Assembly (NCBI GenBank): GCA_016868035.1
Contig: VGID01000014.1
Location: forward strand, 1-64,000
DNA from: Betaproteobacteria bacterium
Lineage (GTDB): Bacteria > Pseudomonadota > Gammaproteobacteria > Burkholderiales > SG8-41
Length of the DNA stretch: 64,000 nucleotides
Direction of reading: 5' to 3'
Shown: positions 1-64,000 of the stretch, piece by piece
Layout of the letters: each line of letters opens with the position of its first letter
Position numbering within the stretch: position 1 is the first letter of the stretch
Program-made: the position numbers and the translations under genes
The notes under the pieces: generated by a model
The model's input: the letters and a program-made list of their open reading frames with translations, nothing else
Told to the model about the DNA's origin: nothing
Databases searched by the model: none

Positions 1-1
1 C

Positions 2-288
2 GCCGCGGCCGAGCTGCTCGATGCGCCCGGCGCGCAGCGCGCGGGGCTGGTGGACGAGGTGGGCGCGCCGGGCGAGCCGCTGCCGGCGCTGATCGAGCGC
101 TTCATCGCGCCCTTCCTGCAGCAGGTCCCGCAGGTGCTGCGCGCCTACAAGGCGCTCGCCATCGCACACCGGAGCGGGCGGCCCGCCGCGGGGATCCGCA
201 GGCTCGAGACGCGCCAGCTCGTCGAGACCTGGGTGCATCCGGATCACTGGCAGGCCGCCGACAAGATCCTCGACGGGAGGAAACCGAC

Positions 289-292
<4 letters not shown>
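2..292 (+). CDS. Enoyl-CoA hydratase/isomerase family protein, C-terminal end only
   Basis: This is the 3' end of a gene that begins before the window; about 96 residues are visible. The visible part has the crotonase-like 'RAGLVDEVG' stretch, which in that fold follows the last helix of the core, and then a helical tail rich in Leu and Arg. Crotonases hydrate, isomerise or decarboxylate acyl-CoA thioesters in the cytoplasm. The stop codon overlaps the GTG start of the mutase large subunit by three bases, so it belongs to the same operon. The catalytic half is outside the window, so the reaction cannot be assigned; an ethylmalonyl- or methylmalonyl-CoA decarboxylase-like role beside a mutase is only a guess. 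Confidence 0.55.
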
Positions 293-1919
<1,627 letters not shown>

Positions 1920-1923
<4 letters not shown>

Positions 1924-2348
1924 CGGCAACGGCAGGCACCCCCGTGCTGCGCGGCCGGCGCATCCTCGTCGCCAAGCCCGGGCTCGACGGCCACGACGTC
2001 GGCGCCAAAGTGATCGCGCTTGCGCTGCGCGACGCGGGGGCCGAAGTGATCTACACGGGCTTGCGCAAGAGCCCGGAGCAGATCGCCCGCGTCGCGGTCG
2101 AGGAGGGCGTGGACGCGGTCGGCCTGTCGGTGCTCTCCGGCAGCCATCGCGAGCTCGCTGCCGACACGATCGACGGCCTGCGCCGCGCCGGCGCCGGGCA
2201 CGTGCGGGTTTTCGTCGGGGGCACGATCCCCGCCGAGGACTTCGAGTATCTGCGCGGGCTGGGCGTGCGCGGCATCTACACCAGCGCCATGCCGCTCGAG
2301 GAGGTCGTCGCTTCCGTGGCGCAGGCGCTCGCGGAGCGCTCCCCGTGA
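1920..2348 (+). CDS. Acyl-CoA mutase small subunit, cobalamin-binding
   Basis: The protein has 142 residues and is a single B12-binding Rossmann-like domain. It shows the DxHxxG motif at residues 23-28 (Asp23, His25, Gly28), whose His is the lower axial cobalt ligand, SxL at 70-72, and the GG pair at 100-101 that lines the nucleotide-loop pocket. It supplies AdoCbl to the barrel subunit encoded just upstream. Splitting into two genes is common in archaeal and many bacterial mutases. The ATG overlaps the upstream stop by four bases, and the stop overlaps the GTG of the next gene, so translation is probably coupled to keep the subunits in balance. Confidence 0.9.
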
Positions 2349-3466
2349 AGGGGCCGCTCGCCGGCTATCGCATCCTCGAGGTGGGCCACATGCTGGCTGG
2401 GCCCTACTGCGGGATGCTGCTCGCCGACCTCGGAGCGGAAGTGATCAAGATCGAGACCGGCGCGGGGGACATCGCGCGGCGGATGGGGCGCCATCATGCC
2501 GGCGGCCACAGCGTCTACTTCGCGAGCCTGAACCGCAACAAGTTGAGCGTAACGCTCGACCTCGCGAGCTCAGAAGGGCGCGCGGCGTTTCACGCGCTCG
2601 CCGCGAGCGCCCACGGCCTCATCACGAACCTGCGGCCGCGCGCGATCAAGAAGCTCGGCCTGCGCTACGAGGACCTCAAGGCGCACAACCCGCGGCTGGC
2701 GTGCGTCGCGCTCACGGGCTACGGGCTGGAGGGGCCCTACGCCGAGCGCCCGGCCTACGATTACGTGATCCAGGCGATGACCGGCATCATGCAGATGACC
2801 GGCGACCCCGACGCGGAGCCGACCAAGGCCGGCTATTCGGCGGTGGACAACTCGGCCGGCATCATGGCGGCGCTCGGGCTCGTCGCGAAGCTCGCCGAGG
2901 GCAGGGGCGGGCAGGTGGACGTCGCGATGCACGATGTCATGCTCTCGCAGCTCAATTACGTCGCCGCGGCCTGGCTCAATGCCGGCGAGCGGCCGCAGCG
3001 CTACGCGCGCTCGGCCCATCCGTTCATCGTCCCGGCGCAGGTGTTTCCGGCGCGCGAGGGCTGGCTCATGCTCTTCATCACGCACGACGAGTTCTGGCGG
3101 AGCTTCTGCGAGGAGGCCGGCCGCCCGGACTGGGTGAGCGACGCGCGCTACGCCACGATCGAGGGCCGGCGCGAGAACCGCGTGCTCGTGATCGAGTCGC
3201 TCACCCGGCTCCTCGCGACCGACACCGCGGCACGCTGGGCCGAGCGCCTCGCGCCGCGCGGCATCGTCGCCGCCGCGGTGGACACCCTCGACAACGCGCT
3301 GGCGGGCGATCTCGCGCGGGAGCGGGAGATGGTCGTCGCGCTCGATGGCGGCGGCCTGAAGGCGGCGGGCAATCCGATCAAGATCTCCGGGTTCGAGCCC
3401 GGCTACCGGGCGCCGCCGGGGCTCGGCGAGCACAACGAGCGCATCCTCGGGAAGGAGGCGCCGTGA
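2345..3466 (+). CDS. CaiB/BaiF (family III) CoA transferase
   Basis: This 373-residue cytoplasmic enzyme of the formyl-CoA transferase family moves CoA between carboxylic acids without a free acid intermediate. The N-terminal signature (LEVGHMLAGPYCGMLLADLGAEVIKIE) and the nucleophilic Asp197 in VDVAMHDVMLS are intact. The start is GTG at 2345, overlapping the stop of the mutase small subunit; the stop overlaps the GTG of meaB. Its place between mutase and MeaB suggests that it activates or releases the acid handled by the mutase. Which donor and acceptor it uses cannot be read from the sequence. A second, more divergent family member lies at 21316-22521. Confidence 0.85.
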   Translation: MKGPLAGYRILEVGHMLAGPYCGMLLADLGAEVIKIETGAGDIARRMGRHHAGGHSVYFASLNRNKLSVTLDLASSEGRAAFHALAASAHGLITNLRPRAIKKLGLRYEDLKAHNPRLACVALTGYGLEGPYAERPAYDYVIQAMTGIMQMTGDPDAEPTKAGYSAVDNSAGIMAALGLVAKLAEGRGGQVDVAMHDVMLSQLNYVAAAWLNAGERPQRYARSAHPFIVPAQVFPAREGWLMLFITHDEFWRSFCEEAGRPDWVSDARYATIEGRRENRVLVIESLTRLLATDTAARWAERLAPRGIVAAAVDTLDNALAGDLAREREMVVALDGGGLKAAGNPIKISGFEPGYRAPPGLGEHNERILGKEAP

Positions 3467-4380
3467 GCGCCGCGCCGCGCCCGCCGCTCGACCGGGCCGC
3501 GCTCGGGCGCGTGCTGACGCGGATCGCGAACGCGGGCGATCCCGCGGCCTGGAGCGGGCCCGTCGCGCCGCCCGCGCGGGGCGCGCGGCGCATTGGCCTC
3601 ACCGGCCCGCCGGGCACCGGCAAGAGCACGCTGGTACGCGCGCTTGCCGCGGGAAGCCTGGCGCAGGGGCGCCGCGTCGGGGTGATCGCGGTGGACCCGA
3701 GCAGCCCGTACACCCTCGGCGCGATCCTCGGCGACCGCATCCGCATGGGCGAGGTGGCGGATCATCCGGAGCTCTTTTTCCGCTCGCTGGCGAGCCGCAG
3801 CGCGCACGACGGCCTCGCGGACAACCTCCCCGGCATGCTGAGCGCAATGGAGCGGCACGATTTCGACGAATTGCTGGTCGAGACCGTGGGCACCGGACAG
3901 GCCGACGTCGGCGTGCGCGCGCTGGTGGATTGCGTGGTGCTGGTGCTCATGCCGGAGTCGGGCGACCAGATCCAGGCGATGAAGGCGGGCATCCTCGAGA
4001 TCGCCGACGTGTTGGTCGTGAACAAGGCGGACCTTCCCGGCGCCGCGCGGATCGCCGCGGAAGTAAAGGATACGCTGCGGCTGCGCCGCTCCCGCGCGTG
4101 GGAATGGGTGCCGCCGGTGCTCCTCGCCTCCCGGGACGACGCGGACTCCTGCTTTGCGCTCGCCCGGGCGATCGACGCGCGCTTCGCGTGGCGCGGCGAT
4201 GCCGATGACGAGACCGCGCGCCGGCGCGCAGGCACGGCGTATCATGCCAAGAGCCTGCTCCACCAGCGCATCGAGACGCTGCTGGGGGAGCTCCCTCCCG
4301 AGACCTTCGACTTGCCCCTGCGCGAAGTTCATCGCGCGCTGGTGACGAGGCTCTCGGCCGATCCCGACGCAGTCGACTGA
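3463..4380 (+). CDS. meaB: MeaB/ArgK-type GTPase, mutase chaperone
   Basis: The protein has 305 residues and is a G3E-family P-loop GTPase that protects AdoCbl-dependent mutases and gates cofactor loading. The Walker A motif GPPGTGKST spans residues 48-56, the conserved ETVGTGQAD region spans 140-148, and the guanine-specificity motif NKAD is at 187-190. The GTG start at 3463 has AAGGAGG just upstream and overlaps the stop of the CoA transferase. Genes of this family nearly always sit beside a mutase, which supports the mutase being a functional B12 enzyme. The family can also serve isobutyryl-CoA-type mutases, so it does not by itself fix the substrate. Confidence 0.92.
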   Translation: MSAAPRPPLDRAALGRVLTRIANAGDPAAWSGPVAPPARGARRIGLTGPPGTGKSTLVRALAAGSLAQGRRVGVIAVDPSSPYTLGAILGDRIRMGEVADHPELFFRSLASRSAHDGLADNLPGMLSAMERHDFDELLVETVGTGQADVGVRALVDCVVLVLMPESGDQIQAMKAGILEIADVLVVNKADLPGAARIAAEVKDTLRLRRSRAWEWVPPVLLASRDDADSCFALARAIDARFAWRGDADDETARRRAGTAYHAKSLLHQRIETLLGELPPETFDLPLREVHRALVTRLSADPDAVD

Positions 4381-4403
4381 ACGCACGCACAGGAAGCAGC
4401 AAC

Positions 4404-4442
4404 ATGATGGTGGAGCGGAAACCGTGGATCCGGAAACAATGA
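4404..4442 (+). other. Possible 12-codon leader ORF before the aconitase gene
   Basis: A short reading frame starting with two ATGs and ending in TGA has AGGAAG seven bases upstream. Its TGA overlaps an in-frame ATG of the aconitase gene at 4439 as ATGA. The GGAG inside it would also serve the aconitase GTG at 4424. It may therefore couple translation to the following gene, or it may be chance. The 12-residue product has no recognisable regulatory residue run. Confidence 0.25.
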
Positions 4443-7102
4443 CGTTCGACAGCAGCAGGACCGTCCGCGAGCTCGACGTGGCGGGCAAGCGTTACCTCTA
4501 CTATTGCCTGCCGGCCGCCGAGCAGCTCGGGCTCGCCGGCGTATCCCGGTTGCCGTACGCGCTCAAGGTGCTGCTCGAAAACCTGCTGCGGCAGCACGCG
4601 GCGGGCACCGCCGGTGCCGAGGAGATCGCCGCGCTCGGAGACTGGCTGAAAGCGCGGCGTTCGGAGCGCGAGATCGGCTTCAAGCCGGCGCGCGTGTTGA
4701 TGCCCGATTCGTCCGGCATCCCGCTCCTGGGCGACCTGGCGGCGATCCGCGATGCGATGGTGCGGCTGGGCGGTGATCCCGGGCGCATCGACCCGTTGCT
4801 GCCGGTCGATTTCATCGTCGACCACGCGGTGGCGGTCGATCACTCCGGCACGTCCGACGCCGCGCAGCGCAACATGGCGCTCGAGATCGAGCGCAACCGC
4901 GAGCGCTACGAATTCCTGCGCTGGGGGCAGCAGGCGTTCGCCAACCTGCGGCTGTTCCCGCCGGGGAGCGGGATCTGCCACCAGATCAACCTCGAGTACC
5001 TGGCGCAAGTCGTCGCCGCGCGGGAAGAAGGCGGGCACACCCTGGCCTACCCCGACTCGGTGCTCGGCATGGACAGCCACACGCCGATGATCAACGGCCT
5101 CGGCGTAATCGGCTGGGGCGTCGGCGGGTTCGAGGGCGGCGCCGCAGCGCTCGGCGAGGCGGTGCCGATCCAGGTTCCCGAGGTGGTCGGCTGCCGCCTC
5201 GCCGGCAAGCTCGGGCCCGGGGTGACCTCCACCGACCTCGTGCTCACGGTGACGCAGGCCATGCGCCGCCATAATCTGGTCGGAAAGTTCGTCGAGTTTT
5301 TCGGACCGGGCGTGGATGCGCTCACGCTTCCGGACCGCGCGACGATCGCCAACATGACTCCCGAATACGGCGCGACGATGGGATTCTTCCCGGTCGATCG
5401 CGAGACGTTGCGCTATCTCGTTCTTACCGGCCGCGAGTCGGATCACGTCGCGCTGGTGGAAGCCTACGCCAAGGCGCAGGGGTTGTGGCGCGACGAGCGC
5501 ACGCCCGTGCCCGACTACACGGAGGTGATCGAGATCGATCTTGCCGCGGTCGTGCCGTGCGTGGCCGGCCCGAGGCGCCCCCACGAGCGCGTGCCCCTTT
5601 CGCAGGCGCCCGCGGCGTTTCGCTCGGCGTACAGCGGCGATGGCAGGGCGGCCGCCGTGCGGGGCGCCGATTTCCGCCTGAAAAACGGCGACATCGTTCT
5701 CGCGGCGATCACCAGCTGCACCAATACTTCGAACCCGTCCGTGATGGTGTCGGCCGGGCTGCTCGCGCGCAACGCCGTCGCGAGGGGGCTCAAGCCCAAG
5801 CCGTGGGTGAAGACCTCGCTCTCGCCGGGCTCGCGCGTGGTCGCCGACTACCTGGCGAAGAGCGGGCTGCAGCAGCCGCTCGACGCGCTCGGGTTCAATG
5901 TCGCCGGCTACGGCTGCATGACCTGCATGGGTAACTCGGGCCCGCTCGCCGAGACGATTGCAACGGCGATCAAGCAGGAGGATCTCGCCGCGGTCGCGGT
6001 CCTGTCGGGAAACCGCAACTTCGAGGGCCGCATCCACCCCGGCGCCCGCGCAAACTTCCTCGCCTCGCCGCCGCTGGTGGTGGCCTATGCACTCGCCGGC
6101 ACGATCCTCACCGACCTCGAGAGCGAGCCGATCGGCACCGGGGCCGACGGCCGGCCGGTGTTCCTGAAGGAGATCTGGCCCGATCCCGGCGAGGTGCGCG
6201 AAGTGATCGACGCTATGCTCGATCCGGCGGTATTTCGCGGCCGCTATGGCTCGATCATGGAGGGCGGGCCGGAGTGGCGGCAGGTCACCGGCGGCGGAGG
6301 TGCCACCTTTGCGTGGAAGGCGGGGAGCACGTTCATCCGGCGGCCGCCGTTCTTCGACGACATGCAGCGCGAGCCCGCGCCGCTCGCCGACATCACGGGC
6401 GCGCGGGTCCTGGCGATGTTCGGCGACATGCTCACCACGGACCACATCTCGCCGATCGGCGCGATCTCGCCGGGGACGCCGGCGGCGAAATACCTGGAGT
6501 CGCTCGGCATCGCCCCCCGGGATTTCCAGAACTACGCGGCGCGCCGGCTCAATCACGACGTCATGATCCGCGGCACCTTCGCGAACATCCGCATCCGGAA
6601 CGAGATGGTGCCCGGCGTCGAGGGCAGCGCCACGCGTCACTGGCCGTCGGGCGACACGCTGTCGATCTACGACGCCGCGGAGCGCTACCGCGCCGGGAAC
6701 GTCCCGCTGGTCGTGGTCGGCGGCGCCACTTACGGCCCCGGATCCTCGCGCGACTGGGCCGGAAAGGGCACGCAGCTGCTCGGCGTGCGCGCCGTGATCG
6801 CCGAGAGCTTCGAGCGCATCCATCGTTCGAATCTCGTCCACATGGGGGTGCTGCCGCTGCAGTTTGCCCCCGGCGTCACGCGCAAGACGCTTGTGCTCGA
6901 GGGCAGCGAGACGTTCGACATCTCCGGTCTCGCCGCGGGGCTGGCGCCGCGCCGCGAACTGGAGTGCATCGTCACGCGCCGCGACGGCTCGCGCTCCACG
7001 TTCCAGCTGCTTGCGCGGCTCGACACGCGGCAGGAAGTCGAGTATTACCGGCACGGCGGCATCCTGCACTACGTACTGCGAAACAGGCTGAAGGAGAAAT
7101 GA
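4424..7102 (+). CDS. Aconitase-family hydratase (AcnA-like) with altered substrate motif
   Basis: This 892-residue protein aligns end to end with AcnA-type aconitases (E. coli AcnA is 891 residues). The [4Fe-4S] ligands are Cys432 (ITSCTNTS), Cys498 and Cys501 (GCMTCMG), and the C-terminal swivel domain keeps GPGSSRDWAGKG and IAESFERIHRSN. The first substrate-contact motif, MQDFTGVP in E. coli AcnA, reads MPDSSGIP here, so Pro94 replaces a Gln. The segment GGIEAEA reads GGFEGGA. This suggests a tri- or dicarboxylate other than citrate, by analogy with AcnD-type methylcitrate dehydratases, which also differ at this motif. The start chosen is GTG 4424 with GGAG eight bases upstream; ATG 4439 is an alternative. 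It is followed after seven bases by a lyase gene. Confidence 0.85.
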   Translation: MDPETMTFDSSRTVRELDVAGKRYLYYCLPAAEQLGLAGVSRLPYALKVLLENLLRQHAAGTAGAEEIAALGDWLKARRSEREIGFKPARVLMPDSSGIPLLGDLAAIRDAMVRLGGDPGRIDPLLPVDFIVDHAVAVDHSGTSDAAQRNMALEIERNRERYEFLRWGQQAFANLRLFPPGSGICHQINLEYLAQVVAAREEGGHTLAYPDSVLGMDSHTPMINGLGVIGWGVGGFEGGAAALGEAVPIQVPEVVGCRLAGKLGPGVTSTDLVLTVTQAMRRHNLVGKFVEFFGPGVDALTLPDRATIANMTPEYGATMGFFPVDRETLRYLVLTGRESDHVALVEAYAKAQGLWRDERTPVPDYTEVIEIDLAAVVPCVAGPRRPHERVPLSQAPAAFRSAYSGDGRAAAVRGADFRLKNGDIVLAAITSCTNTSNPSVMVSAGLLARNAVARGLKPKPWVKTSLSPGSRVVADYLAKSGLQQPLDALGFNVAGYGCMTCMGNSGPLAETIATAIKQEDLAAVAVLSGNRNFEGRIHPGARANFLASPPLVVAYALAGTILTDLESEPIGTGADGRPVFLKEIWPDPGEVREVIDAMLDPAVFRGRYGSIMEGGPEWRQVTGGGGATFAWKAGSTFIRRPPFFDDMQREPAPLADITGARVLAMFGDMLTTDHISPIGAISPGTPAAKYLESLGIAPRDFQNYAARRLNHDVMIRGTFANIRIRNEMVPGVEGSATRHWPSGDTLSIYDAAERYRAGNVPLVVVGGATYGPGSSRDWAGKGTQLLGVRAVIAESFERIHRSNLVHMGVLPLQFAPGVTRKTLVLEGSETFDISGLAAGLAPRRELECIVTRRDGSRSTFQLLARLDTRQEVEYYRHGGILHYVLRNRLKEK

Positions 7103-7109
7103 CGATCCC

Positions 7110-7976
7110 ATGAGTGCACGCAAGGAGTTACGCAAACTGCTCGCCCGGCCGCAGTACCTCGTCGTGCCGGGAGCCTACGACACGCTCACCGCGCGGCTCG
7201 CGCAGGTTGCCGGCTTCGAAGCCGTGTACCTCACCGGCGGCGGCTACTCGCGCGCGTGCGGCTATCCGGACGTCGGCCTGCTGACCATGACCGAGAACGT
7301 GCAATTCATCGCACGCACGGTCGAAGCCGTGGAGATCCCGGTCATCGCCGACATGGACACCGGCTACGGGAACGCGGTCAACGTGGTGCGGGCGGTGCGC
7401 GAATACGAAAAGGCCGAAGTGGCCGCGTTCCACATCGAGGACCAGGTGAGCCCCAAGAAGTGCGGCCACTACGAGGGCAAGCAGGTGATCAGCGCCGCCG
7501 AGATGGTGGGCAAGATCAAGGCTGCCGTCGACACGCGCCGGGACGGGGACATGATCATCATCGCGCGCACCGATTCGCGCGCCGCCGAGGGCCTGCAGGC
7601 GGCGATCGAACGCATGAACGCGTATCTGGAGGCCGGCGCCGATCTCGGGTTCGTCGAGGCGCCGCAATCGAAGGAGGAACTCGCCGCGATTCCGAAGGCG
7701 CTGCGCAAGCCCGCGGTCGCGAACATTTTCGAAGGCGGCAAGACCCCGGCGCTGCCGGCGCGCGAGCTCGAGGCGATGGGGTTCCGGCTCGGCATCTACC
7801 CGTCGCAGACGCACCGCGCGGCGATCGCCGCGGCGATCAAGGTGCTCGCGGTGCTCAAGCGCGACGGCGACACCGGCGCGATCGAGCACGAGCTGGCGAC
7901 GTTCGACGATCGCGAAGTTGCGGTCAATACTTGGCGCTGGCGCGGGATCGAGCGCGAGTATCTCGAAAATATCTGA
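7110..7976 (+). CDS. Isocitrate lyase/PEP mutase family lyase (2-methylisocitrate lyase-like), copy 1
   Basis: The protein has 288 residues, the length of PrpB-type lyases, which cleave 2-methylisocitrate, 2,3-dimethylmalate or related acids into pyruvate or another oxoacid plus a smaller acid. It contains the Mg-binding DMDTGYGN, HIEDQ and the catalytic loop KKCGH with Cys118; lyases have this Cys whereas PEP mutases and phosphonopyruvate hydrolases do not. IARTDS matches the PrpB active-site strand. The gene starts at ATG 7110 seven bases after the aconitase stop, with AAGGAG at 7091-7096. The neighbouring aconitase-type hydratase fits a dehydrate/rehydrate then cleave sequence. The exact substrate is unknown. 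Confidence 0.82.
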   Translation: MSARKELRKLLARPQYLVVPGAYDTLTARLAQVAGFEAVYLTGGGYSRACGYPDVGLLTMTENVQFIARTVEAVEIPVIADMDTGYGNAVNVVRAVREYEKAEVAAFHIEDQVSPKKCGHYEGKQVISAAEMVGKIKAAVDTRRDGDMIIIARTDSRAAEGLQAAIERMNAYLEAGADLGFVEAPQSKEELAAIPKALRKPAVANIFEGGKTPALPARELEAMGFRLGIYPSQTHRAAIAAAIKVLAVLKRDGDTGAIEHELATFDDREVAVNTWRWRGIEREYLENI

Positions 7977-8032
7977 CCCGCGGGCATCACGCGGGAACTG
8001 CATGGCTCCGGCGCCCCGACCGCGCCGGGGCG
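7977..8032 (+). other. Two consecutive hairpins between lyase 1 and the Bug protein gene
   Basis: Directly after the lyase stop, CCCGCG and CGCGGG form a 6-bp stem (7977-7995), and CGCCCCG and CGGGGCG form a 7-bp stem (8012-8032). No U-tract follows. They could attenuate transcription or protect the upstream mRNA end, so that the binding protein and upstream enzymes are made in different amounts. Confidence 0.35.
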
Positions 8033-8065
8033 GCAGCCGAACAGGACGACGAAAAGGAGGGAATC

Positions 8066-9043
8066 ATGGGCAGCCTTGACGTAGCACGCCGTTTCGCAAT
8101 CGCGCTGGCGCTGGTGGCGATCACCGTGCCTGCGATCGGTCAGCCGTACCCCAGCCGGCCGATCCGGTTTCTGGTGCCGCAGGCGGCCGGGGGCTCCACC
8201 GACACGCTCTCGCGGCTGGTCGGGCAGAAGCTCGGCGACAACCTGGGACAGCAGGTGGTGATCGACAACCGCCCGGGGGCGAACGGCATCATCGGCACGG
8301 AAATAGTGTCGAAATCGCTGCCCGACGGATATACGCTGCTCGCCGGCGGCACCGCGACGATGGCCATCAACCCGGGCCTTTACGCGAAGATCCCGTACGA
8401 TGCGGTCAGGCAGTTCGCGCCGGTGGCGAACATCGCGTATTCGACGAGCGTGCTCGTCGTGCACCCGTCGGCGCCGGCCAAGACCATCCGCGACCTGATC
8501 GCGCTGGCGAAATCGAAACCGGGCGAGATGCGCTACGCGTCGGCCGGCAGCGGCAGCACGCCGCATCTGTCGGCCGAGATGTTCCGGCTCATGACCGGCG
8601 CGGAGGTCGTCCACGTGCCGTACAAGGGCAGCACCCCGGGCGTCACGGCGACGGTCGCCGGCGAGACCACGATGATGTTCACCGGGGTTGCCTCCGCGAT
8701 CGCGCATATCAAGGCGGGCCGGCTGCGGGCGCTCTCCGTGAACGGCGCCAAGCGCTCGCCGGCGCTGCCCGAGGTGCCGCTTGCGGCGGAGTCCGGGCTG
8801 CCGGGCTTCGAGGTGGATTTCTGGATCGGGATCTTCGTTCCGGCCGGCACGCCGCGCCTGGTGGTGAGCCGGCTCAACAGCGAAGTGAACCGGATCATCG
8901 AAACCCCGGAGATCAAGGAGAAGTTCCTGGCGCTCGGCGCGGACCCGGCGGGGGGCACGCCGGAGCAGTTCGGGGCGATCCTGCGCAGGGACATCGAGCG
9001 CTGGGGGAAAACCATCAAGGCTTCCGGCATGAAGGTGGAGTAG
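8066..9043 (+). CDS. Bug-family (TTT) periplasmic solute-binding protein
   Basis: The protein has 325 residues. A signal peptide of about 27 residues (MGSLDVARRFAIALALVAITVPAIG) precedes the typical Bug start YPSRPIRFLVPQAAGGSTDTLSR. The family binds carboxylates or small amides in the periplasm for tripartite tricarboxylate transporters, using the loop PQAAGGSTD and the motif NGIIGTE. ATG 8066 has AAGGAGG upstream. It sits between two lyase genes, so it probably captures the acid this operon degrades. The TctA/TctB membrane partners are not in the window, as is usual for the expanded Bug family of Burkholderiales. Confidence 0.9.
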   Translation: MGSLDVARRFAIALALVAITVPAIGQPYPSRPIRFLVPQAAGGSTDTLSRLVGQKLGDNLGQQVVIDNRPGANGIIGTEIVSKSLPDGYTLLAGGTATMAINPGLYAKIPYDAVRQFAPVANIAYSTSVLVVHPSAPAKTIRDLIALAKSKPGEMRYASAGSGSTPHLSAEMFRLMTGAEVVHVPYKGSTPGVTATVAGETTMMFTGVASAIAHIKAGRLRALSVNGAKRSPALPEVPLAAESGLPGFEVDFWIGIFVPAGTPRLVVSRLNSEVNRIIETPEIKEKFLALGADPAGGTPEQFGAILRRDIERWGKTIKASGMKVE

Positions 9044-9096
9044 GCGTGCCGGATCGGATTTCGAAAAGGATCGGCGTAAGGGAGGGAGATGGGGCA

Positions 9097-9963
9097 ATGA
9101 GTGCCGGAGCCAGACTGAGAAAACTACTCGCGGGCGATCGCATCGTGCTCGGCGGCGGGGCCCACGATGCACTGAGCGCACGCATCGTGGAGCAGGCCGG
9201 CTACCCGTTGTGCGTGGTGACCGGGGCGGGCGTGTCAATGTGCCGCGGGCACCCCGACGTCGGGCTGGTGACGATGGAAGAGATGGTGAGGAACGCCGCC
9301 TACATCGCCGAGGCGGTCGACATCCCCGTCGTCGTCGACGCCGACAACGGCTACGGCAACGCGATCAACGTGCGCCGCACCGTGCGCGAGTTCGAGCGGG
9401 CGGGCGTGGCGGGAATCCATGTCGAGGACCAGGTATGGCCCAAGCGCTGCGGCCACATGTTCGGCAAGAAGCTGGTCCCGACGGAGGAAATGGTGCAGAA
9501 AATCCACGCCGCTCTCAACGCGCGGCGCGATCCGGATTTCGCGATCATCGCGCGCTGTGACGCACTGCTGGTGGAGGGGCTGGACGGCGCGCTCGAGCGC
9601 GGCGAGGCCTACCTTCGGGCGGGAGCCGACATGCTGTTCGTCGAGATGCGCGACTCGCTTGACGAGATCCGGGCGGTGGCCGAGCGCTTCCGGGGGCGCA
9701 TCCCCCTGCATTTCAACCACTCCCCGAGCGGGATGGTCCCGCGGCTGCCGGTCTCCGAGATCGAGGCGATGGGATACAAGACCGCGTGTTTCTACGTCCA
9801 TGCGCTCATGGCCGCATGCAAGACCATGCGCGAGGTGCTCACCGAGATCAAGGAGTCCGGCAACTCACTCGCGGTCTGGGACCGCATGGTCGGTTTCGAC
9901 GATTTCTGGCGGATCTGCGGGCTGGACGAGATCCGGGAGCTCGAGCGCAAGTACGGCGTCTGA
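9097..9963 (+). CDS. Isocitrate lyase/PEP mutase family lyase, copy 2
   Basis: This second lyase has 288 residues and Cys118 in KRCGH at the same position as in copy 1. It keeps DADNGYGN and HVEDQ for Mg binding. Two motifs differ from PrpB and from copy 1: IARTD is IARCD, and the ANITEFG strand is replaced by HFNHSPSG, so substrate contacts have changed. ATG 9097 is preferred over the in-frame start at 9046 because a GGGAGGGAG run lies just upstream and homologs begin there. It is the last gene of the operon. Cleavage of a second, related acid, or of the opposite stereoisomer, is a reasonable inference. Confidence 0.78.
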   Translation: MSAGARLRKLLAGDRIVLGGGAHDALSARIVEQAGYPLCVVTGAGVSMCRGHPDVGLVTMEEMVRNAAYIAEAVDIPVVVDADNGYGNAINVRRTVREFERAGVAGIHVEDQVWPKRCGHMFGKKLVPTEEMVQKIHAALNARRDPDFAIIARCDALLVEGLDGALERGEAYLRAGADMLFVEMRDSLDEIRAVAERFRGRIPLHFNHSPSGMVPRLPVSEIEAMGYKTACFYVHALMAACKTMREVLTEIKESGNSLAVWDRMVGFDDFWRICGLDEIRELERKYGV

Positions 9964-9994
9964 TCCGGGGCGCCCGGAGACGAGCGGCTCCCGA

Positions 9995-11161
9995 TCAGCG
10001 CGCTTTCTGCGCCTGCGCGAAGCCGCGCTCGAGATCGGCGATGAGGTCGTCGGGATCCTCGAGCCCGATGTGCAGCCGGATCGTCGGGCCGCCGGGGTTC
10101 CAGCGGGTCGCGGTGCGGTACTTTTCCACGTGCGCGACGGTGATGAGGCTCTCGTAGCCGCCCCAGCTCGAGCCGATTCCGAAGAGTTCCAGCGCGTTGA
10201 CGAAGGCGGCGACCTGCCGCTCCGCCGCCGGACGCATCACGAACGAGAAGAGCGAGGCCGCGCCCTCGAAGTCGCGCTTCCATATCGCGTGGCCGGGATC
10301 GTCCTCGAGGGCGGGGTAGATCACGCGCATCACCTCGGGGCGCGACCGCAGCCAGCGCGCGACCCGGAGCGCATTGTGCATCTGCTGGCGCATTCGCACG
10401 CCCAGGGTGCGAAAACCGCGCAGCGCGAGGTAGCAGTCGTCGGGGCTCACAGCGTAGCCGTACTCGGCGACGGTCTTGCGCACGGCGAGCCAATGGCGCT
10501 CGTTGGTGACGATGAGGCCCATCATCACGTCCGAATGGCCCGATATGTACTTGGTCGCCGCGTGGATGGAGACGTCTACCCCGCGCTCGAACGAGCGGAA
10601 CCAGTAGGGCGTGCCCCAGGTGTTGTCGGCGAGCACGGGGATGCCGCGCGCATGCGCCGCGCCTGCGATCGCGGGAATGTCCTGCATCTCGAAGGTGAGC
10701 GAGCCCGGCGCCTCGCAGAACACCGCGCGCGTGTTGGGCCGCAGCAGGCGCTCGACGCCGGCGCCGATGAGCGGATCGTAGTACTCGGTCTCGACCCCCA
10801 TCTTCCTCAGGGCGTCGTTGCAGAAGGTGCGGGTGGGCACGTACACCGAGTCGGGCACCAGCAGATGGTCGCCGGCCTTCACGAACGCGCACAACGCGGC
10901 GGTAATGGCGGCGAGCCCGGAGGGCAGGGCGACGGCGGCGTGGCCCCCCTCCATCCGGGCGACGGCCTCTTCCAGGGCGAAGGTGGTCGGGGTCCCGAGC
11001 AGCCCGTAGCGCACCTTCTTGTAATCGTCGCCGCCGCGCGCCTCGTACGACTCGAGGTCGGGAAAGATCACCGTCGAGGTGCGGAACACCGGCGTGTTCA
11101 CCATACCCTGGTAGCGCTGCGGATCGCGCCCCGCATGGGCGAGTATCGTGTCTTTCTTCAT
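9995..11161 (-). CDS. metC: Cys/Met metabolism PLP-dependent enzyme, cystathionine beta-lyase-like
   Basis: The protein has 388 residues and is a fold-type I PLP enzyme of the trans-sulfuration family. The PLP lysine is in SIHAATKYISGHSD, the cofactor Tyr/Arg motif is RYGLLGTPTTFALEEAVA, and the C-terminal substrate Arg lies in GGPTIRLHIGLEDPDDL. The beta-lyase reaction turns cystathionine into homocysteine, pyruvate and ammonia in the cytoplasm. The start is the ATG at 11161; the reading frame is open further upstream, but that part has no family similarity. It is convergent with the catabolic operon and stands alone. Other family members, such as methionine gamma-lyase, are hard to exclude without alignment. 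Confidence 0.82.
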   Translation of the reverse strand: MKKDTILAHAGRDPQRYQGMVNTPVFRTSTVIFPDLESYEARGGDDYKKVRYGLLGTPTTFALEEAVARMEGGHAAVALPSGLAAITAALCAFVKAGDHLLVPDSVYVPTRTFCNDALRKMGVETEYYDPLIGAGVERLLRPNTRAVFCEAPGSLTFEMQDIPAIAGAAHARGIPVLADNTWGTPYWFRSFERGVDVSIHAATKYISGHSDVMMGLIVTNERHWLAVRKTVAEYGYAVSPDDCYLALRGFRTLGVRMRQQMHNALRVARWLRSRPEVMRVIYPALEDDPGHAIWKRDFEGAASLFSFVMRPAAERQVAAFVNALELFGIGSSWGGYESLITVAHVEKYRTATRWNPGGPTIRLHIGLEDPDDLIADLERGFAQAQKAR

Positions 11162-11415
11162 GGGGCGTTTAAGTGATTGAGTGGTGGGATGACCCGGTGA
11201 GTGCGCGGCTGCCGGACGGTCCCGCCCCGTTCGCGGGATGCCCGGTCGCGTGGACGCCGTATTGTGCGCGGCGCCGCAGGCCCACGCAACATGTGGACTC
11301 CCGGATTGAACTCGCGCGGGGGATGCCGGATAATCGGCGCCCTGCGCTCCGCGCAGGCAGGCGCGCCGGGCGCCTCGCCCGAATTCCAAGACTCGGACTT
11401 TCCTGGAGCTCTACG

Positions 11416-13707
11416 ATGGCGGACACGCACGCGTCGCACACCGGCCACCGCGTCGAGGACCTGCGCCTCGTCACCGGCGCCGGCAAGTACGCCGCGGACT
11501 GGTCGCTGCCCGGCCAGCTCTACGCGCACTTCGTGCGCTCCGACCGGGCGCACGCCGAGATCGTCTCCGTGGACGTCGAGAAAGCGCGCAGCCACCCCGG
11601 CGTCAAGCGCGTGTACACGGGAGAGGACGCGCTGCGCGCCGGCTACGACAAGTTTTTCGTGATCGTGAACTGGCCCGGGCGCGGAGGGCAGCATATCCGC
11701 AAGCCCGCGCGCCCGGCGCTCGCGGCGGGCAGGGTGCGCCACGTCGGCGACGCGGTGGCCATGGTCGTCGCGGACTCGGCGGCCGCCGCGCAGGATGCGG
11801 CGGAGCTCGTCGCCGTGGAGTACCGCGACCTGCCGGCGGTGGTCGTCGCCGAGGATGCGCTCGCCGAAGGGGCGCCGCAGCTGCGCGCGGACGTTCCGGG
11901 CAACCTCGCTTTTGACTACGAGGCGGGCAACGAGGAGGCGGTCAAGGCGGCGTTCGCAGGCGCGGCGCACGTGACGCGCTTGAAGCTCGAGGTCTCCCGG
12001 GTCGCGCCGAACCCGCTCGAATTGCGCGGCTGCACGGTGCAGTACGACGCGAAGGACGAGACCTACCACCTCTACGTGTGCATCCAGGGCATCAACATGC
12101 TGCGCAAGCAGATGGCGTTCGCGACCGATGTCCCCGAGGAGAGAATCGTCGTGCACGCGCAGGACGTCGGCGGCAGCTTCGGGCAGCGCAGCGCCGCCTA
12201 CCCCGAATACTGCGTGCTGATGCTCGCCTCCAAAGAGCTCGGCAAGCCCGTTCGCTGGATCTCGTCCCGCGCGGAGGGCTTCGCGAGCGACACCCACGGG
12301 CGCGCGAACACCGTCGCCGGGGAGCTCGCGCTCGACGCCGAGGGCAAGTTCCTTGCGCTGCGCCTCGACTGGATCGCGGACATGGGCGCGTACCTCACGG
12401 CGACCGGCTCGGCGAGCCACACGCGCAACCCTGCAACGTGCCTGACGGGTGTCTATCGCATCCCGGCGCTCTACGGGCGCTTCCGGCTCGCCTTCACCAA
12501 TACCGTGCCGGTGGCGGCCTATCGCGGCGCGGGGCGTCCCGACGTCGCCTACGTGATCGAGCGGGTGGTGAGCCAGGCAGCCGCGGAGCTGAACATCGAC
12601 CCAGCCGAGCTGCGGCGGCGCAATTTCATCCCGCCGGAAGCCTTCCCGTACAAGACCCCGACCGGCTCGACCTACGAGAACGCCGACATGCCGCGGATCC
12701 TCGAGAAGGCGCTCAAGCTCGCCGACTGGAAAGGGTTCGCGAAGCGCCGCGCGCAGTCGGAAAAGGCGGGCAGGCTCCGCGGCATCGGGATTTCCACAGT
12801 GATCGAGAACACCGGCGCGGGGCTGTTCCCCAAGGACCAGATCACGATCGAGTGCGGGCGCGACGGGATCGTGACGGTCCATACCGTGGCGCATTCCTCG
12901 GGGCAGGGGCACGAGACCACCTTCGCGATGGTAGTCGCGGACACGCTCGGCATCCCGCTCGAAAAGGTGCGGCTGCGCGAGGGCGTCCCGGGCAAAGGGC
13001 TGATCGGCAACCACACGGGCGGCTCGCGGTCTCTGGTGGGCGCGGGAAGCGTGTGCAAGCTCGCCGCGCGGCAACTGGTCGAGCACGGAAAATCGGTGGC
13101 GGCGGAGCCGCTCGGGGTGGAGCCTTCCCAGGTCGAGTACGCGCACGGGGTGTTCCGCACGCGCGGGTCGAAGAGGAAGCTCTCGCTCGCCGACCTCGCC
13201 CGGGAACGTCCTCTGACCGTCACGACGGAGGCCAGCGTGGGCTCGACGTTTCCCAACGGGTGCCACATCTCGGAGGTGGAGATCGACCCGCAGACCGGTG
13301 TCGCAAGCATCGTCGCCTACAACGCGGTGGACGACGCGGGCAACGTCGTCAACCACGCGGTGGTGGAGGGCCAGGTGCACGGCGCGGTGACGCAGGGCGC
13401 GGGCCAGATCTTCTGCGAGAAGGTCGTCTACGATCACGACACCGGCCAGCTCCTCACCGGCAGCTTCATGGATTACTGCATGCCGCGTGCGGGCATGCTG
13501 CGAGATCTCCGGATCGAGGACCACCCGGTGCCGAGCGGCAATAACTCGCTCGGCGCGAAGGGCGTCGGCGAGTCGGGATGCACCGCTTCCTTACCCTCGC
13601 TTGCGAACGCCATGATGGATGCGCTGCGCCCGCTCGGGGTCGCACACCTCGACATGCCGTACACGCCGGCCGCGGTATGGCACGCGATCCAGTCGGTAAA
13701 GAAATAA
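11416..13707 (+). CDS. Molybdenum hydroxylase (xanthine dehydrogenase family) large subunit, copy 1
   Basis: The protein has 763 residues and binds the molybdopterin cytosine dinucleotide cofactor. Visible motifs are the N-terminal hammerhead start (RVEDLRLVTGAGKYAADW), the cofactor segment DVGGSFGQR, the SGQGHET loop and the catalytic glutamate Glu719 in GVGESG. The active-site loop AYRGAGRPD lacks the AYRCSFR signature of true CO dehydrogenase, so it hydroxylates an organic substrate such as an aldehyde or N-heterocycle. ATG 11416 has GGAG seven bases upstream. It is followed by a close paralog and then by the FAD and Fe-S subunits, giving the order L-L-M-S. Confidence 0.88.
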   Translation: MADTHASHTGHRVEDLRLVTGAGKYAADWSLPGQLYAHFVRSDRAHAEIVSVDVEKARSHPGVKRVYTGEDALRAGYDKFFVIVNWPGRGGQHIRKPARPALAAGRVRHVGDAVAMVVADSAAAAQDAAELVAVEYRDLPAVVVAEDALAEGAPQLRADVPGNLAFDYEAGNEEAVKAAFAGAAHVTRLKLEVSRVAPNPLELRGCTVQYDAKDETYHLYVCIQGINMLRKQMAFATDVPEERIVVHAQDVGGSFGQRSAAYPEYCVLMLASKELGKPVRWISSRAEGFASDTHGRANTVAGELALDAEGKFLALRLDWIADMGAYLTATGSASHTRNPATCLTGVYRIPALYGRFRLAFTNTVPVAAYRGAGRPDVAYVIERVVSQAAAELNIDPAELRRRNFIPPEAFPYKTPTGSTYENADMPRILEKALKLADWKGFAKRRAQSEKAGRLRGIGISTVIENTGAGLFPKDQITIECGRDGIVTVHTVAHSSGQGHETTFAMVVADTLGIPLEKVRLREGVPGKGLIGNHTGGSRSLVGAGSVCKLAARQLVEHGKSVAAEPLGVEPSQVEYAHGVFRTRGSKRKLSLADLARERPLTVTTEASVGSTFPNGCHISEVEIDPQTGVASIVAYNAVDDAGNVVNHAVVEGQVHGAVTQGAGQIFCEKVVYDHDTGQLLTGSFMDYCMPRAGMLRDLRIEDHPVPSGNNSLGAKGVGESGCTASLPSLANAMMDALRPLGVAHLDMPYTPAAVWHAIQSVKK

Positions 13708-13710
13708 TGG

Positions 13711-13860
13711 AACCGCCGATAAACGCCGATAAACACAGATAAGATCAAAAAATACCCGCGACGTGATCAATGTTCGCTTCTAGCAGCTCTGGGTGGGAAA
13801 CGCATCTTGAATCCGGAATTTTTGTTTTGCATCGGCGTTCATCGGCGTTCATCGGCGGTT
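13711..13860. repeat. 150-bp inverted-repeat element made of 10-mers
   Basis: The left end is AACCGCCGAT AAACGCCGAT AAACACAGAT, and the right end is the reverse complement of a near-identical three-unit array. About 90 bases of unrelated AT-richer sequence lie between. It fills nearly the whole gap between the two large-subunit genes. The size and inverted ends recall a MITE, but no target duplication is evident. Single arms of the same 10-mer occur at 16993 and 56630. Confidence 0.75.
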
Positions 13861-13876
13861 GCGTCGGGTTATTGAC

Positions 13877-16189
13877 GTGAACAAAGCGCACAAGGCACAC
13901 AATCACGCCCCGGCGATGCGCGTGGAGGATCCGCGCCTCGTCACCGGCGCCGGCCGGTTCGCGGCCGACTGGAATCTGCCCGGGCAGCTCCACGCGCACT
14001 TCGTGCGCTCCGACCGCGCGCACGCGGAGATCGTTTCGCTCGAGACCGGGGCAGCGCGCAAGCACCCCGGCGTGCGTGCGATCTTCACCGGTGCCGACGC
14101 AGTGCGCGCCGGATACACCAAGCCGATGCACACCCTCGCCTTTCCGGGCAAGGGCGGCATGCAAACGCGCGCCCCCGAGCGGCCTGCGCTCGCGCACGGC
14201 AAGGTGCGCTTCGTCGGCGAGGCGCTCGCGATGGTCGTCGCCGACACCGCGGCCGCGGCCCAGGACGCTGCGGAGCTCATCGAGGTCCAGTACCGCGAGC
14301 TTGCGCCGGTGATCGCGCCCGAGCAGGCGCTCGCGTCCGGCGCGCCCCAGCTCCACGAGAGCGTGCCGGGCAATCTGTCGCTGGAAGCGGAGGCCGGAGA
14401 CGCCGCCGCCGTCGAAGCGGCGTTCGCGCGCGCCGCGCACGTGACGCGACTCAAAGTCGAGGTGACGCGGGTCGCGCCCAACCCGATGGAGCCGCGCGCG
14501 TGCCTCGTCGCCCACGAGCCGCAAGACGATTCCTACACCTTCCACGTGTGCATGCAGGGCGTCACCACGCTGCGCCGCCAGATGTCCGTTTACACCGGCG
14601 TCGCCGAGGACCGGATGCGCTTCGTGGCGCACGACGTCGGCGGCGGCTTCGGGCAGCGCACGCCGGCCTACCCCGAGTACTGCGCGCTGATGCTCGCGGC
14701 GAAGGACACCGGACGGCCGGTCAAATGGGTCTCGACGCGCTCCGAAGGCATCGCGTGCGACACGCACGGGCGCGCCAACATCATAGACGGCGCGCTGGCG
14801 CTCGATCGCGACGGGCGCTTCCTCGGGATGCGGCTCGACTGGGTGAACGACATGGGTTCGTATCTGTCGCCCGCGTCGCAAGGTCACGTGCGCAACACTT
14901 CCACGTGCATGACCGGCGTCTACCGCATCCCCGCGCTCTACGCGAGCTACCGCGTCGCATTGACCAACACCAATCCGGTCTCGGCGTACCGCGGCGCGGG
15001 GCGCCCCGACGTCGCCTACGCCATCGAGCGCCTGGTGAGCCGGGCCGCGGCGGAACTCGGGATCGACACGGCGGAACTGCGCCGGCGCAACTTCATCCCG
15101 CCGGAAGCGTTTCCGTACAAGACCCCGACCGGCTCCACTTACGAGTATGCGGATCTGCCGGGGGTGCTCGAGAAGGCGCTCAAGCTCGCGGACTGGAGAG
15201 GCTACCCGAAGCGCCGCGCGCGCTCGGAGAAGACGGGGAAGCTGCGCGGCATCGGCATCGCGACCGTGATCGAGAACACCGGCGCGGGGCAGGCGGCGAA
15301 GGACGAGGTCGAGCTCGAGCTCGATGCTCGCGGCCACGTCACGGTCCACACGGTTTCCAAATCGCAGGGGCACGGGCACGAGACGACGCTCGCGATGATC
15401 GTGGCCGACGCGCTCGGAATCCCGCGCGAGCGCGTGGCCGTGCGCCAGTGCGGCGAAGACCGGCAGCACCGGCTCCAGGGCAACCACACCGGCGGCTCGC
15501 GCAGCACGGTGGGCGCGGGCAGCGTGTGCCACATCGCGGCGCGCAAGCTGATCGAGCACTGCCGCGGCCTCGCCGCGCTCGAGCTCGGAGTCGAGCCCTC
15601 GCAGGTGGACTACGCAAAGGGCGCGTTCCGCTCCCGGGAATCGAAGCGCGCGGTGAAGCTCGGCGAGCTCGCCGGGACGGGGCCCGTCAGCGTCGTCGGC
15701 GAGGGAAAATTCGGCTCCACCTTCCCGAACGGCTGCCATATTGCCGAGGTCGAGATCGACCCTGGCACCGGCGCGGCGCAGATTGCCTCTTATTGCGCGG
15801 TGGACGACATCGGCACCGTGATCAACCACGCCATCGTCGAGGGGCAGCTCCACGGCGGAGTCGTGATGGGTGCGGGGCAGATCTTCGGCGAGCACGTCGT
15901 CTATGATCTCGAATCGGGCCAGCTCATGACCGGCAGCTTCATGGATTACTGCATGCCGCGTGCGGGGATGGTGCGCGCCATACGCGGCGCGGAACACCCC
16001 ACGCCGAGCAAGGTAAGCCCGCTCGGCGTCAAGGGCGTGGGCGAATCGGGCTGCACGGGATCGCTGCCGGCGCTCGCGAACGCGGTCGCCGATGCGCTGC
16101 GGCCGCTCGGCGTTGCGCACCTGGACATGCCGTTGACGCCCGCCAAGATCTGGCACGCGGTGCGGGACGCTAGAAAGGGAGGTAACTGA
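13877..16189 (+). CDS. Molybdenum hydroxylase large subunit, copy 2
   Basis: The protein has 770 residues and is a clear paralog of the preceding gene over its full length, sharing DVGGGFGQR, AYRGAGRPD, the QGHGHET loop and Glu723 in GVGESG. The GTG at 13877 is chosen because it gives an N-terminus of the same length as copy 1; ATG 13916 is possible, and the TTG at 13859 lies inside the upstream repeat. The stop overlaps the ATG of the FAD subunit gene, with GGGAGG between them and the end of the coding frame, so this copy is the one translationally coupled to M and S. Copy 1 may share those subunits or act on a different substrate. Confidence 0.87.
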   Translation: MNKAHKAHNHAPAMRVEDPRLVTGAGRFAADWNLPGQLHAHFVRSDRAHAEIVSLETGAARKHPGVRAIFTGADAVRAGYTKPMHTLAFPGKGGMQTRAPERPALAHGKVRFVGEALAMVVADTAAAAQDAAELIEVQYRELAPVIAPEQALASGAPQLHESVPGNLSLEAEAGDAAAVEAAFARAAHVTRLKVEVTRVAPNPMEPRACLVAHEPQDDSYTFHVCMQGVTTLRRQMSVYTGVAEDRMRFVAHDVGGGFGQRTPAYPEYCALMLAAKDTGRPVKWVSTRSEGIACDTHGRANIIDGALALDRDGRFLGMRLDWVNDMGSYLSPASQGHVRNTSTCMTGVYRIPALYASYRVALTNTNPVSAYRGAGRPDVAYAIERLVSRAAAELGIDTAELRRRNFIPPEAFPYKTPTGSTYEYADLPGVLEKALKLADWRGYPKRRARSEKTGKLRGIGIATVIENTGAGQAAKDEVELELDARGHVTVHTVSKSQGHGHETTLAMIVADALGIPRERVAVRQCGEDRQHRLQGNHTGGSRSTVGAGSVCHIAARKLIEHCRGLAALELGVEPSQVDYAKGAFRSRESKRAVKLGELAGTGPVSVVGEGKFGSTFPNGCHIAEVEIDPGTGAAQIASYCAVDDIGTVINHAIVEGQLHGGVVMGAGQIFGEHVVYDLESGQLMTGSFMDYCMPRAGMVRAIRGAEHPTPSKVSPLGVKGVGESGCTGSLPALANAVADALRPLGVAHLDMPLTPAKIWHAVRDARKGGN

Positions 16190-16992
16190 TGTACGCGCTC
16201 AACTATGTCAAGGCCAGGTCGCTGGAGGAGGCCGCCAGGATGCTCGCGTCCCACCCGGAAGCCAAGGTGCTCGCCGGGGGCATGACGCTGGTGCCCACGC
16301 TCAAGCAGCGGCTTGCCCGTCCCTCGCATCTCGTGGACATCCTGCAGCTCGCCGAGCTGCGGGGCATCGCGGCGAAGGGCGGAAGGCTCTCCATCGGCGC
16401 GGCGAGCCGCCACGACGACGTGGCGACTTCGGTCGTGGTGAAGAAGGCGATCCCCGCGCTCGCCGAGCTTGCCGGGCTCATCGGCGACCCCCAGGTGCGC
16501 AACATGGGCACCATCGGGGGCTCGCTCGCGAACAACGACCCGGCGGCGGACTATCCGGCCGCGGTGCTCGGCCTGGGCGCGACGGTGTTCACCAACCGGC
16601 GCGAGATCGCCGCGGACGAGTTTTTTCAGGGACTGTTTGCGACCGCGCTGGAGGAGGGCGAGATCATCACGCGCGTCGTGTTCGCCGTGCCGAAGCGCGC
16701 CGCGTACGCGAAATTCCATCATCCGGCCTCGGGCTACGCGATGGCGGGGGTATTCATCGCGCTGACGCGGGACGGCGTGCGGGTGGCGGTGACTGGAGCC
16801 GGGCCCGGTGTATTCCGCTGGAAGGCGGCCGAGAGCGCGCTCTCGAAGAGCCTGGAGCCGTCCGCGCTCGAGGGCGCGGCCCTCGACGCGAGCGAGCTCA
16901 ACCAGGACATCCACGCGAGCCGTGATTACCGCGCGAACCTGGTGCGCGTGATGGCGAAGCGCGCGCTTGCGAAGCTGTCGGGCAAGAAGTAG
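16189..16992 (+). CDS. Molybdenum hydroxylase medium subunit, FAD-binding
   Basis: The protein has 267 residues, as expected for CoxM-type subunits that pass electrons from the Fe-S subunit to FAD. The two FAD pyrophosphate loops are visible: AGGMTLVPTLKQR near residue 25 and TIGGSLANNDPAADYP near residue 107. A C-terminal CO-dehydrogenase flavoprotein domain follows. Its ATG overlaps the stop of the large subunit by one base, with GGGAGG just upstream. Confidence 0.92.
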   Translation: MYALNYVKARSLEEAARMLASHPEAKVLAGGMTLVPTLKQRLARPSHLVDILQLAELRGIAAKGGRLSIGAASRHDDVATSVVVKKAIPALAELAGLIGDPQVRNMGTIGGSLANNDPAADYPAAVLGLGATVFTNRREIAADEFFQGLFATALEEGEIITRVVFAVPKRAAYAKFHHPASGYAMAGVFIALTRDGVRVAVTGAGPGVFRWKAAESALSKSLEPSALEGAALDASELNQDIHASRDYRANLVRVMAKRALAKLSGKK

Positions 16993-17022
16993 CCGCCGAT
17001 GAACGCCGATACACGCCGATAA
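16993..17022 (+). repeat. Single arm of the 10-mer repeat family
   Basis: Three 10-mers (GCCGCCGAT, GAACGCCGAT, ACACGCCGAT) follow the stop codon of the FAD subunit directly. They match one arm of the 150-bp element at 13711-13860. A short run of degenerate TCACGAC/TCACGCA words follows before the Fe-S subunit gene. Confidence 0.65.
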
Positions 17023-17067
17023 TCAAGCCGCGAATCACGACTCACGCATCACTTTCGAGACACGAAC

Positions 17068-17550
17068 ATGGCTAAAGTCACGATCAAGGTCAACGGCAAG
17101 AATCAGACGCGCAACGTCGAGGATCGCACGCTGCTCGCCGATTTCCTGCGCGACGAGCTGGGGCTCACCGGCACGCACGTCGGCTGCGACACGAGCCAGT
17201 GCGGCTGCTGCACGGTGCACGTGAACGGCCGCGCGGTGAAATCCTGCTCCATGCTCGCGGTGCAGGCGAACGGCGCGCAGGTGCTCACCATCGAGGGCCT
17301 GGCGAAGAACGGAAAACTCCATCCCGTGCAACGCGCGTTCTCCGAATGCCACGGCCTGCAATGCGGGTTCTGCACGCCGGGCATGATCATGGCCACCGTC
17401 GGGCTGCTCAAGGACAAGCCCAATCCGAGCGAGGACGACATCATCCACGGCCTCGAGGGCAACCTCTGCCGCTGCACCGGCTACATCAACATCGTGAAGG
17501 CGGTGAAGATGGGCGCGAAGCTGATGCGCGGCAAGGGCAAGCGCCGCTAG
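17068..17550 (+). CDS. Molybdenum hydroxylase small subunit, 2x[2Fe-2S]
   Basis: The protein has 160 residues. The plant-type ferredoxin cluster is bound by Cys40, Cys45, Cys48 and Cys60, and the second cluster by Cys99, Cys102, Cys134 and Cys136 (CGFC and CRC). It relays electrons from the molybdenum centre to the FAD subunit. No twin-arginine signal is present, so the complex is cytoplasmic. A 75-base repeat-rich gap separates it from the FAD subunit gene. Confidence 0.93.
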
Positions 17551-17656
17551 CCCGCTGCTGCCTCTCGCGCCGCTGCTTCGCGCCGCAACGCGGGCAGAAC
17601 ACGTCCTTCGCCCCCAGCGGGTGGCCGCATTCGTGGCATCTGCGCAGCTCGTTCAT
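17486..17656 (-). CDS. Possible small zinc-ribbon protein
   Basis: A 56-codon frame on the minus strand encodes a protein whose first 27 residues are a textbook zinc ribbon: CHECG, a ten-residue spacer from the second Cys, then CPRCG, followed by a basic helix. The rest is low-complexity and antisense to the end of the Fe-S subunit gene, with which it overlaps by 65 bases. No good ribosome-binding site is seen. The Cys pattern is hard to obtain by chance, but the gene may be truncated or its tail may be random. Confidence 0.42.
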
Positions 17657-17661
17657 AGAGC

Positions 17662-17689
17662 GTGACGACTGACGGGTGACGACTGACGA
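17662..17689. repeat. Heptamer array (GTGACGA/CTGACGG)
   Basis: There are four consecutive 7-mers, GTGACGA CTGACGG GTGACGA CTGACGA. The same words recur at 18966-18992 on the other side of the next gene, in the same orientation. Confidence 0.7.
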
Positions 17690-17765
17690 GAACCGTGGCG
17701 GTCCCGGACCGAGCGTTGGTTGTCCTTATCCCTCATCCCGCCGCCCTCATCCCTTCGCAAGCCTG

Positions 17766-18941
17766 TCAGGCGCGGATCAATTTGTCCTCGAACCAGTTCC
17801 ACATCTCCGCCACGACGAGCGTGAGGTAATCGCGCTGGCAGTGCTGCGCGCCGCCTTCCTCGGCGGTGAAGACGCGGAAGGTCTTGTCCGTCGAGCCGCA
17901 GGCGTCGAACTGCTTCTGCGCATCGGCGAGCGGGATCTGCTCGTCGTCGGCACCGTGCACCAGCAGAAACGGGCAGCGCATTTTCTGCATCACGCCGTCG
18001 AGCTTGAACGGCTCGAGCTTCTTCAGCGCCTCATCCAGGGATTTCGCGCCCATGATCCATTCGATATGGTGTCCCGGCACCGATAGGGAGGTCTTGAAGG
18101 AGGCGTCGATCCGCTTCTTCCAGGTGGCGTGATAGTCCCACTGTGCGCCCCAGGCGATGCAGGCGGCGAAGCGCGGTTCCATTGCGGCGCAGCGCGGCGC
18201 GTAGTAGCCGCCGAGGCTGATCGCGACGATGCCGATTTTCTTCGGATCGACGCCGCTCCGCTTCTCGAGCCAGTCGATGCAGGCGCTGCCCGCGACTTCG
18301 TAGTCGTGGCGCAGGTAATAGCCGCGGAAGCGGATCGCCTCGCCCGTGCCCGGCCCGTCCATCACCAGGCAGGAAATGCCGCGCTTGACGAGGTCCGGCA
18401 CGCCGCGCACGAACTGAATCTCCTTGGTGACGTCGAGCCCGTCGAAGAATACGATGCAGGGAGCGCGCTCGCCCTTCACGTTCTGCGCGCCCACGAAATA
18501 ACCGGGGAGGCTGCCGTTTTCGTACGGCACTTCGACAATCTCGATCTCGAGGTCGGTGAGCCGCACGTGGCGGTGGAAGCACTGAACCCCAATGCGGTAG
18601 GCGTCGAGGCCGGTCCTGTCCTTGGGCGTGCGGAAGCGTTCCGCCATCTGGTAGTAGTAATTGCACGCGCGCAGGTACGCGTGCGCGGCGGCGTGGCGGT
18701 GTCCGGCCTTGTCCCACTTCTCAGCATAGGCGCGGACGCCGTCCGCCACCTTCACGCACGCGTGGAACCAGGCCTCGTCGTCCTCGGGGCCCTTGTCCCT
18801 GAGCAGGCGGCCGATCTTGTGCAGCTCGCCGATCTCGGCGCCGCCGTAGGCGATGCTGCCCAGCATGTTGATGAAGGCGGCGGACCACCGGTAATTGCCC
18901 GGGAAATACATGAAGTAGGCCGGGTCTTTTTGTTCTGGCAT
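17766..18941 (-). CDS. Alpha/beta hydrolase, 2,6-dihydroxypseudooxynicotine hydrolase/FrsA-like
   Basis: The protein has 391 residues: an N-terminal helical region of about 130 residues, then an alpha/beta-hydrolase core. The likely triad is Ser242 (AISLGGYY), an Asp at 332/333 (HGADDEQ) and His367 (GGAQHCQ). The nucleophile elbow begins with Ala instead of Gly. The long N-terminal cap and the core resemble the C-C hydrolase of nicotine degradation and FrsA-type esterases. ATG 18941 is preceded by AAGGAA. Standing next to a molybdenum hydroxylase and a Bug protein, it may cleave a ring-derived diketone, but this is inferred from context only. Confidence 0.75.
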   Translation of the reverse strand: MPEQKDPAYFMYFPGNYRWSAAFINMLGSIAYGGAEIGELHKIGRLLRDKGPEDDEAWFHACVKVADGVRAYAEKWDKAGHRHAAAHAYLRACNYYYQMAERFRTPKDRTGLDAYRIGVQCFHRHVRLTDLEIEIVEVPYENGSLPGYFVGAQNVKGERAPCIVFFDGLDVTKEIQFVRGVPDLVKRGISCLVMDGPGTGEAIRFRGYYLRHDYEVAGSACIDWLEKRSGVDPKKIGIVAISLGGYYAPRCAAMEPRFAACIAWGAQWDYHATWKKRIDASFKTSLSVPGHHIEWIMGAKSLDEALKKLEPFKLDGVMQKMRCPFLLVHGADDEQIPLADAQKQFDACGSTDKTFRVFTAEEGGAQHCQRDYLTLVVAEMWNWFEDKLIRA

Positions 18942-18965
18942 GCGGTTCCTTTCTTCCGGAAAAGC

Positions 18966-18992
18966 GTGACGACTGATGACTGACGGGTGATG
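18966..18992. repeat. Heptamer array (GTGACGA/CTGATGA)
   Basis: GTGACGA CTGATGA CTGACGG GTGATG lies just upstream of the hydrolase gene and matches the array downstream of it at 17662. Confidence 0.65.
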
Positions 18993-19023
18993 TGCGCGGC
19001 CGTTGGCGGGTCGGGCGAGGACG

Positions 19024-20007
19024 CTATTGCGGGGTGATGCCGGCGGCCCGGGCGACGTTCGCCCATTTTTCCATTTCGGATTTCATGAACGCGGCGAACT
19101 CCTCCGGTCCGTTGCCCGCCACCTCGTAGCCGACCTCTTCCATCTGCTTGCGTGTATCGGGCGCGGTGAGCGGCTTGGAGAGGACCGCGTGGATGCGGTC
19201 TATGACCGCCCTGGGGGTGCCCGTCGGCGCCAGGATGCCGTTCCAGTTGTAGCTCGAGAAGCCCTTGACGCCCTGTTCCTGGGCCGTGGGCACGTCGGGC
19301 AGCAGCGGGGAGCGGGCAACCGCGGTCACCGCGAGCGCTCTCAGCTTGCCCTGCCGCACGTGCGGTGCCGCCTGGAAGACCTGCACATAGGCAAAGTCGA
19401 TGTTGCCCGCCATGAGGTCTACCAGATACAGCGCGGCGCCCTTGTACGGCACCATGTTCATGCGGATGCCGGCGATGGTGGCGAAGAGCTCGGTTCCCAG
19501 GTGCCCCACGGTGCCGATTCCCGGCGTCGCGTAGTTGACCTGCTCCGGCTTCGATTTCGCGAGCGCGATGAATTCCTTGATGCCTCTGGCGGGCACGCTC
19601 GGATGCGCGCACATGCAGCTCGCGCTCTTCGCGATGAGCGTGATGGGCGCGAAATCCTTGAGCCCGTCGTACGCGAGCTGCTTGCGCACGCTCGGCGCGA
19701 TTGTGAGCGGGCCCGGGTTGCCGCCGAGCAGCGTGTAGCCGTCCGGGGCCGCTTTCGCCGCCGCTTCGGTGCCGATCACGCCGCCGGCGCCGCCGCGGTT
19801 GTCCACGATCACCGCCTGTCCGAAAGCGGCGTTGAGCTGCTGCGCGGCCCAACGCGAATGGGTATCAGTGGGGCCACCGGGGGCAAATGGCACGATGATG
19901 CGCACCGCTTTGGTCGGATAGGATTGCGCGCGAACGGTCGGGACGAACGCGCCCGCCAGCAGCGCGAGCGCGGACAGCGTAACGATGGTGCTCGTGACCG
20001 GTTTCAT
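19024..20007 (-). CDS. Bug-family (TTT) periplasmic solute-binding protein
   Basis: The protein has 327 residues, with a signal peptide of about 30 residues ending VRAQ before the Bug core SYPTKAVRIIVPFAPGGPTDTHSR. The ligand-binding loops PFAPGGPTD and AGGVIGTEAAAKAAPDGYTLL are intact. The ATG at 20007 is preceded by GGGAGG. It lies directly upstream of the hydrolase gene and is probably cotranscribed with it, which suggests that the hydrolase substrate, or its precursor, is taken up from outside. Confidence 0.88.
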   Translation of the reverse strand: MKPVTSTIVTLSALALLAGAFVPTVRAQSYPTKAVRIIVPFAPGGPTDTHSRWAAQQLNAAFGQAVIVDNRGGAGGVIGTEAAAKAAPDGYTLLGGNPGPLTIAPSVRKQLAYDGLKDFAPITLIAKSASCMCAHPSVPARGIKEFIALAKSKPEQVNYATPGIGTVGHLGTELFATIAGIRMNMVPYKGAALYLVDLMAGNIDFAYVQVFQAAPHVRQGKLRALAVTAVARSPLLPDVPTAQEQGVKGFSSYNWNGILAPTGTPRAVIDRIHAVLSKPLTAPDTRKQMEEVGYEVAGNGPEEFAAFMKSEMEKWANVARAAGITPQ

Positions 20008-20192
20008 CGCCCTCCCTTCGGCGTGACGGCGTGCGCGCAACGCGACGTGCCGTCCGGAAACGATAGTCGCGCGGCAAGCGCGCTGTCAATCGCCGTGAGT
20101 TCCGGCAGCCCGCTCGTGCTCCCGCGATGCTCTCTGGTAAACTGCGGCTTCCTCCGCTCCACCATCAACCTACCATACGACCGGGGTGTGAT

Positions 20193-21125
20193 ATGCCTGC
20201 CCGCAGCAAGAAACCCGCAGCGAAAATCGTTCCGAAGCGACCCGCGACGACCGCGACCCGCAACTACGGTGACATCCTCTACGAGGTGAAGGACCAGGTT
20301 GCGTGGGTCACGATCAACCGCCCGCGGGTGCTCAACGCGTTCCGCGAGCAGACCCTCGACGAAATGATCCACGCGCTGAAGTCCACGCGCGAGGATCCCT
20401 CCATCGCGTGCGCGGTCGTCACCGGCGCGGGCGACAAAGCGTTTTCGGCGGGAGGTGACTTCTACGCCATGAAGCGCCTCAATTTCACCAACGCCTATAT
20501 GTGGAACGACCGCATGCTGGGGCTTGCCATGACCATCCGCGGCCTGCCGATCCCGGTGATCGCGATGGTGAACGGCTGGTGCATGGGCGGCGGCCACGAG
20601 CTTGCCCTGTGGTGCGACCTCGTGATCGCGTCCGAGAACGCGGTGCTCGGCCAGACCGGCGCGCGCGTGGGTGCGTGCCCGACGGTGGGCGCGACCCAGT
20701 ACATCCCGCGCATCATCGGCGAGCGCCTCGCGCGCGAGATGATTTTCTGCGCGCGGCGTTTCGGCGCAAAAGAGGCGGCGGAAGTCGGCCTCATCAACAA
20801 ATGCGTGGCGCAAAAGGACCTGCTCAAGGAGACCCTCAAGTGGTGCGAGACCATCAAGGGCCACAGCGCGCTCACGCTCCGCATGACCAAGCGCTCGCTC
20901 AATTTCGAGTCCGACAACCTCTACAGCTCATGGCAGCATGGCATGGAGCTGCTCGCGCACGTGTGGGGATCGGACGAGGCGAAGGAGGGCATGAACGCGT
21001 TCCTCTCCGGGCGGGCGCCCAACTTCCAGAAATTCCGCATGCGCGACAAGCGCGAGCTCGACGAGTACCTGCGCGGGCTGGAGAAGAACCTGAACGAGCC
21101 CCCCGCCATGCGAAAAAAGGCGTGA
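20193..21125 (+). CDS. Enoyl-CoA hydratase/isomerase family protein, MenB/BadI-like
   Basis: The protein has 310 residues, with a basic N-terminal tail of about 25 residues before the crotonase core. The oxyanion-hole segments are AFSAGGDFYAM and GWCMGGGHELAL. The region GQTGARVGACPTVGATQYIPRIIGERLAREMIF resembles dihydroxynaphthoyl-CoA synthase (MenB) and the ring-opening hydrolase BadI more than ordinary enoyl-CoA hydratases. A ring-cleaving or C-C bond role on an acyl-CoA is therefore plausible. ATG 20193 is the start; the frame is open upstream but without similarity. It is divergent from the Bug gene. Confidence 0.82.
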   Translation: MPARSKKPAAKIVPKRPATTATRNYGDILYEVKDQVAWVTINRPRVLNAFREQTLDEMIHALKSTREDPSIACAVVTGAGDKAFSAGGDFYAMKRLNFTNAYMWNDRMLGLAMTIRGLPIPVIAMVNGWCMGGGHELALWCDLVIASENAVLGQTGARVGACPTVGATQYIPRIIGERLAREMIFCARRFGAKEAAEVGLINKCVAQKDLLKETLKWCETIKGHSALTLRMTKRSLNFESDNLYSSWQHGMELLAHVWGSDEAKEGMNAFLSGRAPNFQKFRMRDKRELDEYLRGLEKNLNEPPAMRKKA

Positions 21126-21310
21126 GTCGTAAGTCGTGACTCGTGAGTAGTGGTTCGTGAATACCTTTGTCTTTGTTCCTCTTGGCGCCTTGGCGGTTCC
21201 AAACCGCCGTGAATCGTGAATCGTTATTCGACGTTTTGTTCTTTCTTTGTGTCCTTCGTGTCCTTTGTGGTTAAAGATTTTGGTTTCCTCGGCGTCTCGG
21301 CGGTGAGAGC
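21126..21310. repeat. Repeat-word spacer with heptamer array
   Basis: Five 7-mers, GTCGTAA GTCGTGA CTCGTGA GTAGTGG TTCGTGA (21126-21160), start at the stop codon of the crotonase gene. They are followed by degenerate words such as CTTGGCGCCTTGGCGG, GTGAATCGTGAATCG and TGTCCTTCGTGTCCTTTGTGG, up to the next gene. Confidence 0.65.
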
Positions 21311-21315
21311 TGGTA

Positions 21316-22521
21316 ATGGATCCTGACGACAATGGCGGCGCGTTAAAAGGGCTGCGCGTGCTCGATTTGACGCGCATACTCGCGGGGCCGTTCTGCACCC
21401 AGATGCTGGGAGACATGGGCGCCGACGTGGTCAAGATCGAGCCCCCCGGTACCGGAGACGACACCCGCACGTGGGGACCGCCTTTCGTCGGCAAGGAGTC
21501 GGCGTATTTCCTGGGCGTGAATCGCAACAAGCGTTCGCTGACCCTCAACATGGCGGTCAAGCCCGGCCAGGAGATCCTCGCCGCGCTCATCGGGAAGAGC
21601 GACGTGCTGGTGGAGAACTACAAGCTGGGCACGCTCGAGAAGTGGGGCTTTACCAACGTCTGGCTCGAGCAACACGCGCCGCGTCTCATTCGCTGCTCGA
21701 TCACCGGCTACGGTTCGAGCGGGCCCAACGCGCGGCTGCCGGGCTACGACTTCATCCTGCAGGCCGAATCGGGGCTCATGAGCATCTGCGGGGAGGCGGA
21801 CGGCACGCCGACCAAGTACGGGGTCGCGATCGTGGACGTGGTGACCGGGCTCTATGCGTGCAATACGATACTCGCGGCGCTCGCGGCGCGCAGCCGCACC
21901 GGGCGCGGGCAGCACGTGGAGGTGTCTCTCCACGAGTCGGGCATCGCGATGCTGATCAACGTCGCTTCCAACTATCTCGTCTCGGGACGGGACGCGCGCC
22001 GCTACGGCAACGGGCACCCGAGCATCGTGCCCTACACGACGTATCCGACGGCGGACGGCTTGATGGCCGTCGCCGTCGGCAACGACGCGCAGTTCGCGCG
22101 GTTCGCGGAAACGGTGGGCCACGCGGAGTGGGCGCGCGACGAGCGCTTCGCGACCAACCCCGCGCGTGTGACGAACCGCGAGACGATCGACGCGCTGATC
22201 GCGTCGGCGCTCGAGGCTGACCGGACTGCGAGCTGGATCGGCAAGCTGCGCGCGGCCGGAGTGCCGTGCGGCCCGATCAACTCGGTCGAACAGGCGCTCA
22301 ACGATCCGCACACGCTCGCGCGCGACATGGTCCGCACGGTGCAGCACCCCGCGGTGGGGGAGCTGAAGATGGTCGGCATTCCGTTCCGGCTGAATGGCAC
22401 GCCGGCGACGATACGCCGTGCCCCGCCGCTGCTCGGAGAGCATACCGACGAGGTGCTGCGCGGCGAGCTGGGCTACTCGGCCGAGCGCATCGCGCAGCTG
22501 CGCGCAGAGAGGGTTGTTTAA
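21316..22521 (+). CDS. CaiB/BaiF (family III) CoA transferase with Glu at the nucleophile position
   Basis: The protein has 401 residues. The family start LRVLDLTRILAGPFCTQMLGDMGADVVKIEPP and the C-terminal LGEHTDEVL are intact. At the place of the catalytic Asp (VDVxxxD) it reads VEVSLHESG, so Glu207 stands where Asp is usual; this Asp forms the acyl-anhydride and glutamyl/aspartyl-CoA intermediates in formyl-CoA transferase. Family members with a changed residue here may be slower transferases, racemase/lyase-like or inactive. It sits between a BadI-like crotonase and methylmalonyl-CoA epimerase. The upstream gap is repeat-filled, with no clear ribosome-binding site beyond GAGAG. Confidence 0.82.
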   Translation: MDPDDNGGALKGLRVLDLTRILAGPFCTQMLGDMGADVVKIEPPGTGDDTRTWGPPFVGKESAYFLGVNRNKRSLTLNMAVKPGQEILAALIGKSDVLVENYKLGTLEKWGFTNVWLEQHAPRLIRCSITGYGSSGPNARLPGYDFILQAESGLMSICGEADGTPTKYGVAIVDVVTGLYACNTILAALAARSRTGRGQHVEVSLHESGIAMLINVASNYLVSGRDARRYGNGHPSIVPYTTYPTADGLMAVAVGNDAQFARFAETVGHAEWARDERFATNPARVTNRETIDALIASALEADRTASWIGKLRAAGVPCGPINSVEQALNDPHTLARDMVRTVQHPAVGELKMVGIPFRLNGTPATIRRAPPLLGEHTDEVLRGELGYSAERIAQLRAERVV

Positions 22522-22523
22522 TA

Positions 22524-22597
22524 GACAGGATTAACAAGATTTACAAGATGATGCCTAGGGTTTTTGATCTGATCCTGTTAATCATGTAAATCCTGTC
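22524..22597. repeat. 74-bp inverted repeat of 9-mers (GACAGGATTAACA type)
   Basis: The left arm GACAGGATTAACAAGATTTACA and the right arm, whose reverse complement reads GACAGGATTTACATGATTA, are built from 9-base words (ACAGGATTA, ACAAGATTT). The arms enclose about 20 bases. The whole folds as a hairpin directly after the CoA-transferase stop. It could act as a terminator-like structure before the epimerase gene. Confidence 0.75.
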
Positions 22598-22639
22598 CAT
22601 TTGCTTTTGACGTTAGCGGTTTTTTCGGCGAGGGTAGCG

Positions 22640-23053
22640 ATGATTACTGGGTTGAGTCACGTGTCCATTGCCGTGCCCGATCTCGAGGCGGCGGCGAAAC
22701 GGTTGCGGGAGGTGTACGGCCTCGCCGTCGGGGAAGCCCGCGTGAACGAGCAGCAGGGCGTGCGGCTCGCGTACGTGGAGCTTCCGAACGCGTGCATCGA
22801 GCTGATCGCTCCCGCGCGCCCGGACTCGCCGATCTCCAAGTTCCTGGAGAGGAACCCCGCGGGCGGCATACATCATTTCTGCCTCAATGTGGACGATGTT
22901 CCGGCCACGAGCGCGGGAATTGCGCAGAAGGGCGTACGCATGCTCGGCGAGGGCAAGGACAGCCGCAACGTGCACGGCGAGCGCATCGCGTTCATACATC
23001 CGAAGGACTTCCTGGGCGCGCTGGTCGAGCTGGAGGAGCACAAGAACCGGTGA
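22640..23053 (+). CDS. mce: Methylmalonyl-CoA epimerase (VOC superfamily)
   Basis: The protein has 137 residues, with two beta-alpha-beta-beta-beta modules of the vicinal-oxygen-chelate fold. Metal ligands can be placed at His7 (GLSHVSIAV), His78 or His79 (GGIHHFCLNVDD) and Glu130 (LVELEEHK). It interconverts (2S)- and (2R)-methylmalonyl-CoA, linking propionyl-CoA carboxylation to the mutase, a copy of which lies at 289-2348. ATG 22640 has GAGGG upstream; the frame upstream of it runs into the repeat element. Epimerase-like VOC proteins acting on ethylmalonyl-CoA look the same, so substrate range is open. Confidence 0.85.
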   Translation: MITGLSHVSIAVPDLEAAAKRLREVYGLAVGEARVNEQQGVRLAYVELPNACIELIAPARPDSPISKFLERNPAGGIHHFCLNVDDVPATSAGIAQKGVRMLGEGKDSRNVHGERIAFIHPKDFLGALVELEEHKNR

Positions 23054-23079
23054 TGAGTGAGTGATGAGTGAGAACGACC

Positions 23080-24150
23080 ATGGCTGACGTTGCGGCACCG
23101 CTGCGCGTCTCCGCGCAGAAACTCGAGGCCTTCATCGCGCGCGCGCTCCAGGCCGTGGAGATCTCGGAGCGCGAGGCGAAGTGCATCGCCGAGCTCATGG
23201 TGCGCGCTGATGTGCAGGGCTCCGAGGGCCACGGCGTGTTCCGGCTCCCCCAGTACATCCGCCGCATCCAGGGCGGCGCGGTCAACGTGAAGCCCGGGAT
23301 CCGCGTCGCGCGTGAGGCCGCGGCCATGGCGCTGGTGGACGGCGACAACGGCATGGGGCATCTCGTGATGCGCTACGCGACCGAGCGCGCGATCGAAAAG
23401 GCGAAGACCGCGGGCGTCGCCTGGGTGGGAGCGAAGTGGAGCAACCATGCCGGCCCCGCATCCCTTTATGCAACGATGCCGCTCGAGCACGACATGATCG
23501 GGCTCTACCTCGCGGTGGGCAACGCCAATCACCTGCCGCCGTGGGGCGGGCTCGACATGCTGCTCTCGACGAACCCGATCGCAGTGGCGATCCCCGCGGG
23601 CGAGGAGCCGGCGATTGTGCTCGACATGGCCACGACGGTGGCCGCCTACGGCAAGGTCAAGACCAAGGCGCAGCGCGGCGAGACGATGCCGGAGGGCTGG
23701 ATGATGGACCGCGAGGGCCGCCCGCTCACCGATCCGAGACGCGCCAACGAGGGATTCCTGCTGCCGATCGGCGGCTACAAGGGCTACGGGCTCGCGCTCG
23801 TCATCGGGCTGCTCGCGGGAACGCTGAACGGCGCCGCGATGGGCAAGGACGTGGTGGACTTCAACGCCGACGACGTGACGGCCACCAACACCGGCCACGT
23901 CATCGTCGCGATCAACGTGGAAGCGTTCCAGCCGGTAGCGGAGTTCAAGAAGAACGTGGACGCGCTGATCCGCGACATCCGGGCCTCCAGGCGCCTGCCG
24001 GGCGTGGACCGCGTGCGCCTGCCGGGCGAAGGCAGCCACGCCGCGCGCGCCGACCGGTTGAAGAACGGCGTGCCCCTGCCCGCGCCGCTCGCCGCGGCCC
24101 TGAAGGAACTTGCCGCGGAGCTGAAGATCGCCCCGCTGAAATTGCGGTGA
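23080..24150 (+). CDS. Ldh/malate dehydrogenase-2 family NAD(P)-dependent oxidoreductase
   Basis: The protein has 356 residues and belongs to the non-Rossmann Ldh_2 family (sulfolactate, ureidoglycolate, malate and delta-piperideine-2-carboxylate dehydrogenases). The typical start motif HGVFRLPQYIRRIQGG, the conserved His in the NHAGPAS segment, and the nucleotide-contact region DMATTVAAYGKVK plus LPIGGYKGYGLAL are visible. It would oxidise a 2-hydroxy acid or reduce the 2-oxo acid. ATG 23080 is used; GTG 23068 is possible. A GTGATGAGTGA-type repeat fills the short gap before it. The stop overlaps the GTG of the next gene. Confidence 0.85.
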   Translation: MADVAAPLRVSAQKLEAFIARALQAVEISEREAKCIAELMVRADVQGSEGHGVFRLPQYIRRIQGGAVNVKPGIRVAREAAAMALVDGDNGMGHLVMRYATERAIEKAKTAGVAWVGAKWSNHAGPASLYATMPLEHDMIGLYLAVGNANHLPPWGGLDMLLSTNPIAVAIPAGEEPAIVLDMATTVAAYGKVKTKAQRGETMPEGWMMDREGRPLTDPRRANEGFLLPIGGYKGYGLALVIGLLAGTLNGAAMGKDVVDFNADDVTATNTGHVIVAINVEAFQPVAEFKKNVDALIRDIRASRRLPGVDRVRLPGEGSHAARADRLKNGVPLPAPLAAALKELAAELKIAPLKLR

Positions 24151-25223
24151 CCAGTAGTGACCCTGCGAACGCTGAGACTTACCCAGTGACCGGTGACCCG
24201 ACCCCGGCTTCCGACTCACGGTACACGGCTCGCCGGCTGCGCTGGATCGCGCGTGTGCTCTTCTGGGGCACGCTCGCTGCGGGGAGTGCCTGGCTGTCCT
24301 CGTATATGGTGACGGTTCCGGGAACCTCCTATTCCGGCCCGCTCAAACCGCTCTCGGACGAGGAGCGGCTGATGGCGGAGACCCTGCGCCGCCACGTCGT
24401 CGCGATCGCGAGCCGCGAGCACAACGTGTGGCGGATGCCCGCGTTCGAGGAAGCGGCGCAGTATATAGAGAAGGCGTTCGCGGGCCTGGGCTACCCGGTT
24501 ACGGCGCATCGCTTCCTCTCCGGTGACGCCGAAGTGCGCAACATCGAGGTGGAGGTGAAAGGTGCCGCGCGCGCGACCGAGATCATCGTGACAGGCGCGC
24601 ACTACGACTCGGTGATCGGCGCGGTGGGCGCAAACGACAACGGGTCCGGGGTGGCGGCGGTGATCGAGCTCGCGCGGCTCTTCCGCGAGGCGAGACCCGC
24701 GCGCACGCTGCGGTTCGTGGCCTTCGCCAACGAGGAGCCGCCGTTCTTCCAGAGCAACGAGATGGGCAGCCGCGTCTACGCGCGGGACGCGAAGAAGCGC
24801 AACGAGAACATCGTCGCGATGTTCTCGCTCGAGACGATCGGCTACTACTCCGACCGCCCCGGGAGCCAGCGCTATCCCTTCCCGCTGAGTTTCTTCTATC
24901 CCTCGACCGGCAACTTCATCGCGTTCGTGTCGAACCTCGCCTCGCGCCCGCTGCTGCACGAGGCGCTCGCGAGCTTCCGCCGCCACGCGGAGTTTCCCTC
25001 GGAGGGCGTTGCCGCGCCGGCGTTCATTCCCGGCGTGGACTGGTCGGACCAGTGGTCGTTCTGGAAGGAAGGCTACCCGGCGCTGATGGTGACCGACACG
25101 GCTCCGTACCGCTACCCCTACTACCACACGATGCAGGACACGCCGGACAAGGTAGACTACGAGCGGCTCGCGCGCGTGGTCACGGGCCTCTACCGGATGC
25201 TGCGGGAGCTGGCCCAGGAATAG
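24147..25223 (+). CDS. M28-family zinc aminopeptidase, membrane-anchored
   Basis: The protein has 358 residues. One transmembrane segment near residues 32-52 (WIARVLFWGTLAAGSAWLSSYMV) places the catalytic domain in the periplasm. Zinc ligands of the M28 family are visible: His in GAHYDSV, Asp in ANDNGSGVA, Glu pair in ANEEPPFF, a ligand in SLETIGY and His in YYHTMQDTPDK. GTG 24147 overlaps the previous stop; GTG 24186 is an alternative. The first 25 residues are encoded by GTGACC/ACTCACGG-type repeat words, so the original start may have lain closer to the membrane segment. Confidence 0.83.
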   Translation: MTSSDPANAETYPVTGDPTPASDSRYTARRLRWIARVLFWGTLAAGSAWLSSYMVTVPGTSYSGPLKPLSDEERLMAETLRRHVVAIASREHNVWRMPAFEEAAQYIEKAFAGLGYPVTAHRFLSGDAEVRNIEVEVKGAARATEIIVTGAHYDSVIGAVGANDNGSGVAAVIELARLFREARPARTLRFVAFANEEPPFFQSNEMGSRVYARDAKKRNENIVAMFSLETIGYYSDRPGSQRYPFPLSFFYPSTGNFIAFVSNLASRPLLHEALASFRRHAEFPSEGVAAPAFIPGVDWSDQWSFWKEGYPALMVTDTAPYRYPYYHTMQDTPDKVDYERLARVVTGLYRMLRELAQE

Positions 25224-25251
25224 GGAATGCGGAATCGGGAATGGGAAATGG
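25223..25251. repeat. Heptamer array (GGGAATG)
   Basis: GGGAATG CGGAATC GGGAATG GGAAATG G begins at the last base of the M28 peptidase stop codon. Confidence 0.7.
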
Positions 25252-25316
25252 CAAGAACGGCGCTTGTGCGCGCCGGTACCGGATAGAATTCCAGTCGGAA
25301 TCGAAAGGGGCGGGAT

Positions 25317-25739
25317 ATGGGAACGATGCCGAAGACCGTGCGCGAGGTGATGCAGGCTCCGGTGCACACGCTGCAGCGCAACGACAAGCTGTCGGTCGCC
25401 GACGAGCTGATGAAGCAGGAGCGCGTCCGCCACCTGCCGGTGCTGGACGAGGACGGGAATCTCGCCGGGATCGTCTCTCAGCGCGATCTCTTCCGGGGCG
25501 CGCTGCTGCGCGCGCTCGGCTACGGCAGCCGCGCCGAGGAGCAGATGCTGCGCACGGTGCTGGTGAAGGAGGCGATGAGCGAGCCGGTGCGCACCGCCTC
25601 GCCCGACACCTCCGTGCGCGAGGCGGCGCGGTTGATGCTCGACCACCGCGTCGGGTGCCTGCCGGTCGTCGAGAACGGCAAGCTCGTCGGGATCATCTCC
25701 GAGAGCGACATGACGCGGCTCGTCGCGGAGGGCGGTTGA
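25317..25739 (+). CDS. Tandem CBS-domain protein
   Basis: The protein has 140 residues and consists of one CBS pair: residues 7-60 (VREVMQAPVHTLQRNDKLSVADELM) and 80-138 (VKEAMSEPVRTASPDTSVREAARLML), each ending in the GIVS/GIIS-x-SD or RD motif. Such proteins sense adenine nucleotides. There is no attached catalytic domain. The likely start ATG 25317 follows GGGGCGGG. No partner gene is evident. Confidence 0.85.
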   Translation: MGTMPKTVREVMQAPVHTLQRNDKLSVADELMKQERVRHLPVLDEDGNLAGIVSQRDLFRGALLRALGYGSRAEEQMLRTVLVKEAMSEPVRTASPDTSVREAARLMLDHRVGCLPVVENGKLVGIISESDMTRLVAEGG

Positions 25740-26020
25740 CGCGCGAAGGACCGCCATAGCTGTACCAGGACTGTGGGATTCGCAAAAGTTGCGTTCTTCC
25801 CTGCCAAGTCTGCATCGAGGACCCCGGTGGCCAGCAAACGCGTTCGAGCGCCACCACGTCGCACGCGGTGACGTCGTTGACTTCCGCATGAATACGGAAA
25901 GCTTACCACGCCAGAGCAAGAAAATGCCGGCCAGAATTTCTGGGAAGCGCAACAATGCATTGCCCGGGGCGGGCCGGCCTGTTATCGTTTAACGGTATTC
26001 GAGAACAAAAGGGCACGACG

Positions 26021-26626
26021 ATGAAGCTGGTTGCAGGCATGGCGCTCGCGGGCGTGCTGCTCCTCGCATCGGGCGCGCACGCCGCCGGCGCGGCGACGGC
26101 ACCCGACGCTCTGGTGCGCAGCACCGTGGACGAGGTGCTGGCCGTCATCAAGAAGACCAAGGATCCGAAGGCGCTCGTGGAGCTTGCCGAGAAGAAAGTA
26201 GTGACCCACTTCGACTTCAGGACCATGACGCGGCTTGCGATGGGGCGCTCGTGGGCGCAGGCGAACTCCGCGCAGCAGCAGGCGCTCGAGCGCGCCTTCC
26301 GCACGCTGCTCGTGCGCACCTACACCACGGCGCTCTCCCAGACCACCGCCGAGTCGAAGGTGGACGTGCGGCCGGTCACGATGAAGCCGGGCGACACCGA
26401 GGTGGTGGTGACGACATTCGCGTCCGAGGCCGGGCGCAAGCCCATCCAGATCGACTACCGCATGGCGCGGACCGACGGCAGCTGGAAGGTGTACGACGTG
26501 GTCGTCGAGAACCTGAGCCTCGTCATCAACTACCGGGGCTCGTTCCAGTCGGAGATTTCGCGCTCCGGGATCGACGGGCTGATCCGGACCATCGAGGAGA
26601 AGAACAAGAAGCTCGCGGAAGGCTGA
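26021..26626 (+). CDS. MlaC/Ttg2D-like periplasmic phospholipid-binding protein
   Basis: The protein has 201 residues, with a signal peptide of about 23 residues ending SGAHAAGA. The mature part shows the Tol_Tol_Ttg2 family pattern: VVTHFDFRTMTRLAMGRSWAQA, FRTLLVRTYTTAL, and the C-terminal VYDVVVENLSLVINYRGSFQSEI. The family shuttles phospholipids between membranes with the Mla ABC transporter, whose other genes are not nearby; a stand-alone hopanoid- or lipid-binding role is also possible. ATG 26021 is chosen for the signal peptide. Confidence 0.85.
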   Translation: MKLVAGMALAGVLLLASGAHAAGAATAPDALVRSTVDEVLAVIKKTKDPKALVELAEKKVVTHFDFRTMTRLAMGRSWAQANSAQQQALERAFRTLLVRTYTTALSQTTAESKVDVRPVTMKPGDTEVVVTTFASEAGRKPIQIDYRMARTDGSWKVYDVVVENLSLVINYRGSFQSEISRSGIDGLIRTIEEKNKKLAEG

Positions 26627-26740
26627 GCGCAAGCCCGCGCGCTGGCGTCATCCTCGCGTGTCGGTGTCACGTTCGCTCCGCGTTTTTTCTGGAATCACGC
26701 TGCTCCGGCCATGGTGCCGGAGCCCACGCAGTGTTTGGTC

Positions 26741-28009
26741 ATGGTCCGTCTAGCTGATCTCCCCGATTGGGAACGCGAGCACCTGCTGTCCAAGCTGAAG
26801 GATTTGGGCGGGTTCGACGGACGCCCGTGGGTTGCGGGCCCGCCGCTCGCGAAGCGGCGCGTGGCGATCATCACGACCTCCGGGCTGCACCGCAGGCAAG
26901 ACCGGCCGTTCGCGCCGGGTGCCGCGGGCAGCGAATACCGCGTCATTCCGGGCAACGTTGCGGCCGACGAGCTGGTGATGAGCCATCTTTCGGTCAACTT
27001 CGACCGCAGCGGCTTCCAGCAGGACATCAATGTCGTATTCCCGCTCGAGCGGCTGAAGGAGCTCGCGGCGGAGCGCGTGATCGGCGCGGTGGCCGACTAC
27101 CATTATTCATTCATGGGCGCGGCGCCGATCCGCAGTCTCGAGCCCAGGGCGCGCAGCATCGCCGGATTGCTCAAGAAGGACCGCGTGGACGCGGTGCTGC
27201 TGACCCCGGTCTGACCCAACTGCACGTGCGCCGTGGGCGCGCTGGGCCACTACCTCGAGGAAGAAGGGGTCGCGACCACGCAGATTTCGCTGGTGCGCGA
27301 GCACACCGCGGCGATGAACCCTCCGCGGGCGCTGTGGGTCCCTTTCATCCTCGGCCGTCCGTTCGGAGTGCCGGGCGACGCCGCGTTCCAGCGCCGCGTC
27401 TTGCTCGCGGTGCTGCGCCTGCTCGAGGCGCCCTCCGGGCCGGTGCTCGCCGATTACGGCGAGGACACCCCGCAGCCGGCACTGGACGAAACGGAGGGGT
27501 TCGCCTGTCCGGTGAATTTCGGCGGCGCGGCCGCCGATGACGAGCCGGCGGCGTTGCAGCGGGAAATCGGCGAACTCGTTCCGTGGCACGACATGGCGTG
27601 CGGACGGCACGGCCGCACCACGGCGGCGCTCTGCGGCCTCACGCCAGCGGAGGCCGGCCGTTTCATCACCGATTTCATCGCGCGCCCGGACGCGCCGAGC
27701 TACCGCGCCGACCTCTCGCGCGGCCTCGCGTTGCGTCTTGCGTGCGCGGACCTGAAGGCTTATTACCTGGAATCGGTCGGCGTGCAGCCCGGCCGGCTCG
27801 CGGCGCAGCAGGCACACGAGTGGTTCTGGCGCGAAACGATCGCCGGAGCCGTTCTACTGAAGCTGCGTGACGCATGCATGGGCAGCGACGACGAGTCCGT
27901 GAGGATATTCGGTAGCAGTCATCTCGTGCCGCGCGCGATCCTGCATGCCCGGGCCGCGTCGAAGGGTCCGCACGATGCCGCCGTGGACGGCATCCCGCGT
28001 CGTGCCTGA
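26741..28009 (+). CDS. GrdB/PrdB-family reductase-like selenoprotein, in-frame UGA read as Sec158
   Basis: One reading frame runs from 26741 to 28009, interrupted only by TGA at 27212-27214. Read through, it gives 422 residues with Sec158 in the redox motif UPNCTC (Cys161, Cys163). The family (glycine/sarcosine/betaine and D-proline reductase selenoprotein B) carries Sec or Cys at this position after an LLxPV strand, and similarity continues on both sides of the UGA (VNFDRSGFQQDINVVFPLERL before, GALGHYLEEEGVATTQISLVREHT after). A hairpin suited to be a bacterial SECIS follows the UGA. Start 26741 (MVRLADLPDWE) is chosen by family resemblance; ATG 26711 is an alternative, and neither has a good ribosome-binding site. 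The physiological substrate in aerobic proteobacteria is not known to me. An automatic caller would split it into two fragments. Confidence 0.78.
27212..27246 (+). promoter_or_regulatory. UGA codon with SECIS-like hairpin
   Basis: Directly after the UGA, CCCA (27215-27218) can pair with UGGG (27243-27246). After a seven-base bulge a 7-bp stem (27226-27232 with 27236-27242) closes a GUG loop. The loop starts 18 bases after the UGA and begins with G, which fits the bacterial SECIS recognised by SelB. The pairing is by eye, not by folding energy. Confidence 0.5.
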
Positions 28010-28038
28010 CATCCCCGGCGGTGTAACCGCGCAGCCGA

Positions 28039-28672
28039 TCAGGTCCCGGCGTCCGCCGCAACGGCCAAGAAAGCTCCCAGCGGCAGTTCGCCCGGCAGCG
28101 CGTTCTCTATCCACTGCGCGAGCGCGCCGCCTCCCGGAAGGAACAGCGCGCTCATCAGCGCAACGTTGGTGAGCGGCAGGCCCGCGAGCAGACGCCGTGC
28201 CTCGCCCGCCGAGTGCCAGCGCGCACCGCGGTAGCCGCCGGTGCCGCCATGGTGGCCCTTCTGGAGGTAGAGGATGCTGCGCCGGTTGAGCAGTCCGAGA
28301 GCAACGCGCCGGCGCGTGATGCGGGCCATTTCCCGCAACGCCGTCCGCTGTGCCTCGATGAAGCAGAAAGAGGTGACGGCGACGGCGCAGTCGAAGCTGC
28401 GATCGGCGAACGGCAGCCGCTCCGCCCGGCCCGCCACATAACTTTCGGCACCAGCCGCGCGCGCGCCCGTACCGCACCCATCCGACGTTGGGATCCATGC
28501 CCGTGACGGCGACATGAGGAAGCTGCGCGAACCTGCGGGTGAAGTGACCGGTCCCGCATCCCACGTCGAGGACGCTCTCGCCCGGCCGGAGATCGAGCAT
28601 CTCGCACAACAGCCGGAATTCCGTCTCCCCGATCAACTGCCCGCGCGGGGTGCGATACCAGGCGTCGTATTC
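28039..28672 (-). pseudogene. Class I SAM-dependent methyltransferase, frameshifted
   Basis: The 5' part on the minus strand encodes YDAWYRTPRGQLIGETEF and the SAM-binding motif VLDVGCGTGHFTRRF. The continuation (SYVAGRAERLPFADRSFDCAVAVTSFCFIE and the C-terminal domain to the stop at 28039) is in another frame. The switch occurs within a GCGCGCGCGC run near 28457-28468, so a one-base slip in the genome or in the assembly explains it. No ATG/GTG start is visible for the 5' part, whose frame runs back into the end of the preceding flavoprotein gene; TTG 28636 is the first permitted start but would remove conserved residues. If the slip is a sequencing error, the gene is intact and is the last of the sulfur-related operon. 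Confidence 0.72.
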
Positions 28673-29822
28673 AGAAGCGGCTGAAGAGCCAGTATTTCTC
28701 GTAGAGCACCTTGGCGCCGTGCCAGAGGAAACTCGGGGCGCGCAGGCGCACCTGCGGTGCCGGCTCCGCGTAGAAGTTGCCGCTGCCCATTCCGGCTCTG
28801 CCCGAGCCGACCTCGATGAAGCACGCGCCCTCGCCGTCGAAGCGCTTCGAGGCGCCGGCGCCGGTCCACGCGCGCGCGATGTTGCGCGCGACGGTCTCGG
28901 CCTGTCCGTGCGCGAATACTCCCGCCTTGGGCAGCGGCCGGCCGATCTTGAGCGGGATCACCGTGACATCGCCGATGGCGAAGACATTCTTGTGGGTGGT
29001 TTCGAGCGTGTAGCGGTCCACCGGGATCCAGCCCGCCTCATTGGTGAGGCCGGCTTCCCGTACCGCCTGCGGCGCACGGTGCGGCGCCACGTAGAGGAGC
29101 AGGTCATAGCCCACCTTTGCGCCGTTGGCGAACTGCAGTGTGCGCGATTCCGGGTCCGCGAGCTGCACCTGGTGCTCGGGGTGGTACGAGATTCCACGCG
29201 CCTCGATCATGGCGCGCAGCGCGGCCGAAACCTCCGGTCCGGCTGTCATCATCGGGCCGGGCTCGGCGGCGTAGAAGTCGATTTGCGCGCGCTCCCGGAT
29301 GCCGCGGCGGCGCAAGAGGTCCTCCACCAGAAGCGCAGCCTCGTACGGACCCGCCGGGCACTTGTACATCGGTGTCGCCGTGAGCACGACGATGCGGCCT
29401 CCGGCGAACGCGTCGAGCGCCTCCCGCGCGCGCTGCGCGCCCTCGAGCGTGTAGAAGCAGTGCCCGGAGGCGGCCAGCCCGGGGATCCCCTCCATCGCGT
29501 ACTCGGCGCCGAGCGCAATGACGAGCGCGTCTCCGCGCAGCATTTGCCCGTTCACCGCGACTTCCAGCGCCCGGGGCCGGATCGCCGTCACCTCGCCGCG
29601 CACGAGCTCGATGCCGCGGCGGGAGAGCACGGCGCACGGGCGCGAGATCTGCTCCGCGGTGCGCGTGCCGACCATCAGCCACAGCAAGGACGGAGGAAAC
29701 ACGTACCGCTCGGCGCGCTCTACCGCGACCACGCGATGGCCTGCTGGCAGAAGCCGGCGCAGTGTCTCGGCGGCGACCACGCCCCCGAGACCCGCCCCCA
29801 ATATGAGTGCCGTGCGATTCAT
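28671..29822 (-). CDS. Sulfide:quinone reductase-like FAD oxidoreductase
   Basis: The protein has 383 residues and belongs to the SQR/flavocytochrome c sulfide dehydrogenase group. The FAD dinucleotide motif is GAGLGG at residues 9-14, and the second FAD motif is NVFAIGDVT near 279-287. Cysteines at 122 (GHCFYT), 155 (MYKCPAGPYE) and 334 (GACFIEVGSG) fall where SQRs carry their redox-active Cys residues. It would oxidise sulfide or a related thiol, passing electrons to the quinone pool at the membrane. It follows a DsrE-family gene by ten bases. The type (SQR or other) is not certain without a tree. Confidence 0.8.
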   Translation of the reverse strand: MNRTALILGAGLGGVVAAETLRRLLPAGHRVVAVERAERYVFPPSLLWLMVGTRTAEQISRPCAVLSRRGIELVRGEVTAIRPRALEVAVNGQMLRGDALVIALGAEYAMEGIPGLAASGHCFYTLEGAQRAREALDAFAGGRIVVLTATPMYKCPAGPYEAALLVEDLLRRRGIRERAQIDFYAAEPGPMMTAGPEVSAALRAMIEARGISYHPEHQVQLADPESRTLQFANGAKVGYDLLLYVAPHRAPQAVREAGLTNEAGWIPVDRYTLETTHKNVFAIGDVTVIPLKIGRPLPKAGVFAHGQAETVARNIARAWTGAGASKRFDGEGACFIEVGSGRAGMGSGNFYAEPAPQVRLRAPSFLWHGAKVLYEKYWLFSRF

Positions 29823-29832
29823 GTAGCGATTC

Positions 29833-30183
29833 TCAGAAGACGATGACCTTGTCGGCCCACATCGTCCATTCGGTCAGCTGGTCCATCGTGCCGCGTTGCG
29901 CGCCCTCCACGAGATCGGTGTCGGGAATGCCGCGAGCGTCGAGGCAGGTGCCGCATACGCCCACCTCGCCGCCGCGCCGGATGACGCTAGCCAGCATGTC
30001 GCCGATGTTGTAGTAGCCTTGCGGCACTTTCTGCGCCGACTTCGCACAGGCTGCGGCGTCTCCGATGAGGAACAGGCGCGCTTCTTCCGTCTCTTTCGCA
30101 AGGAGCGATCGTGCGAGCCTCAACGCATTGTAGCTGCGCTCGGTTCCGTAGGGAGGATCATTCAGGATGAACAATGATTTCAC
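29833..30183 (-). CDS. DsrE/DsrF-family sulfurtransferase-like protein
   Basis: The protein has 116 residues, the size of a single DsrE-like domain. It starts with the typical beta-strand MKSLFILNDPPYGTERSYNALRLARSLL, and the conserved Cys lies in GVCGTCLDARGI. Such proteins carry persulfides to partner enzymes. It is the middle gene between the membrane hydroxylase-like protein and the SQR-like flavoprotein, consistent with a shared role in reduced-sulfur handling. Confidence 0.85.
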   Translation of the reverse strand: MKSLFILNDPPYGTERSYNALRLARSLLAKETEEARLFLIGDAAACAKSAQKVPQGYYNIGDMLASVIRRGGEVGVCGTCLDARGIPDTDLVEGAQRGTMDQLTEWTMWADKVIVF

Positions 30184-30204
30184 GGCACTTTGCCTTGTGG
30201 TTGG

Positions 30205-31050
30205 TCAGCGCGCCGGTTCAGAGCGGCCGGGAGAGGCCACTTCTCCGCTCTCTGCGCGGAAAGGTTGCAGCAACATGCGATGGAGCGCGAGCTCGCGCGG
30301 GCTGCGGAATTGCTCCACGCCGAGCGTCATGCCTTCATGCCCCGTGATCGGATCGGCACGGTAGGTGCCGAACAGGCGGTCCCACCAGGGCACGGTGAAT
30401 CCGAAGTTGCTGTTGGCTTCGGCGGGAAGGATCGAGTGATGGACCCGGTGCATGTCGGGGGTGACCAGGATCACGCGCAGCGCACGATCGAGCGAGACGG
30501 GCAGACGCAGATTGGCGTGATTGAACAAGGACGCAGTGCTGAGCAAGATCTCGAACAGCAATACCGCCGCCGCCGGTGCGCCGAGCGCGATAATGGCGGC
30601 CGACTTGATCAGCATCGAGAGCATGATCTCGATCGGATGGAAGCGGAAGCCGGTGGTAACATCGAAATCGAGGTCGGCGTGATGGACGCGGTGCAAGCGC
30701 CACAGGGCAGGCACGGCGTGGAACAGAACGTGCTGGAAGTACACCACGAGGTCGAGCAGCACCACGGAGAGCACGAGGGCCACCGCGAACGGCACTTCGT
30801 GGACTCGCAAGAGACCGAGTCCTGCCGTTTCGGAGAAGAGCGCGACACCGACGGCGGCAGCCGGAAACAGCGCGCGCACCGCAATGGCATTGATCGCCGT
30901 GAGGGCGAGGTTGTGCGGCCAGCGGGTGAGCCGCGGCACCGTGCGTTGCCGGCGCGGCAACAGCGTTTCCGCGGCGGCGAGCGCGACGAGGGCTGCGAAA
31001 AACGCCAGCAACCGGATAGGACCTTCCGCAGCAGGCAAGAAATCCGCCAT
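30205..31050 (-). CDS. Fatty acid hydroxylase/sterol desaturase family membrane protein
   Basis: The protein has 281 residues and about four hydrophobic segments. The di-iron histidine boxes are visible: HVLFH, HRVHH (LWRLHRVHHADLDFD) and HRVHHS (TPDMHRVHHSILP), with an additional FNHANL. These enzymes hydroxylate or desaturate lipids at the membrane using oxygen. Members are often found in proteobacterial sulfide-responsive clusters, but the substrate here is unknown. It is the first gene of the minus-strand operon, 99 bases from the divergent ArsR-rhodanese gene. Confidence 0.82.
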   Translation of the reverse strand: MADFLPAAEGPIRLLAFFAALVALAAAETLLPRRQRTVPRLTRWPHNLALTAINAIAVRALFPAAAVGVALFSETAGLGLLRVHEVPFAVALVLSVVLLDLVVYFQHVLFHAVPALWRLHRVHHADLDFDVTTGFRFHPIEIMLSMLIKSAAIIALGAPAAAVLLFEILLSTASLFNHANLRLPVSLDRALRVILVTPDMHRVHHSILPAEANSNFGFTVPWWDRLFGTYRADPITGHEGMTLGVEQFRSPRELALHRMLLQPFRAESGEVASPGRSEPAR

Positions 31051-31105
31051 GGGTTACGGTCGCTCCTCGTTAACCGTAGAATTTGCGTACGAGGACCACA
31101 TCTGT

Positions 31106-31134
31106 CTATTATAGTCTTCAATTGAGTAATTGAA
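31106..31134. promoter_or_regulatory. ArsR-type operator and divergent promoter region
   Basis: A perfect palindrome TTCAATT-GAGT-AATTGAA lies at 31117-31134. A consensus TATAAT on the minus strand (31108-31113) and TATTAT on the plus strand (31107-31112) adjoin it. The palindrome would overlap the -35 region of the minus-strand operon and the transcription start of the regulator gene, allowing one repressor to control both. Confidence 0.65.
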
Positions 31135-31149
31135 TAACCTGAGCCTGCC

Positions 31150-31815
31150 ATGGTAGTCCAAACTTGGAAAAGTAGTGTATTCAACGAGTTGGCAACGGTC
31201 AGCAAGGCCATGTCGAGTGGCAGACGGCTTGAGCTGCTGGAGCTGCTCGCCCAAGGCGAACGCAGCGTGGACCAGCTCGCGCAAATGACCAGGCTGTCGG
31301 TTGCCAATGCGTCCCAGCATCTGCGCCAGCTCCTGCGCGCGGGGCTGGTGAAGAACCGCAAGGAAGGCCAGTTCGTGTTCTACCGCATCGCGGGCGACGG
31401 AGTGGTGCGGATGATCTCGGCGCTGCGGGAGGTCGCGGAGCACAACCTGGTCGAGGTGCAGCATCTCGTGAAGACGTACCTTTCGGAGCGCGACGCGCTT
31501 GAGCCGGTACCGGCCGCGGAGCTGCTGGCGCGCCTGCGGCAGGGCCTGGTTACCGTGATCGACGTGCGGCCGCCGGAAGAATTTGCCGCCGGACATATCC
31601 GCGGCGCGATCAACATGCCGCTCGGGGATCTCGATGCGCATCTCGCCGAGCTCCCGCGCGGGCAGGAAATCATTGCCTACTGCCGCGGCCCTTATTGCCT
31701 GCTCTCGGTCGAGGCGGTGGCGCAACTGCGTAGCCGCGGCTACAGCGCGCGCAGGCTCGAGGAGGGCTACCCCGAGTGGAAGAGCGCCGGACACCCGGTG
31801 CAGCCTTCCGCATGA
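31150..31815 (+). CDS. ArsR-family regulator fused to a rhodanese domain
   Basis: The protein has 221 residues. Residues 10-100 form a winged helix (SVDQLAQMTRLSVANASQHLRQLLRAGLVKNRKEGQFVFYRI), and residues 122-215 form a rhodanese domain with the active-site loop CRGPYC (Cys178, Cys183) and the usual CDC25-like start VIDVRPPEEFAAGHIRGAINMP. The fusion suggests a regulator that reads persulfide through Cys178/Cys183. It faces the SQR/DsrE/hydroxylase operon across the palindromic operator, so it is the likely local repressor. Confidence 0.92.
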   Translation: MVVQTWKSSVFNELATVSKAMSSGRRLELLELLAQGERSVDQLAQMTRLSVANASQHLRQLLRAGLVKNRKEGQFVFYRIAGDGVVRMISALREVAEHNLVEVQHLVKTYLSERDALEPVPAAELLARLRQGLVTVIDVRPPEEFAAGHIRGAINMPLGDLDAHLAELPRGQEIIAYCRGPYCLLSVEAVAQLRSRGYSARRLEEGYPEWKSAGHPVQPSA

Positions 31816-31822
31816 CGCCGTA

Positions 31823-31847
31823 CCGCGGGCCCGGGCTCGGGCCGCGG
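31823..31847 (+). terminator. GC-rich hairpin after the ArsR-rhodanese gene
   Basis: CCGCGGGCCCG and CGGGCCGCGG can pair around a short loop eight bases after the stop codon. No U-run follows, so it may be a weak or factor-assisted terminator. Confidence 0.35.
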
Positions 31848-31907
31848 TGAGTCCGCAGAAAACGTTCTCTCCAGCGGTCCCGCGCGGGCACGCAGACAGG
31901 AGCAGCG

Positions 31908-32696
31908 ATGCACGAGAAGTGGGAGTCTCTCCTTGCGCACATCGCCAATGCCGCGGACGGCATTGCGCTGCAGTACTTCCGCAGCGCAAGCCTGGAGATC
32001 ACGCACAAGCCGGGGGACGGCACGCCGGTGACCCAGGCCGACGTCGGCATCGAGAAGGCGGCACGCCGTATCGTCGAGGCGGGCCATCCCGGACTGGGAG
32101 TGCTCGGCGAGGAACTCGGAGCCGCCGGCGACAGTGACGGCACGCGGCTCATTATCGACCCGATAGACGGCACCCAGAACTTCGCCCGCGGAATCCCGAT
32201 CTTCGCGACGCTGCTTGCCATCGAGCACAACGGCGAGATCGTGGCGGGGCTGGTAAGCGCGCCGGCCCTCGGCACGCGCTGGAGCGCGGTGCGCGGCGGC
32301 GGCGCGCTTCGAAACGGCGAGCGCATCCGCGTTTCGCGCGTGTCGCGCCTCGAGGAGGCGCAGCTCTTCCACGCGGGGGTGAACGTGATGGGAGCATACG
32401 CCGGCGCGGTGGTCGCGCTCGCGCAACGCGTGCGGCGCAGCCGCGGCTTCGGCGACTTCTACCAGCACGTGCTGGTGGCGGAGGGGGCGGGGGAGGTGGC
32501 GGTGGACTTCGATCTGAAGCCCTGGGACCTGGCGCCTCTCGCGGTCATCGTCGAGGAGGCGGGCGGGCGCTACAGCACTGCGAGCGGCGAGCGAACCATC
32601 TACGGGGGCAGCTTTATCCCGACGAACGGGCTCGTGCACGAGGCGGTGATCGCGGCCCTCAATATTCCGGGGACCGGTTCTCTTGCCCGGGGGTAG
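31908..32696 (+). CDS. Inositol monophosphatase family phosphatase
   Basis: The protein has 262 residues. Mg/Li-sensitive phosphatase motifs are present: GEELG near residue 68, DPIDGTQNFARG near 84-95, and the C-terminal motif KPWDLAPLAVIVEEAGG. SuhB, CysQ and HisN-type histidinol-phosphatases share them; the sequence is closest in feel to the HisN type, but this is not decisive. ATG 31908 has AGGAG upstream. It shares the strand with the ArsR-rhodanese gene but is separated by a hairpin. Confidence 0.85.
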   Translation: MHEKWESLLAHIANAADGIALQYFRSASLEITHKPGDGTPVTQADVGIEKAARRIVEAGHPGLGVLGEELGAAGDSDGTRLIIDPIDGTQNFARGIPIFATLLAIEHNGEIVAGLVSAPALGTRWSAVRGGGALRNGERIRVSRVSRLEEAQLFHAGVNVMGAYAGAVVALAQRVRRSRGFGDFYQHVLVAEGAGEVAVDFDLKPWDLAPLAVIVEEAGGRYSTASGERTIYGGSFIPTNGLVHEAVIAALNIPGTGSLARG

Positions 32697-32730
32697 GCGC
32701 CGGGCCGAATTCGCGGCGCCCTGCACCACC

Positions 32731-32744
32731 GTGAACGAGTTCAC
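32731..32744. promoter_or_regulatory. Palindrome upstream of the sensor kinase gene
   Basis: GTGAAC-GA-GTTCAC is a perfect inverted repeat about 53 bases before the glrK start. It resembles an operator for a dimeric regulator; nothing shows which one. Confidence 0.3.
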
Positions 32745-32796
32745 ACGGGCGCGGCGGCGGTTGTCACGCCCGCAGTCGCAACGCTAAGCTGCGCGC

Positions 32797-34239
32797 ATGC
32801 GGTTGTATTACCCGCGCTCGTTTCCCAGGCTGCTGGCGGTGGGGTTCACGCTCATCGCGGCGCCGCTCATCTTTGCGCTCATCAGCACCGCAGTCTCGGT
32901 TGACCAGCTCGCCAGCCGCAGCCACGTCGCCGTGTACCAGGCGGTGCAGGCTACGCAAAGCGGCCGCCAGCTCGCCGAAGTGCTCACGGCGCTCGAGCGC
33001 ACGGCGCGCCAGATGGTGATCCTGGGCGACCGTTCCCTGGTCGAGACCTACGAGCTCAACCGGCAGCAGTTCGGGCGCACGGTGGATGCGTTCGCGCGCC
33101 TGCCGCTCGACGAGGAGCAGAAGGGCGCGCTCGAGGACATCGTGAGCGGGGAGGAGGAGATCTTCAGGGCGCTCACGGAGGCGCGTCCGAAAGGCGGGCA
33201 GCTCAAGAGCGCGATGGAGCGCTTCGTGGTGCTGGGAGCGCGCGCCCAGACGATCGTGGCGCGCTCGAACGCGCTGATCGACCGCGAGGTGGAGGCGATG
33301 CGCGCCACTGCCGATCAGGCGCAGCGCATCACGTTCTGGCAGCTGCTTGCGCTCGTTCCGGTCGTGGCCTTCCTGGTGATCGGGTTCACCATCCTGATCG
33401 CGCGCCCGATCCGGCAGATCGATTTGGCGATCCGCAGGCTGGGCGGGGGCGAATTCAACGCGCCGGTGGCGGTGAGCGGGCCGCAGGACCTGGAGCACCT
33501 TGGCGAGCGCCTCGAATGGATGCGCCGGAGGCTCGTCGATCTCGAGCAACAGAAGAACCGCTTCCTGCGCCACGTCTCGCACGAGTTGAAGACCCCGCTC
33601 ACCGCGCTGCGCGAGGGCGCGGAGCTACTCTCCGACGAAGTGGTGGGCAACCTCACTCCGCAGCAGCGCGAGATCGCGGAAATCCTGCGCCACAACAGTA
33701 TAGAATTACAGAAGCTGATCGAGGATCTGCTCTCCTACGGCGCGAGCCAGTTCCACAAGGTCAACCTGGACCTCAGGCCGGTGAGTGTGCGGCAGGTGAT
33801 CAACCGCGTGGCCGATGACCAGCGTCTTGCGCTGAGGGCGCGCGCGCTCAAGCTCGAGATCGCGGGACAGGACGTGTCGGTGCGGGCCGATTTCGAGAAG
33901 CTGAGGGTGGTGCTCGACAATCTCATGTCCAATGCCGTGAAATTCTCTCCGCGGGGCGCAACGATTCGGGTAGAGACGGCCCGCGACGGCACCGAGCTCG
34001 CGCTCGACGTTCGCGACGAGGGTCCGGGGATCGCGCGCGAGGATCGCGAGCGCATATTCGACCCGTTCTACCAGGGCGGTCGCACGGGAGAAGGTCCGCT
34101 GCGCGGCACCGGCGTCGGCCTCTCGGTAGTCAAGGAATACGTGGATGCGCATCGCGGCCGGGTGGAGGTGCTGGATTCGGAGCACGGCGCGCACCTGCGT
34201 GTGCGGCTTCCGCTCGCGCCCGAGGGGGCGGAGGCATGA
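32797..34239 (+). CDS. glrK: Sensor histidine kinase GlrK/QseE-like
   Basis: The protein has 480 residues. Two transmembrane segments (residues 13-35 and about 185-208) flank a helical periplasmic sensor region of about 150 residues. They are followed by a HAMP segment, the H-box RHVSHELKTPL with His262, and the ATPase boxes DNLMSNAVKFSP, DEGPGIAREDRERIFDPFYQG and GTGVGLSVVKEYV. The gene order kinase, small lipoprotein, sigma-54 activator is that of E. coli glrK-qseG-glrR, which supports the assignment. It would phosphorylate GlrR in response to an envelope signal. The stop overlaps the next start. Confidence 0.88.
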   Translation: MRLYYPRSFPRLLAVGFTLIAAPLIFALISTAVSVDQLASRSHVAVYQAVQATQSGRQLAEVLTALERTARQMVILGDRSLVETYELNRQQFGRTVDAFARLPLDEEQKGALEDIVSGEEEIFRALTEARPKGGQLKSAMERFVVLGARAQTIVARSNALIDREVEAMRATADQAQRITFWQLLALVPVVAFLVIGFTILIARPIRQIDLAIRRLGGGEFNAPVAVSGPQDLEHLGERLEWMRRRLVDLEQQKNRFLRHVSHELKTPLTALREGAELLSDEVVGNLTPQQREIAEILRHNSIELQKLIEDLLSYGASQFHKVNLDLRPVSVRQVINRVADDQRLALRARALKLEIAGQDVSVRADFEKLRVVLDNLMSNAVKFSPRGATIRVETARDGTELALDVRDEGPGIAREDRERIFDPFYQGGRTGEGPLRGTGVGLSVVKEYVDAHRGRVEVLDSEHGAHLRVRLPLAPEGAEA

Positions 34240-34760
34240 ACCTGCGGACAGTGGCGGCGGTCGCGGGCTGCGCGCTGCTGGCCGGATGCGGCCTGTTTCC
34301 CCCGCTCGGGACCGTCGAGCCCGCGCCCGCGGTACAGCTGGCCCCGACCGTGGCGCCGGTCGAGCCGCCCCGCCCGGCGGCCGAGCTCGAGAACCTGCTA
34401 ACCTATTTCCTGCAGCTGAAGAGGCTCGTGGGACCGGAACTCGGCCGCGAGCATGACGCAGCGCGGTTGGCGTACAGCCGCGCGCGATCGGACTACAATC
34501 GCGTGCGTTTCGCCATGGTGCTCGCCTTGCCCAATACCGCTTTCAACGATGAAGGACGCGCGCTCGAGGTGCTGGAGCCTGTCGCAAAAAACCAGGCCTC
34601 ATCCCTGCACGGCCTCGCGCAGCTGCTCAGCGCGCATCTGCAGGAGCAGCGGCGCCTCGCGGCGAACGTGCAGGGACTGCAGCAGAAGCTCGATGCGCTG
34701 CGCACGCTCGAGCGCACGCTGATCGAGCGCGAGAGCGGAGCGGCCACGCGCAAGCGATGA
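34236..34760 (+). CDS. QseG-like outer-membrane lipoprotein
   Basis: The protein has 174 residues. A lipobox (LLAGCG) puts the lipidated Cys at residue 18, and a Pro/Ala/Val-rich linker follows. The remainder is helical, with a C-terminal coiled coil (HLQEQRRLAANVQGLQQKLDALRTLERTLIE). It overlaps both the kinase and the regulator genes by four bases (ATGA). In enterobacteria QseG sits at this position and modulates the kinase, so the same role is inferred here, mostly from synteny. Confidence 0.75.
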   Translation: MNLRTVAAVAGCALLAGCGLFPPLGTVEPAPAVQLAPTVAPVEPPRPAAELENLLTYFLQLKRLVGPELGREHDAARLAYSRARSDYNRVRFAMVLALPNTAFNDEGRALEVLEPVAKNQASSLHGLAQLLSAHLQEQRRLAANVQGLQQKLDALRTLERTLIERESGAATRKR

Positions 34761-36112
34761 GTACCGAGCGCGGCAAAATCCTGGTGGTCGATGACGACCC
34801 GGATCTCCTGCGGCTGATGGAGATCCGGCTCGCCGCGGCCGGCTACGCGGTCACCACCGCGGAGAGCGGCGAGCAGGCGCTCGCCCGCCTGAGCGTCATT
34901 CGGCCGGAGCTCGTGGTAACCGACCTCCGGATGGGCGGGATGGACGGGATGGCGCTGTTCGAGGCGATCCGCGCGGAGCATCCGACGCTTCCCGTGATCA
35001 TGCTCACCGCGCACGGCACCATCCCCGACGCGGTGGCCGCGGTGAAGCGCGGGGTCTTCGGCTACCTCACCAAGCCGTTCGACGCCAAGGCCCTGCTGGC
35101 CGAAGTGGAGCGCGCGCTGGCCGCGAGCGGCGGGGCGCGGGAGGCCGCGCGGGGCGCGGAGAGCGGCGCCTGGCGCAAGGACATCATCACGCGCAACGCG
35201 GCGATGGAGAACGTGCTGGCGAAAGCGCGGCTGGTGGCCGACAGCGATGCGAGCGTGTTCATCTACGGGGATTCGGGAACCGGCAAGGAGCTGGTGGCGC
35301 GGGCGATCCACAACGCGAGCCCGCGCCGGGAACGCCCGTTCGTCGCGATCAACTGCGGGGCGATCCCCGAGCAGCTGCTCGAATCCGAGCTGTTCGGGCA
35401 CGTGCGGGGGGCCTTTACCGGGGCGATCCGCGACCACAAGGGCCTGTTCCAGACCGCCGACAAGGGGACGCTCTTTCTCGACGAGATCGGGGACATGCCC
35501 GTCGCGCTCCAGGTGAAGCTGCTGCGCGTGCTCCAGGAGAAAAGGGTCCGTGCGGTGGGTTCCACCGAAACGCACGACATGGACGTGCGCGTGATATCGG
35601 CCACCCACCGCGACATCCAGGCGCAGATGGCGGCGGGCAATTTCCGCGAGGATCTGTTCTATCGCCTCAACGTGGTGGCGCTTGCGCTGCCGCCGCTCGC
35701 CGAGCGGCGTGAAGACATACCGTTGCTCGCCAATCATTTCCTCGCCGCACTCGCGACGAAGTACAAGAAGACGATCAACAGCTTCGCGCCCGAGGCGATG
35801 GAGCTCCTCGTCGCGGCGGCATGGCCCGGCAACGTGCGCCAGCTCTATAACGTGGTGGAGCAGTCGGTGGCGCTCGCGACCACGCCGCTCATCCCCGTGT
35901 CGCTCACGCAGCAGGCGATCCAGAACCAACAGACCGAGTTCGCCTCGTTCGAGCAGGCGCGGCGCAGGTTCGAGCGGGAGTACCTGACGCAACTCCTCAA
36001 GATCACCGAGGGCAACGTCACGCAGGCGGCGCGCCTCGCCCAGCGCAACCGCACCGAGTTCTACAAGCTGCTCGCGCGCCACGAGCTCGATCCCAAGCTC
36101 TTCAAATCCTGA
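34757..36112 (+). CDS. glrR: Sigma-54-dependent response regulator GlrR
   Basis: The protein has 451 residues. The receiver domain has the phospho-acceptor Asp56 (VVTDLRMGG) and Lys in YLTKPFDAK. The AAA+ domain has Walker A GDSGTGKE, the sigma-54 contact loop GAFTGA and the Walker B FLDEIGDM. The C-terminus (LLKITEGNVTQAARLAQRNRTEFYKLL) is a Fis-type helix-turn-helix. It activates RpoN promoters; rpoN itself is at 61127-62563. Two predicted binding sites and a sigma-54 promoter follow directly downstream. A terminator begins inside its stop codon. Confidence 0.92.
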   Translation: MSTERGKILVVDDDPDLLRLMEIRLAAAGYAVTTAESGEQALARLSVIRPELVVTDLRMGGMDGMALFEAIRAEHPTLPVIMLTAHGTIPDAVAAVKRGVFGYLTKPFDAKALLAEVERALAASGGAREAARGAESGAWRKDIITRNAAMENVLAKARLVADSDASVFIYGDSGTGKELVARAIHNASPRRERPFVAINCGAIPEQLLESELFGHVRGAFTGAIRDHKGLFQTADKGTLFLDEIGDMPVALQVKLLRVLQEKRVRAVGSTETHDMDVRVISATHRDIQAQMAAGNFREDLFYRLNVVALALPPLAERREDIPLLANHFLAALATKYKKTINSFAPEAMELLVAAAWPGNVRQLYNVVEQSVALATTPLIPVSLTQQAIQNQQTEFASFEQARRRFEREYLTQLLKITEGNVTQAARLAQRNRTEFYKLLARHELDPKLFKS

Positions 36113-36142
36113 TAAAACGGACGGCTTCGCCGCCGTTTTATC
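36111..36142 (+). terminator. Strong hairpin terminator after glrR
   Basis: GATAAAACGG pairs perfectly with CCGTTTTATC. One bulged A and an inner CGGC-TTC-GCCG stem complete the structure. The A-run on the left arm and T-run on the right arm let it work in both directions. It starts within the glrR stop codon. Confidence 0.8.
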
Positions 36143-36265
36143 TGCGCGCGTTCGAACGGACGAAACCTCGCCGCTCAACGCGCGCCGGTTCGATTCCCGA
36201 CGGCTTCGCCGCCGTTTTATCTGCGCGCGTTCGAAGCGGACGAAAGCCTGCCGTTCAACGCGCGC
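36120..36265 (+). repeat. Tandem duplication of a 66/67-bp unit
   Basis: Copy 1 (36120-36185) and copy 2 (36199-36265) share GACGGCTTCGCCGCCGTTTT, ATCTGCGCGCGTTCGAA and the run to CAACGCGCGC, with a few substitutions and two single-base gaps. The unit starts with the right half of the terminator, so the second copy repeats a partial hairpin without the left arm. Confidence 0.8.
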
Positions 36266-36300
36266 GTAGACGGAACCGCAGCCTCCCGAGGAATTTTCGC

Positions 36301-36318
36301 TGTCGTCGTTCCGCGACA
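36301..36318. promoter_or_regulatory. GlrR-type activator site 1
   Basis: TGTC-N10-GACA is an exact match to the known GlrR target pattern described for E. coli glmY, and it lies within a longer CTGTCG...CGACAG palindrome. It is centred about 150 bases before the predicted sigma-54 transcription start. Confidence 0.68.
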
Positions 36319-36365
36319 GAGAAATCCGCGCGGAATCAGCGCCCTGTGGCCCGGCGCCGGCCCGC

Positions 36366-36383
36366 TGTTGCCGGATGACGACA
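36366..36383. promoter_or_regulatory. GlrR-type activator site 2
   Basis: TGTT-N10-GACA differs from the consensus at one base and sits inside a CGCTGT...ACAGCG palindrome, 65 bases (about six helical turns) from site 1. It is centred about 87 bases before the predicted start. Confidence 0.58.
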
Positions 36384-36435
36384 GCGGCGCTCGAGGAGGA
36401 CCGTTCAACCGGCTGATTTCAGGATGATTCTGTTC

Positions 36436-36451
36436 TGGCACGCGGATCGCT
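36436..36451 (+). promoter_or_regulatory. Sigma-54 (RpoN) promoter
   Basis: CTGGCACG-CGGA-TCGCT matches the -24/-12 consensus YTGGCACG-N4-TTGCW with one mismatch; the invariant GG (36437-36438) and GC (36449-36450) are correctly spaced. Transcription would start near 36462, which excludes the in-frame ATG at 36452 and supports ATG 36491 as the start of the next gene. Confidence 0.75.
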
Positions 36452-36490
36452 ATGGATACACCGCGTGATCCCGAAACGAAGGAGCAGGTC

Positions 36491-37066
36491 ATGGAAACCG
36501 TACATACCGTGGAAAAACGCACGGGCATGCTCTATCCCACGATGCTGATTGCCGCCGTGGCGGTGATTTTGTTCAGCGTGGTGGGAATCGCCACCATGAT
36601 GGGCTGGATGCCCAGCGCGCTGTCGAAGAACGAGCCCGTTGCGGCCGCGAGTTCCGCGAAGGCGCAGAGCGCGCCGGCAACGAAATCCGGCCCAAGCGCC
36701 CCGCGCGCAGTCGCGAATGCGGGCGCCAGCTGCAGCGACTGCGGAGTGATCGAATCGATACGCACGGTCGAGCTCAAAGGCGAGGGCAGCGGGGTCGGAG
36801 CGGTCGCCGGGGGCGTGGTCGGCGGCATCGTCGGCAACCAGGTGGGGCGCGGCGGTGGACGCACTGCGATGACGGTAGTGGGCGCGGGCGCGGGAGCCTA
36901 TGCCGGCCACGAGATCGAGAAGAACATGCAGCGCTCGACCCGCTTCCAGGTGCGCGTGCGCATGAACGACGGCACCTACCGCACGTTCTATGAGCGTGCG
37001 CAACCGGCGCTCAGCGTCGGGCAGAAGGTGCGCGTGACGGAGCAGGGCATCGTGGCCGCGGGCTGA
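36491..37066 (+). CDS. Glycine-zipper (2TM) membrane protein, predicted GlrR target
   Basis: The protein has 191 residues. One transmembrane segment (residues 15-38) is followed by an Ala/Ser/Pro-rich linker, a CSDCGVIES motif, and a glycine zipper (GVGAVAGGVVGGIVGNQVGRGGGRTAMTVVGAGAGAYAGHEIE). The C-terminal beta domain (RFQVRVRMNDGTYRTF) is of the SH3-like kind seen in SlyB/Rcs-type envelope proteins. The family is linked to outer-membrane stress, but its molecular role is unclear. ATG 36491 has AAGGAG upstream and lies downstream of the predicted sigma-54 start. Confidence 0.85.
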   Translation: METVHTVEKRTGMLYPTMLIAAVAVILFSVVGIATMMGWMPSALSKNEPVAAASSAKAQSAPATKSGPSAPRAVANAGASCSDCGVIESIRTVELKGEGSGVGAVAGGVVGGIVGNQVGRGGGRTAMTVVGAGAGAYAGHEIEKNMQRSTRFQVRVRMNDGTYRTFYERAQPALSVGQKVRVTEQGIVAAG

Positions 37067-37103
37067 CGGCGCGCGGAATGGCAACGCAGGCAGGAGAGGA
37101 GCA

Positions 37104-37403
37104 ATGGACAGACCCAGTTACGGGCGCGTGAAGCGCATCCACGCCGAGTTTCGCGGCGACGAGGCGGTTGAACTCGATATCCTGGAGGTATCGTTGCGCA
37201 TGGGCGATGTCGCGCGCACCCGGTTCGATGCCGACACCCAGCTCACGCGGCTCGCGTTGAAGGCGCTGCGTCGCGCGATCGGAGATTACTCGGTGAAGAC
37301 CGGCCAGAGGTATCCTACGTGCCGCACCCTCTCGCGCTTTCTCGATGGCGAGCCGGCCGAGCAGGAAGCCGATGGCGCGCGCGTGGTGAGCCTCGCTAAA
37401 TGA
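37104..37403 (+). CDS. Hypothetical protein, 99 residues
   Basis: I do not recognise the family. The protein is soluble and charged (pI probably near neutral), with no signal or membrane segment. It has an alpha/beta-looking centre around RKLALKALRRAIG-type helices and a segment YPTCRTLSRFLDG. The start has a strong AGGAGAGGAG site. The stop overlaps the ATG of the next small gene, and it lies 37 bases after the glycine-zipper gene, so all three may share the sigma-54 transcript. Confidence 0.7.
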   Translation: MDRPSYGRVKRIHAEFRGDEAVELDILEVSLRMGDVARTRFDADTQLTRLALKALRRAIGDYSVKTGQRYPTCRTLSRFLDGEPAEQEADGARVVSLAK

Positions 37404-37657
37404 ACGGGACGCTCTGGCGCGGAATGCTGGTCTCCGCTGCGATCGCAGCCGCTGGTTGCGCTTCGCCGGCGCCGTCGGCTCCGCCGCTCCCGGTCAACTT
37501 GCAGGGGTTTGCGCCGGCATTCAAGGCGGGCTACGCGGACGGCTGCGAGAGCGCACGACTGGGCAGCGCGCGGCGAGCCGAGGAGCGCTACCAGACCGAC
37601 TCCGACTATGCGCAGGGCTGGAACGACGGCCACTCCATTTGCGCGCGCCGCAAATGA
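37400..37657 (+). CDS. Small putative lipoprotein, 85 residues
   Basis: The N-terminus MNGTLWRGMLVSAAIAAAGCASP looks like a lipoprotein signal with the lipidated Cys at residue 20. The mature 65 residues contain GYADGCESARLGS and YAQGWNDGHSICARR, two G-Y/W-x-D/N-G repeats with Cys. I do not know a function. The ATG overlaps the upstream stop. Confidence 0.7.
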   Translation: MNGTLWRGMLVSAAIAAAGCASPAPSAPPLPVNLQGFAPAFKAGYADGCESARLGSARRAEERYQTDSDYAQGWNDGHSICARRK

Positions 37658-37658
37658 C

Positions 37659-37760
37659 GTTCCGGGTTCCGCGTTTCGAGTCCAGGGTTGAAATCCGGAC
37701 ACCGAACGCCGAACTCGAAACCGGAACCCGAAACCCGAAACCCGAAACCCGAAACCCGGA
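37659..37760. repeat. Paired heptamer arrays forming an inverted repeat (GTTCCGG / ACCCGAA)
   Basis: The left array is GTTCCGG GTTCCGC GTTTCGA GTCCAGG GTTGAAA; the right array has seven units, four of them exact ACCCGAA. The arms are roughly reverse complements. The element fills the gap between convergent genes and could fold into a long stem, possibly ending transcription from both sides. Confidence 0.78.
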
Positions 37761-37772
37761 AGGCCGTCAGCC

Positions 37773-39881
37773 TTAAACGCGTGAAAGGCGGACGACCTCG
37801 GTGATCCCGCGCAGGCTCCGCAGGATCCGCGCGAGGTGCAACCGGTCGGAGACCTGCAGCGTGAAGTACATATTGGTGTAATCGCTGCCGTCCTCGGGGT
37901 CCACGGCGACGTTCTGGATGTTGGAGCCGGCCCCCGCGATTTCCGCGGCGACCTTGGCGAGCACGCCACGCTGGTTGGCCACAACCAGCTTGATGCTGAC
38001 ATCGAAGAGCTTGCGGGTATCCGGATCCCACGCCACGTCCAGAATGCGGTCGGGATCGTGGCGGGCGCGGATGATCGCCGGGCAGTCGTGGGTGTGGATC
38101 ACCATCCCCTGCCCCTTGCTGATGATGCCGATGATGGGATCGCCCGGTATTGGCTTGCAGCATTGGGCGAACTGCACCGCCAGACCCTCCGAGCCGCGGA
38201 TGATCACGGAGCCGGGCATCGGCACTTCGTTCGAGCCCGGCTCGCCGAGCGGAAGCAGGCGCCGAGCAACGACCGCCGCAAGGCGCTTGCCGAGCCCGAT
38301 GTCCGCGAGGATTTCCTCGCGTGATTTGGCGCCGGCGTCGCGCAGGAACCGGTCCCACTGCGCCCCCTTGATCTCGCCGAGCGCGGAGCCCAGCGCCCCC
38401 AGCGCCTGGTTGAGCAGGCGCTCGCCCAGCTGGGAGGACTCCTGGTAGTGCATCGTCTTGAGGAAGTGGCGGATGCGCGAGCGCGACTTGGCGGTTACGA
38501 CGAAATTCAGCCACAGCGGATTGGGCTTGGCGTGTGCGGCCGTGATGATCTCCACCCGGTCGCCGTTCTTGAGCTCGGTCCTCAACGGCATCAGGTCCTG
38601 GTTGATCTTCACTGCCACGCACCGGTTGCCGATGTCGGTGTGCACGGCGTAGGCGAAATCCACCGCCGTCGCCCCGCGCGGCAGCGCCATGATCTTGCCC
38701 TTGGGCGTGAAGACGTAGACTTCGTCCGGAAAGAGGTCCACCTTCAGGTGCTCGAGGAATTCGACCGAATCGCCCGACTGCGACTGCATCTCGAGCAGGC
38801 TCTGCAGCCACTGGTGGGTCTTCTTCTGCAGATCCGAGAGCGACGTGTCCGAGCTCTTGTAGAGCCAGTGCGAGGCGACGCCCGCCTCGGCGATCTTGTG
38901 CATCTCGATGGCGCGGATCTGGATCTCCATCGGGCTGCCGAACGGCCCGAACAGCGTCGTGTGCAGCGACTGGTAGCCGTTCGCCTTCGGGATCGCCACG
39001 TAGTCCTTGAACTTGCCCGGGATGGGCTTGAACAGGCTGTGCAGCGCTCCCAGCGCGAGGTAGCACCCGGCCACGTCTTTCACGAGGATGCGGAAGCCGA
39101 ACACGTCGAGCACCTGCGCGAACGAAAGATGCTTCTCGCGCATCTTGCGGTAGATCGAGTACAGGTGCTTCTCGCGCCCGTGCACCTGCGCCTCCACGCC
39201 GCTCGACTTGAGCCTGCGCTTGATCGAGTCCATCACCTTGCTCACCACCTCGCGGCGGTTGCCGCGCGCGGCCTTGACCGCCTTGGACAGCACGCGGTAG
39301 CGGTCGGGATATAGGTGCTGGAAGGCGAGATCCTCCAGCTCTTGGTAGATGCGGTTGAGCCCCAGGCGGTTGGCGATGGGCGCATAAATATCGAGCGTCT
39401 CGCGCGCGATCCGGCGCTTTTTATCGGACTCCACCGCATCGAGCGTGCGCATGTTATGGAGCCGGTCGGCGAGCTTGATGAGGATGACACGGACATCGCG
39501 CGCCATCGCGAGCAGCATCTTGCGGAAATTCTCGGCCTGCGCGACTTCGTGCGTCTCGAACTCGATGCGATCGAGCTTGGAGACGCCGTCCACCAGCTCC
39601 GCGACCGGCTTGCCGAAATTGCGGGAGATCTCCGTTTTGGTGACGGCGGTGTCCTCCATCACGTCATGGAGGAGCGCGGCGGTGAGCGCCTGCGTGTCGA
39701 GATGCCACTCGGCGAGGATGCTGGCCACCGCCAGCGGGTGCGAGATGTAGGGCTCGCCCGTCTTGCGGAACTGCCCCTCGTGCGCGGCCTCGCTGAAGTG
39801 GTAAGCCGACTCGAGCTGAGTGATGTCTTCCGGCTTGAGGTAGCCGGACCACTCCTTGAACAGTATTGCGGCCTGCGTCAT
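37773..39881 (-). CDS. spoT: Bifunctional (p)ppGpp synthetase/hydrolase SpoT (Rel)
   Basis: The protein has 702 residues. The HD hydrolase domain is intact (SHPLAVASILAEWHLD, LLHDVMEDT). The synthetase domain (residues about 230-350) includes IEIQIRAIEMHKIAEAGVASHWLYK-type sequence. A TGS domain (VFTPKGKIMALPRGATAVDFAYAVHTDIG) and a C-terminal ACT domain follow. It sets the stringent-response alarmone level. It sits in the usual order gmk-rpoZ-spoT. The spacer upstream is a heptamer hairpin, and the spacer downstream is another. Confidence 0.95.
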   Translation of the reverse strand: MTQAAILFKEWSGYLKPEDITQLESAYHFSEAAHEGQFRKTGEPYISHPLAVASILAEWHLDTQALTAALLHDVMEDTAVTKTEISRNFGKPVAELVDGVSKLDRIEFETHEVAQAENFRKMLLAMARDVRVILIKLADRLHNMRTLDAVESDKKRRIARETLDIYAPIANRLGLNRIYQELEDLAFQHLYPDRYRVLSKAVKAARGNRREVVSKVMDSIKRRLKSSGVEAQVHGREKHLYSIYRKMREKHLSFAQVLDVFGFRILVKDVAGCYLALGALHSLFKPIPGKFKDYVAIPKANGYQSLHTTLFGPFGSPMEIQIRAIEMHKIAEAGVASHWLYKSSDTSLSDLQKKTHQWLQSLLEMQSQSGDSVEFLEHLKVDLFPDEVYVFTPKGKIMALPRGATAVDFAYAVHTDIGNRCVAVKINQDLMPLRTELKNGDRVEIITAAHAKPNPLWLNFVVTAKSRSRIRHFLKTMHYQESSQLGERLLNQALGALGSALGEIKGAQWDRFLRDAGAKSREEILADIGLGKRLAAVVARRLLPLGEPGSNEVPMPGSVIIRGSEGLAVQFAQCCKPIPGDPIIGIISKGQGMVIHTHDCPAIIRARHDPDRILDVAWDPDTRKLFDVSIKLVVANQRGVLAKVAAEIAGAGSNIQNVAVDPEDGSDYTNMYFTLQVSDRLHLARILRSLRGITEVVRLSRV

Positions 39882-39886
39882 TGGCG

Positions 39887-39950
39887 GTTCCGAGTTCCGG
39901 GTTCCGAGTTTCGAGCTTCACTCGCCACCCGAAACCCGCAACCCGGAACT
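39887..39950. repeat. Paired heptamer arrays (GTTCCGA / ACCCGNA)
   Basis: GTTCCGA GTTCCGG GTTCCGA GTTTCGA GCTTCAC is followed by ACCCGAA ACCCGCA ACCCGGA in opposite orientation. It fills the gap between rpoZ and spoT and uses the same words as the elements at 37659 and 50068. Confidence 0.75.
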
Positions 39951-39954
39951 GCCG

Positions 39955-40161
39955 TTAAGTCTGCCTCTTGTTCAGGATTTCCTTGCCGTACTTGCCGGCG
40001 GCAAGCTCGCGCAGCGCGATCACGGTGGGCTTGTCGCGCTGCGAATCCAGCATCGGCTGCGCGCCGTTGGTGATCTGGCGCGCACGGTAGGTCGCCGCGA
40101 GCGACATATCGAAGCGGTTGGGAATGACCTTCAGGCAGTCGTCTACGGTGATGCGGGCCAT
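39955..40161 (-). CDS. rpoZ: RNA polymerase omega subunit
   Basis: The protein has 68 residues and matches bacterial omega subunits over its full length ([30 protein letters not shown], and the [17 protein letters not shown] region). It helps assemble the RNA polymerase beta' subunit and forms part of the ppGpp site 1, which fits its place between gmk and spoT. It starts 14 bases after the gmk stop. Confidence 0.95.
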
Positions 40162-40175
40162 GCGGGCTACCTCGT

Positions 40176-40784
40176 CTACTTCATGCGGTTGATCAAATCG
40201 CGGTGGCGGGCAAGCTGGCGGGAGAGCCTCAGCCGTTCGGCCCTGATGATGCTCGCGAGATCCCGCGCCGCCCGGTCAAACTCGTCGTTAATAATAGCAT
40301 AGTCGTACTCGCTCACGTGGCCGATCTCCTCGCGCGCGGTGGCGAGTCGGCGCGCGATTACCTCCGGGCTGTCCTGGGCGCGGTTCTTCAGCCGCGCCTC
40401 GAGCGCTTCGAGCGAGGGCGGCACGATGAAGATGCTCACCGCCGAGGGCATGAGCCTGCGCACCTGCTGCGCCCCCTGCCAGTCGATCTCGAGCAGCACG
40501 TCGGCGCCCCGGTCGAGCTCCCGCTGGATCCACTGTTGCGAGGTGCCGTAGCGGTGGCCGTAGATCACCGCGCTTTCGAGGAACGCGCCGGCCTCCAGCA
40601 TGCGCCCGAACTCCTCCGGAGCGACGAAGTGGTATTCGCGGCCGTTCTGCTCGCCGGGGCGCGCGGGGCGCGTGGTGTAGGAAATCGAAAGCCGCACCTG
40701 AGGCTCGGCCTGGAGCAGCGCCTGGATCAGGCTCGTCTTGCCCCCGCCCGAGGGCGCGCTGATGATGAAAAGGATGCCGGTCAT
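40176..40784 (-). CDS. gmk: Guanylate kinase
   Basis: The protein has 202 residues, the family length. The P-loop is [10 protein letters not shown] at residues 9-18. GMP-binding motifs [20 protein letters not shown] and the lid [12 protein letters not shown] are intact. It phosphorylates GMP to GDP in the cytoplasm. It heads the gmk-rpoZ-spoT run and follows yicC on the same strand, the common proteobacterial order. Confidence 0.96.
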
Positions 40785-40790
40785 GCCGTG

Positions 40791-40890
40791 GTGAGCGGTG
40801 AGCGGCGAGCGGTGAGCAGAAAAAAGAACATCGGATGTGTCATCGTTTTCTTCGCATCATTCCGCTTACCGCTTACTGCTGACGGCTTAT
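40791..40890. repeat. Paired heptamer arrays (GTGAGCG / CGCTTAC)
   Basis: GTGAGCG GTGAGCG GCGAGCG GTGAGCA (40791-40818) faces CGCTTAC CGCTTAC TGCTGAC GGCTTAT (40863-40890). The right array ends in the yicC stop codon. About 45 bases of AT-rich sequence lie between. Confidence 0.75.
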
Positions 40891-41753
40891 TCGATATTCT
40901 GGATCTGTTCGCGCATCTGCTCGATCAGCAGCTTGAGCTCGAGCGCGGCCTGGCTCACCGCGATGTCCGCCGACTTCGAGCCCAGCGTGTTCGCCTCGCG
41001 GTTGAGCTCCTGCATCAGGAAATCGAGCCGCTTGCCGACCGCGCCGCCCTCGGCAAGGACGCGCTTGAGCTCCGCCACGTGGGTGGTGAGGCGAGAGAGC
41101 TCCTCGTCCACGTCCACTTTGTTTGCGAACAGCGCGACTTCCTGGCGGATGCGCTCTTCGTCGCCCCCGCCGAGCGCGTCCTTCAGCCGGGCAGCGAGCT
41201 TCTCCTGGAACGCGCTCACCACTTGCGGTATGCGCGGCGCGACCTCCGACACGATGCGCTCGGCCGCCGCCGCGCGCTCGAGGAGCAATGCCTTGATCTT
41301 GTCGCCCTCCCGCGCGCGGGCGGCGGCGAACTCGTCGAGCGCAGTGGCAAGCAGGTCGCGGCACGCCGAATGCAGCTCCTCGAGCGGGAGCGGTTCGGCA
41401 GCCAGCACGCCGGGCCAGCGCAAGGCATCGGCCGTCGTGAGGTGCCCGGCGCCGGCGAGCAACGCGCACACCTTGAGTTCCAGCGCGCTCAACTGCTGCA
41501 GCACTGGCTCGTTGAGCTTGAGCATCTTCGGTGCGCTCGGGTTGGCGGCGAACGTCGCGCGGCATTCGACCTTGCCGCGGCTCACCCGCGCAACGACCAG
41601 CTCGCGCAGGGCCGGCTCCACGGCGCGCAGATCATCGGGCAGCCGGAACTGGAGGTCTAGGTAGCGGTGGTTGACCGAGCGCAGCTCGAGGTTGAGCGCG
41701 CCGAACGGAAATTCCTTCGCCGCCGTGGCGTAGCCTGTCATGCTGTTGATCAT
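40887..41753 (-). CDS. yicC: YicC-family endoribonuclease
   Basis: The protein has 288 residues. The start MINSMTGYATA and the N-terminal LELRSVNHRYLDLQFRLP are the family signature, and the C-terminal DUF1732 part ends in LMQELNREANTLGSKSADIAVSQAALELKLLIEQMREQIQNIE. The family cuts RNA and is linked to sRNA turnover. The frame is open for 18 codons upstream, but that stretch lies in the repeat-rich spacer. Confidence 0.93.
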   Translation of the reverse strand: MINSMTGYATAAKEFPFGALNLELRSVNHRYLDLQFRLPDDLRAVEPALRELVVARVSRGKVECRATFAANPSAPKMLKLNEPVLQQLSALELKVCALLAGAGHLTTADALRWPGVLAAEPLPLEELHSACRDLLATALDEFAAARAREGDKIKALLLERAAAAERIVSEVAPRIPQVVSAFQEKLAARLKDALGGGDEERIRQEVALFANKVDVDEELSRLTTHVAELKRVLAEGGAVGKRLDFLMQELNREANTLGSKSADIAVSQAALELKLLIEQMREQIQNIE

Positions 41754-41761
41754 AGAGAATC

Positions 41762-41870
41762 GGTGAATAGCGAACGGGGAATGGGTAATGGGAGCGGAAC
41801 AGAGCACAGGGTGCGGTCATGCGTTGAAAGACCATCCCATTTCCTATTTCCCGTTTCCCATTTACTATTG
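41762..41870. repeat. Paired heptamer arrays (GGGGAAT / CCCATTT)
   Basis: GGTGAAT AGCGAAC GGGGAAT GGGTAAT (41762-41789) faces CCCATTT CCTATTT CCCGTTT CCCATTT ACTATTG (41836-41870). It lies between divergent yicC and rph, so here it cannot be a terminator for either. Confidence 0.78.
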
Positions 41871-41928
41871 ACGCCCGCGCACAGATGCGGCGGCGATGTT
41901 CGGAAAGATAGCATACCTAGGGAATCGC

Positions 41929-42645
41929 ATGCGACCCAGCGGAAGAAGGCCCGATCAGATGCGCGCGCTGCGCATCACGCGCGGCTACACGCGGCACGCG
42001 GAAGGATCCGTGCTCATCGAATGCGGCGAGACGCGGGTGATCTGCGCTGCGAGCGTCCTCGACCGGCAGCCGCCCCATCTCCAGGGGCAGCCGCAGGGAT
42101 GGGTCACCGCCGAGTACGGCATGCTTCCCCGCTCGACCGACACGCGCACGGAACGCGAAGCGGCGCGCGGGAAGCAATCGGGCCGCACCCAGGAGATCCA
42201 GCGGCTTATCGGGCGCGCGCTGCGTTCCGTGATGGACCTCGGGAAGCTCGGCGAGCGCACCCTGCATCTCGATTGCGACGTGATCCAGGCGGACGGCGGC
42301 ACGCGCACCGCGAGCATCACCGGCGCGTTCGTTGCTGCGCACGATGCGGTGAGCTGGCTGCTCGGGCGCAAGATCATCACGGCTTCGCCGATCCGCGATT
42401 TCGTTGCCGCGGTCTCCGTCGGAGTGTTCGAGGAGAGCCCTGTGCTCGATCTCGATTACGCCGAGGATTCGCGGTGCGATACGGACATGAACGTGGTCAT
42501 GACCGGCAGCGGCGGGCTGGTCGAGGTGCAGGGAACCGCGGAAGGGCGGCCTTTCTCCCGCGCGCAGCTCGACGCGATGATGGATCTTGCCGACCGCGGC
42601 ATCCGCGAGCTCGTCGCCGCGCAGCGCGCCGCCTTGAAGACCTGA
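41929..42645 (+). CDS. rph: Ribonuclease PH
   Basis: The protein has 238 residues from ATG 41929, exactly the E. coli length, starting [33 protein letters not shown]. The phosphate- and RNA-binding residues in [27 protein letters not shown] and the catalytic [19 protein letters not shown] segment are present. It trims tRNA 3' ends phosphorolytically. AGGGAA precedes the start. It opens the run rph-rdgB-hemW. Confidence 0.95.
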
Positions 42646-42654
42646 ACCCCTTAT

Positions 42655-42863
42655 CGCAGAGGACGCAGAGGACGCAGAGGGGCGCGGAGGTATCGTTTTT
42701 TCGGACCCGTGAAAGCAGAAACCAGGCATCACCGGATCGCCGCGCGCCGCAAGCAACCGAGGGCGAGCGGGACTGATTACAAGGCATGCTTCACGGCGCA
42801 GTACGGCCCCGTGTGTGTGTCTTATGCTGTTCGCCTTTCCTCTGCGTCCTCCGCGTTGAGAGG
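42655..42863. repeat. Spacer bounded by inverted 9-mer arrays (CGCAGAGGA / CCTCTGCGT)
   Basis: CGCAGAGGA CGCAGAGGA CGCAGAGGG GCGCGGAGG (42655-42690) faces CCTCTGCGT CCTCCGCGT (42839-42856), with about 150 bases of unique sequence between. The right array ends next to the rdgB ribosome-binding site. Confidence 0.7.
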
Positions 42864-42869
42864 TTGGTT

Positions 42870-43469
42870 GTGAGAACACTCGTGTTGGCGAGCAGCAATC
42901 CCGGAAAGCTGCGCGAGATCGTCCAGATCCTCGCGCCGCTCGGCATCGAAGCCGTGCCGCAGTCGGCGTACGGCGTTCCGAAGGTCGACGAGCCGCACGA
43001 TACGTTCCTAGAAAACGCGCTCGCCAAGGCGCGGCACGCATCGCGTGCTACTGGGCTCGCGGCGCTCGCCGACGACTCCGGCATCTGCGTGCCGACGCTG
43101 GACGGCGCGCCGGGGGTGCAATCGGCGCGCTTCGCGGGAGAGCCGAAGTCGGACGCGCGCAACAACGAAAAGCTGGTGGCACTGATGCGCGACAAAGCCG
43201 ATCGCCGTGCCTATTATTACTGCGTGATGGTGCTGACACGCAGCCCGGGCGATCCCACTCCCGTCGTGGCGGATGCGCGCTGGCACGGCGAGGTGGTACT
43301 CGATCCGCGCGGCGCGAACGGCTTCGGCTACGACCCGCATTTTCTGCTCCCCGAGCTTGGTAAAACGGCCGCCGAGCTCGAGTCCGGCCACAAGAACCGG
43401 ATCAGCCACCGCGGGCGCGCGCTCGCGCATCTGGTTGCGCAATTACGCGCCCAAAGAGATGAGGGATGA
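42870..43469 (+). CDS. rdgB: XTP/dITP diphosphatase RdgB
   Basis: The protein has 199 residues from GTG 42870. Family motifs are LVLASSNPGKLREI, the metal/substrate site ETFLENALAKARHAS-like DTFLENALAKA, ADDSGICVPTLDGAPGVQSARFAG, and GFGYDPHFLLPELGKTAAEL with SHRGRAL. It hydrolyses inosine and xanthosine triphosphates to keep them out of nucleic acids. GAGAGG six bases upstream supports the GTG; the frame before it runs through the repeat spacer. Confidence 0.95.
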   Translation: MRTLVLASSNPGKLREIVQILAPLGIEAVPQSAYGVPKVDEPHDTFLENALAKARHASRATGLAALADDSGICVPTLDGAPGVQSARFAGEPKSDARNNEKLVALMRDKADRRAYYYCVMVLTRSPGDPTPVVADARWHGEVVLDPRGANGFGYDPHFLLPELGKTAAELESGHKNRISHRGRALAHLVAQLRAQRDEG

Positions 43470-43489
43470 GGGATAAGAGAAAAACCGTA

Positions 43490-44812
43490 ATGGCCAGCGA
43501 GAGGCGTGGTCTCGGCGTACCGTTCACAACTTACCGCTCGCCGCGGTTCGCTGCACCGCCCCCGCTCGCGCTCTATATCCACATTCCCTGGTGCGTGCGC
43601 AAATGCCCGTACTGCGACTTCAACTCGCACGAAGCGCGCACGAAAGTCCCGGAGCAGCGCTACATTTCCGCGCTCGTTGCGGACCTCGAGCACGCGCTGC
43701 CGCAGGTCTGGGGCAGGCCCGTCCACAGCGTGTTCTTCGGCGGCGGCACGCCGAGCCTGTTCTCGGCGGAGGGAATCGACGCGATACTGGCTGGCGTTCG
43801 CGCACGCGTGCCGCTCGCGCCCGGGGCCGAGGTGACCCTGGAAGCCAATCCGGGCACCTTCGAGGCGGAAAAATTCCGGAACTTCCGCGCGGCCGGGGTC
43901 AACCGGCTCTCGATCGGCGTGCAGAGCTTCAATTCACGGCACCTGCGGGCGCTCGGCCGCATCCATGGCGCGGACGAGGCGCGGCAGGCGATCGACGCCG
44001 CGCGCAGGCATTTCGAGAACTTCAACCTCGACATCATGTACGGGTTGCCCGCGCAAAGCGTGGAGGACGCGTTGGCCGACGTTGCGGAGGCGATCCGGTT
44101 CGTGCCCCCGCACCTGTCGGTCTACCAACTCACCATCGAGCCCAATACCTATTTTTACCGGCATCCGCCGTTCCTCCCGGACGACGATGCAACAGCGGCG
44201 ATGCAGGAAACGATCGAACAAGCGCTTTCGGCCGCGAACTATGAGCACTACGAAGTCTCCGCCTACGCCAGATTGCGGGAGGAGACAGGTGAGAGGAGAG
44301 ACGGGGAAGATGGTGTCCAGGGAGTCGGGTCGGCGCTCCTCTCTCCTCTCTCCTCACCGCGCTCCAGGCAGAGCGCCCGCTGCGCGCACAACCTCAACTA
44401 CTGGATGTTCGGAGACTACCTCGGCATCGGTGCGGGCGCCCACAGCAAGCTTTCGTTTGCCGACCGCATCGTGCGTCAGATGCGGGTAAAACACCCGGCG
44501 CACTATCTGGAAGCTGCGCAACGGGGCACGCCGGTGCAGGAAGAGCACGTCGTCGCTGCGGACGAGATCGGCTTCGAATTCCTGATGAATGCGCTGCGCC
44601 TCAGCACCGGCTTCCCGGCGGCCGTTTTCGAGGAGCGCACGGGGATGCCGCTTGCGGTCGTGCTGCGCGGGCTCGACGAGGCCGAGCGCAGAGGCTTGCT
44701 CGCGCGCGACCACGCACGCATCGCTCCGACACCGCTCGGGCAGCGTTTCCTGAACGATCTCCTGCAGTTGTTTCTACCGCCGGCCCAGCGCGTCCCGCAC
44801 GCCGTGACCTAG
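43490..44812 (+). CDS. hemW: HemW-type radical SAM heme chaperone, with in-frame repeat insertion
   Basis: The protein has 440 residues. The radical SAM motif CVRKCPYCDF (CX3CX2C) near residue 44, GGGTPSLFS and the HemW core NFNLDIMYGLPAQSVEDA are intact, as is the C-terminal HemN domain. Between YEVSAYAR and CAHNLNYW, about 29 residues rich in Glu, Gly, Ser and Arg are inserted where homologs have only a few; they are encoded by a paired heptamer array at 44281-44358. HemW delivers heme to respiratory proteins. ATG 43490 is chosen because the alternative ATG 43466 lies in a GAGGGAT repeat after rdgB. Confidence 0.9.
   Translation: MASERRGLGVPFTTYRSPRFAAPPPLALYIHIPWCVRKCPYCDFNSHEARTKVPEQRYISALVADLEHALPQVWGRPVHSVFFGGGTPSLFSAEGIDAILAGVRARVPLAPGAEVTLEANPGTFEAEKFRNFRAAGVNRLSIGVQSFNSRHLRALGRIHGADEARQAIDAARRHFENFNLDIMYGLPAQSVEDALADVAEAIRFVPPHLSVYQLTIEPNTYFYRHPPFLPDDDATAAMQETIEQALSAANYEHYEVSAYARLREETGERRDGEDGVQGVGSALLSPLSSPRSRQSARCAHNLNYWMFGDYLGIGAGAHSKLSFADRIVRQMRVKHPAHYLEAAQRGTPVQEEHVVAADEIGFEFLMNALRLSTGFPAAVFEERTGMPLAVVLRGLDEAERRGLLARDHARIAPTPLGQRFLNDLLQLFLPPAQRVPHAVT
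44281..44358. repeat. Paired heptamer arrays inside hemW (GGAGACA / TCCTCTC)
   Basis: GGAGACA GGTGAGA GGAGAGA CGGGGAA (44281-44308) faces TCCTCTC TCCTCTC TCCTCAC (44337-44357). The arms are inverted, about 28 bases apart, and keep the hemW frame open. It has the same architecture as the intergenic elements. Confidence 0.78.
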
Positions 44813-44825
44813 GCTTCGGCCCAGG
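44808..44825. terminator. Small hairpin between convergent hemW and the cysteine-synthase-like gene
   Basis: CCTAGGC-TTCG-GCCCAGG forms a seven-base stem with one mismatch and a stable TTCG loop across the hemW stop codon. No U-tract follows. Confidence 0.35.
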
Positions 44826-44830
44826 CGGAT

Positions 44831-45877
44831 CTAAGGCGCGGGTTCGAGCGGTGTCGGTGTCGGCACGGCGTTGCGCCCCTCGAGCCAGTCCGGCACCGGC
44901 AGATTCTTCGAGCGCAGGAATTCCGGGTTGAACAGGCGACTAGCGTAGCGCTGCGCGCCGTCGCACAGCACCGTGACGATGGTGTGGCCCGGGCCCATGT
45001 GGCGCGCGAGCCGGATCGCGCCGGCGACATTGATGCCGGTGGATGTTCCCATCGCGAGTCCCTCTTGCCGGAGCAGGTCGAAGACGATGGCAATCGCCTC
45101 GTCATCGGGAATCTGGAACGCTTCGTCCACCGGCGCACCTTCGAGATTCTTCGTCACGCGGCTCTGGCCGATGCCCTCGGTGATCGAGCTGCCTTGCGCC
45201 TTGAGCACGCCGTGCTTGTACCAATGGTAGAGCGAGGCGCCCATCGGATCGGCGATGCCGATCACGACCCGGGGTTTGCGCTGCTTCAGGTACATGCCCA
45301 CTCCGGCTAGGGTGCCGCCAGTGCCCACGGCACAGATGAATGCGTCCACCCTGCCACCGGTCTGCTCCCAGATCTCCGGGCCCGTCGTCTCCAGGTGCGC
45401 GCGGCGGTTGGCGACGTTGTCGAACTGGTTCGCCCAGACTGCGCCCGCGGACTCGCGTCGCGCGATCGCTTCGGCGAGCCGCCCGGAGACCTTGACGTAG
45501 TTGTTGGGGTTGGCGTAGGGCACCGCCGGGACCTCGCGCAGGTCCACTCCGAACTGGCGCAGCGCGTCCTTCTTCTCCTGGCTCTGGGTGTCCGGTATCA
45601 CGATCACCGTGCGGTAGCCGCGCGCGTTTGCGACCAGCGCGAGCCCGATGCCGGTATTGCCCGCGGTGCCCTCGACGATCACCCCGCCCGAACGCAGCAA
45701 GCCGCGTTCCTCGGCGTCCTGGATGATGTAGAGCGCTGCGCGATCCTTCACCGAGCCGCCCGGGTTGAGGAATTCCGCCTTGCCGAGAATCTCGCAGCCC
45801 GTCGCGTCCGAGGCGCGCCGAAGACGGATGAGCGGCGTACGCCCGATGGCTTCGACCGCGTTCGCGCACACGTGCAT
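44831..45877 (-). CDS. Cysteine synthase-like PLP enzyme (fold type II)
   Basis: The protein has 348 residues, somewhat longer than CysK (about 310-320). The PLP lysine is in NPGGSVKDRAA, the asparagine loop is EGTAGNTGIGLA, and the phosphate loop is VGTGGTLAGVG. It condenses an activated serine with sulfide or another nucleophile. The substrate loop EGTAGNTG, instead of the EPTSGNTG typical of CysK, is a small departure and points to a CysK-like or CBS-like paralog. A C-terminal Pro-rich tail is unusual. It is convergent with hemW and 32 bases from trmB. Confidence 0.85.
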   Translation of the reverse strand: MHVCANAVEAIGRTPLIRLRRASDATGCEILGKAEFLNPGGSVKDRAALYIIQDAEERGLLRSGGVIVEGTAGNTGIGLALVANARGYRTVIVIPDTQSQEKKDALRQFGVDLREVPAVPYANPNNYVKVSGRLAEAIARRESAGAVWANQFDNVANRRAHLETTGPEIWEQTGGRVDAFICAVGTGGTLAGVGMYLKQRKPRVVIGIADPMGASLYHWYKHGVLKAQGSSITEGIGQSRVTKNLEGAPVDEAFQIPDDEAIAIVFDLLRQEGLAMGTSTGINVAGAIRLARHMGPGHTIVTVLCDGAQRYASRLFNPEFLRSKNLPVPDWLEGRNAVPTPTPLEPAP

Positions 45878-45909
45878 GCTGATAGATTACTGGTTGCGGC
45901 GGAGGCTGA

Positions 45910-46605
45910 TCAAATCGCACCGGCCCGGCCGTACCGGCGCCGGCGAAACACGATGTCCCACACCCGGTGACCAAGCTTTAGGCCGCGGCTCTCGAACTTC
46001 GTCTCGGGCCGCCACTCGGGGCGCGGGGCATAGCCGTCCGCGGTGTTCTCCAGCAGCGGATCCGCGGCAAGCACCTCCAGGATCTGCCGCGCGTACTCCT
46101 CCCAGTCGGTGCACAGGTGGAGGTAGGCGCCCGGCTTCAGGCGCGATGCGAGGAGCGCAACGAATGGCGGCTGGATGAGCCGTCGCTTGTGGTGCCTTTT
46201 TTTTGGCCACGGATCCGGGAAGAAGACATGCGCCCCGGCAAGGCTGTCGGGAGCGATCATGTCGCGCAACACCTCCACCGCGTCGTGCTGGACGACGCGC
46301 ACGTTGGTGAGCGCGAGGTCGTGGATGCGGCGCAGCAGGCTGCCCACGCCGGGCGTGTGCACCTCGATGGCGAGATAGTCGTTTTCCGGGCGCATCTGGG
46401 CGACGCGGGCGGTCGTCTCGCCCATGCCGAAACCGATCTCGAGGATCGCGGGTGCCGCGCGCCCGAAGACGCGCTCGAAATCCACCGGGGCCGCGTGATG
46501 GCAGATGCCGAACCGCGGCAGCAGTTCGTCACAGGCGCGGCGCTGCGCCGCTGTGACGCGTCCCTGGCGCAGCACGAAGCTGCGGATCGGCCGGTGCGGG
46601 CTCAT
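45910..46605 (-). CDS. trmB: tRNA (guanine-N7-)-methyltransferase
   Basis: The protein has 231 residues from ATG 46605 ([16 protein letters not shown]). The SAM-binding motif [12 protein letters not shown], the acidic motif EVHTPGVG and the catalytic [16 protein letters not shown] are all intact. It makes m7G46 in tRNA. The frame is open upstream without similarity. Confidence 0.95.
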
Positions 46606-46853
46606 GCGTAAGGGCGAGGAGGGCAGGCAGCACGATCCACCGGGGCCGCGCCGCGTGTCGTAGGGGCCGATTTTGGCAGATTCGCAGGGTGCGAGACAGG
46701 TTGCGCACGTCGCGCCCAAGGATGGGGCCGCGCAGGCGTCCGGCGAGCGCGTGCGAGATGCCCGTTTCCCGCGCCGGTTTTTAGTGTAAATTGACGCAGA
46801 TACTGCAGTGAATGGGAAGGTGCAGGTCCACTTTGCCCGGAGAGGCGGGCCGC

Positions 46854-49800
46854 ATGGGAACGGAAAGCGACACATCCGAGCGTGGTTTCCTGCGGGTTCT
46901 TGGTCAGAGCCCGGCCGCTTTCCTCATTCTCGCTCTCGGCCTGGCGATCTCGTTCTCCGCGTGGCGCTACACTGCACAGCAGGTCCAGACGGAAGCCGAG
47001 ACTGTGTTCCAGCGCGAGGTCGCACAGGCGACCGGGATACTGGACCGGCGTATCCGTGACAACGTCGATCTGCTGATCGGGCTGAAGGGGTTGTTCGACG
47101 CCTCGGAGGAGGTCACGGGGCAGAAATTCCGCCGCTACCTGTCCGGCTTCGATCTTTCCCAGCGCTATACGGGCGTGCGCGTCGTATCGTTCAGCCGCCG
47201 CGTGCTTGCTGCCGAGAAGGACGCCTTCGAGCGCGCGATGCAGCGCGACACGAGCCTCGTTCCGGGCGGGAATCCGGGCTTTGCGATCCGTCCCCCGGGC
47301 GAGCGCAACGAATACGCGGTGGCTGTCTACATGGAGCCGTTCGAAGCCAACCAGTCCGCGCTCGGGCTCGATCTGATGGCCGATCCGATGAGGCGCGCCG
47401 AAATCGAGCTCGCGCGCGACACGGATACAGCGGTCGCATCGGGTCCGTTCATGGCGACGGTCGCGCCCGATTCGATTTCCATTGCCGTGCGCGCGGCCGT
47501 TTACCGGAACGCCGCAGCGACCGATACGGTGGCGCAACGGCGGGAATCGTACGCGGGCGTGGTAGCTGTGGTGATCCAGGTGGACAAACTGATAACGGGC
47601 CTGCTGGACAGGCAGATCGGGAGCGCCTTCGACCTCGCCGTGTACGACCTTGGACCGTCGCACGCCGTCCCGCTGCCCGCGGCCGAGCAGCAGCTGCTGT
47701 TCGATAGCCGCCGGCTGCTCGGGACGAGCGTGGCGCCGGCGGGTCCTCATGCGTTGCGCCAAACGATGTTGCTCGAAGTCGCGGGGCGCAACTGGCACCT
47801 GGAATACAGCGGACCGCAGGCCACGGCGCTTGGGACCGCGGGCGCCCTGCCGGGGCTGGTCCTGGCGGTCGGCGTCGGCACGAGCCTGCTGCTGTTCTGG
47901 TTGATCTGGGCACTGTCCGCGTCGCGCGCGCGCGCCCTCGAGCTCGCCAAACAGGCAACGGCGGTGCGCGCGGCCGAGCGGCTGCGCGAGCAGCTCGATT
48001 TCATCCAGCAGCTGGTCGAAGCCGTGCCGCAGCCGATCTTCTTCAAGGACGTCGAGGGCCGATACCTCGGGGTCAACAAGGCGTGGGAAAGGTTCTTCGG
48101 GATTCCGCGCAAGCACTTCATCGGCAAGTCCGTGTTCGAGCTGTATCCGGACAATCAGGCCCTCGCGCAACGGCATCATGCCAAGGACCAGGAGCTGTTT
48201 TCATCCCCCGGGAGCCAGTCGTACGAAGCGGCGATCCTCGCCGCCGACGGCAAGCTGCACCACACGATCTACAACAAGGCGACGTTCAACAAGTCCGACG
48301 GAGCCGTTGCGGGGCTGATCGGCACCATCACGGACGTGAATCAGCTCAAGGATACGGAGTCGGCCCTGCGCGAGAGCGAGGCGCGTTTCCGCGACCTCAC
48401 CGAACTCTCCTCGGACTGGTACTGGGAGCAGGACGAGAACTTCCGGTTCACGCAGGTTTCCGCGAAGATCCGCGAGTTCAATCTCGAGACGCAGATCGGC
48501 AAGACGCGCTGGGAATTCGCTTCGGTCGGCGTGACCGACGAGCAATGGCGGGCGCACAGGCAGGCGCTCGCGCGGCACGAGCCGTTCCAGAATTTCATCT
48601 ATCAGCGCCACGACAACAGCGGCAACCTGCGGACCATCAGCGTGAACGGCCGGCCGATATTCGACGAGCAGAGCCGGTTCAGGGGCTACCGCGGCACCGG
48701 CAGGGACATCACCGAGCAGAGGCAGGCGGAGGAGCGGATCCAGCACATGGCGCACCACGATGCCCTGACCGGGCTGCCCAACCGCGCGCTGCTGAACGAC
48801 CGGCTCGGCCAGGCCATCGCGCTTGCCCAGCGCAACCGCGAATTGCTGGCGCTGCTGTTCATCGACCTCGACCGCTTCAAGACGGTCAACGACTCGCTCG
48901 GGCATTCCACCGGGGACTCGCTGCTGCGCGCGGTCGCCGACCGGCTGGTCGCGTGCGTCCGCGCGACCGACACCGTGGCACGGCTCGGGGGCGACGAGTT
49001 CGTGGTGCTGTTGACCGATATCAAGCAGGCGGTGGACAGCGCGCAGGTCGCGCAGAAGGCGGTCGAGAGCCTGTCGCAGCCCTTCCGCGTTGGCAAGCAC
49101 GTGCTGCACATCACGCCGAGCATCGGAATCTGCACGTTCCCGCACGACGGTCATGATGTCGACACGTTGATGCGCAACGCGGATGCCGCGATGTATCACG
49201 CAAAGGAGATGGGCCGCAATAACTACCAGTTTTTCACGCAGTCGATGAACCTGATCACGCACGAGCGCCTGGAGCTCGAGAACGACCTGCGCCACGCGCT
49301 CGAGCGCCACGAGCTGAGCCTCCACTATCAGCCGCAGATCGACTTGAAAACGGGAGCGATCGTCGGATTCGAGGCGCTCGCCCGCTGGGAACATCCGCAG
49401 CGCGGATCCGTGCCGCCGTCGGAGTTCATCCACGTGGCCGAGGAGGCGGGCCTGATTCACCCGATCGGGGAATTCGTGCTGGGCGAGGCCTGCAAGCAGG
49501 CGCGGATATGGCATGCAGCGGGTTTTCCCCAGTTGCAGGTGGCCGTCAACTGCTCGGCCAAGCAGTTCCGGCGCAAAGGCATGGTCGAGGCGGTTGCGAA
49601 GCTGCTCCAGGAGCTGGAGCTGTCCGCCGACTCTCTGGAGCTCGAAATCACCGAAAGCGTCATGCTTCAGCACCCGGAGCAGGTGGTCGACTGGTTCAGG
49701 GAGCTCACCCAGATGGGCCTGCAGCTCTCGATCGACGACTTCGGAACCGGCTATTCGAGCCTGAGCTACCTGAAGCGCTTTCCGATCCAGAAGCTGAAGA

Positions 49801-50057
49801 TCGACCAGTCGTTCGTGCGCGACATCAGCCACGACCCGGACGACGCGGCAATCGTGCGCGCCATCATCGCGATGGCGCACAGCCTGGAGCTGGTCGTGAT
49901 CGCGGAAGGGGTCGAAACTGCCGAGCAGCTCGCGTTCCTGAAATCGTTCGGCTGCGACAAGGCGCAGGGTTTCTACTTCAGCAAACCGCTGCCCGCCGGG
50001 CAATTCCTCGAGCTGCTCCGCAAATGGAATCCGGCGGCGCGGGGGCTCGCCGCCTGA
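46854..50057 (+). CDS. CHASE-PAS-PAS-GGDEF-EAL membrane protein, c-di-GMP turnover
   Basis: The protein has 1067 residues. Transmembrane segments near residues 20-40 and 330-355 flank a periplasmic CHASE-like sensor ([31 protein letters not shown]). Two PAS domains follow (residues about 385-500 and 505-630). The GGDEF domain has an intact active site GGDEF at 712-716, and the EAL domain has EALARWEHP at 840 onward with [10 protein letters not shown]. Both activities are possible; which dominates cannot be told. GGAGAGG precedes ATG 46854. It stands on the opposite strand between thiG and trmB, and ends at a large heptamer hairpin. Confidence 0.92.
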
Positions 50058-50067
50058 GCCCTTCGGG

Positions 50068-50192
50068 GCTCCGAGTTCCAGGTTCCGAGTTCAAGGTTCC
50101 ACGTTCCGAGTTCGAGGTTCAACGTTCCGGGTTCGGGGTTCAAGGCCTAACCTTGAACCTTGAACCTTGAACCTTGAACCTTGAACCTTGAA
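50068..50192. repeat. Largest paired heptamer array (GTTCNNG x11 / CCTTGAA x6)
   Basis: Eleven units of the type GTTCCGA/GTTCAAG/GTTCCGG run from 50068 to 50144. After six bases (GCCTAA) come six exact CCTTGAA units (50151-50192) in inverse sense. It fills the gap between convergent genes. The centre GGTTCAAGG...CCTTGAACC pairs perfectly. Confidence 0.85.
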
Positions 50193-50206
50193 CCCGCCCG
50201 AACGGG

Positions 50207-51019
50207 CTAGGTCTTTGAGGGCGGCGCGACGAGGCCGGCGGCGGGCGAGCTTGGAGAGGCGGTGTAGAGCTTTTTCGGCATGCGCCCGGCGAGAAAGGCC
50301 GCGCGCCCCGCTTCCACTGCCTTGCGCATCGCGGAAGCCATCAGCACGGGGTTATTCGCGGCCGCCACGGCGGTGTTCATCAGCACCCCGTCGCAGCCGA
50401 GCTCCATCGCGATCGCGGCATCCGATGCGGTGCCGACCCCCGCGTCGACCAGCACCGGCACTTTCGCGCTCTCGATGATGATCTGCAGGTTCCAGGGATT
50501 GAGGATGCCCATGCCGGAGCCGATCAGCGAGGCGAGCGGCATCACGGCGACGCACCCGGTCTCCTCGAGCTGCTTTGCGACGATGGAATCGTCCGAGGTG
50601 TAGACCATCACCTTGAAATTCTCCTTCACCAGCGTCGCGGCGGCCGCCAGCGTCTCGACCACGTTGGGATAGAGCGTCTTCGGGTCGCCCAGCACCTCGA
50701 GCTTCACGAGGTCGTGCCCGTCGAGCAGCTCGCGCGCGAGGCGCAAGGTCCGCACCGCGTCCTGCGCGCTGTAGCAGCCCGCCGTGTTGGGCAGGATCGT
50801 GTATTTCGATGGCGAAAGGTATTCGAGCAGGCTCGGCTCGCCTGCGTTTTGCCCGATGTTGGTGCGGCGGATCGCCACCGTGACGATTTCGGCGCCGCTC
50901 GCTTCCACGGCGGCCTTGGTCTCGGCAAAGTCCTTGTACTTTCCGGTGCCGAGCAGCAGCCGGGAGCCGTAGGACTTGCCCGCAATCACCAGGGGATCGA
51001 GATTCTCGTGGGGTTTCAT
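50207..51019 (-). CDS. thiG: Thiazole synthase
   Basis: The protein has 270 residues. Family motifs are present: [12 protein letters not shown], the Schiff-base lysine in [46 protein letters not shown] and [26 protein letters not shown]. It builds the thiazole phosphate of thiamine from DXP, dehydroglycine and ThiS thiocarboxylate. It follows thiS with a repeat-filled gap. No TPP riboswitch is visible upstream of the pair. Confidence 0.96.
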
Positions 51020-51028
51020 GATGGCTTC

Positions 51029-51160
51029 AGGATCCAGGATTGAGGACTGAGGATTGAGGATTGAGCTGCGCCGCGGTCAGCGGCGCGTTCCCCGCCACGA
51101 GTCATCAGTCACGAGTCACGCTCGATCATGTCACGTTTCACTACGTCACGCATCATCAAG
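51029..51160. repeat. Two heptamer arrays between thiS and thiG
   Basis: AGGATCC AGGATTG AGGACTG AGGATTG AGGATTG (51029-51063) is followed by CACGAGT CATCAGT CACGAGT and looser TCACG words (51097-51150). The two words are unrelated, so this spacer is two separate arrays, not an inverted pair. Confidence 0.65.
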
Positions 51161-51161
51161 C

Positions 51162-51365
51162 TCAGCCGCCGCCGACCGCGACGACGATTTCGAGCCGGTC
51201 ACCTTCGGCGAGCGGCTGCTCGGCGAAGCGGCTGCGCGGCACGATCTCGCCGTTGCGCTCGAGCGCAACGCGCTTGCCCGCGAGCGCAAGGCGCTCGATG
51301 AGCTCGGCGCAGCTCACGGGCGCCTCGAACGAGCGGGTTTCGCCGTTGATGGTGACCGAAATCAT
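51162..51365 (-). CDS. thiS: Sulfur carrier protein ThiS
   Basis: The protein has 67 residues with a ubiquitin-like fold, starting MISVTINGETRSF and ending in the required Gly-Gly (VAVGGG). The C-terminal carboxylate is adenylated and thiolated to donate sulfur to ThiG. It lies upstream of thiG on the same strand. Confidence 0.93.
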   Translation of the reverse strand: MISVTINGETRSFEAPVSCAELIERLALAGKRVALERNGEIVPRSRFAEQPLAEGDRLEIVVAVGGG

Positions 51366-51455
51366 GTGACATTCATGCGGCTCGCGAGTTCGGCGCGCCG
51401 CGTCCAGGATTTCATTTTCCTAGCTTGCGGCGGCTTGCGCAACCGGCGGCGCGAC

Positions 51456-53606
51456 TCAGAACGTGAGGCTTGCATTGACACCGAGCAGCCAGGTGCGCTC
51501 CGGGGCGGGCTCGTAGAAGCGGTTGTTGGTCTCGGCGACGATCACCGACCCGAAGTACCGGCGGTCTCCGACATTGTCCACGCGGACGAATTCGGTGAGG
51601 CGCCAGTTGCGGCCGCGCTGCTCGAAGCCCGCGCGCAGGCTCCAAGCGGTATAGGCGGCTGCAAACTCGCTGTTCGCATCGTTGGCGTAGACCTTGCCGC
51701 TGTAAAGCACTTCGATGCCGGCGTGGAAGCCGGCGGGCGCGTGGCGCCATACGAGCTCGCCGAACACCCGTTGCGGTGGCACGCCCGGGATCCGGTTGCC
51801 CGCAGGCACGACGGTCGGTGGCGTGCCGCTCGTGAACGGCTGTTCGAATCGGGCGTCGAGCACGGTGTAGGCGAGCGCGCCTTCCAAGCCGGCCGGGAGC
51901 GTGCCATGCAAGGCGAGCTCGAACCCCTCGCGCCGGGTCTTTGCCGCGTTCTTGAACACCGTGCGCCCGCCGGCCGAGCTGTCCACCACAATCTCATCGG
52001 TGACGTCTATGCGGAAGAGGGCGGCGTTGAGCCGCATGGCGCCCGCGAGTTGGGCCTTCACGCCCACTTCCCACTGGCGACTACGCGCGGGCTGCAGCGC
52101 GAAATTGAGGCCGCTCGCACCACCCGGCCGATAGGCGAGCTCAGCGAAAGTCGGCGTCTCGAAGCCGGTGCCGAGATTGGCGTATAGGTTGGCGGTCTGC
52201 GTGAGGCTGAAGGTGGCCCCTGCGGCGGCTGTCGTGTCGGTGTAGGTGACGGATCCGCTATCGTTTGGGTTGCCCGGAGCGATGAAGTAGTCGGTGGAGT
52301 CGAACCGCACCCGGCTATAGCGGACGCCGGCGAGGAGATTCACGCGCGGCGCGATGCGCCACTGCGCCTGCGCGTAGGGATCGGTGCGCGATACGACGTC
52401 GTCCTCGTTGCGCTTGAGCGCGCCGGTCGCGCCGAAATTGTTGATGAACCCCATGCGCCGTTCGTCCATGCGGTCGTAATCGAGGCCGACACTCGCGGTG
52501 AGCGGCGCTCCGAAGAGCGTGGCGAACCGGGTCCAGCGCAGGCCGGCGCCCCCGTAGTTGCGGTCGAGATCCACGACCCCGCCCGATGAGGTCGGCGCGC
52601 TCTGCGCGGCGAGCGGAATCGCCAGGTACTGCGTGACCTGCCGATCGCCGTAGTAGACGCGCGCTTCCACGCGATCGGCGCCGGTGGGCGCGATATCCCA
52701 GGTGAGGCCGACCTGGTTCTGCGCGACGCTTTTTCGGGTGTTGAATGCGAGGGCATTAGTGCCGGCCTGGCGCGGGTCCTGCGCCGCCTGCACGGCGGTG
52801 AGGCCGAGCGGATCCTGCGTCTCCGGCTGGTCGAGCGCGTTGGCGACGAGCGTGAAGATCCCGCGCGCGCCCGCGTCGAGCTTGACCTTCGCGTTGAGAT
52901 GATCCCGCCGCGTCCAGCTGTGATCGCGGTAGCCGCCGGTCTGGAAGCGCGAGAGATTCGCGACGTAGTTGATGCGGCCCGATGTGCCGCCAAGCGTCGC
53001 TCCGAGCCTGTAGGTGTCGTAGCTGCCGGCGTAAGTGCTGCCGGAGAGCGTGGGCTCGCGCGGCCCGTCCTGGGTGAAAACCTGGATCACGCCGCCGGCG
53101 GCATTGCCGTGGAGGGTGGAGAAGGGGCCGCGCAGCACCTCGATGCGCTCCGCGGACCCCAGGTCGAAGGTGGAAGCCTGCCCTTGTCCGTCCGGCATGG
53201 TCGCGGGTATGCCGTCCGCGATGAGCCGAACGCCGCGCACCCCGAAGGCCGCACGCGCGCCGAACCCGCGCGTGGAGATCTGCAGATCCTGCGCGTAATT
53301 CTGGCGGTTCTGCACCACGACGCCGGGTACCCGGGCGAGTACTTCCGAGAGATTGACCTGGGGCCGGTCCTCTCGAATGGCGGAACGAGGGATGCTATCG
53401 ATGGAGACCGGCAGCTCGAAGCTGTCTTGCTCCACGCGCGTGGCGCTCACGGTCACCTCGGGGAGCAGCGCCGGAGACGGTGCGGGCTGCGCCTGCGCCG
53501 AGGCGGCGGCTGCGGCGCAGAGCGCCGCCGCGCCGAAGCCAGCCGCCACCAGCACGGAAGGCACGAGCGGCCGCGAGTCGTCAGGCAGGGAGGCGAGCGC
53601 GGTCAA
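51456..53606 (-). CDS. TonB-dependent outer-membrane receptor, PqqU/YncD-like; start uncertain
   Basis: From TTG 53606 the protein has 716 residues: signal-like hydrophobic segment, plug domain and 22-strand barrel ending in the usual aromatic residue (ASLTF). The plug stretch RGFGARAAFGVRGVRLIADGIPATMPDGQGQ followed by GSAERIEVLRGPFSTLHGNAAGGVI closely recalls E. coli YncD, now called PqqU, a pyrroloquinoline-quinone receptor. No good ATG lies in frame; TTG 53606 and GTG 53564 both leave an AAALCAAAAASAQAQP cleavage region. A better translation start with its own signal-like peptide exists in another frame at 53707, so the 5' end may be frameshifted or coupled. Confidence 0.82.
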   Translation of the reverse strand: MTALASLPDDSRPLVPSVLVAAGFGAAALCAAAAASAQAQPAPSPALLPEVTVSATRVEQDSFELPVSIDSIPRSAIREDRPQVNLSEVLARVPGVVVQNRQNYAQDLQISTRGFGARAAFGVRGVRLIADGIPATMPDGQGQASTFDLGSAERIEVLRGPFSTLHGNAAGGVIQVFTQDGPREPTLSGSTYAGSYDTYRLGATLGGTSGRINYVANLSRFQTGGYRDHSWTRRDHLNAKVKLDAGARGIFTLVANALDQPETQDPLGLTAVQAAQDPRQAGTNALAFNTRKSVAQNQVGLTWDIAPTGADRVEARVYYGDRQVTQYLAIPLAAQSAPTSSGGVVDLDRNYGGAGLRWTRFATLFGAPLTASVGLDYDRMDERRMGFINNFGATGALKRNEDDVVSRTDPYAQAQWRIAPRVNLLAGVRYSRVRFDSTDYFIAPGNPNDSGSVTYTDTTAAAGATFSLTQTANLYANLGTGFETPTFAELAYRPGGASGLNFALQPARSRQWEVGVKAQLAGAMRLNAALFRIDVTDEIVVDSSAGGRTVFKNAAKTRREGFELALHGTLPAGLEGALAYTVLDARFEQPFTSGTPPTVVPAGNRIPGVPPQRVFGELVWRHAPAGFHAGIEVLYSGKVYANDANSEFAAAYTAWSLRAGFEQRGRNWRLTEFVRVDNVGDRRYFGSVIVAETNNRFYEPAPERTWLLGVNASLTF

Positions 53607-53707
53607 TTCTTCCGGGTGCCGGCAGGCCGCTGCGCATGTGCGGCGTGCGCGGCGGGCACCGTCACGGCAATGAGCACAGCGCGGGATGCGGGGTGCAGTG
53701 AAGACAT
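53603..53707 (-). other. 34-codon signal-like leader frame before the TonB receptor
   Basis: ATG 53707 has an excellent GGAGG six bases upstream. Its product begins MSSLHPASRAVLIAVTVPAA and continues HAAHAQRPAG, which looks like an export signal. It ends in TGA overlapping the possible TTG start of the receptor (TTGA). It is either a coupled leader or the original receptor start separated by a frameshift. Confidence 0.5.
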
Positions 53708-53832
53708 GGTGTGCCTCCAATCCAAATCGCGCCCCGGTCGAATCGGCAGAATAGCGCGGAAGAATGATACTCGGCCACGGCGTCTTGCGTGCGTTTCAGT
53801 CTAGCATGGCACGATTCGCGGGGGCATCGCGT

Positions 53833-53862
53833 TTGCGTTGTCGGCGTGAGCCCCCATAGAAT
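53833..53862 (+). promoter_or_regulatory. Sigma-70 promoter of tRNA-Gly
   Basis: TTGCGT (53833-53838), an 18-base spacer and TAGAAT (53857-53862) place the transcription start about four bases before the tRNA. Confidence 0.5.
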
Positions 53863-53872
53863 TACGGCAGGC

Positions 53873-53946
53873 GCGGGTGTAGTTCAATGGTAGAACGGCA
53901 GCTTCCCAAGCTGCATACGACGGTTCGATTCCGTTCACCCGCTCCA
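53873..53946 (+). tRNA. tRNA-Gly(CCC)
   Basis: The 74-base cloverleaf has acceptor stem GCGGGTG/CACCCGC, a D-loop with TTCAATGGTAGAA, anticodon stem GCAGC/GCTGC with loop TTCCCAA (anticodon CCC), T-loop TTCGATT, discriminator T and encoded CCA. It decodes GGG glycine codons. It stands alone between the TonB receptor and asmA genes. Confidence 0.95.
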
Positions 53947-53957
53947 ATCCCGTCTGT

Positions 53958-53975
53958 CGCGCCGGCTCCGGCGCG
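53958..53975 (+). terminator. Hairpin after tRNA-Gly
   Basis: CGCGCCG-GCTC-CGGCGCG forms a perfect 7-bp stem 11 bases after the tRNA. Only two T residues follow, so it may serve as a processing or weak termination signal. Confidence 0.42.
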
Positions 53976-54122
53976 TTGCGCGAAAACCGTGAAGCGCCGT
54001 GTGCGGTCGGCGGATGCGCTTCGCATGGGATAGAATAGGATCCGTCGGCCGGTCCAGTCCCGATTGTCCTGTCGCACCGGCCGGGCGGGACCTGTCATCA
54101 TGAACAGACCCGGTGTGCCGCT

Positions 54123-56426
54123 ATGAAGATCCTCAAGTACGCGCTGTTCGCCCTCGCGGGGCTCGTCATCCTTCTCGGCGCCGTGCTCGCGTATGTCGCC
54201 GCGACGTTCGACCCGAACGACTACAAGCCGCGCATCGTGCAGCTGGTGAAGGACAAGCAGGGCCGCACGCTCAGGCTCGACGGCGACATCAAGCTCTCGT
54301 TCTGGCCGAACCTGGGCGCCGACCTCGGGCGGGCGTCGCTCTCGGAATTCCGCAGCGAGCAGGAGTTCGCCTCGGTCGAGCGCGCACGGGTGTCACTCGC
54401 CGTGCTGCCGCTGCTGCGGCGGGAAGCCGTGGTGGACGCGGTCACGGTGAGAGGCCTGCGCGCGAACCTGGTGCGCTACAAGGACGGCCGGATGAATATC
54501 GACGACCTCGTTGCGACGGACGACAAGAAGGGGGAGGCGGTCAGGTTCGATATCGCGGGCGTGGTGCTGGAAGACGCGGCGGTCATGTTCCGCGACGAGC
54601 AGAAGGGCGCGCGCTACGCGCTGACCAAGCTTGATTTCAGGACCGGGCGCGTCGCGCCCGGCGTGGCGAGCCCCGTGGAGCTTTCGTTCCATCTCCAGGC
54701 CACGGAGCCGAAGATGACCATCCGGCAGCAGTTGAAGGGCCGGCTCGGTTTCGACCCGCTGAGGCAGGTCGTCTCGTTCGAGGAGCTCACGATGGAGACT
54801 CGCGGCGACGCGGCGGGCTACACGAACCTGCACTTCAAGGCGGCGGGAGATCTGCGCGCGGCGCTCAAGACGGGGGAATACACGGCCAGCAAGCTCAACG
54901 CGACGGCGAGCGGCGCGAGCGGCAAGGACAACCTCGAGTTGAAGATCGAGGCGCCGAGGTTGAGCTTCGCTGCCGACAAGGCGAGCGGGGAGAAGGTGAG
55001 CGTGACCGCGAAGTTGAGCGGCCCGCAATGGGCGGCAAGCGCCGTCATGAACCTTGCGGGTGTCGAGGGCACGGCCCAGGCGTTCAAGTCGGGCGCGATG
55101 ACGCTCGACCTCGACATGAAGCAAGGCACCCAGAGCCTCAAGGCGAAGCTTGCCTCGCCGCTTTCCGGCAACATCCCGGCGCGGCAACTGAGCCTGCCCG
55201 CGCTGCACGCGAGCGTGAGCGCGAGCGGCCCGGATCTGCCGGGCAAGAGCGTGGGCGCGGAACTCAAGGGCAGCGCGTCCGTGGACCTGGCCCGGCAGGG
55301 GGTGCAAGCGCAGGTTGCTGGCAAGGTCGCGGACAGCAACGTCAAGGCGCGGATCGGGGTGGCTGGGTTTGCCGCGCCCAGCATCCAGTTCGACGTCGAC
55401 ATCGACCAGCTCGATGTCGACCGCTACTACCCGCCCAGGACCGCCGCCGCGGGGCCTGCCGGTGGCGCGGGCGGCGCCAAGGCGCCGGAGCAGCCCTTCG
55501 ACCTTACCGCGCTGCGGAATCTGCGTGCCGCCGGGACTCTGCGCATCGGTTCGCTCAAGGCCGCGAACGTCAAGGCATCGAACGTCCGCCTCGAAATCAA
55601 GGCCGCGGGAGGCCGGCTTGACGTAAACCCGATGTCCGCGGCCCTCTACCAGGGAACGTTGTCGGGCGCGGCCGCGGTGCACGCCGCGCCCGCCACGCCC
55701 ACCTTCACGGTGAGGCAGACGCTGTCCGGTGTTTCGGTGGGGCCGCTGCTCCGGGACCTCGCCGACAATGACACGCTGGAAGGCAGGGGCAACGTCAATG
55801 TCAACGTGACGGCCCAGGGCAATACCGTGGCGGCGCTCAAGAAGGCGCTGAACGGAAACGCCGCAGTCAAGCTGACCGACGGCGCGGTGAAGGGCATCAA
55901 CGTCGCGCAGTCCATCCGCGACGCGAAGGCGCGGCTCGGCACGCTGCGCGGAGAGCAGGCACAGCAGGCGGACAAGGCGCAGCGCACGGATTTCTCCGAG
56001 CTCACCGCAAGCTTCGACATCAAGAACGGGGTGGCGCGCAATACCGACCTCTCCATGAAGTCGCCGCTGCTGCGCGTCGGCGGCGCGGGCGACATCAACC
56101 TTGGCGAGGACACGATCAACTACCTGGTGAAAGCCTCGATCGTCGGCACCACGAGGGGGCAGGGCGGGCGCGAGCGCGACGACCTGGCCGGGCTCACCGT
56201 GCCGGTGCGCGTCGCCGGTGCGCTGGGCTCGCCGTCGTACACGCTCGATTTCGGCGCGATGGTGACGGACGTGGTCAAGCAACGGGTCGAGGAAACGGTG
56301 AGGAGCCGGCTGGAGGAACGGTTGCTCGGCGGCGCGGCGGCGAAGCCGGGCGCGAAGGAGGCTACGAAGGAACCGCCGAAAGGCGATCCCGTGCGCGACG
56401 TGCTGAGGGGGCTGTTCGGCCGCTGA
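54123..56426 (+). CDS. AsmA-family protein
   Basis: The protein has 767 residues. One N-terminal transmembrane anchor (LKYALFALAGLVILLGAVLAYVA) is followed by FDPNDYKPRIVQLVKDKQGRTLRLDGDIKLSFWPNLG, the AsmA signature. A long repetitive-beta periplasmic part and the AsmA C-terminal region (VKLTDGAVKGINVAQSIRDAKARL, INYLVKASIVGT) follow. Such proteins bridge the envelope and are linked to phospholipid transport and outer-membrane assembly. It is monocistronic. Confidence 0.92.
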   Translation: MKILKYALFALAGLVILLGAVLAYVAATFDPNDYKPRIVQLVKDKQGRTLRLDGDIKLSFWPNLGADLGRASLSEFRSEQEFASVERARVSLAVLPLLRREAVVDAVTVRGLRANLVRYKDGRMNIDDLVATDDKKGEAVRFDIAGVVLEDAAVMFRDEQKGARYALTKLDFRTGRVAPGVASPVELSFHLQATEPKMTIRQQLKGRLGFDPLRQVVSFEELTMETRGDAAGYTNLHFKAAGDLRAALKTGEYTASKLNATASGASGKDNLELKIEAPRLSFAADKASGEKVSVTAKLSGPQWAASAVMNLAGVEGTAQAFKSGAMTLDLDMKQGTQSLKAKLASPLSGNIPARQLSLPALHASVSASGPDLPGKSVGAELKGSASVDLARQGVQAQVAGKVADSNVKARIGVAGFAAPSIQFDVDIDQLDVDRYYPPRTAAAGPAGGAGGAKAPEQPFDLTALRNLRAAGTLRIGSLKAANVKASNVRLEIKAAGGRLDVNPMSAALYQGTLSGAAAVHAAPATPTFTVRQTLSGVSVGPLLRDLADNDTLEGRGNVNVNVTAQGNTVAALKKALNGNAAVKLTDGAVKGINVAQSIRDAKARLGTLRGEQAQQADKAQRTDFSELTASFDIKNGVARNTDLSMKSPLLRVGGAGDINLGEDTINYLVKASIVGTTRGQGGRERDDLAGLTVPVRVAGALGSPSYTLDFGAMVTDVVKQRVEETVRSRLEERLLGGAAAKPGAKEATKEPPKGDPVRDVLRGLFGR

Positions 56427-56429
56427 AAT

Positions 56430-56660
56430 GCCATGAGCCGTGAGCCGTGAATCGGGAAAACTTTTGGTTCCAACGGATCAATGATAGACCTGCCGGACGA
56501 TGACCGAGGTCGATCACTAGCGAACGCTCAATCCTCGATCCTCGATCCTCGATCCTCGATCCTCGATCCTCAATCCTCAATCCTCAATCCTCTGTGTTCT
56601 CTGTGCTTTCCGTGGCTGACCTGCTTCTTATCTGCGTGTATCGGCGTTCATCGGCGGTTC
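56430..56660. repeat. Composite repeat spacer between asmA and mutY (7-, 9- and 10-mers)
   Basis: Three GCCRTGA heptamers (56430-56450) come first. Nine heptamers follow at 56527-56589 (CTCAATC, five CTCGATC, three CTCAATC), then 9-mers CTCTGTGTT CTCTGTGCT (56590-56607), and finally an inverted arm of the CCGCCGATGA 10-mer family (56630-56659). The heptamer stretch is open as a reading frame upstream of mutY and would encode the repeated peptide SSILDP. Confidence 0.8.
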
Positions 56661-56666
56661 CGAATA

Positions 56667-57698
56667 ATGGCTAGCTTTGCGACCCGCCTGATCGCTTGGC
56701 AGAAGCGCCACGGGCGGCGCGGCTTGCCGTGGCAAGGAACGCGCGACCCGTACGCGATCTGGATCGCCGAGATCATGCTCCAGCAGACGCGGGTCGCTAC
56801 GGTGATCCCGTATTACGAGCGCTTTCTCGCGCGTTTTCCGGACATTGCCACGCTCGCGGACTCCGGGCTGGATGACGTCCTGCGCCTCTGGAGCGGGCTC
56901 GGTTACTACTCGCGCGCGCGCAACCTCCACCGCGCCGCGCGGAGCATCTCGGAACACCACGGCGGAGCGTTTCCATCGCGCTTCGAGGGCGTCGCAGCGT
57001 TGCCGGGCATCGGGCGCTCGACCGCCTCGGCGATCTGCGTGTTCGCGTACGGGGCGCGCAAAGCGATACTCGACGGCAACGTGAAGCGCGTGCTGGCGCG
57101 TTGCTTCGGCGTCGCGGGCTATCCGGGCGAGAAGCGCGTGGCCGATCGCCTGTGGCGGCTCGCCGAGCAGTTGGCCCCGCGGCGGGGCATCGAGGCTTAT
57201 ACGCAGGGGCTGATGGACCTTGGCGCGGCCGTGTGCACGCGTCGCGAGCCGGATTGCGCGAAATGCCCGGTTGACCGGCTCTGCGTCGCGCGCAAGCGGG
57301 GCTGGGTCGAGCGATTGCCCCGCCCCCGCCCGCGCCGGCCGCTGCCGTACAAGCGCACGGTGATGCTCATGCTCACGCGGGCGGGAGAAGTTCTGCTCGA
57401 GAAACGTCCCGCAGCGGGCATTTGGGGCGGGTTGTGGTGCCTGCCGGAGCTTGCGACCGATGCGGACGTGGCGGCGGCGTGCGCACAGCGCTTCGGGGCG
57501 AGCGTGGCGCACGCGGAAACGTTACCGCCGGTCGCGCACGGATTCACCCATTTCAGGCTCGAGATCCGGCCGGTGCACGTGCGGGTCGGGGCGCTGGAGG
57601 CCCGCGCCGCCGAGCCGGGTGCGGTGTGGCTGCCGCTCGAGGACGCGCGAGGCGCGGCGGTGCCGGCACCCGTCAGGCGCATCCTGGCCGCGCTGTGA
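56667..57698 (+). CDS. mutY: Adenine DNA glycosylase MutY
   Basis: The protein has 343 residues from ATG 56667. The helix-hairpin-helix ALPGIGRSTASAICVFAYG with the catalytic Asp in KAILDGNVKRVLARCFG, the [4Fe-4S] motif C-X6-C-X2-C-X5-C (CTRREPDCAKC..C) and a C-terminal Nudix-like 8-oxoG recognition domain (AGIWGGLWCLPE) are intact. It removes A opposite 8-oxoguanine. The upstream spacer is all repeats and gives no clear ribosome-binding site. Confidence 0.94.
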   Translation: MASFATRLIAWQKRHGRRGLPWQGTRDPYAIWIAEIMLQQTRVATVIPYYERFLARFPDIATLADSGLDDVLRLWSGLGYYSRARNLHRAARSISEHHGGAFPSRFEGVAALPGIGRSTASAICVFAYGARKAILDGNVKRVLARCFGVAGYPGEKRVADRLWRLAEQLAPRRGIEAYTQGLMDLGAAVCTRREPDCAKCPVDRLCVARKRGWVERLPRPRPRRPLPYKRTVMLMLTRAGEVLLEKRPAAGIWGGLWCLPELATDADVAAACAQRFGASVAHAETLPPVAHGFTHFRLEIRPVHVRVGALEARAAEPGAVWLPLEDARGAAVPAPVRRILAAL

Positions 57699-57717
57699 GC
57701 GGCGGCTATGCCGCGGC

Positions 57718-58311
57718 CTATGCGGCCAGCCCCTGCCTGGTGATTTCGGCGCGCAGCCGGGCGAGCCGCACCTGGGGATCGCGGGTTTCGAGCATCTGCT
57801 GTTTCGCCGCGGGCTCGAGCGGAAGCAGTTCGGCGAGCCGGTAGCCCACCCATGCCGCGTCGTCGAGCTTGAGCGGAACCGGAAAACGCTCCGCCCCCAC
57901 GCGCTCGATCACGGCCTGCAGGATCCCCCGGCACACCTCGTCCACCTTGTCCTGAACGTCGTCCGGCGGGATCAGTTCGATTCTGGCGGAGATCAGGTCG
58001 TTGGGGGCAACACGCGCCTGCAGGATACGGAAGCGCTGGCCGCCGCGGGCGACGAGGTGGAACAGCCCGGGGTGCGGCATGTCCCATTGCGCGATGGTGG
58101 CGAGGCAGCCCACGGACTCGGGCAGTGCCGCCGCGCCCACCTCATGCCCCTCCTTGATGCGGCACACCCCGAACGGCCGGTCATCGCGCAGGCACGCCTT
58201 GGTCATCTCGATGTAGCGCTGCTCGAACACCTTGAGCGGCAGCATGCCGTCCGGGAACAAGACCGTGTGCAGCGGAAATACGAAAATCTCCTGGTCTAAG
58301 ACGACCTGCAT
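57718..58311 (-). CDS. Lon N-terminal-domain protein (LON substrate-binding domain only)
   Basis: The protein has 197 residues. The PUA-like Lon-N fold is shown by FVFPLHTVLFPDGMLPLKVFEQRYIEM and FGVCRIKEGHEVG. No ATPase or protease domain is attached, as in the small YbaJ/DUF-type Lon-N proteins of many Betaproteobacteria. Its role is unknown; ligand or substrate recognition is presumed. It is convergent with mutY, and its 5' side is a heptamer hairpin. Confidence 0.85.
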   Translation of the reverse strand: MQVVLDQEIFVFPLHTVLFPDGMLPLKVFEQRYIEMTKACLRDDRPFGVCRIKEGHEVGAAALPESVGCLATIAQWDMPHPGLFHLVARGGQRFRILQARVAPNDLISARIELIPPDDVQDKVDEVCRGILQAVIERVGAERFPVPLKLDDAAWVGYRLAELLPLEPAAKQQMLETRDPQVRLARLRAEITRQGLAA

Positions 58312-58330
58312 GCTAACGAACCTCGGACGC

Positions 58331-58415
58331 GTGAGTCGTGATCCGTGATCCGTGATCCGTGATCCGACGAGCGCGAGGGATTCGACGATTCACGGCTCAC
58401 GGTTCACCGATCACG
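58331..58415. repeat. Paired heptamer arrays (GTGATCC / GNTCACG)
   Basis: GTGAGTC followed by four GTGATCC units (58331-58365) faces ATTCACG GCTCACG GTTCACC GATCACG (58388-58415). It fills the gap between rapZ and the Lon-N gene, both on the minus strand. Confidence 0.78.
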
Positions 58416-58419
58416 CCTC

Positions 58420-59256
58420 TCAAGACAGTTCGCGGTGCCTGACCAGCACGGCCGCTTCGTTGTGGAAGTGGCCGGCCAGGGATTCCGCCAGATAGACCGA
58501 GCGGTGCTGCCCACCCGTGCAGCCGATCGCCACGGTGAGGTAGGTGCGATTGTCGCGGCGGTAGCAGGGCAGCCACTCGGCGACGAAGCGCCGGACGTCC
58601 GCGAGCATCTTCTGCGTGTCCGCGTCCGCGCCCAGGAACTCGACGACCGCCGGGTCGCGCCCGGTGAGCGGCTTGAGCCGCGGGTCGTAGTTCGGGTTCG
58701 GCAGGCAGCGCGCGTCGAATACCAGGTCCGCATCGAGCGGCACCCCGTTCTTGTAGCCGAAGGACTCGAAGAGCAGCGCGAGCCCGGCGCCCGGCAGCGC
58801 CGCAAACGCCTTGACCCAGTCGCGCAGCGTGTTGGGGCCGAGCCCGCTAGTGTCCATGCGGTGCGCGGGCTCTGCGACGTCCGCGAGCAGCTCGCGCTCG
58901 CGCTCGATGCATTCCGTGAGGGTGAGCTTGCCGTCCGAGAGCGGGTGGCGGCGCCGGGTTTCGGAAAAGCGCTTGATCAGGGTATCCGTCTTTGCCTCGA
59001 GGAACAGCACCCTCACATCCATGCCCCGGCGCCGGAAGGCGGCGAGCTGCCCCGGCAGCGCAGCCACCGCTCCGGCGCCACGCAAATCGATGCCCACTGC
59101 GACCCGGGGGTGCGCGGCCGCCGTGAGGAGATCCATCACCTGCGGCAGCAGGCTGGCGGGCAGATTGTCCACGTAGTAATAGCCGCTGTCCTCGAGCATG
59201 TTGAGGGCGACGCTCTTGCCCGAGCCGGACAGTCCGGTGACGAGGATCAATTGCAT
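58420..59256 (-). CDS. rapZ: RNase adapter protein RapZ
   Basis: The protein has 278 residues. The Walker A GLSGSGKS at residues 8-15, the Walker B-like region and the C-terminal signature VAIGCTGGQHRSVYLAE are intact. In E. coli RapZ senses glucosamine-6-phosphate and directs RNase E to the sRNA GlmZ; in Betaproteobacteria it lies next to ptsN/hprK, as here. GlrR, which drives glmY/glmZ in enterobacteria, is also in this window, but no such sRNA was found. Confidence 0.94.
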   Translation of the reverse strand: MQLILVTGLSGSGKSVALNMLEDSGYYYVDNLPASLLPQVMDLLTAAAHPRVAVGIDLRGAGAVAALPGQLAAFRRRGMDVRVLFLEAKTDTLIKRFSETRRRHPLSDGKLTLTECIERERELLADVAEPAHRMDTSGLGPNTLRDWVKAFAALPGAGLALLFESFGYKNGVPLDADLVFDARCLPNPNYDPRLKPLTGRDPAVVEFLGADADTQKMLADVRRFVAEWLPCYRRDNRTYLTVAIGCTGGQHRSVYLAESLAGHFHNEAAVLVRHRELS

Positions 59257-59347
59257 GGTAAGCGGTAAGCGGTGAGCGGTGAGACGGAGGCGGGCGTTGT
59301 AGGTCCGCGAGCATTCACAGCTTACCGCTCACTGCTCACGGCTTACC
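59257..59347. repeat. Paired heptamer arrays (GGTAAGC / GCTTACC) overlapping the hprK 3' end
   Basis: GGTAAGC GGTAAGC GGTGAGC GGTGAGA (59257-59284) faces ATTCACA GCTTACC GCTCACT GCTCACG GCTTACC (59313-59347). The right array supplies the last codons and the stop of hprK. Confidence 0.78.
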
Positions 59348-60280
59348 GTTCTTGAGCTGCTGCGCCTGGCGCGCGATGAACTCCCGCGTGCTGTCGATGC
59401 CGCGCGATTGCAGCACGTGGTTGCGAACCGCCGCTTCGGTGAGCACGGCGAGGTTGCGCCCGGCCGCCACGGGCAGGGTCACCTTGCGGAACTCGACTCC
59501 CAGCATGCTCTCGACACCGGCGCCCTGCGGCAGCCGCTCCGCCGCCCGCGCGTCGGCGGCGGCCGACCGTTCGAGATGCACGACCAGCTTCAGGTTCTTG
59601 CGCGGCCGCAGCGCGGCCTCGCCGAAGATGGTGCGGATATTGAGCACCCCGAGTCCGCGGACCTCGATGAAATCCATGAGCATCTCCGGGCACCGCCCCT
59701 CGACCGTGTCCGGCCCGATGCGGTAGAACTCGACGACGTCGTCGGCGATCAAGCCGCTGCCGCGGCTGATCAGCTCGAGCGCGAGCTCGCTCTTGCCCAC
59801 CCCGGAGTCCCCGGTGAGCAGGACACCGACGCCGAGAACGTCGAGAAAAACGCCGTGCGCGGTCGTGCACTCGGCGAGTTCGCGCGCGAGATACGGGCGC
59901 AGCATCCACATGAGCTCGACACTCGGCACCGGGGACGTGAACAGCGGGGTGGAGGCCGCCTCGGCGATCTCGGCGAGCTGCGGCGGCACTGGCTGCCCGC
60001 CCGCGACGATGAAACAGGCGAGGTCTTCGGCCGCGACCTGGGCAAGCGCCGAGCGGCAGCTGGCCGCGTCGAGTCCTTCGAGAAAAGCGACCTCCGAGGC
60101 GCCCAGGATCTGGATCAGGTTCGGGTGTATGAAGTTGAGGTGCCCGATCAGGCCCCGGGAGGAATCCCTGGTGAGCTCGCTGTCGAGTTCGCGGGTCCCG
60201 CCGCCGCGCCCGGCGATCCAGTCCAGCTTGAGGTTGTCCCGGTTGTCTTCAAACAACCGGGCTACGCTGACCTGCGGCAT
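59336..60280 (-). CDS. hprK: HPr kinase/phosphorylase
   Basis: The protein has 314 residues. Walker A is LLTGDSGVGKSELALELI, the capping His lies in the phosphorylase motif region, and the signature IEVRGLGVLNIRTIFGEAALR is intact. It phosphorylates the PTS phosphocarrier HPr on Ser. The ATG lies 32 bases inside the end of ptsN, so the two are translationally coupled. The last residues (GKP) are encoded by a heptamer repeat. Confidence 0.95.
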   Translation of the reverse strand: MPQVSVARLFEDNRDNLKLDWIAGRGGGTRELDSELTRDSSRGLIGHLNFIHPNLIQILGASEVAFLEGLDAASCRSALAQVAAEDLACFIVAGGQPVPPQLAEIAEAASTPLFTSPVPSVELMWMLRPYLARELAECTTAHGVFLDVLGVGVLLTGDSGVGKSELALELISRGSGLIADDVVEFYRIGPDTVEGRCPEMLMDFIEVRGLGVLNIRTIFGEAALRPRKNLKLVVHLERSAAADARAAERLPQGAGVESMLGVEFRKVTLPVAAGRNLAVLTEAAVRNHVLQSRGIDSTREFIARQAQQLKNGKP

Positions 60281-60734
60281 GAGGCTGCCAGTTGGTGATG
60301 AGCTGGTGCAGTTCGGCCGCGCTGGATCCCGAGAGCAGGCGCTCGCGGAATGCCTTGTCGCTGAACATCTGCGCCAGCTCGGACAGGATCTGCAGGTGCG
60401 TGTCGGTCGCGCGGTCCGGCACGAGCAGAACGAAGATCAGGCTCACGGGCTGGCCGTCCGGCGCGTCGAAGGGAATGGGAGCCTTCATCCTCACCAGCGC
60501 GCCTACCGCGTCCTTCAGCGCCTTGATCCGGCCGTGCGGGATGGCGATGCCCTGGCCGAGCCCGGTCGAGCCGAGTTTCTCCCGCGAAAACAGGCTGTCG
60601 AAGACCTGGCTGCGCGCCACCTGGTGGTTGTTCTCGAACAGCAGCCCCACCTGCTCGAACACGCGTTTCTTGCTGCTCACGTCCAGGTCGAGGATGACGT
60701 TGGCCAGAGGCAGCAGCTTTGCGATCAGATTCAT
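60249..60734 (-). CDS. ptsN: PTS-Ntr enzyme IIA (EIIA-Ntr)
   Basis: The protein has 161 residues. The phosphorylated His is in GLGQGIAIPHGRIKAL, and the end of the domain is HLQILSELAQMFSDKAFRERLLSGSSAAELHQLI. It regulates potassium and nitrogen-linked processes according to its phosphorylation state. The position downstream of hpf and overlapping hprK is the conserved betaproteobacterial order. Confidence 0.95.
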   Translation of the reverse strand: MNLIAKLLPLANVILDLDVSSKKRVFEQVGLLFENNHQVARSQVFDSLFSREKLGSTGLGQGIAIPHGRIKALKDAVGALVRMKAPIPFDAPDGQPVSLIFVLLVPDRATDTHLQILSELAQMFSDKAFRERLLSGSSAAELHQLITNWQPHAAGQRSPVV

Positions 60735-60790
60735 CGGGAAACCCTGGTATGGTCGTTACATCCGCACTGCCCCGGCCGGCGGCTGGACCG

Positions 60791-61120
60791 TCATTGCGCG
60801 GAGCGGTGCTTGAGCGGCGTGCCGCTGTGGCGCCGCTCGAGGGATTTTTCCTTGTGCTTGATGATGGTGCGGTCGAGCTTGTCGATCAGGCTGTCGATCG
60901 CGGCGTACATGTCGGTGTCGACGCTCTCGCAGAAGATGTCCTTCCCGCGCACGTGCACACTGGCCTCGACCTTCTGCTGGAGCTTTTCCACCGTGAGAAT
61001 GACGTTGACGTCGATGACGTGATCGAAATGGTTCGTGATGCGTTCCAGCTTGGCGGATACGTAGTCCCGTATGGCAGGAGTGACTTCGAGGTGATGGCCG
61101 GTGAGGTACAAGTTCATCAT
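60791..61120 (-). CDS. hpf: Ribosome hibernation promoting factor (short form)
   Basis: The protein has 109 residues and matches short HPF/YhbH: MNLYLTGHHLEVTPAIRDYVSAKLERITNHFD, then EKLQQKVEASVHVRGKDIFCESVDTDMYAAIDSLIDKLDRTIIKHKEK. It binds the ribosomal decoding site during stationary phase. It starts six bases after the rpoN stop. Confidence 0.95.
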   Translation of the reverse strand: MMNLYLTGHHLEVTPAIRDYVSAKLERITNHFDHVIDVNVILTVEKLQQKVEASVHVRGKDIFCESVDTDMYAAIDSLIDKLDRTIIKHKEKSLERRHSGTPLKHRSAQ

Positions 61121-61126
61121 GCGCTC

Positions 61127-62563
61127 CTAGATGGTCTTTCGGAGATTGACAGGCAGGATCTGCAGCGATTCACGGTACTTGGCCACGGTGCGGCGCGCAA
61201 CGTTGATGCCCTGCTGCGACAGGATCTCCGAAATCTGACCGTCGGAGAGCGGTTTGCGCGCGTTTTCCGCCGACACCAGCTGCTTGATGAGCGCGCGGAT
61301 CGCGGTGCTCGAGGCGGCCCCGCCGGCCTCGGTGGTGACGTGGCTGCCGAAGAAGTACTTCAGCTCGTAGATGCCCCGCGGCGCGCGCATGAATTTCTGG
61401 GTGGTCACGCGTGACACCGTGGATTCGTGCAGGTCCACGGCCTCGGCGATCTCCCGCAGGACGAGCGGCCGCATTGCCACCTCCCCGTGCTCGAAGAAGT
61501 GCCGCTGCCGGTCGACGATCGCCTGTCCCACGCGCAGTATGGTGTCGAAGCGCTGCTGCACGTTCTTGATCAGCCATTTCGCCTCCTGCAGCTGGGTCGC
61601 GAGCTGCTGGGAGCCGGCGTTGCGGTTGCGGCTCAGGATGTCGGCGTAGAGCTGGTTGATCTTGAGCCGCGGCATTGCCTCCGGGTTGAGCGCAGCGGTC
61701 CAGACGCCCTTCACTTTCTTCACGAGGACGTCGGGCACCACGTAGCGCGTCTCTTCGGAGGAGAAGCCCCGGCCCGGACGCGGATTGAGGCCGGTGATCA
61801 GCTTTTGCACCGCGCGCAGCGTCGCGTCGTCGCACCGCAGCAGCTTCTTGAGCTTGGTGAAGTCCCGCGTGGCGAGCAGGTCGATGTGGTTATTCACGAG
61901 CTTGAGCGCCTCGCCGCGATGCGGCGTATCGTGCGGCAGCGCCGCGAGCTGCAGCGCCAGGCATTCTCCCGGGCTGCGAACACCGATGCCGACGGGCTCG
62001 AAATTCTGCAGGTGCTTCAGCGCGATGTGGAGCTCGTCGAGCTCGACCTCGAGTTCCTCCGGCAGCGTCGCCAGCAGCTCTTCGAGCCCCTGTGTGAGAT
62101 AGCCATCCTCGTCCAGGGAGTGGATGAGCAGCGCGACCAGCTGCGCGTCGCGCCCGGAGAGGTTGGTGAGCGAGAGCTGCGCGAGCAGGTGCGCCCGCAG
62201 CGTGGGCGCCTCCGCAGCGTGTTGCGGGTAGTCGCCCTCTTCGGTTTCGTCGCGGTATCCCGCAGGCGGCGCGTCGTCCACTGCGCTGAATTCGGTGCTC
62301 TCGTTTGCGGGCTCGGAGGCTTCCTCCGGTTCCGCTTCGGCGGCGGGCGCGGGCTCGGCGGAGCTCGCGGCGGTCCCCGACATCGTCGCGGCGGGGCGCT
62401 CGAGTATGCCGTCTTCGCGCTCGAGCAGCGGGTTTTCCTGCAGGATGCGCTCGAGCTCCTGGTTGAGCTCAAGCGTGGAGAGCTGCAGCAGCCGGATCGA
62501 CTGCTGCAGTTGCGGCGTCAAGGTGAGGTGCTGAGACAGCCGGAGCTGGAGAGAATGCTTCAT
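61127..62563 (-). CDS. rpoN: RNA polymerase sigma-54 factor
   Basis: The protein has 478 residues from ATG 62563. Region I is the Gln/Leu-rich MKHSLQLRLSQHLTLTPQLQQSIRLLQLSTLELNQELE, an acidic region II spans about residues 60-120, and the RpoN box ARRTVAKYRESLQI lies near the end. It recognises -24/-12 promoters; one is seen at 36436 in this window, with its likely activator GlrR at 34757. The 19-codon open extension upstream lacks similarity. Confidence 0.96.
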   Translation of the reverse strand: MKHSLQLRLSQHLTLTPQLQQSIRLLQLSTLELNQELERILQENPLLEREDGILERPAATMSGTAASSAEPAPAAEAEPEEASEPANESTEFSAVDDAPPAGYRDETEEGDYPQHAAEAPTLRAHLLAQLSLTNLSGRDAQLVALLIHSLDEDGYLTQGLEELLATLPEELEVELDELHIALKHLQNFEPVGIGVRSPGECLALQLAALPHDTPHRGEALKLVNNHIDLLATRDFTKLKKLLRCDDATLRAVQKLITGLNPRPGRGFSSEETRYVVPDVLVKKVKGVWTAALNPEAMPRLKINQLYADILSRNRNAGSQQLATQLQEAKWLIKNVQQRFDTILRVGQAIVDRQRHFFEHGEVAMRPLVLREIAEAVDLHESTVSRVTTQKFMRAPRGIYELKYFFGSHVTTEAGGAASSTAIRALIKQLVSAENARKPLSDGQISEILSQQGINVARRTVAKYRESLQILPVNLRKTI

Positions 62564-62644
62564 CGCTTCATCTTGAGGGATGTGCCGCCGGGCGCGCCAG
62601 TGCAAATTGCCGCACCGCACCCGTCGAGGTTCCGTGGGGGCCGC

Positions 62645-63415
62645 CTACAGGCGGAAATGCTCTCCCAGGTAGACCTTTCTTACGCTTTCATTATAAACGA
62701 TTTCATCGGGCTTGCCGTACGCGAGCACGGAGCCGTCGTTGATGATGTAGGCGCGATCGCAGATCCCGAGCGTCTCCCGCACGTTGTGATCCGTGATCAG
62801 CACTCCGATGCCGCGCGCCTTCAGGAATCCAATGATCTTCTGGATGTCCAGAACGGCGATCGGGTCCACGCCGGCAAACGGCTCGTCGAGCAGGATGAAG
62901 CGCGGCTCCGTTGCGAGGGCGCGCGCGATTTCCACGCGGCGCCGCTCTCCACCCGAGAGGCTGATGGCCAGGCTGTTGCGAAGGTGGCCGATGTGAAGTT
63001 CGTGCAGCAGCTCGTCGAGCTTGTTGTTGATGACGGCGGGATCGGTGTTCACCAGCTCCAGCACCGCCCGCACGTTCTCGTGCACCGTGAGGCGCCGGAA
63101 GATGGACGCTTCCTGCGGCAGGTAGCTCAGACCGAGGCGGGCGCGGCGGTGCATCGGCATGTGCGTGAGCCGCCGCGAGTCGAGGTAGAGCTCGCCGCCG
63201 TCCATCGGCACCAGCCCGACCATCATGTAGAAGCAGGTCGTCTTTCCCGCGCCGTTGGGCCCGAGCAGCCCGATCACCTCGCCGCTGCGCACGTCGAGCG
63301 ACACGTCCTTCACCACGACGCGCGAGCGGTAGCGCTTCTTCAGGCGTTCGGCGCGCAGCTCGCTGCGCTGCGCCGCCGCGGCCGGCGCGGATTCCGGCGC
63401 GAGCGCAAGGCGCAT
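62645..63415 (-). CDS. lptB: Lipopolysaccharide export ABC transporter ATPase LptB
   Basis: The protein has 256 residues from ATG 63415. Walker A is [13 protein letters not shown], the signature is [16 protein letters not shown], Walker B is [13 protein letters not shown], and the switch His lies in LITDHNV. It powers LPS extraction by LptFG. An alternative GTG at 63466 would overlap lptA, but its leader has no similarity; GGAAG stands before the chosen ATG. Confidence 0.95.
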
Positions 63416-63437
63416 CTGGCCGGCGTCTTCCACGCCG

Positions 63438-64000
63438 CTACTTGGTGCGAGGCCCAGCTTCTTCACGCGGCGTCGCGATGGCTTCGGCCGGCTTGAGGGT
63501 GACCGGCGGGCTTGCGGCGGGCTTCTCCTTCGGCTTGGGCTGGATCACCGCCCGCACCCGCCCCTCCGGATTGGTCGCGCTCGCGGCCTTGGCTCCGCCT
63601 CCGATCACCTGGTAGAACTCGCTCTTGGCGTCGTAGGAAATGTAGTTCCCCCGCACTTCGTCCTGTCCGCGCTTCATGCGAGCGCGGTTGAACAGCTGCA
63701 GCGTCTCGGCGCGCCCGTCGTATTCGATGCGCTCGGCCCAGCCCTCGATGAGCTCGTCGAAGCCTTCGCGCTTCTTGCGGAAGCTGGCGAGATTCCCCCA
63801 GGTCGTCCCGTACCGGAAGCCTTCCTTGTCCTGGCGCACTTCCATGCGGTCGCCCCGGATCACGGTCGTGCCCTGGGTCAGCACGACGTTGCCCTCGAAC
63901 AGCGAGGTCTGCTTGGCATCGTCGATCGTGACGCGGTCGGCCTCGAGGTTGAGCGGCTTCTCGCGGTCGGCCCGTTCGGCGCGCGCCTGCGGAGGGGCGA
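63438..64000 (-). CDS. lptA: LPS transport periplasmic protein LptA, 5' end outside window
   Basis: About 187 residues are visible, from the mature N-terminal part ([31 protein letters not shown]) through the OstA-like beta-jellyroll ([15 protein letters not shown]-type [17 protein letters not shown]) to a Lys/Pro/Ala-rich tail. It forms the periplasmic bridge for LPS. The signal peptide lies beyond position 64000. lptB follows after 22 bases. Confidence 0.92.

Follow-up and report, generated by a model that had tools for sequence, protein, structure and literature searches.

D-proline reduction is known from amino-acid-fermenting anaerobes. In glycine reductase, GrdA, which carries CxxU, acts together with GrdB, which carries UxxCxxC (PMC13188914). 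For a GrdB/GrdE-like pair, cleavage of the fluoroacetate C-F bond has been proposed, which implies that relatives of GrdB can adopt new substrates (PMC10838667). Five proline reductase selenoproteins are given in a survey from 2006, and the organisms shown there are anaerobic or facultative (PMC1794560). A review from 2026 places D-proline reductase under TIGR04483 and gives accounts of further selenoprotein operons (PMC13188914), and other neighbouring selenoprotein pairs are named in this review and in the GOS paper (PMC13188914, PMC2398784). The portions of the literature available to the search contain no account of the PrdB-like subfamily examined here, nor of a PrdB-like/AhpD-like pair.

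Selenoproteins called PrdB are already known from ocean metagenomes. The Sargasso Sea set contains PrdB with 42 Sec sequences (PMC1088965), and the GOS set contains 235 Sec and 110 Cys sequences (PMC2398784). These proteins, abundant in ocean samples, are similar to the protein described below in their UxxC motif (PMC1088965, PMC2398784) and in their assignment to Pfam GRDB (PMC2398784). The 42 and 235 sequences may belong to its subfamily, a likeness drawn by description. The present protein is a variant with an added domain, and its genome lacks a PrdA-type gene. If the marine 'PrdB' represents the same subfamily, the name is misleading: no PrdA-type partner accompanies the protein in this genome, and the protein has an extra domain. 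The first-pass annotation had considered a GrdB/PrdB-family protein outside anaerobes to be surprising; given the abundance of 'PrdB' in the two ocean sets, the surprise is smaller than stated (PMC1088965, PMC2398784).

The reading frame and its in-frame TGA

The window, which is the whole stretch of 64,000 nucleotides that was analysed, contains a frame on the plus strand whose sole interruption is the TGA at 27212-27214. The gene and this codon are as follows.

26741..28009, plus strand: PrdB/GrdB-like gene, predicted to encode a selenoprotein; ATG at 26741, stop at 28007-28009, 422 residues, Sec at residue 158
27212..27214, plus strand: in-frame UGA, predicted Sec codon 158; TGA in 50 of 50 aligned sequences, and in the sister family Cys in 12 of 13 and TGA in 1 of 13

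Mechanical ORF calling yields two ORFs, 26711-27214 (167 amino acids) and 27233-28009 (258 amino acids), as the first-pass annotation had expected. An annotation problem can be seen here, in that ordinary ORF calling splits a selenoprotein gene. The open run after the TGA comprises 264 codons. The GC content of the window is 65-72%, long open frames are common there, and 97 of 2000 stop-to-stop gaps of the window reach at least 264 codons; the length of the open frame was accordingly set aside as weak evidence. Because long open frames are common in this GC-rich window, the case was rested on the relatives of the gene. GC content by codon position is alike on both sides of the TGA (0.71/0.45/0.85 before and 0.74/0.53/0.84 after).

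A scan of GTDB genomes gave 37 loci with relatives, which show 44-70% identity in the best segment and are matched from residue 1 to about residue 400. TGA is found at the position of codon 158 in all 37. An alignment of 50 sequences was then composed of the window's own sequence, 36 of these 37 loci, 11 loci from the family of the window and 2 from its class, the 49 relatives being 41-72% identical to the window protein. Codon 158 is TGA in every aligned sequence, each of which has exactly one in-frame stop, and the earlier description of a single frame broken only at 27212 is thus confirmed. Among the matches listed from the 74 genomes of the window's family, all that span residue 158 have at least one TGA, and the three stop-free matches do not span this residue.

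The surroundings of the codon are also conserved in part. The window protein reads U158-P-N-C161-T-C163 (U-P-N-C-T-C-A), which agrees with the U-x-x-C-x-C motif proposed earlier. In the alignment, Cys161, three positions after the Sec, is invariant (50 of 50), while position 163 holds R in 30 sequences, C in 17, G in 2 and S in 1. Sec158 and Cys161 thus stand as conserved positions and the third Cys does not. Compared to the UxxCxxC motif of GrdB (PMC13188914), the subfamily has U-x-x-C-x-C or, mostly, U-x-x-C-x-R. A pattern P-x-C-T-x-A is kept in relatives between the UGA and position 27233.

A search of 398 genomes of the phylum at E <= 1e-15 recovered 13 other genomes with a match, representing a sister family (L142-L154). 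Its proteins are about 300-320 amino acids long and 29-37% identical to the window protein over approximately residues 34-236. The two families are alike in having Cys or Sec at the site of Sec158, in keeping with the earlier remark on relatives. They differ in that the sister proteins are shorter, with the reported match stopping near residue 236, and carry the motif CPVCHQ or CPICHQ. Sec/Cys exchange between homologues is a classic mark of selenoproteins, and the sister family supplies a natural Sec/Cys pair.

Two readings in which the UGA is not decoded as Sec have to be weighed. The UGA could be a true stop, with a 157-residue protein followed by a second protein restarting at GTG 27233; both halves are indeed open and a start codon does lie at 27233, but the split would fall just before the Cys161-bearing helix of a single confident structural model, the pattern P-x-C-T-x-A is conserved among the intervening residues, and the sister-family proteins read through with Cys, so that this reading is highly improbable. 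The other reading, an ordinary gene in which the TGA arose by nonsense mutation or by faulty assembly, has nothing in its favour beyond the split of the ORF itself and is practically negligible in probability, since the same TGA occurs in 49 of 49 aligned relatives labelled as several phyla, which argues against a sequencing slip, and Sec machinery is present in the genome. Judged from sequence comparison, the gene at 26741-28009 almost certainly encodes a selenoprotein and is not a mutated gene.

Putative SECIS hairpin, Sec machinery and distribution

A hairpin begins at the UGA itself.

27212..27249, plus strand: putative bacterial SECIS hairpin with an apical GUG loop; covariation across relatives

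Over 77 distinct sequences, an average of 11.38 of the 14 hairpin pairs is retained, compared to 11.00 (sd 0.063) after permutation of codons within each amino acid; 11.38 was reached in 0 of 500 permutations, kinship among the sequences being uncorrected. The signal is found in the upper stem, with 6.55 of 7 pairs against a control of 6.25 (sd 0.027; same sequences, kinship likewise uncorrected). The lower stem is barely above its control (4.83 against 4.75, sd 0.057), and 2 of its 7 pairs are seen in a minority of the 77 sequences, namely 3/36 in 26% and 6/33 in 45%. Nucleotides 16 and 30 are paired in 75 of 77 sequences, occurring as CG (34), TA (31), TG (8), GC (2), CA (1) and TC (1). In 56 of the 77, nucleotide 30 occupies the third position of an Ala codon, and it is a purine in 53 of these 56, compared to a fraction of 0.56 in the same genes.

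Folding energy was tried as a further line of evidence and is not supportive. The energy of the window's hairpin is not exceptional, with 65 of 200 shuffles as good (z -0.35), and in a set of 69 genes the stability of the UGA region is ordinary for the gene it lies in (mean z -0.25, median rank 0.42). The clearest hairpin among those folded is that of L004 (z -3.70). The hairpin is probably a SECIS element; it is graded no higher because relatedness is uncorrected in the codon-permutation control.

The genome of the window (98.3% complete) contains selA, selB, tRNA-Sec and selD, all above their cut-offs. Three of them are grouped within 5 kb on contig C4: selA at 33967 (517.6 bits), selB at 35207 (458.2 bits) and tRNA-Sec at 38521 (77.8 bits, ARAGORN anticodon tca). 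The selD gene lies on C65 (403.7 bits), and its own reading frame contains one TGA. The first-pass annotation had named selA, selB, selC and selD as the genes to look for, and their absence as an argument against the selenoprotein; all were found. Its central claim, a hidden selenoprotein of GrdB/PrdB kinship, is upheld by the TGA in 50 of 50 sequences, by these Sec genes and by the Pfam match described below. Besides the gene studied here, five further candidate UGA genes were recognised in the genome, that is, selD and four AhpD-like matches with TGA at a CxxU site. One of the latter, at C1:189820-190464 (L137, L129), has its UGA at a GCHY-U site and is 70% identical to the copy adjacent to the PrdB-like gene of L102. 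The other three (C26:26648, C1:157312 and C17:60013) are remote, with 25-27% identity to the query. In the 64-kb window, the single Rfam match at gathering score is a tRNA (tRNA-Gly).

The presence of selB was also compared among genomes of the family. It was found in 48 of 52 genomes with a match to the gene and in 19 of 22 without; selB occurs in nearly all family genomes, and the comparison is uninformative. At E <= 1e-60, selB was not found in four gene-bearing genomes of the family (G019, G038, G059 and G060), including G060 (L064), which is listed as 99% complete and has the UGA-containing gene.

Within the window's family, matches occur in 52 of 74 genomes; two of these (G036 and G037) have a distant GrdB-type match only, and a few have fragments alone. 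A class-wide sample gave matches at E <= 1e-20 in only 2 of 368 other genomes. The rows of a tree of 65 of the 66 loci collected (L115 was left out) carry the labels Pseudomonadota, Thermodesulfobacteriota, Myxococcota and Chloroflexota, with one Gemmatimonadota MAG. Two alphaproteobacterial MAGs with marine-looking isolate names, L016 and L032, carry the subfamily. L001 is labelled Bordetella parapertussis, a label taken as wrong because this MAG groups with betaproteobacterial MAGs in the tree. The earlier description of the host as a probable aerobic betaproteobacterium agrees with the labels of its nearest named relatives and with four matches above cut-off in the genome to PF00115, whose genes are characteristic of oxygen respiration, one with TAG in frame. 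The PF00115 family also includes nitric oxide reductases.

Family membership, structural model and the pyruvoyl subunit

Two domains can be distinguished in the AlphaFold2 model of the protein, which is confident (mean pLDDT 90.8, pTM 0.90).

26843..27478, plus strand: Rossmann-like alpha/beta domain, residues 35-246 of the model, boundary set by eye; PrdB match at 35-228
27515..27976, plus strand: all-helical C-terminal domain of the model, residues 259-412, past the region matched by PrdB/GrdB models

Pfam GRDB (PF07355) matches residues 36-155 to model positions 223-345 with 30.9 bits, above the gathering cut-off of 22. The best curated match is NCBIfam PrdB (TIGR04483), over residues 35-228 with E 1.2e-26, and its cut-off was failed (93.6 bits against 300). 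The GrdB group cut-offs were failed as well (TIGR01917, 30.4 against 602.2; TIGR01918, 38.6 against 65.45), and so were the remaining NCBIfam PrdB/GrdB cut-offs. PF07355 matches all 50 aligned sequences at E <= 0.1, and the same five PrdB/GrdB models match all 50 at E <= 0.001, the comparison with cut-offs applying in both cases to the window protein alone.

Compared to PrdB, the protein is alike over its aligned residues and in a UxxC with Sec, the motif of PrdB (PMC13188914). It is unlike PrdB in its score, in its extra helical domain and in the lack of a PrdA-type gene in the genome. Compared to GrdB, GrdF and GrdH (PF07355, TIGR01917, TIGR01918, NF040794, NF040795), it shares the matched segment, with the Sec just after it; the first 220 or so model positions are left unmatched, and there is no GrdE-type gene. 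The name GrdB/PrdB given earlier thus holds for kinship but not for curated membership. By these profile comparisons, the protein is a relative of PrdB and GrdB that belongs to neither curated family, and its N-terminal Rossmann-like domain appears to be distantly related to PrdB and to the C-terminal part of GrdB.

In the model, Sec158 directly precedes the helix 159-174, and Cys161 is located in its first turn, so that U158 and C161 would form a UxxC pair at the helix start. Neither Pfam nor sequence or fold comparison matched the helical C-terminal domain with confidence, which does not make its fold new. Searched by sequence against solved structures, the whole protein had no match at E <= 1 and the C-terminal domain one match at chance level (E 0.34), and Foldseek gave no match at E <= 0.001 for either the whole model or this domain. 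VIA-align matched approximately residues 34-246 to various Rossmann and binding-protein folds with Z up to 7.8, and gave a Z of 5.0 for the C-terminal domain, which is not decisive. Taken together, one 422-residue selenoprotein of a distinct PrdB/GrdB-like subfamily, carrying out redox chemistry through its UxxC site, is very likely.

The partner subunit bears on the function. PF09338, the family of both PrdA and GrdE, was not found in the window's genome (98.3% complete) and is present in just 4 of the 74 genomes of its family. Because this pyruvoyl-subunit family was not found, the protein is not regarded as part of a D-proline or glycine reductase in the known form. A working subunit of D-proline reductase or of glycine, sarcosine or betaine reductase would be suggested by PrdB as the best curated match and by the Pfam GRDB match; the failed NCBIfam cut-offs, the missing PF09338 and the different length and domain make-up all speak against it, and this reading is very improbable. 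Instead, a Sec-dependent reductase using U158-x-x-C161 is the likely nature of the protein.

The four family genomes with PF09338 (G036, G037, G050 and G057; L119-L126) have up to five such GrdE/PrdA-type genes each. They also have separate GrdB-type matches with TGA, 24-29% identical and often on the same contig, and these sets are probably true protein B complexes.

Gene neighbourhood and proposed chemistry

The neighbourhood upstream of the gene contains the following features.

25955..26626, plus strand: HpnM/MlaC-like neighbour with scores under both curated cut-offs; L089, the closest relative, has it as the next upstream gene as well
20127..24150, plus strand: enoyl-CoA hydratase-like, CaiB-type CoA-transferase, methylmalonyl-CoA epimerase-like and Ldh_2 genes; in some relatives the selenoprotein gene lies at other slots of such a cluster

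The HpnM/MlaC-like gene is separated from the selenoprotein gene by 114 bases. Molybdenum hydroxylase genes and a TctC receptor gene are also found upstream, and the epimerase gene scores 124 bits against a cut-off of 115.

Near the PrdB-like gene, 11 of the 66 loci carry an AhpD-like gene whose CxxU site includes a TGA, in 10 of them within 3 kb and in one (L114) at about 4.9 kb. An OsmC-like gene with TGA is nearby in 5 loci, and either type in 15. Neither was found near the window's copy, and 51 loci have no UGA gene of either type; 48 of the 66 loci include 3 kb on both sides, and 18 have less than 3 kb on one or both. By the authors' own grouping, the AhpD-like gene accompanies 9 of 34 loci on the family side (the window, L001-L005 and the fetched family loci) compared to 2 of 32 among the rest; the OsmC-like gene accompanies 5 of these 34, and either type 13. 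With four TGA-bearing AhpD-like matches in 3.9 Mb, the chance that a given gene has one no more than 3 kb away is below 1% by simple arithmetic. AhpD-linked genes appear in several places in the tree (L018/L020; L100, L102, L104, L106; L105/L118; L101; L114). At L018 and L101, some UGA-bearing neighbours are on the opposite strand. At L111:6140-6679, an OsmC-like gene (by eye) with an in-frame UGA (GLGA-U-LLTQ) directly follows the PrdB-like gene, and similar genes occur in L107, L114 (two), L116 and L117. The linkage in some relatives thus offers concrete partners for study.

The following mechanism can be proposed. SelB and tRNA-Sec would decode the UGA at codon 158, aided by the hairpin that starts there. 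The selenolate of Sec158 would attack a small electrophilic substrate or a disulfide, and Cys161 would resolve the intermediate, giving a selenylsulfide. The enzyme could then be recharged by a small AhpD-like protein that has CxxU or CxxC as its site, a step modelled on the CxxU protein GrdA working with the UxxCxxC protein GrdB. The role of the AhpD-like protein as the redox partner is possible but falls short of likely. The wider picture, a two-selenoprotein reductase system of respiring bacteria with a UxxC catalyst and a CxxU carrier (AhpD- or OsmC-like), resembling GrdB/GrdA but without a pyruvoyl subunit and acting on another substrate, is offered tentatively and is itself somewhat unlikely.

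Two other functions, each unlikely, may be considered beside this system. The protein could perform a reductive step of CoA-thioester catabolism together with the CaiB-type transferase, enoyl-CoA hydratase, epimerase and Ldh_2, and not with an AhpD-like protein. In the window and in three relatives, the gene is in or near a CaiB-containing cluster, in differing slots. In L095 it is flanked by CaiB, about 77 bases before it, and by the epimerase-like gene; in L004 it follows Ldh_2 at a distance of about 19 bases, and in L096 it comes after the CoA transferase. Sister-family genes also directly precede a CaiB-like gene in 4 of 7 loci examined (L155, L159, L160 and L161), the CaiB family being confirmed by Pfam for L155 alone. 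However, L155, L160 and L161 come from one genus and count as a single event, genomes of this kind abound in CaiB and TctC genes, and other relatives sit among housekeeping-type genes, e.g., RelA/SpoT-like or DXS-like (named by eye).

Alternatively, the protein could detoxify peroxides or electrophiles, as a selenol peroxidase-like partner of AhpD- or OsmC-like proteins. These two families are linked to peroxide reduction, and their members next to the gene carry UGA at the redox position. Against this doubtful suggestion, the reaction known from characterised relatives is the reductive cleavage of amino acids, not the reduction of peroxides (PMC13188914).

Several minor observations concern the surroundings of the gene. 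On the minus strand of the window, a SAM-dependent methyltransferase-like sequence (by eye) at 27854-28636 appears to cross between the frames 27854-28636 and 28039-28515 and may be frameshifted. Also on the minus strand, the gene at 28671-29822 is quinone reductase-like; its best NCBIfam match is the selenoprotein-subtype type III sulfide quinone reductase, at a score well short of its cut-off (210.9 against 525), and a search for read-through beyond its end gave no sign of it. In L092, L093 and L115, radical SAM genes that resemble ArsS of arsenosugar biosynthesis (by eye) are found some 2-6 kb away from the PrdB-like gene, and in L092 and L093 an ArsM-like methyltransferase stands alongside the ArsS-like gene. 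A second PrdB-like copy, whole or partial, adjoins the first in L013, L016, L024 and L025, and flavin reductase-like genes (by eye) adjoin the PrdB-like gene in L014 and L025.
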